DNA from: Xestospongia bergquistia
Lineage: Eukaryota > Porifera > Demospongiae > Haplosclerida > Petrosiidae
Assembly: GCA_963965975.1 (NCBI GenBank)
Contig: OZ014411.1
Coordinates: forward strand, 15,086,446-15,150,445
DNA length: 64,000 nt
Direction: 5' to 3'
Position 1 is the stretch's first letter. The number at the start of each line of letters is the position of its first letter. The notes under the pieces are model-generated. The model was not told the DNA's origin, ran no database searches, and saw nothing but the letters and a program-made list of their open reading frames with translations. Of the stretch, positions 1 to 64,000 are shown in pieces. Made by a program: the position numbers and the translations under genes.

Positions 1-10743
<10,743 letters not shown>

Positions 10744-10975
10744 GATGATGATGATAAGCGAACTGGGAGGGCTCACAACCCCGCCCATTTGTTTCCCTTT
10801 AGGGGCGTGACCCTAATATATATTTTTAGGTCATTCAGAAATTTAAGCCAACAAAACAAAGGAGCTATTATCTTCCTGTAAATAGCTTTTAGCTCTAGTA
10901 CATCAATACAAAGGAGTGCGCTTAACAAGAGAAGTGGTTTTTCTGCTGCAACAAGCCCAAGAAAGAATTTAAACT
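10744..10975. promoter_or_regulatory. Divergent promoter between TGFBRAP1 and the PDZ gene
   Basis: The two start codons are 232 bp apart and point away from each other, so this gap must hold both 5' UTRs and promoters unless untranslated exons lie inside the neighbour. It is locally GC-richer near the TGFBRAP1 start (CCCCGCCC, GGGGCGTG), resembling GC/SP-type boxes. No transcription start can be placed by eye. Confidence 0.6.
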
Positions 10976-12356
10976 ATGGCTTCAGGTGGAGCTGGAAAAG
11001 GGGGAGGGGCTGCTGTCAAAGGATTGCGTCTTTTAACATTGACTCGACACCATGATGGCTTTGGATTTCATATGTATACAAATAGAGAAAGAGACGGTCA
11101 GTATGTCAAATCTGTAGCTCCGAACAGTCCAGCAGATTTGGCGGGTATGCTTCCTGGCGACCACCTATTGTCAGTCGATAATCACAGTGTCATTGGAGAA
11201 ACACATCATCAGGTCAGTCAGCCAGTCAGTCAGTTAATTTGTTAGTTAGTATCATCAATAGCTAGTATAGAATATACTACAAGTCTTAAGAGTACACTTA
11301 TAATGGAGAAACATTTCTGTGAACAAAGTTTTATGTCCCCAAAAATGTTGAACATAGTATTTTTATCTATGTAAAATATGTTGTCCCATTTGTCTTACTA
11401 AGTCATATTAACACTTCTTTATTTAAAACTCTCTAAAGTAAAATTTACTATGATTTTCTGATTGTATCCAGTGAATAGTGTTCAGTTTCAACTGCAAACC
11501 TTAGATTTAATCATAAGATGATCAATTATATATAATAGGACTATGTTACAGCAACAGTCAATGAAAACAGTATGAAATAAGTATAGTCTACAATTTAATA
11601 TCAGGCACAAAGTTACATCCATTATATGTTGATTTACTCCATATGGATCTCTTTTCTGTAGATAAAATGTCTGCTTGGTTTTAGAGTTTTAAAGTTATCT
11701 TCCTCTTTTCTAGGTAGTAGAAAAGATTCGTCAAGGTGGTGCTGAGAAGAAGATTCTTGTCATTGATATGATAACTGAAGATGAAATGAAAAATAGAGGA
11801 GAAGAAATTAATCCAGATGATGCAATTGTAATGATCCCTCGTGTTTTACCACCTGAACCACCACCAGCACCTGTAAGTGTATTGGTTTATAATAAGGTTA
11901 TGTAACTTTAATATAATAATATTATAACCTGCTGGTAATGTTAGTAGTAGTATAATGTGGATATGATGATCTGTCATTTGTCATTTGATTTAATAATATT
12001 CATATATTCAGTTACTAATATTTATAAGCATTATGTGCTTATCTCTAAAAAATGGATCCCAATTCATGAATAGACTTATTATAATAGTGGATGGCGCTGT
12101 TAGATATTATATAGTGAACACAAAGTAACTTTAACAATTGTTAATATGTGATATATTTATAATGATTTAATTTATCAACCATTCTTAATTGTTATTTCTC
12201 TTTCATTTAAAGGTCGAAATCCCCACACCACAAGGAACCGCTCCTGATCTTGATCTTACTAGTATGGATGCCGCCAGAAGAAAAGGTAGACGTGCTAAGG
12301 AGATGGTCAAATCGCGAGGTTGGAAGGAATCTGTAGAAGCTTACAATCAGCTTTAG
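10976..12356 (+). CDS. NHERF-like adaptor with one PDZ domain and ERM-binding-like tail
   Basis: Three exons (10976-11212, 11714-11872, 12213-12356), all phase 0, give 179 aa. After a Gly-rich start, a PDZ domain spans about residues 18-100. Its carboxylate-binding loop appears as GFGFHMY, followed by GQYVKSVAPNSPADLAGMLPG and DHLLSVDNHSV, closest to NHERF/EBP50-type PDZ domains. An acidic linker and a Pro-rich stretch (PPEPPPAP) follow. The last residues, GWKESVEAYNQL, match the spacing of the NHERF ezrin-binding tail: Trp, then E, an aromatic, N/Q and a terminal Leu. Expected role: linking membrane proteins to ERM and cortical actin. Vertebrate NHERFs have two or four PDZ domains. The PDZ call is firm; the ERM tail is inference. 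Confidence 0.85.
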
Positions 12357-12830
12357 AACTAGCAATATAATATTATTATATTATGCATATTACAAACCTA
12401 TTAACTTTTACATACACATGTACATTATATACATATATATATATATATATAATAATGGAATATCTTTAGTATAAAAACCTTTCCTGTCTTCTAATTTATT
12501 ATAACAATTATGTGCCCAATATTATCATAATATACTTTCTTTAAAGTTAAGACTTATTTTAGTTTGAAACAAACCGAAAGATTGACAAGCAAATTTTAGT
12601 CTGATAAATCAAACAAAAATAATCAATTCACATTTTATCTGTAGTAATATTATACAAAAATAATAATGTACTAGCCATTTGTTTAAAACATACAAATTAT
12701 TCTTGGTAAATTATTTTAAAAATTTAACACAACATCAGCTAGTATAATGTATCTTATATTACCAATAATAATACAGTGATAAAGTAAAATTTCTTAGAGA
12801 AATAATCATTTCAACTATAAGCAGAGAAAA
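12357..12830. other. Convergent intergenic spacer
   Basis: A 474-bp AT-rich gap holding the 3' UTRs of the PDZ gene (plus) and RFX-A (minus). It includes a short (TA)n tract near 12430-12450. No further gene was seen. Confidence 0.6.
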
Positions 12831-15800
12831 CTACCTAGTAAATGAATTTGAGGACACTTGTGTACCATACAATGATGGAGTCACTCCAGGTATATAGGAA
12901 TAGCCTTGCATACTGCCAGGTGCTGTTCCAGGCATTTGAATACCGGTAGGAGCAAACGGTGTGTTCATTTGTGCCGTGGGTACTGTGGGTACAACAAACG
13001 GAGCATATGGGTACATACTTGGAAATAGTGACAAATTATTATTGGAGTTTGGAAGGGATAGAGATGTAGTTGCATTAGATGGTGTTGACGTTGATGCAAA
13101 TGGAACATTTAAGGTTGCAAAACCTGGTATATTGGGTATGTTAGGTGTAATCATGGTACCTGCTGAATTAGACCGACCTAATGGAATTGACCCTGACCCT
13201 CGAGCCAGATCAGGTAAAATATTTTGCAAACCAGTTCCACCTTGTTGCAATGGCTGTCCTTGAGCCATTAGCTGTTGAGTTTGAGATCTAGAGAAACTGA
13301 AGCCTTGATTAGCTGGAGGTAACTGATGATTAGTTAAAGGTAGGCGCTGTGTATCTGCAGCAGGCAATCCGGGGGTACTACGAGTATTACGATGTAGGGC
13401 AGATATTTCGTATGAACTGCTAGTAGGTAGACAACCAAAACTAGAACCTTGTTGAAGACTTGGAGCAAGAACTGTTGATGTTTGAGTCAAAGGAAGAGAA
13501 ACTATTGGGTTACTTCTTAGTATTTGTTGCTGTGATTGATGAGAATAGAATGACTGCATCTGGGTTGGTATCTGCTGTAAAGATTGCTGTTGTTGATAAC
13601 CGCTCATACTTACATCCTGGTCAGACTGATGACGTTGTAGTCTGGTTGTGTGATTGGCCATGTTCATTGGAGCAGGACGTAATGCATAGTTTTGTAAGCT
13701 AGACTGTGATACAGATATGTTTGTAGAGGATGGAGGATGGTAGCTACGATTGAAATCAGTAGTTGTAGATGTTTTGGGTACAACCATGTTCACAGATCCA
13801 GTCAGATCAGGAGATTGTGAAGGCATAAAACTATCAAGTAAATGTTGTTGACTAGTCAAATGTGTTGGTGGTGAGGGCACCATAGAATCAATGGATGGTG
13901 TGTTAGAAACGAGAGGAGATGTTGCGAAGGATGCCCTTAGATTGGCTGGGGGTGTCATAGAATGAGAACTAACAGGTGAGGTAGTTGGTTCAGGTAGAGA
14001 AAGTGAACTCAACGTGGGAAGTGTTAGACTTGGTAAGTCAGCAATAGATGGTTGAGATATTGACATGGCCATGGGCTCTATTGTTTCATGTGGCGGAGTT
14101 GTAGTTGAGAGGCGTGACATAGGTGTCGGCTGAGTTAATGGCATTGCTAAAGTGACATTTTCAACTGGTGACGGAGTAGACCCTGAAGATGATTGAGTCA
14201 CAGATGATGAACGCATGCGTCCATCAGCAATAGTAGGAGGGTACCCACCAAGGATTTGTTTCTCTAAAAAAATACCAAATAAATCACACACTCAATAAAA
14301 TATAACTCTACAAATGCACATGTTACAGAATGATCTTATAATTCTGTCAGACTTGTGCATGCCTTTTCTAACAACTAATACTAAAGTTAATAACAAACTG
14401 CAGGTTATTTGCATGATGAGTACATGACTTAGTTCCAGTTATGAGGGGTCTAGTATGTGTACCTTTTTTCATTTGTTGTAGTCTATCAGAGTATACTTTC
14501 TCATCTTCTTTCTCAAGTTTTGATTCCAGTAGATGAGTAATATAGTCATCCATCAACATGTGAAGGAGAATCAAAAATCCTAAAGAAATATTGTAAAAAT
14601 TTAGTATTACAACAGAGCCTCCAAATATATCTATCAATTATTAGCTCATTTATTTAATATTCAATCTAACACTAACCAAAACTAGGAGCATTTTCCATTG
14701 TAAATTCTTGAAGAACTTTTGATGTGAAAAATTTCCATGTTAATATGAAGGCTTGACATGCTTCCTTCAATGGAGAATGATTTTCACGATAAGCCTACAA
14801 GAGAAAATAATATACACAATTTGTATTTAAATGAGTACATCAAATAACTTGTTCTAAAAGGCTGTGTTTAGTTCAGACTTTAAGGCTAGCTTGTTGAATC
14901 ATAGATGATTATAATTCATTAGTCACTCTGTTCACATTGAGAACGACCATTAACTCAGTGTTATAACCTTGGCTAGGAATATACTAGAGAGAAATGGTTT
15001 ATATCATTCAAAAGGGTTGAAAGTCTGCAAATATTATCAAAAAAGTAGAGTGCTAGCTGTTTAGGAAAGTTGCCAACCAGAAATCCTAGATAAAGTGAAT
15101 AGTGTTCTTTGCATTCCATCATGATCCATAATTTGCATATTATTAATAAACATTCACGCAAACAATCTCCAGCTTCTGCAGAAAAGTTCAGAACAGTTGA
15201 ATATACATTTAATAGCAAAACTAAGATGGATTAAGAGAATGACAACAATTCACAAAAGCTTTAAAAACTCACAAAACACTTATAAACTACAACGCCACAC
15301 CCAAATTATATTGATTTATTATATGGTCATTACTGGAATTCCACTAAACTACAACCATTCTAAACATGAACTGAGTATAGTAATCATGTAATGTCAGTAC
15401 TTGTATTATCCATTGTCCTAAGATATCCGTACACATAAGCCATTGTTCTTACATGTTCTAATAAAGTGATGTGTCCGTGCTTACCTTTACTACTGTGGCA
15501 TTGACCATATCTTCAGCCCATAACATAAAGTGTTCAAGATCAGTGTGTTCATTAAGTAAATTATCAAATTGGTCCAAGACTATATGATGTAACAGAGTAA
15601 GTAAATAAACAGAGAGAATAATGGAATAGTGTGGTGTAGCTAAAGACAATACATCAATTGAGATCTTGTTATACAACATCAATAATACTAGTAAATGTAA
15701 CTAGTTGTATAATACACATTGAACATTCTTCCTTTGCTACTTCAAATAATCAGTACACTTTTTAAATTAGATGCCACCAAATAGAACAATTCATTATTAC

Positions 15801-17433
15801 AATGCAAAAGACTTATTTTTCTTTATAGATAGCTTACAGTAACTTCACATTAATACTTACATTGAGGTAATAACTGATGATATTCAACAGGCACTCTCAA
15901 TGGATCAATAGCATATAATGTTTGTGTATATACAACACTCATATCTAAGGATTCCCAGTCTTGTTTTAACTGCTCCAAACAATTACTATTTCGTAACTCA
16001 CCACGAGCAACCTATATGGATTAGAATATATCTTGTCTTATTGCTAAGAGATTATACGACAAATTGTACAGAATATAGGGTTAATTATAGTTCCTATTCA
16101 ATATTGTATCATGACATTCTTCTAAAACTACATTATAACTCTAAGTCACTTAAGTATCTATTGAATGGGTTGTGTCATACATGTAAAATATTAAAAGTCC
16201 TTTATAACATGTATTAATATTAGCCAACCTGTGCTAGTTTAGTTAGTGAAGTTTGCCTTCTTAATCCATTAACAAATCCTTCAGTCACTGTAAAAATAAA
16301 ATATATTAATAACAACATGTGATGCCAGAAGCCTGTAATCTGAACCACTGAGATCATAGAATAAACAAACACTGTCAATTAGAGGTAATATAATAGATGA
16401 GGATACAAATTTGATTGTCTGTTTTAGTTCCTGTATCAATTACATTGACAAAATAGCCCACATACTCATAGGAACTATAAACCACACATTATTACATATT
16501 GTATTCTAACATTGTAAGATAATGACAACAATAGGATCAATATTAGAGGATGAAATAACACAATACCTTTATATTTAGCTTCCTGTAATGATTCTGGTAG
16601 ACCTTTCAAAGCCACTTCCATCCACTGACGTAACAAATCAGAAAACTTTCGGATTTCTCCAGCAAGACTACAAAGAAACAAAATTCAATTTTTAATTCAG
16701 TACTGAATAACAAGGGAATAAAATTAATTGTATTACCCATATATAATAATTTACAGGGAATAAGATTAATTCCATTACCCACATATAATAATTACAGGGA
16801 ATGAGATTAATTTCATTACCCATATATAATAATTACAGGGAATAAGATTAATTTCATTACCCACATATAATAATTACAGGGAATGAGATTAATTTCATTA
16901 CCCATATATAATAATTACAGGGAATAAGATTAATTCCATTACCCACATATAATAATTACAGGGAATGAGATTAATTTCATTACCCATATATAATAATTAC
17001 AGGGAATAAGATTAATTCCATTACCCACATATAATAATTACAGGGAATGAGATTAATTTCATTACCCATATATAATAATTACAGGGAATAAGATTAATTT
17101 CATTACCCACATATAATAATTACAGGGAATGAGATTAATTTCATTACCCATATATAATAATTACAGGGAATAAGATTAATTCCATTACCCACATATAATA
17201 ATTACAGGGAATGAGATTAATTTCATTACCCATATATAATAATTACAGGGAATAAGATTAATTCCATTACCCACATATAATAATTACAGGGAATGAGATT
17301 AATTTCATTACCCATATATAATAATTACAGGGAATAAGATTAATTTCATTACCCACATATAATAATTACAGGGAATGAGATTAATTTCATTACCCATATA
17401 TAATAATTACAGGGAATAAGATTAATTTCATTA

Positions 17434-17470
<37 letters not shown>

Positions 17471-20400
17471 ACTATAGTAGTTAAGTAGTAGTTTACATAC
17501 AATGCAAGTCAGTGTATATTGTATGCACTTATAAATACAGTATGTTGTATTGTTACATATGTAGCTCACCTGTCTGGTAGGTTTTGTAATGGTGATGTTA
17601 TAAGGACATTACTGATCACTCTATAAAGTAATGTGTCACAATGAGCCACTAGATCTACCACTACATCACTAGCTAATACAGGTAACATATGAGATGGCAT
17701 TCCCTGCCAGAAATGTAGAAGAAAACTTTCCACCTGTAATAATTAGAGATAGTAATATCAGCATACAGAACTAAGACAAATATGTTTAGTCATTACAAAT
17801 GTGTTTAGTCATGTAGAGAAAAATTCCATGAAACAGGAGGGGGGAAGGTATACCTTAGGACATGCAGCGGCACCATTTGATCACTCTACTTAGAAACAAA
17901 TTGTAACAAGTATACATTCCATACATTTGCAATCAATAGAGGAAACCAGACATACAATAAGAAATTTGTCTTCTAAATTGTAAACTTACTTCTGTGAAAT
18001 TTGCTCTCACAACACTATCAAGAATCCGCTGGCAATGGGCCCGATACATGACCATAAATGTTTTTAACTAAACAATAGAAAGAGATAATTATAATGTAAC
18101 AATCATCTCCATTGGCAACATTACATTTACACTAACTATCATACTTTGTCAAGGGGGATTTTATTAGAGAGAGTCATTGAGTTCACATCAGGAAAAGGAG
18201 GAAGGACAGCGCTAGGTTTCTCATGATAAGTGGCCTAAAATAAGACCAATAGTGTTAAATATAGAATAACATTATACACTATGGTCATTGTTTGTATGTA
18301 CATTCACTTACCTTTCTGGTATCTTGAGGCTTCTTTGAATTTCTATAAAAATATATCAATTAATAATGACTTTACATACAAACAGAGTTAAAACAATAAA
18401 TGTAATGTACTTCAATATATCAAAATTTATGAAACACATATATATCTCACCCTGCATTTAATTTTTCTACATAATCTGGTGTATAGTATCTTGATGATGG
18501 TTTAATGCCCAAACCATAATAATGATACCTACAGAGACAAAGAACAAACTATATGAGATATAGCCCTCTCTCAAATGTATTTAACAATATAATAGAATTA
18601 TTGAATGTAGTATAAAGTGATGTTTATGATAAATAGACAGTACTACATGTAGTAACACTATAGTACCATTAAAAAGCTACTACAATTATTCTAATTATCT
18701 AACATACTTGAGACATAAATAATTTTTATGTCTCATAAATTAGAACAGTAACAAAAATTACCCAAAATACCTGTAATATAACTCTATAGTTTATACAGTA
18801 ACAAAACATATTGTAATAACTTCATACTATATAAGTACATGAATTTGTAGTATGGGATATAAGATGACTTCAAGGAACTAGAAATTATGAGTACACAGTA
18901 AATGTACATGACAATCATATCACAATCAATGAATAAGAAGTGGCAAAATGTTTCCAAGTATTATACCTACTATCAAATGTTCTGAGAACAATAAATATTA
19001 AAGTAGGACAGGCTTCCATTCCTAGAAGATGCATGTTCATACAAAGCTAGGAAGGAAAGTCATTCAAAAAATGCTTTACAACATGCATAAAGTTGACACT
19101 AGAATTAAGTGTATCATTAGGCATGCTTTGTGTACCAGGCAGTCTTAACATTGTTTTGAGATCACATGTTACATATGTGTATTATTTTATTATGTGACTC
19201 TTCAACATAACCATTTAAATGAAACCATGAATATATATCACCAATGTACAACACAATCAATGAAATTAATGACCACTCCCTTGAGAACTACAACTTGACT
19301 GGAGGCAAACAATTCCTTCACACAGTCATATGTTGCTAACATATCACTTTTTTTATCAAATGACCAGATCTTGCCACTACTAAATCCAGTCAATGTTACA
19401 ACCACAATCTACTGTTGTATACTTAACAAAAAGTTGTACATCAACATTGTTTACTAAAATATATACACTTATCAATACTGTCACTACATATGTTATTATA
19501 TTACCATGACAACGTTATGAAGTATGGCAAACATGTAAATGAGTTGCTATCACAACATAGCCCATTAACATCAAATAAGGTTATCATTAATCACCATTGT
19601 TTAATGATAATAAACCAATCATGTAACACATATAGATCTTCCCATACTCCTAAAGAGTCGTTAGTTCATAACATTATCCATACAGGGCCTACTAATACAA
19701 GATGCAGCCTCAAACAATAAACAAACTACATTCAATTTAAGCACCACAAATCTCCTTGGATACTAACAAGATGTATCAATAAACAACAACAACATTATAT
19801 ACTCCATTGTGTATAATACAAAATATATGTATGTGTGATAAAGACAGCTATTGAAAAACAAAATACATTACTAACAACAATACTCCTTTGTGCATGAAAT
19901 TACATTATGCACATGACATGTACAAATACAAATAGCGATAACAAGGTTATAAGATCACTGCGAAGATTGTTTTGTTCTAATTAAAGTTCAATACTCTTAC
20001 TGAAGCCAACATTATTTTAGATAAATAATTCTGAAAGGAAGTACTTTAAAGCTTTCTTTACTACAAACTACTCTGACAGTCAAAACATTATATCACATCA
20101 AATATAAAGCTATATATGCTTTTAAGTTTAGTGATATGATCTAGAATGGAATGTAATATGAGAAATTACAATGAATTCAAAACAATCCAAAGAACTGATT
20201 GTCTTATCATATGACAACACCAATATCAGCTAATGAATTTACAAATTTAAATACAGGGCTTCCTAGAACTAATAGCTAGAGGCAACATTGATAAAATATT
20301 GAGATGCTCTCCCCCTCTTTCTCACTTACTTAGACTGTCCTCTTGTTCCTAGTCTCCTAGTGGTTACTGTTGGAAATTGTTGTCTAATTATCTATAAAGA

Positions 20401-23400
20401 AAAAATAAGAATAAACAACAATTAAATGTATACTATTTAAGTACATGTATATTATCTACATACATGAACATGTAAAGCTCACCTTTCCAAAGCTGGCAGC
20501 ATTGACAGGTTGAATGCATTCTCTCTGACAGAAATCAGAGTAATGCTCATATATTGAACTTCTAGGAATGCATATACCATCTTCTAAGTGGTAGTTTTGA
20601 TCAAGCCTTTAAAAAGATAAGAGTCAGTATAACAGTTACCTTGAATGAAGTCAACAAAAATATGTACCTGACTAGTCTTACATAGTAAAGGACAAATTTT
20701 TAGATTACAATTCCCAGCATTCTACAATATAGTGACAGTCCTAAACTCAATGTTCACATTAAGACATACACCAGTGTTTGTGTGTTAACTATTAACTTAT
20801 AACAGTCTTGCCTATAATCTAATAGCTAAGGTTTAAGAGTACAAATGTATATTAATATCATTTAATGAAGTCCAGTAGAGCTAGGTCATCTTTGCACAAT
20901 GACTGCCTACACATTCAAGTCATTTTTTAAACAACAAAAACAGTTACTTAGCAACATAGCATTGTTGTGGTTCCAATGGCAAATGTTATTAATTAACACC
21001 CATATATATAATACATTAATTATAGTATAGCAAGTGAATGAGAACAGTCACTATAAGAGAATTATAAACTGAAAATATGCTATTGCAAAAGTACAATGTG
21101 GAGCTTAGTCATTCTATATGAACTATTAGTTCATATAGTGTATTCAATATGGACTGGTTTGTACTTCCAATTGAATCTTGGAGCTGAGATTATACATGCC
21201 AAGGTTTACCATCAGAATACCTATAGGATCCTATAAGACTATCAATAATCCCACAGTCCCATGCTTAGGGTTTAGGGTTCAGGATACCTATAGGAAGATC
21301 CTTTGCTGTCCATAATCATACAGTCCCATATCATATAGAAAGATATGAGATGTAACTGTGGGATTCCATGGAATTCCATGGGAATTTTGATGACAAATCT
21401 GGACAATACTATCAATTTTACAGCTTCGCTCCACCAAAAGGAAATGGGGATTTTATAGAAGATATAAGGTCAACAACAGAGCAATATAAATAAAAAATAA
21501 TTTCAGGTAAGCATTATTTACACTATAGCATTATCATGGAATAATATTATTAGCATGTTGTCTATAACTTTCATCATACAGGCAACATGTACTACACATT
21601 GAAAGTGTAGACACACTCATTTTATATAAATAATAAAGTAAGCATGTCTTTCTTACCATTCTATTGTAGCATGTGTAGAATGAGGTCTCAAAGTTTCACT
21701 ATTTCTTGCCGAATACTGATAACTATCAGATATATCTGAGGAAACAAAATGAGCATAAGATTTACACAGACTATTACAATAATATGTCTAATGTTTACAT
21801 TGATAAGGGTATTAAAAGAACAGTTACAAATACACACTAGTTGCTGGGCAACAACTAAGTGTATCCATAGTGCACACTCAAGGGAATTTCCCAAACAATC
21901 ACTTCAAGAGGAAGACCTTTCCATATCCATAAATTGTGTTAATCACTAGTTATCTACATATATACCAGTTATATATAGGAGTAGCATAAAGGGGACTGAC
22001 TTGTGGAGATACTGCCAAAGAGCTATATAACCCTATCTACATCAGTGTCTCCAGCCAGTGTTGAACATCTTAATAATCATATGATGACATACCACATCAA
22101 CTGGTTACTAATGTAGTATACATAAAGGATTTAACATCAGGGTACACACCCAATGTAAACCACTTGCACTATCATGTATTCAATATACATTATAATATAA
22201 GGGTTTACCATATAAAATGAAATCTTACACTTACTGTGGTTGACATACATGAAGTTGTATATTATACTATGTTATAAAAAGTGAACAATGTACATTTGTA
22301 CTTGAGATCACAAAGACTATTGACACATACCAATAGTAATCATAACAAACCACATGACAAGTGTTGATTGAACCACTACCACATTCAATTCCATGAAACA
22401 GAGCATAGGATATTATCTCATCTCCAAGAATTTCCAGTAACCTCTAATTTATATACACATGTCTTTATTTAAAGAAGACTTACTAGCTGGTCTTAAAAGA
22501 GTTACTAGGCTACACGTTATCATTATAAAGTATTCAATTGCTTTCATTCATATGATCTAATGTGACAAATCATAATTCCAACAAATCATGCATAATTCAT
22601 AAAAAAATTAGGTAACACTAGCGCCACTATACGGTAAAGTAGCAAAGACTATGACAGACTTCTGTCTCCTAACTTGTTTCTTAGCAACAGGAGAGCTACG
22701 CTGTCCAATAGTAAGTTATGAATATTCATGAGAGATGGATATTCTGGTTTCCTAATAGGTTTTATGTACTTTTGTGATGAACACTAGTGCCGCTATACAG
22801 TAAAATGGCAAAGGAGGTGACAGACTTCTGTCTCCTAATTAGCAACAGGAGAGTTACACGTCTGATAGCAAGTTATGAATATTCATATAGAGATGGATAT
22901 CGTTTGTTAGATTTTATATATATATATGACAGACTGACGTCTCCTGTTTCCAAGCAACAAAATGACACCTAACGGCACGATAGATGTTATAGTGGGAGTG
23001 ACAGAAACCTATTTGTGGTTGACTATAGGCATAATGGTAATTATACTGTCGGAATAATACAAAGGAATTATCATAACCACATAAAGAAAGCATTTAGCAG
23101 CATAGTTCATGGGATAGCTTGATGAGAGACACAATCACATGCACTTATAATTATCATAAACACAACTTTTGAATTAATTATGCATTTAAAGTCTTTTACT
23201 AAATTAACTCAATTTATCTCTTATATAAATCATTTTTATATTGCCATTCCAACTAACTCTCTACTGATTTTTACTTCATTCTACTTCACCGTGGTTGAAA
23301 ACATTAATGTAGCAATAAGCAGAAACATATTGAATATCAAGGACACCATCAAAAATAAATTATCAAAACAAAAAGAATAAAGCTACAGACATTAGAAAGA

Positions 23401-25785
23401 CCAGTCAGTCTACAAAGGGTTTTTAAATCATAGTCATCAAAAACTAAGTTCTTTTATGTACCAACCAACACAAATAATTAAGAAGTGTTCACATGCATCA
23501 TGTCCTAGCTCTTAGAATCGTTTGAGATAAAAGAATGATAATACTTTGATGCATGGGTTGGCATGTGTATGTGCATGACCACTGTCCCCGGCTTCTTATC
23601 CAACAATAGATAATGAAAAATTCTTTAAATTCAGCTTGACAAGGTTTCCATGTTGTTTTCAAACAATTCAGTGATTTGTATTAAAAGAAGCAACCGAAAA
23701 CCACAGCTACCAATGATATCACCTAACACACACAATATTTTCACCAACTAATGTAATTTTTGAAAATTACTAATTATGTAATAGGACAATAATTTAATCC
23801 ATATCCAAATCCCAAGAAAAAGGTAAGAATAAAATACAGTCCACAAACTACTACATTGTACATCTATTTACACAAACAGTAAGGTGTCACTACAAACAAG
23901 AGTGGTAGTGATTTCATCTAATCATCATTAACACCTAGACAATTGATACCTCCAAGAAAAACCAGATCAAAACTTTAACACTCTCCATACTATATTATAT
24001 TATCATAAGTCAACTTAGAAATGTTTAGTACCTAATAGTCAACTTAGACAAATGTATATTACATTATAGTCAACTTAGACGCTACATATGATAAGTGATT
24101 ACATGTTACATGTATATATAAGATGTGATGGACATAGCACATGTTTCACACATGCAACAAGGCTATGTACAACAATCACTTGTATACAAGAATTGCTACA
24201 TTCAATTTACATAACTTTGATTATAGTCACCAATGTTATAGCTTGTGTAATAAACAGTAAAAGTTGAATTATTCACAAGATCAAAGTCAAACTATAAATC
24301 ATTTATCTAATGTATCATCTATCTGTAACTTACCCTTCAATAGTACAGTTTACTAACATAATTTTGATAGTGACATAACAATTAAGTAATATAAATAATA
24401 CTTGTATTATTGTAACTGTAATGTACATATTAATAAGCTAATATTATTACTATATTATGTCATGTAGTTGTTGTACTCTCCATAATTAGAAACATATCTT
24501 TGAAAGAGCTGTATACTATTTTGTAGAAAGTACAGTACATATTTAAAGACATGATAATGTTGGATATTATACATGTACTCTCTTCACATTAAGTTTTGCA
24601 AATAAACCATATCAATTACATTAGTGCCTTAAAGGTATAGCAACTGAGCATAGGACTGGTAATTACTCATATAACATACATTGTAGTTCTCTTCATTAAG
24701 AGAACAGACTAGAGTATCTCATTACAATACATTGTTATTCCAATACTATTGTTTAGAGTCAAATTGATAAGTTTCTGTTTGCAAACATAGAAAAGGAGAA
24801 AAGAGTGTCATTCCATTACAAATAAAATAAAATCGTTCTTAAGCGATGTTGGTGTCATAACAACCACTAAGACTTTACTAAAAATATCAAAGACATGAAT
24901 GTTGCTAGTTTAGTTGTGATATAGCTAAGAAGTATTTTTCATGCTTAAATCAGTTTATGCTTTGATTAATCAAACTATTAGTGATAAGAGTTAAAGTCAC
25001 TTGCTGTGATGTACATCTAACAACGCGTCATCAAACGATACCAATAAAAGACACAACAACAAGTCACTTTCTACTGGGAAAGGAAGATAAACAACTATTG
25101 TTTTGCATACAGTATGAATCATCTATATATCACTCAGGCAGACGACATACAGATATTAATGATGTGTGATTTGTGTCAATTGATTTTTAGGAAATAATAT
25201 CATAACAATACGAAAAGGATATTATCAATCAAAATGTGATTTATTTATTGGTGAGGTCAATAGATTACATCATGATTGGTAGATCCAATATAACTAACTA
25301 TTCAGAATATAACTGAAAGGAAGGGAACATTAGGTTTCATCACGCAGGAAATAGAAGACTTATCCTAAAAGCAGTTTGCTTCTTTGTCAAAGTAACTCTA
25401 GCGTAATATTATATTTTGTGTATCATCAATGCAAGATAGAAAAATGATCTAAAATTAATATTAATTATAGTAAAGGGATGGCATCAAATCATGAAACTTT
25501 ACAAAAGTTGTTAAAGTTATAAGGTGCAAATTATGCTAACTGCTACAAACAATACAACATAAATCACTTGCAATAGTACTCATCTTAGCATTAAAGATAA
25601 ACCCTGACTATTAAAGTCAAATTATGAGTAGTGTCCTCTACACACACACACTATTCAAACCTGATCACCAAACACGATAGAAAATGCTATTGTTAAAACA
25701 GCACACACACACACACAAACACTTTACCTTCCAATAAGGACTCAGTCGTCTCACCTTCCGCCCGTTGCCCAGGGTAGCAATCCAT
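12831..25785 (-). CDS. RFX4-like: RFX-A: RFX4-like winged-helix transcription factor, 945 aa
   Basis: Sixteen exons, 5' to 3': 25728-25785, 21657-21735, 20483-20606, 20330-20391, 18451-18528, 18312-18342, 18145-18234, 17990-18067, 17570-17733, 16567-16667, 16229-16287, 15861-16011, 15485-15579, 14677-14794, 14463-14579 and 12831-14263. They sum to 2838 bp in frame. The ATG is at 25785-25783. The RFX DNA-binding domain lies about residues 40-135 ([44 protein letters not shown]); it binds X-box DNA. The extended dimerization region follows ([32 protein letters not shown], the RRQTSL block). The NAASFGKIIRQQFP and GQSKYHYYG signatures favour the RFX4/6/8 group, nearest RFX4. The last exon encodes about 475 residues rich in Ser, Thr, Pro and Gln, a likely transactivation tail. 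Family certain; RFX4 assignment probable. Confidence 0.93.
16713..17436. repeat. 41-bp tandem repeat with nested higher-order structure
   Basis: About 17.5 copies of a 41-bp unit (ATTACCCATATATAATAATT followed by a GGGAATAAG/GGGAATGAG half) lie in an RFX-A intron. Two unit types strictly alternate: CATAT with AATAAG, and CACAT with AATGAG, giving an 82-bp dimer. The array is followed by (TA)n up to about 17465. Confidence 0.97.
18529..20329. other. RFX-A intron, 1.8 kb
   Basis: This intron splits the RFX DNA-binding domain between SK and YHYYG. It is AT-rich, with no convincing exon, RNA gene or strong repeat on either strand. The open frame at 19490-19720 has no family resemblance and no splice context. 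Confidence 0.5.
21736..25727. other. RFX-A first intron, 4.0 kb
   Basis: This is the largest intron of the window, lying directly after the 19-codon first coding exon. Apart from the duplicated element at 22615-22975 it holds only AT-rich sequence with no credible gene. First introns of this size often hold regulatory elements, but none can be named by eye. Confidence 0.5.
22615..22975. repeat. Tandem 166-bp element containing a hairpin
   Basis: Copies start at 22615 and 22781 (ACACTAG.GCC.CTATAC.G), with a partial third near 22929. Each holds GACAGACTTCTGTCTCC, a short inverted repeat, then AGCAACAGGAGAG and a shared GTTATGAATATTCAT block. The 22787-22972 open frame lies entirely in this repeat and is not a gene. 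Confidence 0.8.
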
Positions 25786-25829
25786 GTTCTTTTGGCACGA
25801 AAATGGACACAACGTGGTTCACAGGAACG

Positions 25830-25841
25830 GTTGCCAGTAAT
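25830..25841 (+). promoter_or_regulatory. X-box-like site, proximal RFX-A promoter
   Basis: GTTGCCAGTAAT matches the RFX consensus GTNRCC-RGYAAC at 11 of 12 positions with no spacer. It lies 45 bp upstream of the RFX-A ATG. Confidence 0.4.
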
Positions 25842-25994
25842 GTTCACAGATACAATAGTCAATTGTAGTCAACCTCTGTATTGATGAGCTTTTATACTAC
25901 TTGAAGACACGTTTAGGCTTCCTAGAACTTTGTCACATCGTCAATTTAGCTCAAAAACGCTGTAACTCACTCATGATGACGGACATTTTATGCT

Positions 25995-26008
25995 GTAACC
26001 TACGCAAC
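25995..26008 (+). promoter_or_regulatory. X-box-like site, upstream RFX-A promoter
   Basis: GTAACCTACGCAAC matches GTNRCC-N2-RGYAAC at 11 of 12 informative positions, with a C where a purine is expected. It lies about 210 bp upstream of the RFX-A ATG. Confidence 0.4.
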
Positions 26009-26080
26009 CATTTCTAAGGTAACGACCGGAAGCGCAATGGAATGTAATAACTATAATTATTATTAGCATAATTAACATGT

Positions 26081-26313
26081 ACTATGATCTCGTGATTATT
26101 GTTATTTATTAAAAATTTAATCTAATTTAATATTTACTGATATTTGCTTATCTACCTATATTACAATGACTGCATTAATTGAATATATACATATTTATTA
26201 ACCTATCACACTATGATCTCATGATTATTGTTATTTATTGAAAATTTAATCTAATTTATTATTTACTAATAATTGCTTATCTACTGACATTACAATGACT
26301 GCATTAATTGAAT
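26081..26313. repeat. Direct duplication of 104 bp
   Basis: Copies at 26081-26184 and 26210-26313 begin ACTATGATCTC.TGATTATT and end TTACAATGACTGCATTAATT GAAT, with only a few differences and a 25-bp spacer. Confidence 0.9.
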
Positions 26314-27265
26314 CACACTTCAATAAACAAATAAATAATACCGTAATTAAGAAATACTAACATCATTTTCTGATTTCAGACACTTTAACGATCAACATGA
26401 AGACAGTAAATATGGAATGTTTCTTTTTATGAAAGAAATGTAGCACAATAGATTACACCAGCTGGTACTCTGCAAGGTATGCTTATTATATATAGCTCCA
26501 TGGTTCTATAGCACTCAGTAGTACTAGTAGGCAATTTGTAACAAAATAATTCAAACATCTGCACGATCTGTTACAATATACCACCTGACATTAGAGAGTA
26601 TTTGTAGCATTCCAGAAGTTTTAACACATTAGATGCATATAGCTATTATAACAATTAATCTACTGTTAGGTTTTTAACATCACTCATTACTGTGTACACA
26701 ATACAATGAAAGCTACACAGACTTCTTTAGTGAGCTATAAAGAATTGGTACATTTGTCATTGACAGGAAAGGTAAACGCCACAAGAAATTACTCTGTTTA
26801 GCAGTTGGTCTACTTCCTTGGTTTATTATTCAAGTATCAGGAGCACAAATGGTCCACCAAACTGATCCTGCAATAAAACCAAGTAAGAGAGAGAGATAGA
26901 GAGCTATTAATAGTTTTTAACTAAAATAATTGCATTTACTAAGGAAATAGTTAAGTCATATTGAAAAAATGAGCAACTTACCATGGTATAGACTGATGCA
27001 TACATAGTTGAACTGGCTTTACTTACAGAGCAAAATCGACTGAGCTATTGATCTGAAATGTGAATCTAAAATAAAGAGACATTACTTCTTCACTACTAAT
27101 GTTAATTATCGGTATTCAGTCATTCCTCAAAACTACACACTGTCTAGGAATTCTGTAATCTAATGATAACTCACAAATGTTTGCATAACAGAGTGAAGTT
27201 TACATGAGACAAGTATCAAACTGTCAGCCCCTCCTACAAAAATTATACCTCCCCTCAAATCAGTG

Positions 27266-30200
27266 ATGATCACCTCTTTTAAAAAATGGACAATTTTGTT
27301 CCTGCTTTCTGTTCTTCTCTGCTGTGGTAATTTGCTCAATTTCTTTCTCACTTACAAGACAGTACGTCAATGTTCCACATCACCAACTAGTCCAGGATTT
27401 GGAAAACCTCTATTATCTACAACTTCTGTAAAAAGGTTGAAGTGGAAGGAATCTAATCCATTAACTCACATATCAAGTCACAATACACCATACAAAAGAC
27501 ATTGGAAAACTTTTCAACACTTTTCAAATGAGCAAGATTGTTATTTTAAGAAAGATCCATTGGAACGTTACATTTGTGAAGTGGAGTCATTTTACGTGTT
27601 CTATACAACTAAAGCACATCCACTGGTTGTAGCCAGAGATCTCTCCATATTACGGTACTATGCACAAAGAGACCTTCAAGGCTGGACACTTGCATACAGG
27701 AACATAAGTTTTGAAGTAACAGAGCAAGCGTTTAAGCAATCTACAAAATTCTCTGATATATCAGTGCTACTCTGTTTGGGAATAGTATCTCAAGACAGAT
27801 ACTGTTTAAAACCAAGTGCCTACAAAAATTTAGGTCAAGGTCAAAAAATCAATCAAATTCATAATATGAGAGATACTTTGTGGCGAAAGGATGGATTTTG
27901 CTACACTCTACGAGAAGCATTGCATGGTTATAGAGGCTGGCATAATTTCACATTTCCTTGCTGGGTACTACCTCAAGATAAAGATGCTCTTGAGAAGGAA
28001 ATGTCCAGAACTACTACTACTGACTATATCGTTAAACCTGCTTTTCGTGGAGAGGGACATGGCATATATGTGGTCCGTTCTTTCAAAGAAATTAGTCATT
28101 CAACTGCTGAGAGTTATGTTATACAACCATTTCTTAAGAGACCTTATCTAGTTAGAGGAAGGAAATTTGACTTTAGGACATATGTACTTGTTACTTCGAT
28201 ATCTCCACCTTGTGTTTATTTTTACAAAGAAGGCTTAGTTCGATTTGCATCCAGTAAATACAACTACAATGCAACAAGAGGTGGTAAAGAGCAACAATAT
28301 TTAACTAACACTTCAGTTGGCAAAAAGTTTGCACAGTTGTCTAATCTCACATGGACATATGAACGTTTATGTAAATACCTTGAGAAGAGGAATGTCAATA
28401 CAACCAAGTTATTTGATTCAATACGAAACGCAATTACAAGAACAATACTAGCTTCTGAATTTCGTTTTCTTAGTGACATAAAGTAAGTGTTACTATACCA
28501 GGTGGCTCCTTCAATGTTTAATTTACAATTTCTATAACTAGACAACACGACATACTTAAATGTTGATATAGTTCCTCTTTGTGTATGATATTTTAATGTA
28601 AATTATATAATTAATAACTTTATACTTAAGTCTGTAATTGACAAAGTAGAATAATAGACATTAAATTATGTCTTTACCACCTATGAGTTAAGTTTATTTT
28701 TACATCTATTTTGACTAAATTTGTGCTTTTAAAACTATAACCACTGCAGAGTAAATAGTATGCATTATGTATGTATGTGTTACATGTAAGTGTTTTATGA
28801 TATACTGAGTTTATAGATAAAATACTGAAATAAATTCAAGTTTAATACATTTTTCTAGGTTTAATTTAGGTGGATATGACTGCCGTAACTGTTATCATCT
28901 TCTAGGAGTGGATGTTATCATAGATGAAAATCTTCATCCAATTGTTATCGAGGTAAGTAAGTAATTGTTAAATGACAAATAAAAATTGAAAGCGTATACA
29001 AGCTACTAATTAAAACTTTGGAAATTCACATTTGATGTTACTTGCTTTATTGTTTGTCCAAATTTTGATTTCAAGTTTTGATCATAATGTTAGTGGCAGT
29101 GAAGTTGGGTTGACCAGATGGTTAGGTACTTAAGAAACACTTGACAGGAACATTTATATGATAGGCACTTCTCAAAATTGTTAGAGGAGTATTATATACC
29201 TGGACAATATGGGTTTCAAGCATCTGTGTCCTCCCCACGAAGTTCACCTAATTATTCAAAGAGTTTTATTAAGTTAACACAATAGTAACTGTTCTAGTTT
29301 ATAGTGTAAACAATGTTTATTTGTGTACCATGCAACATGATACCTCATTGATTAATTGAACTATGAACCATCATGTGTATTGCCAAAATTAAAACCAAGT
29401 ATTTATAATTTTAAGTGTTATGACTTCATGACTTATCTATGGTGTAGAACTAGGGGGGGGGGGGCAGGGGGGCTGGGGCACCCCCACTTTTGAAACTCTG
29501 CCCCCTGACTGTTTGATTTTTGACTGTGTGATATAAAGTATGCATAATGAATTCCACTCCACACTAACAAACTGGGTGTAAACTAATAATGTGATTGATC
29601 AAACAATCAGCCAGCTGTATATGAATCACACATTTAGACTTAGCATCCATTGCAAAAGAATTCATTCATGCTACCGATGAACAGGTTAAATAATTTTGTA
29701 ATTTTTAGTTAATTTTTAAAATAAGATTTTCAATTACATCTTTTTTCATTTACATCTATCTGATTCTTCTCTAAGCACTTGCCCCCCCCCCCACTTTTCA
29801 GTAGCTGTCTCCATCCATGCTTATAAATGTTTATAAGAACTATTTGCCACACATTTCCTCTTCATTCATATTTGTCCATCCATTCATTCATTCATCTAGC
29901 TGCATTCATCTATCCATCCATTTATCTCTCCGTCTGTCCATCCATTCATTCATCCATCCATCCATCTGTCAATCCATTTATTCAATTGTTCATCCAGTCA
30001 TCATCCATCCATTTAGCTATCTGTCCATCCATTCATTGGCATAGTGAAATATCAATAATATAAAAGTAAAACTAAATTAAGTAATAAAATATTTCAAACA
30101 TAATGATTACAATATAACAAACTAATGAAGCAGATAGTGAAGAATTTCACAGATTTTGATCACCAACATGCTATGTACATTAGTAATTTACAACATGAAC

Positions 30201-31612
30201 ATTGGACACTATAATGGCCAATTTTCAATAAAAGGACTTTCAAAGACACCAATATCTTTAAAAGGTATTATGCATTTTGTGTTAATGTATGTGGGAAACA
30301 CTTTAACCACATGGCATTGTATGGATTAGTTGGTTGACACTGATACTGTTGATATATGTCTTCTTATTCTAATAACCATTGATATTGTAATAATGTACAT
30401 ACACACCCATCATTTCTATTTCTTAGCATTGTATACCACTTCAAAACAACATAATAAAATACTTGGAATGTTCCTCTACTCAAGTGTCACATCTCAGCGA
30501 AAAATAAACTTTAAATTAGAAATAGATAACACTGCTTTGGTTGATTGAAGTAATAGAATGCCTTTGAAGTAAGTAGTGACAATAGACTTATGACTAAAAG
30601 TAATCTAAAAATATAAAGAGATTGTTAAGGTATTCCTTTTTGGGACTCATAGTATATAGTAATAAAACATTATGAAGTATTATAAAGATTGTGTATAATA
30701 TAGAAGAATTATATATCAACATTAGGATTTTATTCCATGTCAAATTAAGTGAGCTTGTAATTTTGATAAATAATTAGTAATGTTGGATATTCTGAATGAT
30801 CTTCTCTTCTATGCTGACACACATCAGTCAGATAATGTTGAATACTGATATCATGTAATAAAATAAGGAACTATACAATCATTATATTGATTACCAAGAA
30901 ATGTTTAACATAGTTCATTATTAGGTAAGAAGTATAATGTGATGAGTCTTTTTAAAGTCAACAATCATAACATTGTAACTTCAAATGGAGTATTCTTTTG
31001 AGATAATGTTATCATTGTTAAAATAACTTGGCACTGAGTCAAATACAATACATTGTGGGTGTGTCATTAATGTTAAGTAAATAAAAGTTGCATTAGTGCA
31101 TGTGTTTATTGCTTCTAGTTAGTAAAACTGAGTTATTAATTATTATGATATTGTTTTTACCACACCAGATAAACGGTCTTCCTTCTATGCAACTATCTCA
31201 TGAAATGGGTGTGTTACCAAATCCCTCAAGTGCTTATACGTCAACCAAGTACGGACTAATGAATGACATGTTACACATTCTATATGGAAATATCTCAGTT
31301 GCTAAAATCCTATCACAAGATCTACGTACATTGAAAATTGGTATAGGACCTGGACCATTGTGTAATTCATCAGTACATATATATTGTGTTGATATCAAGA
31401 TGTTACAACATTTGGTGTCTGTTACTAGAGAACGACTACTTCAAGGAGGTTATCAGAGAACTTATCCTGTTGCTGACGGAGAGAGATATTCCAGATTTAT
31501 AAGACATATGGATAATTTGATACATAGGAAATTGGACAAAGCATATAACGCTCGCACACTGTGGCAAATTCATCACTTATTAACAGCACTGGAAAAATTA
31601 AACATGAAATAG
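27266..31612 (+). CDS. Tubulin-tyrosine-ligase-like enzyme with N-terminal membrane anchor, 584 aa
   Basis: Three exons (27266-28482, 28859-28952, 31169-31612) close in frame. The start is the ATG at 27266; a GTG just before it is not used. Residues about 5-30 (KKWTILFLLSVLLCCGNLL) form a signal anchor or signal peptide. The C-terminal two thirds is a TTL domain of the ATP-grasp fold: DYIVKPAFRGEGHGIYVV (nucleotide-binding Lys), VRGRKFDFRTYVLV, YFYKEGLVRFA, YLTNTSVGK, and the acidic metal site DENLHPIVIEINGLPSM. TTL/TTLL enzymes ligate Tyr, Glu or Gly onto proteins, usually tubulin in the cytosol. Here at least eight N-X-S/T sequons (NIS, NFT, NAT, NTS, NLT, NTT, NIS, NSS) and paired cysteines suggest a lumenal domain, which would be unusual. 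Substrate unknown. Confidence 0.9.
28953..31168. other. TTLL intron 2, 2.2 kb, with low-complexity DNA
   Basis: The intron splits the metal-site motif after IVIE. It holds a 12-G run with neighbouring G-runs (29453-29478), a run of C (about 29779-29791), and a degenerate CATC/CATT tract (about 29868-30030). The open frames at 29817-30063 come from that tract. Nothing else is recognisable. Confidence 0.7.
29868..30030. repeat. Degenerate (CATC/CATT)n tetranucleotide tract
   Basis: Repeats of CCATCCATTCATT type inside the TTLL intron. Confidence 0.9.
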
Positions 31613-31736
31613 TTAAAAGTGTTTGTTTAATAATAATTTTTATTAGATTTCTAGTTAGTGCACGTGATGTCCGGCCGCGAGTGACAAGTTTATATGTTGA
31701 GTGTCTGGATTAAGTTTAATTGTATGCAAGTCTGAA

Positions 31737-33212
31737 ATGGATGAGGAGATTTACTCTGACGAAGAGTATTGTCCTGTATCAGAACTACGCCAAAGCACCA
31801 CCAGACCTTCAAAGAAGCACCAAGGTAAACTAACTGCAGTAAATTAAAATTATAGATATTCTCCTTTGTTTTAGTATGAGTAAACGTAGTAGAATTATTG
31901 TTACTTTTGTGTATATTAATATACTATGGTTTTAATTTTAAATAGTAACGAACAAAACAATTAAAATGAGTCCTAGTATATAGCAGCATAATATGATATT
32001 CAGGATGCTCATGTCAGTAGTCACTGTAGTAATTGGACATATTTTTATATTCTTTAATTTGTTCCACTTTAGGTCGCAGTAGATCAAAACCATTAAAGAC
32101 ACACAAACTCTCTTCAACAACTATTTTAGATTGGTAAGTTATAGAATAAACTATAACACTTAATTGTGACATTAAATGTTATCTCCACTTGTAATATTAA
32201 GCTAATAATCAGATGCTATAATATAGTTGACTCTTGTGAATATTGTCATATGATGTAATACAGTATTAATCTATTAAACATATCATTTCTCTCTAACAGG
32301 TTAAGTGAGAACTATGTTACTGTACCTGGTTCCTGTTTGCCAAGGTGTGCACTATATACACATTATCAAGATTTCTGCAAGAGAATGAAGTTAGTACCGC
32401 TGAGTGCTGCTAGCTTTGGCAAAGTAAGAATGACAAGATATTAGAAGATTAGTCCTTTGTAATTTAAATGATGAAATGTGCATGATATATTATTGAATAC
32501 TAGAGTAACTTCACTAAATTAGGTGTTATCACTTTAATGTATATGACTATGTAGGTTGTGAGAATTAAATTTCCTAACCTGTCAACACGTCGACTTGGAA
32601 CTAGAGGTCAATCCAAGTAAGTATTACAATCATTATTTCTTGTCATGGCATGACAATGAATATAAAGTATATTAACTAATATTGTAAATAACATAGGGCT
32701 AAAAAATGATTGTGTCCTGACATTGTGTAATCATGATAAAACCTCATATTATTCGGTTATTAGGTACCATTACTATGGTCTGGCTATTAGAGAATCATCT
32801 GTTTACTATAAAAAAGGTTATGTAAAGAAAGGGATCACTAGGTAAGTAACAGTTATATTGTTGGTTGCATCTGTTTTGTCATTTCTTTCACTTCATTATA
32901 TATAAATAATTTGTTATAACAATAAAATGAAATGATATGAAATGAATTAGGATTGTAGTTAAATATATTTTGCTTAACACCTACCTATTAATAATTGTAC
33001 TTTTCTTTTCTCTAGGTTTTCTAATAACCCATGCAAGAAAGAGGTACATATTGACATGTATAGGACATTTACTGTTAAATATGTCAAACTATTGTCATAA
33101 AGCTAAGCTATTGTTTGAGCAACATAATGTTATGTTTAAATATGAGCAATAAATATAGTAATGACTACATTCACATTAAACACATGTGTATTTTTTGAGA
33201 TATTATTGAACT

Positions 33213-33256
<44 letters not shown>

Positions 33257-36200
33257 TTCTCTCTCACACATGCACACACACACATATTGTCATCACAGAC
33301 TAATTTATTAATGCCTTCTAATAAAGGATCTTTATTGCCTGAGTTCCCTGATGTGAAGAGTATTGTACTACCTTATGCCTTTCCAATTGATAGGGTAAAT
33401 ATATTATAGACTTATCAATTGACATTATATTCATCATACACCTGTGTTCATTTTCACTGGTTTCAAATACCACAGTACATTTGTTGCCATGGCTACAAAT
33501 CACCATAGCTTTAGTCTGGTTATGATGGGAATTTAAGGGTTGGTTATTAGATCAGAAGGTTTTTTATTTGTCAATGAACTTGTAGAACTTCTTATTTACA
33601 AATACAAGCATTGTCATATCAACATTAGAACCACATCAATCGAATATATACTGAAATAGTACAACATAGCTGAGCACATATTATAGAGAAAGTAGATACA
33701 TCAGATTTTTATCCAGAGCACTAGTGTATAATGTCAGAGGTGTCCTAATGTACAATAATACTCTAAATGATCAATTAATACTAAGTAGGATGTATCACAT
33801 GATCATATGATAGGTATAATAGGATATATGTTATCATTATCTTTGTCCTCTTAGTTAGAGCAGTTTATGGTTATGTATAGAGCTCATTGTCAACGAGTAC
33901 ATGATTCCATTACAAGGAGGAATTTCTCTGAGGTAAGGGCAGTTTTATATAGTAGCTATCACTGTGTTAATAGTTGAAATAATTTTGATAATACTTCGCT
34001 CTTCTACCAGTAAAGAAATTCCAATAAGTTTGAACATTTCTTATACTAATTTTATACCTAAGATATAACTATGATAGGGAGAAAAGGAGATGGAGGGAAG
34101 GAGAAGCATATAACATGATATATAAATATTATTATTGGAAATGACAAGATTGTTTAAGGACTACAAGTTTGTGATTATATTTGTCACTATGTACATCGAA
34201 GTCATGTGTGCTTCAATATTGACAACTTCATTATATTCACTTTTGTTACAATAAGATTGTACCATCTTTGGACTTTATTAAAAAAACAGTGTGATATGAT
34301 CTAATTGATATTGATTGATGATAACAGTATGACTTGTAAACTAGATAGAAGAATTAAAAAGACATAAGAGGATTAACAGTACTATATAGACCAGCTACAA
34401 TATCAATTTGATAATAGCTAGCTCCAGGGTGTGGTATTTTAGGAATTTGTAAGATATGTCTTTGACATTGTATGGATTTTTTATCTTACCTACATACAAT
34501 GAAGCTGCAAAATACCCAGTTCAGTAGGCAGAATACATTGATAAAAGTCTCATGTCATTATCTCATAAGACAACAAAGTTATTTACATTGTTAAGGGCCA
34601 AAGTCAGTTCAAGCATATTACAGTTACCTTTTATTATATTTACGATGGTATTTAAATAAAAGTTATAATAGGATTGTGATGCATAACATTTATAGTATTT
34701 ATAATAGTAAAATGGTTTTCTTAAAATAAAACAAATAGATTTACTATATCATTTATTGGTCTGTTGTTTAAGATAAAGAACTATTATAATGCATTGTTAA
34801 TGTCTTATCTTAGACATTAATACTTATTTGTTAAATGTTTGGGTGACAGTGACAAGATTTGCTTCAATTAACAAAAAGAATAACAGAATAAAAGTTATTA
34901 TTAGTTGCAAATAATTAAACAGACATTGTCTAAAACATCTACATGAAAATTGAGACCCCAGTGTAGAGAAGAATGTAATATAATATATTAATATATTGTA
35001 TAGGATGCTCTTATTTTATCTGCTATCATTTTATTGTTACCTAACTAACTTAAGAAAAAATTATCATTCATACATGTATATAATGAGCATATATATTAGA
35101 GGGTGTTATGAGTGTTTGTGTGGTTGCTAGGTAGCCATTTATAGATGATATCATATATTTTGACTTTTTATGTTTGTATGTCTACAGGTTGAAGAGTTTA
35201 TAATTCACTTTTGGAGAGGAATGCCATCTCATATGTTACCTATCTTAGACTGTAAAGTCACATTAGATCTGATCGCAGTATGTGATTCTATGCTATATAA
35301 GGTATGAATTATATCTATGAGTATGAACATGACTATACTTGTAATGAAAAAACTGTTGCTAGGTGAGGAGTAGGTAGGAGTTACAATGTTATGCTCTTAT
35401 CTTTAATTGATGTATTATGAAAGGATGTATTATATTACAATACCAACCAGAGCTTATTAGATGAATGAATGAAACTTCTCTTATTCTATTAAACACAAGC
35501 AATGATTCCTACTTAGATAATTTTGTGATTTATGATACTATATGATGTGGTGTTCTGATAACACATTTTCACTTCAAAGAGATGTCAATGTAACAATAAT
35601 TTTATATATGTTGATGTATAATGTAAAAAAAAACATAGAGATAACTAAAGCAACTGAATGCTGTTAGCTTTTCTTATTTAATAGCCTATTCAAACACAAT
35701 TATACACTTGCCTTTTCTAATAGACATAAAAATGGATACTATTAATGTATATTGCACATTCTATCATCAAGATACACTCATAAACATGTACATTACTAAT
35801 AAATGAACTATAACTAAAGAAATGCTATAAATCTAGAACTGCCACTATCAACAAAATTTTAATTTTTAACTAGACATAACAGAGAGTGAATATTGTCATA
35901 GACAATATGAGTATTGGCTTGAGTGCACTATGAGTATTGGGTTGGGGTATAGTTTTTTTTTTTTTACTTGAAGCATTACAAACAGGATATATGTCTAATA
36001 TCTAACTATAGTACCATTCTTGATGAAGACAGTTTACATGGCTGCTCAGCCTATCCCATTTAATGGTTGCCTGGTTACATGGGTGCCTATTGTCTGCATC
36101 CACATGGTACTATTACATTTTAATCAGATATAGAACAGTATGAATTATTGTACATATTTCACATGATAATCTCAGCAAATGCTTTAATGCAATAACATTT

Positions 36201-39200
36201 ATGTAAACTGATATATACAACATACAAGGTAATAAATCATTTTGTCAGCTAGTCTCAGCTATCTTATTACAGAACACCAAACATATGATGTTAGTAATAG
36301 TAATTTGTAGTAGACTGTCCATATAATAGTAATAGTAATAGTAATTTGTAATAGACAGTCCATGTAATAGTAATAGTAATAGTAATAGTAGTACATTATA
36401 TTGTATTATGATTGCACTCAAATCTGATTATATAATATTATATAATTATGTAGTGTGGTATGTGTTTATGTGTTATATAATAAACTACTATCCCACTCAT
36501 GGATATTGTATATGGTTATATCATACATTTCTCAGTAATTATAGAAGTAAGTGAGAAGTCTGTGGTGAATTGAGAATTAGATTAGTCCAATTAGAAACCT
36601 GACTATGTTCTAGACCACATCACACATATTGTTTGTACTATAGCACATCACAAAATTGAATACTTAACATTATTAACTTTGTGAAAGTGTTACTTCATGT
36701 GTATGGGTCTTTGTTGGACATGTGCCATAATACCATGTTAGGCACCGAAAAGTATATTTACACATAGCTGCATGACAAATATCATTAGAGCCACATTTGT
36801 TTTTGATATATTATTAATTTTTGCCAGGAGCCCATAAAATCCAAGGTTTTTACCAGCTCCTGGTTTTGCTCATTCAAAGAAGTGATATTTTTCAGCATTC
36901 ACTGTTCATAAATTAACTTGTATTTAATTTCATTGTCTAGACTGTGTGTGATTCTCTGATTCCTGATTCATTACTACCAATTCCTGGAAGGTATGTGTCA
37001 CTGAGATTATGTCACTATTTTCAATTCACATGTATAGACAGATAAATAGCTGGGGTGGTAGAGATATTATTACTACCTAATTTATGCATCAATGTTGTTA
37101 TTTGAAGCACTAGTTATTAATGTGTGTACTTAATAACTATAACTATAGCTGAACCATGTGTGTCACCAGTAAAAATTTAAAGTTCATTTTTTAAGTGTAA
37201 ACTTAGATGACCAACTACATGTATCTCTCTATTAACTAATTAATCAAATTCTTCGACAAGATGTAATTATGTCTTTTCTTTTGTTTTATTGAAGTTGTTC
37301 AGAAGATATGTTTATTTTGTCAAAGAAACTAGTGGATTGGCTGATGTGCTCTCTTAATGATCTACCTAAATCATTATGTACTGTCAAAGTACAAGGTATA
37401 GTTTTAGTAATTACTGTACATTGTTGAGATATAAACATGTGTTTAATATCATATTAAAGTGATTTTTTGTCTATTGCATTAAATATTGCCAGGAAAACTG
37501 TAAGCATACACATTTGAAGAGAAATCGTATATGTTTGTTGAAAACAGAAATTTGAAGTTTTGATGTGGTTAAATTTTAAATCACTACACTATTCCGAGAT
37601 ATTAAATATCAACCTTTCTAACTAATTATTACAGTAGTTTAGTTATTTGGCTATAACTGTGACTGAACAAGCCTAATTCAATGTTAACTAAACCAAGCTT
37701 CTATTAACAAAACATTATATATATATAAAGTAAGTGTTTCTATTTAGACTTCATATTGTACTATTATGTTCACATCCTGTATCTTTAAATGTGCTTTATT
37801 AACATACATCTTCATTTTGTTTAGCTGCTGAAATGTTTGGTAATTCATTAAGGAGACAGCTCAATTTAATGAAGCTTACCAAGGTAATATTATATTAGAA
37901 GAGAGATATTTATCTCATTGTTATGTTTGTCCTTTTCATAGGCAGTACGGTACACATTATGTCTGACTGAATTTATTACAATAGCACTCACTGACCTCCA
38001 TAAAGTGGACCAGTCTGTTCTGTGTCATCATGTGGAAACATTGAAATTAAAGAATGAACAAATTGATGTTCAGAAAATTCTTTTAGAATGTAAATGAGTA
38101 CACTGTCATTGTTTATTATTATTGTGATTTCTTTCTCTAGATTTAGACAATTTAAAACAACTATTAATAAAACAATCAAGTGTAGAAGACTATTTTTTGT
38201 GGATTGACAGCTTATTTGAACAACAATTTAATGAAGTAAGTTATTTTCTAATGTTGGATTACCAAAGTGTATACAGGCAATGACTGTTGTGTAAAACATA
38301 TGTAATGTAATGTATATTATCTTTTAAGATTTATTATCTAAGAATTACAAATCATTATTGACCACACTAGTAATTGTGTTTAGGACAAGTTAAGCTCAAT
38401 GTTATAATGTTGGAAAACCACATGATTATCATACAACATGATTGACATAATTTATATAATCACTTTATCATTAAATCACTTCTTTATTGTTCATAAAATA
38501 TTTAATATTATTTGTCTAGTGAGCTAGTCCTTATTTGCTTTTTATACTTCATTGAATTTAGCTGTCTTGATAATTAGACTTGAAGATTATCTACTCTTGC
38601 CTCAATTTGATTACTTGTACAAAATATTTTTGGCAGCAACTGATCACATTTCTTTTTTTTGATTTATATATAGCTATGCAGTAATTCTGAAGAAAGCAAA
38701 CTTGAGATTTGTCATGATTTCCTTCTTCTCTGGAACTTTTTTGTCTCACATTTAGAGGTGGAATTGATTATACATGAAGCTAAAAGCCAAGGTAAAAAGA
38801 TCACTGTAATTTCTGCTTTCACAAAATGTCATTTAATTAGCAAGAAATTAAATTACGAATGTCTAATTGTATTATGAAGTTGATTACATAAGATATACTC
38901 TGTCTACTTTTTAGTTTGACCTCTCACTCAGTTTTATATTTCAGGCTAACAATAAACTAGAGAGAAATGGTTTGTATCATTCACTACAATTCCATAAAAC
39001 CACCACTAAACTCAAATTGGACAGAATATAGATACATTAGAAAAGCACTGAACATTATAAATAAAAATTTTATCTTAAAGATAGTAAATAGTTATTTGAA
39101 TGTGTTAGTTTACACAATTACATGCATCCTTAGAGTTAAAAATTGTCATAGCAACTAGAAATATCATCACATTGTTAATATTCTTCTTGTTTAGTTACAT

Positions 39201-40002
39201 TTAAAACTGTCTTCCTTTTGATTACTGAGTATGTGACTTATATAAATGAGCTTGTAAAATCTGAACTTGTGGAAAAACAATACCTGAACGCACTAACCAC
39301 TAATAAAGGTATTTCATGTTTATCAAGATATTTGTATCATATATAAATTAGTGTGTTTGTTTATCAATAATACATTTTTTCTTTTTAGAGAACTTTGATA
39401 GTCATTCACAGAGATCAGACAACAGCTTGAAGACCATATCAAGTCAAGAATTAATAGAATTTGCAAGTTCAATACAACCACATCTCCCGTCACAAAAATT
39501 AAATGCATTTGATGAACAAGAATACATCGAAACTAATGAAGATGTCATTTCACTCGATCACCATAATATAATGACTAACATGACATCAGAAAGAGTTGGA
39601 AACGAGCGCTCTAGACATGATTTATTGACGCTAATTCATTCAGATCTTGTTCCACAGACTCTGAGTTCTTCCTCATGCTCCTCTAATGGGTCACCTTCAT
39701 CCAATGATTCTCTTAGTTCTCCTTTTGTTATTGAAAGTCCATTATCAAGTTTTAGTTTCTCAATGACAGACAATCCTTTTCAGCAGCTCTCTTTATCTTT
39801 TGATTCAGGGTTTGAACAATGTGATGACTTTACTTTAAGTGATTTCTCAAGTGATTCTTCTGGTGATCACGAGACTAGCTCTAACATTGAGTCCAGTGTT
39901 GGTAACATACCAGATTTGATGGAGATTTTGGAGACCACAGATAAACTATTAACCAGTCCACTCTCTAATGACAACTGTTCAGAATACAGTCTAATTTATT
40001 GA
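31737..40002 (+). CDS. RFX6-like: RFX-B: RFX6-like winged-helix transcription factor, 675 aa
   Basis: Seventeen exons: 31737-31824, 32073-32133, 32300-32423, 32555-32616, 32764-32841, 33016-33043, 33299-33394, 33855-33932, 35188-35301, 36941-36990, 37295-37395, 37825-37883, 37942-38089, 38141-38235, 38674-38791, 39195-39308 and 39389-40002. They total 2028 bp in frame. The RFX DNA-binding domain lies about residues 45-140 ([47 protein letters not shown]). [13 protein letters not shown] then resembles the RFX6-specific GKGLTRFSG segment, followed by [11 protein letters not shown] and the dimerization region ([16 protein letters not shown]). The C-terminal ~200 residues are Ser-rich and acidic, and shorter than in RFX-A. 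The ATG lies 124 bp after the TTLL stop. Known RFX6 roles (pancreas) do not transfer to a sponge. Family certain; RFX6 affinity probable. Confidence 0.93.
33217..33256. repeat. (CT)n microsatellite
   Basis: The tract lies in the RFX-B intron upstream of the exon at 33299 and may extend its polypyrimidine tract. A short CA run follows. Confidence 0.95.
35302..36940. other. RFX-B intron, 1.6 kb, with minisatellite
   Basis: This intron splits what is one exon in RFX-A (114 + 50 = 164 bp). It holds a duplicated ~57-bp motif at 36292-36391 and a poly-T run near 35949-35961. No gene was seen. Confidence 0.6.
36292..36391. repeat. TAGTAA-based minisatellite
   Basis: Two copies of a unit made of (TAGTAA)n, then TTTGTARTAGACWGTCCATR, followed by a further TAGTAA run. 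Confidence 0.85.
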
Positions 40003-40214
40003 ACACTTTTCTAATTTATGAACTACTGGTATTTTTCATTACAAAGACACAATATTATAAGTTCAATTAAGAGACTACTTTTTAAAACCTCATGTTTTAT
40101 TTAATCATATAATTATATTAAAACTTAATAAAAATAATAGTCAATACCGACTTCCGGCTTGTCTAATTATCTGGCGCAAATACGTCTACTATACAGTGGG
40201 TTTGGTGATCAGTT

Positions 40215-41300
40215 ATGTCTCTTAAGGCTGAAGCATTGAAGAATGTTAAACTCAGAACAACAACTACTGAACAAAAGCAGGATAGAAGTGCTCCAAACTA
40301 TGCTCTCGCTTTAGGGGGTGAAGTAACTCCAGAAAAGGAAGAAGAAAGGAGACAATACTTCTTTAGCACAGGTCTTGACAGATGGTATGCTTCTTTAAAA
40401 GATAAGACGTTTCGAACAGAGTTTCTTAACATAGAACCAGATGAAGCAAAGATCATTGTTAAGCATTGGCAAACCTATTTTAAAAACAGAACCAGTGATG
40501 ATGGTGATCCTGATGAGCTTATTACAACCATTCCATCTACTTTGAAGGGATTATGTAATCGTATTGATGCACTTATTACCAACATGGCTACTGGTAATGG
40601 TGTCTTTGTTAAACTGTCAACCAGATCACCCAAAGACTCACATATAGCGTTTGCCAAAGCTCGTAAGATATACTCTGAACGATATCCTTCACAATGTAGT
40701 GCTAGCCCCACCCCTAACAACAAACTTATTCTATTACAAGAAGCAGTTATTGAAAGTCTCAAAGTCAATAATGGAGCAGAGGCCATACAGTTGTTCATGT
40801 CAAGTACTCGAGTGGGAGAGGATTTGGAATATGCTTTGGAACCTGGTGACGAGGGATTTTCGGAACGTTCCTGTATGGTTATTCGTCAGTGGGTTGATAT
40901 ACCACTGTGGGCTGAGTTTCGTGGATTTGTTTGGAATGGCAAGTTGACAAGTATTGGTCAATATAATCATCCTGTAGTATTCCCACAATTATTAGGAGGT
41001 AATATTCAACAAATTCAATTAGATCTTGAAAACTTTTTTGATTCTTTAAAATCACAAATACCAATTGATCGTTACATTATTGATTTTGCCTGGACACCCA
41101 ATAAAGTCTACTTGGTAGAAGTCAATCCATTTGATGGTGAGATTGTATTTCCTGCATCTACAGGACTATGGAGTTGGGATAGTGATAGACATCAAATGAT
41201 GAATGGCCCAATTGAACTTCGTATTCGTACCACTGAACAAGATCCATACATTTTAAAAACAGGAATTGATCCAGTTTGGAGAGCTGTTCTGTTTCAGTAG
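40215..41300 (+). CDS. Intronless CDC123/D123-family ATP-grasp protein, 361 aa
   Basis: A single open frame from ATG 40215. Family landmarks: GVFVKLSTRSPKDS (compare the CDC123 PKLNWSAPRDA segment), WAEFRGFVWNGKLTSIGQYN (AEFRCFV...GISQ in CDC123), and VYLVEVNPFDGE (the metal-binding DFNPF region). Length is near the family norm (~336 aa). CDC123 is an ATP-grasp chaperone that assembles eIF2 from its gamma subunit in the cytosol. The sequence is divergent, so it may be a D123-like paralogue rather than the eIF2 chaperone itself. It is the only fully intronless gene here, which suggests retroposition or another origin. The start is supported by a 212-bp gap after RFX-B. Confidence 0.82.
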   Translation: MSLKAEALKNVKLRTTTTEQKQDRSAPNYALALGGEVTPEKEEERRQYFFSTGLDRWYASLKDKTFRTEFLNIEPDEAKIIVKHWQTYFKNRTSDDGDPDELITTIPSTLKGLCNRIDALITNMATGNGVFVKLSTRSPKDSHIAFAKARKIYSERYPSQCSASPTPNNKLILLQEAVIESLKVNNGAEAIQLFMSSTRVGEDLEYALEPGDEGFSERSCMVIRQWVDIPLWAEFRGFVWNGKLTSIGQYNHPVVFPQLLGGNIQQIQLDLENFFDSLKSQIPIDRYIIDFAWTPNKVYLVEVNPFDGEIVFPASTGLWSWDSDRHQMMNGPIELRIRTTEQDPYILKTGIDPVWRAVLFQ

Positions 41301-41804
41301 AGAAATAGTTGTTTTTATTTTATACAATATAAATATATATTATATATTGTTATATTATTATTATTATTATTATTATTATAGTGTTTAGTGACTATGTTAA
41401 ATTTTTAGTAATTATTTTATTATCTTATGAGCAATTAAATGTCATCATGTTAAGGTGTGTTTTGAGATTATGCTTTTGTGTGTTCAGACCAATACATTGT
41501 ATAAAAATTAATTTACAATTATAATTATAATTAATAAAAGGGTCAATTATATAATAACCTCATCTGAATTATATTTAAAAATTGAAGCAACATGATGTAT
41601 AAATACTATAAATGTGTCTAAAGACTGGTAGGAAGTCATTACTTCATTATGTATTAGTTTATACCCTCACATTTATTATGAGCTCCTGATTATATAACTT
41701 ATATCCAGTAAATCCTAAACATTAAAAACACACAATATAGTAAGACTTCCTACCAGACTTTAGATATTTTGAATTATTAGTAAATGGAATTTATGGTGCT
41801 CTTT
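41301..41804. other. Convergent spacer with (ATT)n and an inverted repeat
   Basis: 504 bp between the D123-like (plus) and MYG1 (minus) stop codons. It contains a (TTA)n tract at 41355-41380 and the inverted repeat at 41617-41764. No gene. Confidence 0.7.
41617..41764. repeat. Inverted repeat with ~26-bp arms between convergent genes
   Basis: The left arm TCTAAAGACTGGTAGGAAGTC (41617 onward) is matched by the reverse complement of AAGACTTCCTACCAGACTTT (41739-41764). About 95 bp lie between the arms. Confidence 0.85.
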
Positions 41805-44116
41805 CTATTTTTCTTTTGATGCAAGTAATGTCTTTTTTGCCATCTTTAAAACACCATCATATGTTAAATTACCACCAATAAAGCCATTACTGTGAACAAA
41901 AATGCATCCAATGATATTACTAAGCTCTGACAACTGATCATCTCTTAGGCCTCTCCATTGTTCTAGTAATGGCAACCTGGACAATAAATTTATCAATATG
42001 GCTTATGAAGAAAGGTATATTATATAAAAAATACATATAAGTTAACACTGGAGTAGTACTAAATTTATATCATACATTTGTTATTAAGGATATTAAATAT
42101 TTAATGTTGGAATGAACAGTGTCCTATAATTACATACAGTAATTACCGTAAGTTGAATGATCCTTTATGAATAGGTACTGCTTGTACTCTCCATTTCTTA
42201 GTACCTGTCTCTGGATAGAGCACAAACTTAATGTTGGTATGGATAGTCAAATTTGATTCTAATACAAACAAATGTTCTGACCAAGGACAAAATTGATCTA
42301 GTTTAATAATTTCTCCACTCTCATCAACCTATAATAACTTTCACAATATTACCAGTATGTCATTTATTACATGCCTCAAATCTCTTTTCCAGAGCACTTT
42401 GAACCATAGTCTTGGCTGGTAACCACGCATTGTTATAATAGAAAACATTAGCTTTGAATTCCTCTCCTACAATCTGCATGGCTGTTTGAAACTTCATCTA
42501 GTAGAGAAAAGAACAGGTAGGTATGATCTATCATATAATAATACACACTCACATCTGTCTCCTGATCAGGATCATTCCAAGCTGGATTAAGTCTAGCTAC
42601 ACGATGTCCAATGGTACTTTTAACAGCATATCTGATATATCAAGAGAATTTCAAAGGAGCATTATAATGTCAGTAGATTAGGGTGGTGCTGAAAAATGTA
42701 AGCAAATGTAACATTGGGTATATTAGAAATTTAAATGAAGTGATTAGACACCAGTAATTTCATTTCTTAGTTACTCCTAACACAAGTTGCTATGTACATT
42801 TATTGATATACTATTAAAGTCTTTAGCCAATAGGAATTATGTGATTTAGAAACCCAAAAAGCCTAACAAAGCCCTCATAGTAAATGGTTCTTAGATTTCC
42901 AAAATATTTAGTTCCATTGGTCTCACAATTTAAAATGAAAAAGAGGAAAGTAAATTAAAAGCATTGACTATACTACCAACGTAATATGATATTATGTTAT
43001 CAAATTATCATAAGAAAGTTACACCTTCTAATTATACTGACTTTGGTACACCCTCTCTTTCTTCAATTCCATTATCCACTCCATCAATTTCTTCAACAAA
43101 ATTACTATATATTACATCATACAACTCCTCCACATCAGATGCTCCTGCAATATAAACCAATATCATATGTTACCATAGTTATCATTATCTACCTGTGTAC
43201 CTGTTATAATAGAAAGAACTCTTTTACCAAAATGTAGATATATAAGTCCAGCACTGCTCAATTTAGTTGTCCATGTCTTTGGGTCTTTTGTTAATGTTGA
43301 CATTGATTCATTAAATGTTCTAACATTAGAAAGATTACCTCAAAACATTTATTATAAGTATGATAGCAGTACATGTTTTTAATACAAGATTAGTATGTAT
43401 GCTATACCAAAAAACCAAGTTTGTACATACAAGTAAACTCTAAATTCTAAACCTTGGAACATAAATCCTATATTTTTTCATTGACTTATTTCTCTGCTTA
43501 GATTTTAGACAGTTCAACTGAGACATGAAGAAAGGGAGATAATTATTTACAAATTTACAACACCAGAGTAGTGAAGTAAATGCCTAAAATGCTATGCTGA
43601 TCATCAAATGGTAATTATAAATGACAATCACATTAACTAAATCTAAACCACAACATTCTCCCTCATGCTACCTCTATAATAACATCATTCATTCTATTGT
43701 ACATAATATCATATTATAAATTATTAGCAATATTCTAACCTTTGATGATGATCATAACGATCTATTGTGGGATCGTAAATACCACCTACATCAACTACAA
43801 TATCACATTCAGACAATAGCTTAGGGTCTCGTGTTCTGACTATAGTTGCAGTTTGATATTCTGGTAGTAATTTTAACATATAACACGCGAACACTTCATC
43901 ACAATGGAAAGTACCATTATGAGTGCCAATAACAGGAGGACTCTTAGATTGTGAAGATTCCATTGGTGGTCCTTCTATATAGAACCAATAGAATTCCAAA
44001 TTCAAATATTCTCTAATTTGTCATTTACCACAATTTATAAGCTTTGCTTTGTCCTCCTCTATATGGTCAACACACGGTCTTTTCTGATGAGGTTCCTTAA
44101 TATCACTATCAGACAT
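41805..44116 (-). CDS. MYG1: MYG1 exonuclease (UPF0160 family), 366 aa
   Basis: Eight exons, 5' to 3': 44029-44116, 43740-43974, 43201-43319, 43042-43144, 42553-42631, 42375-42497, 42147-42328 and 41805-41976. They total 1101 bp in frame. MYG1 is a DHH-like 3'-5' RNA exonuclease acting in nucleolus and mitochondria. Family motifs are intact: [19 protein letters not shown] near the start, [14 protein letters not shown] (metal-binding DHH), [51 protein letters not shown] and [12 protein letters not shown]. The ATG at 44116 gives a Lys/Glu-rich leader without a clear mitochondrial signal. One intron, 42329-42374, is only 46 bp and uses a GC donor. The gene diverges from the CARD-like gene across 268 bp. 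Length and motif order match the family. Confidence 0.95.
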
Positions 44117-44384
44117 GATATAGACTTAATCAGTGTATGATAACTATATCTTGAACAATAGATTCAATTATTAAATTATAAATCTAAAAGTATGGAGAAG
44201 AATAAACCCATAATCGTACAGATACTATTTTAGTCAGCTAGATATGTAAATAAGTCTTGCGTTAAATAACACACGTAGTATTAAAGTACATGTACAGATT
44301 ATAGCAACTCACTTTTCAACTTGCCACCACTTATAAATTATGGGGCGTGGTAATAGGCTGTTTTGAGGTGGTGACTGGAGCAGC
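44117..44384. promoter_or_regulatory. Divergent promoter between MYG1 and CARD-TM 1
   Basis: The two ATGs are 268 bp apart on opposite strands. A short GC-rich patch (GGGGCGTGG, 44342-44350) lies near the plus-strand start. Transcription starts cannot be placed. Confidence 0.55.
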
Positions 44385-46856
44385 ATGAAGGTACCTAGTG
44401 TGAAGTATTACAAGACATTAATGAAGGAACAAAGAGCCAGTAGAGTTAAAGATATTATTAAAAAGTACAACGTTCGACTTGTTAAAGGGATTTGTAGTAA
44501 AGTTAGTTTCTGTATATCCGTTGGAAACAGTCTGCTCAGTGCTAATATTATACCTGAAAGAATGTATCATGAGATTGCTAAGTCTGCTAATAAAACTGAT
44601 CCTGAACTTGACATGATATTTGCCTCTCGGATTATGTCAACTATACGTAAAGTGTTGTACAAAGATCCAGAGTGTTTCCCTGTTATTATGAATGTATTCA
44701 GGAAACATCCACCACTTGATAGCCTAGTGACAAAAATGGAAAGAGAATATTGTGAGTTTAATATTTAGTAGTACCTATATGTCTAGCAGAAGTCTTACTT
44801 TGTTGTGTATAGTTAATGTTTAGGACTTAGGGGGTGGGGAACAATTTAATATACCACAAAGTATGCCAGACCTATAGACACTGCCTTAATATTGTTAGAT
44901 TATATCGATTCCTTAAAAGGTTCAATACAGTGTATATACAGTGTAATATATTGAGCTAAGTTGTTTAGATCATAAAATTTTATACCACTATACAGAGCCA
45001 TTTACTATCAAATGTTAATTCTCTTTCGTAATGAAACATCATGAAAGTGACAGCTGTTTGTGTTGTCTTTCTCTCAATGTAATTTCTATCTTTTAATAAT
45101 AATTATTTACTATTATTTTTTAACTATTATGATCGACAAACAATATACATCTGTTTTCCATATAATACTAACATGCAAACATTATTAGGAATTGACATAC
45201 AATTTAATAATGAGTCACACTTCTAAATAACTTATTTTCTGTTATCACACAATGTGTGCTAACTCTATGACACCTTTAATATATATCTTTGTCTAGTTTT
45301 CATAATGACATCATCAGATGCACATAGAATTTCACATACACAATAAATTCAAAGTTTTTCAAACAGAACATGTATATAGAATAATCTACTAAGATATATA
45401 TTGACTAATAAATGCTTACACACCAAAATAAATCTTGTCTACATTAATTTTGTCTTATATCTTCAAAATCTTCCATTTCTTAAAAAATCAGATGTTATAG
45501 AGTCCTATTAAACAGGGATGTGGTCATCTCTTAGTACTTCTTCTCATTATCATATCCCAAATTTGAAATTATATCTAATTAATTAAATATACTATTTTCT
45601 TTCTATTTCTTCTTAAGATGGAACTGAGTACTACATAATGAATATATCAATATTTTTAGGAGGTTTGATTACATTCATTGCTATATTTTTAGCATATCTC
45701 ATGTTGTCCACATCATCACCAGGTAAATTATAAAATAGCTTTAAATACAAATACTGATTACCATAATTATACCAGGTAATTTTGGAGGGAGAAAATATTG
45801 GCAAATCAAAATAAAATAGACTTTGATTAAATTAAATTTGGCAGATGACTTTTTCCACCTACTACCACACCCCTAATTAAAACATTGGCAAATAAAATTT
45901 TTGTATATGCAACACAATTTATCATATAGCCAATGTTGTCTTCCTCCAAAATTACCTGCTATGCAGTACTTTTAGTGTCTAATGTTTTGATATATTTGTA
46001 TAATTAATTAATAGACTAATGAATTAGGAAAAATGGAATTAGTTCTCTTAAACAAAACTCTGAAAGTTTTCTATTACTAAATTAAGTAGTACTTATAAAA
46101 TTAATTAAACCACAGGGAGTGTCTATGTCAATACAATATACAGTCCATCAATATAACTTAATTGTCTCCTAACCTTCTATGCACACTTTGTTTGTTTAAC
46201 AGTTGAGCCTTATAAAAACCATTGTTAACTACTCACCTCTGTGTCTATATGTTAATGTAGTATCCTGTTTCCCATATCCTAGTATTCATAAAGTCTTGTT
46301 TGACATTTCCTTCCATATTATAGAATGTTATAGCATGTTTACTAAGCTCACATTAGCATAGCTAAAGTTCCATTAGGAATAAATCATAATGTACCTCCAA
46401 GGTCCTGGTTCTAGTAAGTATGGTTACACTATAATTGTTCACATATATCACCATTTTATGTTTAATTCTCTTGTAGTTTGTCAAGAAGTTAGTCCTAGTA
46501 AATTCTTATTGGCACTTTCTACAGCACCGGTATCAATCAATCTAACTAAACAATCTAACTGTCTGGACTTACATCAAGAAGGAAAACGTCTGTTAAGTTA
46601 TTATAGAGAGATCTGTAAAGAAGGGAATATAACTATATGGTCTACATTACCAGGAAATTGGACCGATTTTGAGTCTTTGGATGATTTTTGTGCAGTAATA
46701 AATACAATAAATAACAAGTTTAATATAACAATTGTTGATAATATTACTGCTATTGAAGATGATTTAATAATGACACCAACATGGTGTTTGAAAGATATAA
46801 TAAACATTTTAGATTGTTTAGGTCTTGATCAAAATTATACATCAATTTTGACTTGA
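44385..46856 (+). CDS. CARD-TM 1: CARD-like single-pass membrane protein, 283 aa
   Basis: Three exons (44385-44751, 45618-45722, 46477-46856), both introns phase 1, total in frame. Residues about 25-122 form a helical death-fold domain closest to CARD in pattern (VRLVKGICSKVSF, IIPERMYHEIAKS, IMSTIRKVLYKDPECFPVIM, PPLDSLVTKMEREY). It clearly resembles the first domain of the next gene. Exon 2 encodes one membrane segment (IFLGGLITFIAIFLAYLML). The C-terminal 125 residues have six N-X-S/T sequons and several cysteines (for example GNITIWSTLPGNWTDF) and match no family I know. This suggests a type II protein with the CARD-like domain in the cytosol and a glycosylated ectodomain. Likely apoptosis or innate-immune signalling, by inference only. 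Confidence 0.75.
45723..46476. other. CARD-TM 1 intron 2
   Basis: AT-rich, 754 bp. A short open frame runs into exon 3 from 46389 but lacks splice support; exon 2 joins 46477 directly in phase. Nothing else was seen. Confidence 0.55.
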
Positions 46857-46937
46857 GTATAATAATATTATATTATTATTTTTCACCTAATTATTATTAA
46901 TTAAACATACGCCCACGTTTATTAAATAAGTGCAAGC

Positions 46938-49900
46938 ATGCCGTCAAAAGAGGCGTCTCTGTTGAGAAAATATTTCGACAAATTAGTCAGTGCTATTGCT
47001 AATCCTATACCTCTAGCTGATGCTCTGTATTCTCGTGAGATAATAGACAAGTCAACACAACTTGATGCAGCTATTCAGAGCAAGAACGTTCGGGATCGAT
47101 CTAGCAAGTTGTTATCGGATATTGAACGTTTCTTGGAGAGTGAACCCGACAAATTTGAAACAGTTTTGTCCATTTTTAGAGAACATCTAACTACAGAAAC
47201 CTTGTTAAATGAAATTGAAGGAAAATACTATGAAATAAAAGGTAAGCCACACCCACAGTTGACTTTCCCACTCACCTTACTTCAACAATACTTTCCAGTA
47301 GCATGCCCCAGTGGATTGCAATGTATGTCACTGTAACATGAGATAATAACAGATAGACTATCTTAGAACAAATTGAATATTAAAATATTAAAAATTTTGG
47401 TCTTAAAATTAGCAATTATCTACACTTTCGAAATGTGGGATTTTAGTAAAAATGCTTTGTTCTACAGTTTCAGATTTAGCCTATTTCTTACCAGACTTTG
47501 TATCCGTACTTACATGACAAAGACATAGATCACATGATCATTACTTTGTAGCTTTAATTACATGTGGTCATAGTTGTCAAGAAAGAGAAATCTTGAGACT
47601 TATAAGCTATTTGGCCATTGAAAATGACTTTTATGAGCTATTAGGTGTGGTAAAGATATCATAGGGACACCTCCGCTACTACTGCAGCAAGGGTTCAGCA
47701 CTTTAGTGCTTTTTTTTTAATTAGTGTTTGTAAGTTTGATTACCAATACTCATTTCTTAGAAATACATTAATACTGATATTGATAGCAATATCAGTATTG
47801 ATGAAATACTATGACATAATCATCAATAAAGTAATAACAAAGATCATATTGTGGTTGTATGAATTATAATTGTAGCTGAAGTGTGTTTAGCTAAATTGCT
47901 GAAAACTAGATGAACATTATTTATATATGGGACTGACCCTTTATTTTTATAATTAAATTTCAAATTTAATGACTTATAACTAGTAATTATGATTATTAAT
48001 CATATTCATATGTAGTTCACTTGAAGGTAGTATTGTTTGTTCTTTTGTTTGTTTAGATAGCAAAATAAATAATGAAAATGAAGTGAGACAAAGAAAGAAA
48101 CAAAAAATAGAACAAGAAGGTGAGTAATACATTGTAATAACAAACAATGGTCTAGTTATAGCACATGCCAATTGATACTTAATTCAAATATGTGAGTCAC
48201 TCGTGAGTTAACTTGAGAAACAAATGAGGCCGTAACTTCATATTTGCAAGTACCAATGATGATTACCACACATGAATAGATCTATGAATCCCTCCCAATA
48301 GGAAATGAACAGAAAACAACTTTTTGTGAGCAATAATGACTTAATGTTTGTTTAATAGTTAGTCTAGTCTATTTTATGTCACACGTAACTGGTAAAGGCT
48401 AGCATTTGAAGCAAACTATCATCAAATCTTTGACTCAACAAGTGTTGGTTTGGCTCAATAGAACACTTCACCTTTCATGCACAAAGTTCACATAAAGATA
48501 AAGATCACTTAGACAAACTCTACTACTGCATTTGAAGTTTTCTTGGATGCAGAAGCATGTTAATCAGACTTTTACTTCTCATATGCGAGTATTCTAACAT
48601 TACATGTGACATTGATGAATCTGCTAAAATTTCCCAAGTTGCTATATTAAACCCTAGAAAAATTTCTACCACAATATAATAACTTTTGCCAACACCTAGA
48701 GTACATGAGTACGGGAGCATATATTGTTATGTGAGTGTAGACCCTCCTATCTATTATTCACTTGTAGGGGATACATCTGACAAGACTAATATAAGAAGAG
48801 TTTTTCATATAATTACCACATTTAAACTATTTCACCAATGACATTTATTTGTAGATGAACAGGGTGAAGATGATACTGATGATAATAGTAACTTTTCATG
48901 TTGGCCTGCAGTGAAGGGTGTCGGTGCTGTTATGTTGGTATCGCTGGTCATCTGGATTATCTGTATGGTAGGATATAGCTTTCTAGGTATGGAAATATTG
49001 ATGACATATTATCATAACGTTATTACTAGGGTTGTCTTAAATGTACTGATAGTTCACTGGAATTTCTTAAGTAATGTTTTTCAAAGTCTTCATATTGTCT
49101 TGCACACATCTTATGTTAGCAATCTTTGATCGTTTTAAGGAGTTTTTTAGTGACCAGCTTAATAATTACAGGATGATTTTTATAGCTATAATCTTGTTGA
49201 ATCGATTTATCAACTTTTCCCTTTTGTGTTCATGCCTTTATTACTAGTTACTGGATTATAGCATTAGACTATTAGTATTTGGCTTTATAGTTATTTCTTT
49301 GTTTAGCTTTCAATATTTATAATGAGGCGAATCCTACTATTTCTAAGTCACCAGAATATACTTCACATCCCTCATCAGGTGTGATCCTTTATATTCTAAT
49401 TTACTATAATAACATAGTCTAATGATAGGTTATATCTTAAGCCTGTATTATTAATTTATTATAATAATTTTAGTGATTTTAGGGACTACCCCTTACTACT
49501 AGTAATTGTTAAAATTTGTTCACATTAAACTTTATTTTCATTGTTGAAAGTAAGTTTAATAGGTCACAACTGATAATCTGAACATTTTAAATTTAATAAG
49601 CTTAATTGAGATACTAATGGTTAAACAAAAATTAATGACCATTATTCTCATTTTATAGGTTCTTGTCATCACATTAATCCTTCAACAGCATATGAAGAGC
49701 TATATACAGAGATTGCAGATGCTAAAATGTTTGGTATTCACTTAGGCTTGCCTAAAGTGAAGATGGACATCATTGAAAGAGAGAATCGTTCAGAAAGAGA
49801 AAGACTACTTGAAGTATTGCATACTTGTAATGACCTCAACTTATGTTTATGTTGGGAAGATATTGCTCAAGCATTAGTTAAATACGGCAATGTCCGCAAG

Positions 49901-49948
49901 GCAAAGGAAATAGAGAACAAATACATTACAATTGAAAACAAGAACTAG
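46938..49948 (+). CDS. CARD-TM-DD 2: CARD-like, membrane segment, death domain, 286 aa
   Basis: Five exons (46938-47241, 48057-48119, 48855-48986, 49307-49378, 49659-49948), every intron phase 1, total 861 bp in frame. Residues 8-98 form a CARD-like domain (KYFDKLVSAIANPIPLADAL, SSKLLSDIERFLESEPDKF, TVLSIFREHL). A basic linker (RQRKKQK), then an acidic linker, lead to one membrane segment (VGAVMLVSLVIWIICMVGYS) around residue 150. The last ~85 residues are a death domain (HLGLPKVKMDIIERE, RLLEVLHTC, CWEDIAQALVKYGNVRKAKEI). It starts 82 bp after CARD-TM 1 stops, so the two are tandem duplicates that differ after the membrane segment. Two death folds on opposite sides of one membrane segment are puzzling, but the membrane exon (132 bp) can be skipped in frame. 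Death domain firm; CARD probable. Confidence 0.8.
47242..48056. other. CARD-TM-DD 2 intron 1
   Basis: 815 bp, AT-rich. It contains a short perfect inverted repeat near 47771-47805 (TACTGATATTGATAGC/AATATCAGTATTGATG type). No exon was recognised. Confidence 0.5.
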
Positions 49949-51379
49949 TTTATATCTTATTTTCTAGATAAAATGTAATATTTGAAGAAGTTATGAAATT
50001 TATTACGTTTTTATTTTAAAAATCAGTTAAAAATAGTTAATAATAATTTAGTAGTTATTGTAACTATGAATGATCTAATCACTATAATACTAATCACTAT
50101 AATACTCAGTATAGATAGGGTTAATAATATACAGAGACAGTAAACAATGATACTACATCAAATGGCTGCATTTTCTATGGTTTCCCATGATTGAAACAGA
50201 TAAGGGAGGGACCTAATTTTCACATTTTCGATTACATTTCTTTCATGAAACAATCATGTTTCCAACACTGTTTCATCAAATCAGAAATATCATGATTTCA
50301 TTTGTGGAAATCAATAAGGAAATGTACGTTATATTTAGTATAGAAAATGTCTAATTGCCAATTTAGCTTTTAGTATTTGTACACAAACTTTTAGTAAATA
50401 AATGACATTATAACAATTATAATTTCATCATTATAACTGTTTTCAAGTGTAGTACATGAAATACTACATCTTCAATTAGAATAATAATGCAATTATCAGT
50501 ATCAATGGAATAGACACACAGACAAAGTAATCTCTCTGAAGGTTATTCTTTACTCTGTATTGAGAATGCATTCCAATAATTGTTACTAGAATGAAGTGTT
50601 TATATAAGCTATGATAACATTTGTAATTGAACAATAGTGCATTAAAATTCGCTTACTGGAGGATAACTATATATAATATTGGTATATATATATATATATT
50701 GTACTAGTACTATATATATTGAGTTATATAGTACTAGTGATTTCTGTGTTGATGTATGTAGTAGGTGATATGTATATTGATATATATGGTACTATATTGT
50801 GATATCTATATTGATATATAATATTATAGTATTAGTGGTACATATAGTGATTTTTATTACAGCATTCTTGTTATTAGCTCATTGCAATTTGTATTATAAT
50901 GAACTACTGACTATTATAATTATAACTGGACTGTTTTTTTGTCATGTTTAATATACTTTTGCTATACAATGAAATATTTTTACATCTTAGACATAACATT
51001 GGTATATGATGTTAGCACTGCATATACTCCATCATGATAACAAGTTGTCCAACTATAGCTATCTTAAATTGAAATGTAAAGACAGTAGGTATGACTAACT
51101 AATCCATTGAAAAAAGATACAAAATGCACTAACAGGCATTATAATTTAAGAGGAAATCATGAAAAAAATTATGACTTCACATAAGTCATCAATGTTATTA
51201 TTATAATTTTATCTTATTGACATGTCAATGATTGGTAGTGCTGATTATTAAAAACATATTCATGTGATTGAGTTATGACAATGACAGACTAGCAAATATA
51301 ATATAAACTGCATTGTATATTATAATGAACAACACTTGTGGGTTGTTCCAGTTGACAAAGTAACTATTGGATCCAAGAA
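49949..51379. other. Intergenic spacer with TA-rich palindromic repeats
   Basis: 1.4 kb between the death-domain gene and the beta-helix gene, both plus. A 15-bp direct repeat (TAATCACTATAATAC) occurs twice near 50078-50106. Around 50680-50860 lies a degenerate array of TATATTGATATATA and GTACTAGTAC-like palindromes. The promoter of the next gene must lie near its right end. Confidence 0.6.
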
Positions 51380-54300
51380 ATGGTAAGCAATTTGGTTCTA
51401 GTATATTACATTTTCTATTTCATTTAGAGAGCTATCAATAGTTATCTATTCTATGTAATTCTACTTGTGATTACTCCTGTGTTAAGATGTTCCTGTAAAG
51501 AACTCTATGTATCAGCTGTTGATGGAGCACCTTGTCCAAGCAACACCATCCCTTGTAACGAACTTGCCTTCTACACTAACAATTCTGAGTTCTATTTCAC
51601 TCATGATACTATTTTCTATTTCCTGGAGGGGATTCACTCACTTGAACAGGAGGTGCTAATTTTTGGAGTGAGTAACATAACTTTACAAGGGCTAGGAGAA
51701 ATGGTGCAGGGTTTTCATGAGACAGTGATGGAATCTACTGTTAAAATAAATTGTTTTGGAGGTAGTTCTGCCATAGTATTTTTAAACTCAAGTAATGTCA
51801 CTATAAAAGGCTTAACTATATCTGAATGCAGTATAAATGCTAACTTGATTAATCTTAACAACTTTTATTCCCTATATTATGATATAAGAGTTGCATTAGG
51901 CTTCTTTGAAACATATAATGTCTCTATTAGTAATTGCTCTATTCAAAACAATACTGGTATTGGACTGATCTTACTCAATGTTTTTGATGTGACCATTACT
52001 TCGTCTTTCTTTTCCAACAACAAAGTACAAGGAAACGTTTATGTAGTAAACAATAATCCTGCCTCATGTCTTCAAACAAATGTAACACAAGTCTACAAGT
52101 TAAACATTTCTGATTCCTACTTCTCGTTTGGTGAAGGATCACTTCAAGCATCAGGTCTGACTATCATTCTACAACAAAATTGTGCTTACAAAGTTGATAT
52201 CACTTTAATAAGGGTAACAGCTTATGGTAATACTGGGACTAGCCAAGCTAACATTGCTTTTTCTACCACTAATACAGTACTGTTTTATTCACTTTTTCTT
52301 GATTCAGTAGTATCAAGTCAAGGAAAAGCTAATGACGGTGAAGGAGGAGGTATGGCAATTGATATTGGATTGAAGAGTGATTCGTCTGAATGTTCTTGTT
52401 CATACAAATCTCCTTCACAAGAAGCTACACCAATAAGAGTACAAAACAGCCAGTTCTTTGAAAATACTGCCTTTGTTGGTGCTGGGTTCAAGCTGTCCAC
52501 AAAAAGAACAGGAAATTTGACAATAAAACAAGAGTTTGTAATAGAATCTTGTCAGTTTCATGATAATATAGGCTATAATGCTGGAAGTGGTGTCTACATA
52601 ACTCAAATAGAAATATTGCCTTTTAATTCTCCACTTTTATTCATCTTGACAAATTTGACCATTAACAACAACATAATTCTTGACCTAGAAAAGTCATGTG
52701 CTATGTTTCTTTATGGTGTAGAGCTGGCTACCATCCATAATATACAATTGTTTAATAATAGCGACACTGGTCTCATTGTTTATGATTCTACTGCTAATTT
52801 TTCTGGTTTTTACAATAAGATTTACAACAATAATGCCACTCGTGGAGGTGGTATTGCTGTTTATGGTAGATCCTATCTGATCATTTCTAATGAGACAAGC
52901 ATTGAATTCCTTAATAACCATGCTTCAAAAGTAGGAGGTGGAATTTACATCAACACAAAGTCCCCATATATAAATATCTGTGTTGTTCAATTTTCATACC
53001 TTCAAGAGGATGTGGTTCCTGATACTCGTTTGTATTTTTTTAATAACACAGCTGGAACTGCTGGATCAGCAATATATGGTGGTAAGCTTGAATATTGCAG
53101 TAATTATTTTGAGAGCTCATTAAATCAGATGACATCATCTTTGTTATATCAATTTGTCAATGTAACCAATCAACCTGGATTATCAGTTATATCATCAGAT
53201 GCAATTCATATTTGTTTTTGCACCAATGGCTTCCCAAATTGCTCTCATACTTTCCAAACAATGACCTTGTCAGCTTATCCTGGAGATAATATTAATATTC
53301 CACTTATTGCTACTGGACAAACAGGAGGTGTCACACGAGGTATTGTCTCGATATTTACATCAAGTAATACACAAGTGTTCAATATACCTCCCTCATGTAC
53401 TAACATCAATTATACTATCACTAACATTGGCGATAATAACGTATCATACATTAACATATCAATTGATCTAGCAAATAGAAACCTAGATAGTCCAAATCAA
53501 TTTTTGACAGTTAATGTTTCCATTCTTCCATGTCCTCCTGGTTTTTCAATCTCCCCAGAAAGTGGTATATGTGACTGCTCTCCTGTTTTAGTTAATTCTG
53601 CCATACAAGTTGCGTGTAATATCACAACAAATGTTTTAGTTAGGGAGGGAGACTCTTGGATAGGTTACAATGAACAAGATCGTTGTGTTATAATCCAAGA
53701 AGAATGTCCATTTGACTATTGTAAAACATCTACTGTTGCTTTTGACATTACTGTATCTGATTCTCTATGTGCTCTTAATAGGTCTGGATTACTCTGTGGA
53801 CAATGTGCTAATGGACTCAGTCTCATGTTAGGTTCCAATCAATGTGGAGAATGTACTAATAGTTACTTAGCTCTTATCATTCCATTTGCTGTGGCTGGTA
53901 TAGTACTGGTAGCTTTACTTACAAGTCTGAATTTGACGGTATCAACAGGGTCAATTAATGGACTCATATTCTATGCTAACATTGTGAAAATTCATGAAAC
54001 AGTTTTCTTTCCAAACACATCAGTACCATTTCTGAAACAATTTATTGGATGGCTCAATTTAGATCTGAGTATACCAGTTTGCTTTTATGATGGTATGACA
54101 GCTTATCATAAGATTTGGCTTCAGTTTGTATTTCCTTTCTATCTATGGGCTATCATAGGACTCATTATTTTCCTTTCTCATTACTCTCAGAGAATTTCAA
54201 AAGTAATGGGAAGGCATTCTATATCTGTTCTAGCTACAGTTTTTCTACTTTCTTTTACTAAATTATTTCGAACATGTATTCTTGTCTTTCAAATTGACTA

Positions 54301-55090
54301 CTTGGAGTGTGGAGTCAAACATTTATCAGTTTGGGGAGTTGATGCCAATGTACCATACTGGAATCCTCCACATTTGATCATGACCCTGTTTGCTCTCTTT
54401 GTAACTTTTTTTCTCATTTTACCTTACACTTTACTACTTCTCTTCAGTCCACTTATTGAAGGCTATTTCTCACGTTATCGATGCTGCAAGGGATGGATTA
54501 AACTTAAACCATTATTTGATGCTTACAATGGTCCTTACAGAGATCGCTATCGGTTCTGGACAGGACTTCTATTGCTTGCCCGACTTGTACTTGTACAAGT
54601 CTTTGCCTATAATACAGATACTACAACAACTAATATTGCTATCATTATAACCACAGCTATTTTGTTTACCATCAGTAACCTCTCGTCAGGACTCTACCAG
54701 AACAAAATTAATGATTTTCTTGAATGTTGGTTCCTTCTTAATGTGATCATCATTGCAGCAACAAGTGTCAGTGAGAAAACACACAATGCTGCATTAGTAT
54801 CTGTAATAATGGCTTTCTTAATATTTATGGTCTTAGTTATATGTCACTTTGTGGTACGAATTGGACTATATCCCAAATTGCATTCTTGTTTAATGGCATT
54901 TTATCATCAACACATCAAGACACACTTTCAACAAAGACAAACATCTACAAATGTCAATATGTTGGGCAACAAACCTACTCTGTCACATGAAAGGTTTGAG
55001 TTATTTCAGGAAGGTAGTGTGTATGTATCAAGAAGAAGAGAGACTTTACTAAATATTAAGGAATCGGGCTACATGCAAACTCCACAATGA
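51380..55090 (+). CDS. Beta-helix ectodomain, multi-pass membrane protein, 1221 aa
   Basis: Exon 1 contributes only the ATG (51380-51382), followed by GTAAGC; exon 2 starts at 51428. The join gives MRAINSYLFYVILLVITPVL, a signal peptide that a start at 51467 would lose. Residues about 25-690 hold beta-helix-like turns (SNITLQGLGEM, SNVTIKGLTISEC, YNVSISNCSIQNNTGIGL, GGIAVYG, GGGIYIN) and many N-glycosylation sequons. A Cys-rich stalk follows (CPPGFSISPESGICDCS, SGLLCGQCANGLSL). From about residue 815 there are roughly eight hydrophobic segments (IIPFAVAGIVLVALLTSL, LWAIIGLIIFLS, VLATVFLLSFTKLF, LFALFVTFFLILPYTLLLLF and others). A Ser/Thr-containing cytosolic tail ends the protein. I know this architecture as a poorly characterised family expanded in sponges; receptor-like function is inference. 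The 3.66-kb exon contrasts with the finely split neighbours. Confidence 0.85.
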
Positions 55091-55450
55091 CTAATAAGTT
55101 GCTGACAGTTTTAAGTATACTTGAATGTTATGAAAATTTAGATCATGTCTACTGATATTTTAAATACAATTTATACAATTGTGTCTATTTACTGTTTCTA
55201 ATTAATCAATTATGATTTGAATAATAAATAGTGCCACTTTGACTGGTTTATAACATTATGTGTTACCTTAGCAGTCTAGATCACTGATATATGGTATAGT
55301 ATCAAGTTTTCAATAATAGTCAGGCTAACTATTTATGAAGTCATCAAAAACAAACCAAATGAAAACAAACAATATTGTATTATATTAGGACAATAATAAC
55401 AAACCACAAAACAATTCTCAAACAGCAAAATATTATACTAAGTAGTGGTT
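55091..55450. other. Convergent spacer
   Basis: 360 bp of AT-rich DNA holding the 3' ends of the beta-helix gene and the integrin gene. No other feature was seen. Confidence 0.6.
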
Positions 55451-58400
55451 CTAATTTTGCAATTCAGTATTCTCTTTGTTTTCTTTTTCTTCACTTCTGG
55501 TGGTCCCAGACTTAGTTGATCCTCCCTCTTGTGGATTATTACCAAACGGGTTTTGAGCAAACTGTTCAAAGTCATCATCAACCTCAGTACGTTCTTTCTT
55601 TTTGAACTTTTTTCTTTGAAAAAATCCAAACTATTTGCAAAATACTTTCTTGTATAATAATAAAGTAGAACTTACACAATATAATATGACACCAACAATG
55701 ACAACAATGATGATAGCAGTAACAAGAGGAGCTACAATGGCATACCATGGAAGTGAGGCCTGTCCAACTTGATCCTGAGCATAGACTAACTCTACATAAT
55801 TCTGGAAGTGGGAAGGAAATTAATACATTGAGAAGTAGGAGATGACATACTGTGCCACTATTGACAGGATTAAGAGGAATGGTGATACCATCAGTGATAG
55901 TAAAATTAGCAAACGCTCTCAAAGAGTACATACCTGTTTTGTCCTAATGATAAAAAAAGAAATTAATATATTTATTCATTGTCTTGTATTTATACATACA
56001 CCAAAAAATCTTTCATCCACATAGCCTTTAATATTAATAGATATAGTACCACTACTAAATGATGTAACATTGCATCTCACAGGAATACAACCATCAGTAG
56101 ATTGAGAACAGTCCTAAAAGCAAGAAAACTATTTAGTGAAATCAGTTGACTAATGTACCACATTAAATGTTTGATCTTGTCTACGGCTACGAAAGATACC
56201 ACCATGCCACAAAACTGGAGCTGGGACAAGTCTCCGGCGACGTTTTCTAGATGTTAGCTGATATTTTTGTGGATTGAGGTTAGATTCATCACAATTTATA
56301 TCTGAATCTTGAATTTGCTGAAACAATTAAGTAAGAAATACATTGACAATAACATAATTATAATACCAAACTAGCAGGATAGTAATAATAGTTGTCACCA
56401 GTTTCATCTGAATAAGAAGGTATTAAAATATCTAAAATTCCACTAATAATTGGCGATGGACCCTTGTTTTGAAAACTGACAGACAATATCAATTCACTGC
56501 CTAAATTACTAGCAATGTTGTTCACAGTTGGAGTCCCATTACCATAATACACCCTATGATTACTTGAATATAACCTAATACAAATGTAATTCATAACATA
56601 ACACTATATTTCTTACAAGGTCACAGTAAAGTTTGAGGCAGCAACTACAGGTATAACTGCTATTTTGTGGTTATTGTTCTCATTAGCATCCATACTATAG
56701 TTTCTGTATGGAACAATTATTGATATTGGTACATGAATATCCCCCTCATCTCCACGTAGACTAGAACTGACTACTTGCAAGTTTAAGAAGATCAAGGAGC
56801 TACCATCGTTTTGTTTCAGTGGAGTTTTGATGTTAAAGCATTCATAAAATGCATGGGTGATATTACTTGGAGTTGAGTCATTACAATTTATGAAACGCTG
56901 GTAAAGATATAGTGTTGGTTAACAAATGTACAGAAAGAGAGAGAGAGAGAGAGTGTGTGAGAGAGTTACATACAGCTTGGAATTCACTTACAGATTGGGG
57001 AAAGACTCCTAGAAATTCAAAGATTCTTGGAATGATAAATATGAAGTAGACATTGAATGCATCTTCCATATTATTGGAGTAATTTAGATATACAGAAATT
57101 CTCTCTATAGCTCCTACTGAGAGATGAGTCTGATTAATGTACTGTTGACCACTCTGAGCTCTGTTATCAATAAGTTAGTTATAATAAATAATTCAGTTAT
57201 CTTACAGATAAGTTACGTTAACAATTGTAAGTTTAACATCAGATCTACATACATCATCAGGTCCACATTCTCTAGCAAAAGGTATCTATGAACAAACAGA
57301 TCTAGATGACTACAACTTTTAATGTAGCTAGCTAGTAGATGGTTTTCTTACTTTAACATCAAAAGGTGAGGCATCAATTACAGGTTTATGAGACAAGTCT
57401 AATGGGAGATCATTGGTACTGATAACTTCATCATCTCGAGGAATCTGCTGAAGTTCTGCTCTTAAATAAACATCATCAACATTATTAGAATTCTATGATA
57501 AGTGTCAAAAAATAGTAGTGGTCACAAAATTATCTGTATTATAAATACCTTGACATAAACAGTGACATTATCACATACTAACTGATTAATACCAACAAAA
57601 GTGATGTTTCTTGTAATAGATCTTTTTGTCAAAGAAAAGTCAAAAAATAGTCGATATGCTGCATTGTTTTTAGGAATTTCTTTTACTAAATATTTAGTAT
57701 CTGAGTGAGAGGAGGTTATATAAATATTGAGGCACTAGGAAAAAATCCACTCACTAAATCCTGACACTAAACCTTTGCCTTGATACTCTGAACATATAGT
57801 TACAATAAAACTGTATGGAAAAGTAAGCTACATAATAAATACTACAAATTACTTACCAAGTAACAGGATCACTACTGGGATGACTACAATTATTATTATC
57901 CTGTTTGATCTCATTAACAAGAACATTCATGCTAATATTAGCAACAGCTACTGGTATTGCACGTAGTACAAACACAGCTTGAGACTCATGTGCACCAACT
58001 ACAAGATCTGAACAATGATATTATTAACATTATATATATAATCATTTTTATGTGTATGCACATACCTCTATATTGATTTTGATCAACATCTGTATTGCCA
58101 GAGAGGGAAAATCCAAATGAACTTATAGATGTAAGGTTAGATATTTGATTGACTACACTAGATCCATTAATACGCTAAATAACCAAACAAATTATGTATA
58201 CGGTATCATCTCAGCAAATTAGCAATTTTAAATACCTGCTGAATTGTTGTATTGATGATTGAACCTTTGTCATCCAATTCTTGACCATGAAATATATAAA
58301 CCATACCACCCTCTTCATAAGGTGCACTAATTGCAATGTCTAAAAAAGAGAAAGTTTGCATATATTAGAGAGAGAGAGAGAGGGAGAGAGATTTACCTTC

Positions 58401-60959
58401 AAATCCATCATTATTTAAATCACCAAGATTAGTTATAGAATTACCAAAACGACCACCTTTTGCAGTACCAGTGAGCACAGCACTTTTTATGAATTTGCCC
58501 TTATATAAGCAATATATCTGTAACATTACATACAATATTGTATCATACTTCATTATTATAATAAACATAAACACGTCCAAGTTCCCTTTTAGATGGCTCA
58601 CTATATATTGGAGCAGTGACCAGAAAATCATCCCACCTATATATAGCACATGGATAAGGCATGAAAAATGAAATTGCAACATCTTATACTGCAACTGACC
58701 AAACTACATATATTGATATAAATATTAATAACTAAATATTTATAAATTACATAAATAGATTAAGATGAAATCTAAAAGTAATGTGAATTGCAAAGTTGAT
58801 ATATTAGTCATTTGGAATGTTACATGATATACAAGTAACCAATTATTCAGTGAGTAACTTTGATAATTCACATGAATTTTAGATGATATAGTAACCCACA
58901 CATTACTTTATTAATTTTTTCAATGTATCCTAATAACTAACCCATCTCCATTGAGGTCTGCCACTGCTATAGAATAACCAAAGTACTCTCCAAACTAAGC
59001 AAACATGTACAATATGTTACTATAAACACTCATTTACTTGTTCACCATCTACATGTATAGTTGGTATTTTTTCTATCTCTTCTAAGATATAAACCTTATG
59101 TAAAATGGGAGGAAATAAAGTCTAAATTAATGTAATCATAATAGTTACCCTTCCAAGTTGTGTGTACTCTGTATAACGTGGTGAAGAAATAATTAGATCT
59201 GTGTAGTACTGTATAAATTAATTTTGTCAATATATTAGTCAACTTTTACTTTTTTGAGTTCTACTAGTCAGATATCCACTTGACATGGCAAATCCTGAGA
59301 GAGAGAGAGAAAGAAAGAAAGAGAAAGAGGGAAACAGAAGCTAAAATTAGAATATAATGATTAAAAAGCTGACCATAGTAAGTAAACTGTTCATTAGGTA
59401 GACTTTGACTTCCTGTTGGTGAAAGAACCATGTTTTTGTCAAGCATAGTAGGATTAAAACTTGTGTTGTAAAAATATGCACCACCACTACTAAACTCCCT
59501 ACCAGGTACACCAGCAACAAGGAAGCTGGGCATGTTTTCATTCTAGAGAGAGAGGCACACACACACACACAATGCAAGGTGTAATTCACATGCAAAAATG
59601 TACTGACTGAAGAGCTCATGACATTAACTGAAAAGCCAGTTTCACAGTATCCTTGTCGCAGTTGAGTTGTTGCACCACCATTATCTGAGTAAGAGGCACA
59701 AATAATCTAGTGTTGTTTTAGTTTTTTTTTACTTTTAGGTAGTTATAGTTAGTTTTGTTCCTAGAAAAATACTTCTAGTTAGTTCCTGTACTAAGTTATT
59801 GCGTGTGGTTTTAGTTAATGTAGGTAAAGTGTTGGGTAGCTAAGTTATACTATGTACTAAAAAAAGCAAATTCTTATCATATGTGCTAATAGATAAAGAA
59901 ATTAATTGAATGAAAGTAATATAGAAATGAATGCATTTCTAAAAGAAAGCCTTGAACAATAATTAGTATTGTATATCTGTCAGATATTTCAATTTAGCAT
60001 TCAATATGGTTTCTAAGTGTACCATATATTACATTAATTAAACAGTTAAATAAGTTACAGTTAATTATAGTTAATTACAGTTAGTTTTGGTCTCTCGGCA
60101 GATAATTTTAATTAGTTTTACATATTATAATAATTTTAGTTAGCTATAGCTAGTTTATCATCTGTCACAATAGCTTTAGTTAACTAAATTATAACTAGGT
60201 TATTAAACTAAAATGGTTTAGTTTTAGTTATAGTTAACTAAATTAACACCAACTAAGACATTCCATTCTCTGTTAATTTAATATTTTAGTACTATAATCA
60301 AATTGTATCCCCTACTTTTATTCAATTAATAGTGCAATTGTCACATACCACAAGGTTGAATGATAACAAAATTAGTGAGATTTCTGTTAGAATAGACACA
60401 ACGTCCACGAGGTTGAGAATTAGTGTAGTCAGAAGCAACATATTCAAAGAGAGGAGCACAAGCCTAAATAGAAAAACAATTAATGGTATTGCATTTTAAT
60501 GTTTTATTTTATTCCCATTTATACATCTCTTTATCTCCCTTACCACAAAAACATCTCCATTACTATAGACAGTTGCTCCCATTTGCTGGCCATTTTTATT
60601 ATTAAGAAAATGGTACATTTGGGTTTCTTTATCATACTCCTTTACATTTCCTACAAAGATTATTTATGTTGAGACAAATTGAGTTGACAGTTATAGACTT
60701 ACCAACTCGATCAAAGAGCAAACCATCTGGAGACAAAGCATCACCATTACCTAAAGGAGCAGTGCAGTCTCCCATTGATAAGGAACATTGATAGACAAGT
60801 CCAGTCCGATTACCCTCACGAGAAAAACACTCAAGTATTTGAGTTTCATTGAAGGTGAGCACTTGATCTCGAGGAAATTGTCTCTCACATACTGTTCTAT
60901 TTACAGGAATATTTGTAAGTCCACCAGGAAACTGTCCCCTAGGAGCTCCAATCATAATA
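55451..60959 (-). CDS. Integrin alpha subunit, no I domain (5' exon(s) not found)
   Basis: About 23 exons read on the minus strand. The first visible is 60703-60959 (IMIGAPRGQFPGG), preceded by an AG acceptor, so the signal peptide and first strand are encoded further right or beyond the window. FG-GAP propeller blades follow, with GQQMGATVYSNGDVFVACAP, GYCETGFSVNV, FGEYFGYSIAVADLNGDG, GDLNNDG and GFSLSGNTDVDQNQYRDLVV. The DLNGDG and DLNNDG loops bind calcium. No I domain is inserted, as usual outside chordates. The thigh/calf region (56.2-57.9 kb) includes LTSRKRRRLVPAP, a likely furin site. The membrane exon (55677-55802) has WYAIVAPLVTAIIIVVIVGVILYC. The tail begins FGFFQRKKFKKK, equivalent to the GFFKR clasp. 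Stop TAG at 55451-55453. It would pair with a beta subunit for matrix adhesion. Family certain. Confidence 0.93.
59710..60249. repeat. MITE-like TTAGTT-rich element in an integrin intron
   Basis: The segment starts GTGTTGTTTTAGTT and ends with its imperfect inverse (AACTAAATTAACAC), 12 of 14 matching. Inside, TAGTTA/TTAGTT motifs recur many times. It has no coding capacity. Confidence 0.5.
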
Positions 60960-61377
60960 CTAATTTAATAAATGAGAGACAAATGTATAATTAAAACTAT
61001 CAAAATTTACAAAATACTATTGTTCTGAGATGACAATATATCTAATTACTATAAAATTGAACATATATATATATGGAATCTATATCGTTATTATAAGCTA
61101 ATAAGGAATATTATTATCAGAAAAAGGTGATATAAAGATGGAGTAATTGACATGAATTTCCATACATACATGGAGAGTATTATTAATTAGTGAACTGTAT
61201 CAGTTCTCAATTTTAATTTATATTTAAATACATGAATTTGATAAATAAGAATATATTTGTAAAATTGTTATAACATGTGATCCAAAGCAATCCTATAGAG
61301 GACTGCTTGTTACACACAGCACGCCAACCCTTAACCCTATACTGTAACATCTATGGATTACCATGCACATATTATAC

Positions 61378-61436
61378 ATATGTATGCATGTATGCATGTG
61401 TGTATGTATGTATGTATGTGTATGTATGTATGTATA
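61378..61436. repeat. (TATG)n microsatellite
   Basis: Runs of TATGCATG, TATGTATG and TGTGTATG lie directly left of the palindrome; the open frame across it is an artefact. Confidence 0.9.
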
Positions 61437-61569
61437 GTATATCTACCACAGTTCAGAGGATTATATGTGTTAATAAACCTGCCAACAAGATAATTTGCAT
61501 ATCTTTCTTATTGGCAGGTTTATATAATGCATATAGATCAATGAACTGTGATTTAGTATTGTACTATGC
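61432..61569. repeat. Imperfect ~138-bp palindrome
   Basis: The core arms are perfect: TAAACCTGCCAA (61474-61485) and TTGGCAGGTTTA (61511-61522). Further out, CACAGTTCA pairs with TGAACTGTG, and GTATAGTA with TACTATGC. It looks like a fold-back element or MITE. Confidence 0.75.
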
Positions 61570-62454
61570 TATGCTTAAATTGATCGATCGATCAGATTGC
61601 TCCATGTCAGGTCAATAAACAACTTATATACCTCTCTGGGAGAGATATATATATATATATGTTCTTATACTCTCTTTTCTGAGGCTATGATTTCCAAGAC
61701 TATAGCAATCAATTTAGCTTAGATTGTTGCCTTATTTTTCTATTTTCTATAAATCAGTAAATTTATTATAACAAACATTGTGAAGTTTAGGTTACTAATA
61801 AAAATAAATAGGCCAACAATACCAAAATTTCTGCTACTCAAGACTGTTTGTATATGGAAGACAATACTCCTGAAAGCGTGCTACATGCAAAGACTGAGAT
61901 TTAACAAAAGAACTTGATAAATGCTGAGTGGGCTGATGTTGAATTCAGTGATAGTCTCGTGAAGTCTTCCTCTAAGTATAAAAGCGTAAATGAGAGAGTC
62001 AATTTCTTCTAGTTACTGGAAGTAAAATAACAAGCATTCATTTATTAATAAGCAGATTTTGACACACATGTATCCAAAGCAATAGATGCAGCGTATCTAA
62101 TACAGTAATTCAAATGAACCAATCTGATTGGTCAACATGTAAACGTCAGTCATACACCTCCGTCTCATCAGCTACATGTTTATACACCTCTGGTCTGCGG
62201 CCATCGGCCTATAAATCACATCTCCATCTCGATCTCAGTATATAACCTATACTAATTTATCATTAGGTTCATACTAATCTGCTATCGCTCCATAAAAAGC
62301 ACGTGGCCGTCAAACAATAGTCATATAAATTCTCAGCGTGGCAGCTTTTTAACGCTTTATATAATTTATATTATAGATCCGTCAATAATGACAGACCTGA
62401 TAAAGCTTGTCATCAGGTCCGCATAACCCTGTCACTTTTCTGCTTATGAAAAAA

Positions 62455-64000
62455 GAACTAGCTGTTTAAGGTGTCAGATACAATATTTTTGAATATTAAC
62501 CAGCTATAGGAGGTCTATATACGGCACTCCCATTCAAATTTAGAGTCTAGTGGTCAGTATTAATTTCATGCAAAGCTCTCTATGCTGGACACCCATATAT
62601 ATCACTGCTCTGATAGATTGGTTGTTTTAAACAACTCATGATCACTTAGGTTTCATATATGCCTACCAAATACACCGACAAGTATTAACAACATATAATA
62701 CTGTTTTGATTACTAATTACTATGAAGTTGATGGCTCATGTACTTCAACAAATGACTTCACAGAAAGAACCAATATGTAGCGTGTAGGACTGTCCTGTTA
62801 ATAATTCCATAGTAACAGCCTTCACACTTATATAGGCCCAGCATTCATGAAAATTCTTGTGTCTAACTAACAAGACATTTAACAGAATCATCATAGCTCT
62901 TATACAATTGGCTGTACATGTCAAGTATCAGTCATTACATTAGTTATGAAAATAGTATGATATGTTTACTACTTCTCAGTGCATTGTGTCTTATATACAA
63001 ATAATGATCGTATATTGGTTTAGCCTAACAAACAATTTTCAGAACTAGCTGTTTAAGGTGTCCGATACAATATTTTTGAATATTAACCATCTATGAGGTC
63101 TATATGCGGCACTCCCATTCAAATTTAGAGTCTAGTGGTCAGTATTAATTTCATGCAAAGCTCTCTATGCTGGACACCCATATATATCACTGCTCTGATA
63201 GATTGGTTGTTTTAAACAACTCATGATCACTTAGGTTTCATATATGCCTACCAAATACACCGACAAGTATTAACAACATATAATACTGTTTTGATTACTA
63301 ATTACTATGAAGTTGATGGCTCATGTACTTCAACAAATGACTTCACAGAAAGAACCAATATGTAGCGTGTAGGACTGTCCTGTTAATAATTCCATAGTAA
63401 CAGCCTTCACACTTATATAGGCCCAGCATTCATGAAAATTCTTGTGTCTAACTAACAAGACATTTAACAGAATCATCATAGCTCTTATACAATTGGCTGT
63501 ACATGTCAAGTATCAGTCATTACATTAGTTATGAAAATAGTATGATATGTTTACTACTTCTCAGTGCATTGTGTCTTATATACAAATAATGATCGTATAT
63601 TGGTTTAGCCTAACAAACAATTTTCAGAACTAGCTGTTTAAGGTGTCCGATACAATATTTTTGAATATTAACCATCTATGAGGTCTATATGCGGCACTCC
63701 CATTCAAATTTAGAGTCTAGTGGTCAGTATTAATTTCATGCAAAGCTCTCTATGCTGGACACCCATATATATCACTGCTCTGATAGATTGGTTGTTTTAA
63801 ACAACTCATGATCACTTAGGTTTCATATATGCCTACTAAATACACCGACAAGTATTAACAACATATAATACTGTTTTGATTACTAATTACTATGAAGTTG
63901 ATGGCTCATGTACTTCAACAAATGACTTCTTCACAGAATAAACAAATATGTAGTGTGTAGGACTGTCCTGTTAAGAATTTCATAGTAACAGCCTTCACAC
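62455..64000. repeat. ~586-bp tandem satellite, at least 2.6 copies, runs off right edge
   Basis: Copies begin at GAACTAGCTGTTTAAGGTGT, positions 62455, 63042 and 63627, so the periods are 587 and 585 bp. Copies are nearly identical; the third has small differences near 63930-63950. No open frame of note. Its recent homogeneity suggests an active array or a tandem transposon end. Confidence 0.96.

Follow-up and report, generated by a model that had tools for sequence, protein, structure and literature searches.

A gene model of five exons in the window (the whole stretch of 64,000 nucleotides analysed here) predicts a protein of 286 amino acids in which an N-terminal CARD-class domain, a charged linker, one membrane-spanning (TM) segment and a C-terminal death domain follow one another. 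We lean towards the view that the model represents a real gene whose product crosses the membrane once, between an N-terminal CARD and a C-terminal death domain, and which was put together by shuffling of phase-1 exons within a very large expansion of death-fold genes; by its size and gene content the genome is probably that of a demosponge. Death folds are regarded as modules of signalling in the cytosol or the nucleus. A death fold on each side of a membrane, if true, would represent a new wiring of death-fold signalling, and the same would apply to a protein that changes between a membrane and a cytosolic form according to which exons are used. The predicted exons are:

46938..47241, + strand: exon 1, start codon and CARD-class domain (amino acids 1–101), ending at the phase-1 donor AAG/gtaagc
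48057..48119, + strand: exon 2, 63 bp, phase 1-1, basic linker (amino acids DSKINNENEVRQRKKQKIEQE), gene model only
48855..48986, + strand: exon 3, 132 bp, phase 1-1, acidic stretch followed by the single membrane-spanning segment
49307..49378, + strand: exon 4, 72 bp, phase 1-1, linker, gene model only
49659..49948, + strand: exon 5, death domain and stop codon

When rebuilt from the window, the five exons lie at the positions given in the initial annotation, with inner exons of 63, 132 and 72 bp and all introns in phase 1, and the proposed order of CARD-like domain, linker, one membrane segment and death domain was upheld by family-level profiles and a hydrophobicity scan. AG/GT borders and phase 1 are found at all five exons, and the joined product is a single 286-aa frame. 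The observation of a five-exon CARD-TM-death-domain gene model is confirmed as a real one at the level of sequence-based prediction. The least certain parts of the predicted model are the linker exons 2 and 4 (63 and 72 bp). Both are short and low in information, and the GC content of exon 2 is 24%, the introns having 23–33%, as would be expected if at least one of exons 2–4 were a chance open stretch in AT-rich introns and the gene model spurious or decaying. The TM exon, moreover, was found only once at E ≤ 1 in the genome searched (146,460,797 bases in 21 contigs, the same genome as the window). We regard such a spurious model as improbable, because exon 3 has a GC content of 41.7%, well apart from the introns, because the frame is intact, and because a TM exon of this kind rarely arises by chance: in a first-order Markov simulation of positions 47242–49658, a phase-1 exon of at least 120 bp with a segment of hydrophobicity ≥ 2.4 appeared in 1 of 300 runs (2 of 300 for exons of at least 60 bp).

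The hydrophobic segment itself has a Kyte–Doolittle mean of 2.49 over 19 residues, compared to 0.78 for the next non-overlapping stretch of the protein, and an octanol sum of −12.8. A scan of the whole window for TM exons passed four places on the + strand, all of them within apparent genes (the present gene, its upstream neighbour, and two in a multi-TM frame at 51.4–55.1 kb), and two places on the − strand, one a CV dinucleotide repeat and the other opposite the last exon of the neighbour. The predicted membrane segment is strong and unlikely by chance.

The N-terminal domain of the window protein has no Pfam match, the cut-off for CARD not being reached, and only 1 of 17 members of its family matches Pfam CARD at E ≤ 1. 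The family is large: the genome contains 68 matches to the N-terminal domain at E ≤ 0.1, self included (best paralogue 2e-8, about 30% identity), and 79 matches at E ≤ 0.01 to a better-centred family member, part of them fragments. We aligned 17 members (alignment A1) and compared them by HHalign with domain sets from the same genome. The comparison gave P = 8.9e-10 against 11 of the 16 Pfam-CARD places and P = 6.6e-6 (probability 84.8) against 8 CARD places, the smaller set being the larger one minus the three places apparently closest to the window CARD family; against 7 Death places, P was 0.23. Excluding the sequence of the upstream neighbour from A1 left P = 7e-6 against the CARDs, and the smallest P among 30 column-shuffled controls was 0.043. 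The Death set compared with the set of 8 CARDs itself yields P = 0.0046, so that P values near that level mean little; A1 compared with the death-domain alignment described below gives 0.008–0.011. The window sequence alone, with P = 0.11 against the CARDs, is below significance.

AlphaFold2 models of this domain from the two family members in the window reached a best pLDDT of 86.8 (83.5, 80.9, 64.9 and 48.9 for the other four). In the best model helix 1 is broken (residues 4–11 and 13–19), corresponding to a kinked first helix, a feature typical of CARDs, and the model is a six-helix bundle with CARD as its nearest fold. In a Foldseek search against the PDB, 21 of the top 22 matches are CARDs or proteins that contain one, going by their labels or by what is known of them, and the remaining one, at rank 9, is an unnamed protein; the best probability was 1.00 and TM-scores normalized by query length were 0.57–0.72, with no match at E ≤ 0.001 among the best 50 of 109. 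A sequence search of solved structures gave no significant hit among 12 matches (best E = 0.4; the RAIDD CARD, 3crd, at E = 0.76). The profiles and the predicted fold together place the N-terminal domain in the CARD class at family level, and the original CARD call has withstood both kinds of comparison.

The C-terminal domain likewise has no Pfam match in the window protein (the Death cut-off was not reached), and NCBIfam matched nothing useful. It has 24 matches in the genome at E ≤ 0.1, self included, and ends in the pattern W-x(2)-I-A-x-A-L-x(3)-G, which we take to be typical of death-domain helices 5–6. A six-member alignment of the family (A2) gave P = 2.9e-10 by HHalign against the 7 Death places and 0.028 against the CARD set, compared to 9.4e-4 and 0.24, respectively, for the window sequence alone. 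Of the six, two match Pfam Death at E ≤ 10, with 2.7e-4 the lower E value, and one matches Pfam CARD_2 at 3.8e-4. We consider the domain death-domain-like at family level. Of the two ways of checking the initial assignment of a death fold, the profile comparison bears it out, whereas the single-sequence AlphaFold2 model was of low confidence (pLDDT 57.5) and was discarded, so the death-domain call rests on the profiles. Calcium ATPases, returned for this domain by the solved-structure search, were set aside as nonsignificant (E = 0.22).

The two halves of the protein have separate relatives elsewhere in the genome, and this raises the question whether they belong to one transcription unit. Read without splicing, the exon-1 frame stays open up to its own stop at 47334–47336, as it would if a CARD-only protein ended there and exons 3–5 formed a separate TM-death-domain gene whose 5' end is unseen. 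The closest relatives of the death domain seem to point the same way. They are two copies on contig C1, at 2.286–2.303 Mb, each made up of a basic linker frame (which passed as a phase-1 exon in one copy of the two), an 81-bp TM exon of phase 1 and, behind a phase-1 acceptor, the exon for the death domain, and two family HMMs detect no CARD in C1 2285500–2303200. On the other hand, a CARD lies just beyond this array, at C1:2304719, about 2 kb after the second copy, and matches the HMM of the window CARD family at 1.3e-9; a second CARD-TM-death-domain gene may begin there. Phases and frame are also continuous through all five exons of the window gene, and a phase-1 donor occurs at the matching domain end in 25 of 29 CARD paralogues by a loose donor pattern, the one in exon 1 being strong. 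We therefore find two separate units quite unlikely, and retain the single five-exon gene as the preferred reading.

Five of the CARD paralogues were read for 5.0–5.9 kb downstream, and all run into other long frames. Named by motif reading, these comprise a kinase-like frame followed by a large GTPase-like frame at two loci (L010 and L012), and a helical plus alpha/beta region at three (L011, L014 and L016); this region has no Pfam match in L011. A scan for TM exons behind the CARD paralogues covered 30 loci and 65,872 bases, reaching 5.0–5.9 kb at 5 loci and 1.5 kb at 25. Candidates with hydrophobicity ≥ 1.9 occurred at 5 of the 30 loci (L010, L011, L024, L029 and L032; highest value 2.19) and were rejected as TM exons, being judged parts of soluble domains or intron overlap. 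The lack of TM exons behind the CARD paralogues carries little weight because a reach of 1.5 kb misses even the TM exon of the window gene (locus L009). Among death-domain relatives on contig C11, a loose scan gave TM-exon candidates at L041, L047 and L048; a strict one, covering L041 and L047, yielded none.

Immediately upstream, also on the + strand, is another predicted gene with a CARD of the same family:

44385..44751, + strand: neighbour exon 1, CARD-class domain of the same family, ending at the phase-1 donor ATT/gtgagt
45618..45722, + strand: neighbour TM exon, 105 bp, phase 1-1, hydrophobicity score 2.53, gene model only
46477..46856, + strand: neighbour terminal exon, 126-aa domain with 6 N-glycosylation sequons

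Between the end of its terminal exon and the start codon of the CARD-TM-death-domain gene there are 81 bp. The two CARDs are 29% identical, and the neighbour's CARD reaches no better than E = 0.085 against Pfam CARD. The terminal domain has no Pfam match and no significant relative in the genome, where a single weak and broken match was found at E = 0.2. The window would thus hold two adjacent predicted CARD-TM genes with different C-termini, and the CARD-TM-death-domain layout is one of them. The terminal domain also resembles by eye the alpha/beta region of the L011-type proteins; homology between them was rejected, with a profile P of 0.49.

The number of sequons in the neighbour's terminal domain, 6 compared to 1.8 expected by shuffling (P = 0.003, tested after seeing them), favours a C-terminus outside the cytosol for the neighbour gene. 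In the window protein, which begins MPSKEASLLRKYFDKL, no signal peptide is obvious by eye, and the 10-residue flanks of the membrane segment have charges of +1 before and −1 after it. These three features lead us to think a cytosolic, TM-anchored CARD most likely, and an arrangement with the CARD inside and the death domain outside is slightly favoured by this weak evidence from the sequence. One such arrangement would be a type II receptor, in which the death-fold C-terminus, outside the cell or in the ER lumen, serves as a binding or self-association domain. The C1 paralogues have compatible TM flanks (+1 on the N-terminal side and −2 on the C-terminal side, counted after manual joining over presumed exon borders). 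The charge balance of the window protein follows no clear rule, however, as the flanks are even at 15 residues (−1 and −1) and at 20 residues amount to −4 on the N-terminal and −1 on the C-terminal side; the flanks in the neighbour carry almost no net charge (−1 and 0); and the death domain of the window protein has one sequon and its CARD none, with one more just before the membrane segment. We know of no precedent for an exoplasmic death domain. We offer the type II receptor as a tentative possibility, with the doubts outweighing the support. Still more doubtful is an extended form of the type II protein, in which the outside or lumenal death domain senses or self-associates and so drives the cytosolic CARD, and the tandem genes swap their outer domain by phase-1 shuffling.

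The CARD-TM neighbour and the phase-1 TM exons on C1 suggest that the gene arose by shuffling of phase-1 modules in a large death-fold expansion, and an unusual architecture made of known parts, with phase-1 shuffling as its origin, is the most likely interpretation of the sequence. A CARD exon would have been set before a linker-TM-death-domain cassette of the C1 type; the family of this CARD stands elsewhere at the head of kinase-like and other signalling frames. The membrane segment would then anchor the protein with its CARD in the cytosol, clustering through the other end of the protein would gather the CARDs, and the gathered CARDs could nucleate homotypic assembly with many proteins of the same CARD family, with immune or cell-death signalling as a possible outcome. 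Any role of the death domain across the membrane, or in a soluble form, is inferred. With a single pass, one of the two domains, both normally cytosolic, ends up on the far side of the membrane; to our knowledge this fits no known pathway. It is possible that a sponge-like genome builds its signalling architectures from interchangeable phase-1 exons.

The placement of one domain outside the cytosol could be avoided by alternative splicing: some cells would skip exon 3 and make a soluble adaptor like RAIDD/CRADD, its two domains both in the cytosol as is usual for them, and other cells would include the exon and make the membrane form. The initial annotation proposed a splice switch of this kind on the ground that the 132-bp exon can be lost in frame. 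Its arithmetic is correct: exons joined in silico keep the reading frame without exon 3, and also without exons 2 and 3 together. Such skippability is nevertheless no sign of regulation, because phase 1 is the rule in this modular family (25 of 29 CARD paralogues and the C1 TM exons) and every inner exon of the window gene is of phase 1-1, so that exons 2 and 4 could drop out just as well as exon 3, and the proposed evidence for a switch falls away. The splice sites of exon 3 are the weakest of the inner exons (donor 6/9; acceptor with 10/17 pyrimidines), which is a hint only. The TM peptide is identical in the two C1 copies, a weak argument that inclusion matters there. At the DNA level the C1 TM exon is 97.5% identical between the copies and the death-domain exon 90%, compared to 84% and 89% for flanking intron stretches of 201 bases; conservation of the TM exon stands out little because the 81-base intron stretch just after it is also 96.3% identical. 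A splicing switch is possible but unsupported, and we judge it unlikely for this gene.

Several known proteins share parts of the layout. RAIDD/CRADD, the soluble CARD-death domain adaptor of vertebrates, binds caspase-2 and PIDD1 via its CARD and death domain. Like the window protein, it is short, begins with a CARD and ends with a death domain; it differs in lacking a membrane segment, which the window protein has in strong form in exon 3 unless that exon is skipped, and the likeness shown here is one of layout. Death receptors of the TNFR/Fas/p75 kind consist of a signal peptide, a cysteine-rich ectodomain, a membrane segment and a C-terminal death domain. They share with the window gene and the C1 paralogues a single membrane segment followed by a C-terminal death domain, but the window protein has a CARD and a charged linker before the membrane segment, and neither a signal peptide (as judged by eye) nor a cysteine-rich ectodomain was found in it. 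MAVS, a CARD with a C-terminal tail anchor, is likewise a membrane-tethered CARD, but ends at its anchor, whereas the window protein continues into a death domain. The initial annotation knew of no described protein with this layout, and to the extent that titles and abstracts reveal, with subscription journals mostly outside the search, we too found no CARD-TM-death-domain protein among the papers listed.

Odd combinations of domains are nonetheless to be expected in sponges, judging from the account of Amphimedon by Kaur et al. 2021 (PMC8195603), which describes 357 TRADD-N proteins with variable C-termini and up to half of the architectures unique, the majority of architectures having 1–3 N-terminal Death-like domains. 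The helical plus alpha/beta region of L011, L014 and L016 may be of this Amphimedon TRADD-N kind. Section 10 of that paper mentions no TM form of the Amphimedon proteins (PMC8195603), and no TRADD-N is evident in the 286 aa of the window protein, which has no Pfam match. The same source describes TM proteins of Crassostrea virginica with an intracellular DED-TRADD-N and a cysteine-rich ectodomain (PMC8195603). Like the window protein, these are death-fold signalling proteins anchored in a membrane and part of an expansion specific to one lineage; they differ, as described there, in the cysteine-rich ectodomain and in having DED and TRADD-N both on the intracellular side (PMC8195603). Amphioxus hybrid genes such as TNFR-caspase, with an extracellular TNFR and an intracellular caspase part, are similarly new architectures for signalling at the membrane that arose when apoptosis modules were shuffled, with no CARD-TM-death-domain order among those described in the part of the source used here (PMC2575513).

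Within the genome the layout is less isolated than first claimed, considering the CARD-TM-X neighbour, the TM-death-domain genes on C1 and a CARD-CARD-Death-Death series on contig C15. At least 150 Death-domain places are present (150 of 983 candidates were scored). For a survey of CARD-to-Death pairs on the same strand and up to 8 kb apart, 107 merged CARD-family places were compared with 178 merged Death places; 40 of 79 rows from the search with the better-centred CARD and 4 of 26 rows from an extra Death search entered the comparison, the rest overlapping earlier rows or being fragments (short ones in the CARD search). Among the places compared, with Death candidates scored to the extent given above, the window is the only site where a Death place lies within 5 kb downstream of a member of the window CARD family. 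The neighbour's CARD is also 4.9 kb before the window Death place, but is part of the other gene. One further pair of CARD-family and Death places, 6.2 kb apart, occurs on contig C5. In a separate list of Pfam-CARD places, those on C15 precede Death places by 0.6–3.1 kb. At one of these C15 loci (L054) the frames are CARD, CARD, and then two death-domain-like frames, and between the CARDs and the latter no frame reaches a hydrophobicity of 2.4 (highest 2.11). This arrangement without a strong membrane segment suggests that soluble CARD-death-domain genes are probably also present in the genome.

Elsewhere in the genome containing the window (G000), death domains lie beside CARD-family places at three loci, and at a fourth locus, L054, CARDs are followed by death-domain-like frames:

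G000:C1:14366969-14367546, Death place preceding a CARD-family place, same strand
G000:C3:1377109-1378106, Death place preceding a CARD-family place, same strand
G000:C4:9455673-9456253, Death place preceding a CARD-family place, same strand
G000:C15:3489587-3491364 (L054), 228-codon frame with two CARDs, then two death-domain-like frames, same strand

The C1, C3 and C4 pairs are separated by 150–582 bp on one strand, and their order, Death and then CARD-family, is the reverse of that in the window gene. No strong transmembrane segment was found between the CARD frame and the death-domain-like frames of L054, which is possibly a soluble CARD-death-domain gene.

The nearest death-domain relatives of the window gene form an array on C1, with a CARD place further along:

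G000:C1:2285500-2303200, tandem TM-death-domain genes L069, L040 and L072
G000:C1:2304719-2304958, CARD place L067, ~2 kb beyond the last death domain of the array

The L067 CARD is also hit by the HMM of the window CARD family (1.3e-9). Within the tandem genes, an upstream exon contains the motif RVNVITGGNVYN(S/N)PNINVNVN, which may resemble amyloid/RHIM-type signalling motifs. CARDs of the window family also seem to stand at the N-terminus of proteins that contain a kinase-like region, a coiled coil and a long frame of ~1000 codons that is GTPase-like (paralogues L010 and L012 with loci L049 and L051); these labels were assigned from motifs read by eye.

Four further features lie in the window:

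44385-46856, +, second CARD-TM gene, immediately 5' of the window gene
51428-55090, +, 1220-codon open frame
55060-55152, +, 31-codon frame with a partial CARD-family HMM match
43724-44020, -, open frame

The terminal domain of the upstream CARD-TM gene is rich in sequons, and no significant relative of this domain was found elsewhere in the genome. The 1220-codon frame is repetitive and rich in asparagine in its N-terminal part, has several hydrophobic segments close to the C-terminus, and probably encodes a multi-pass receptor-like protein. The HMM match of the 31-codon frame (E 0.0013) covers the C-terminal third of the CARD-family model and may be due to chance. The minus-strand frame may belong to the MYG1 family, judging from its reading.
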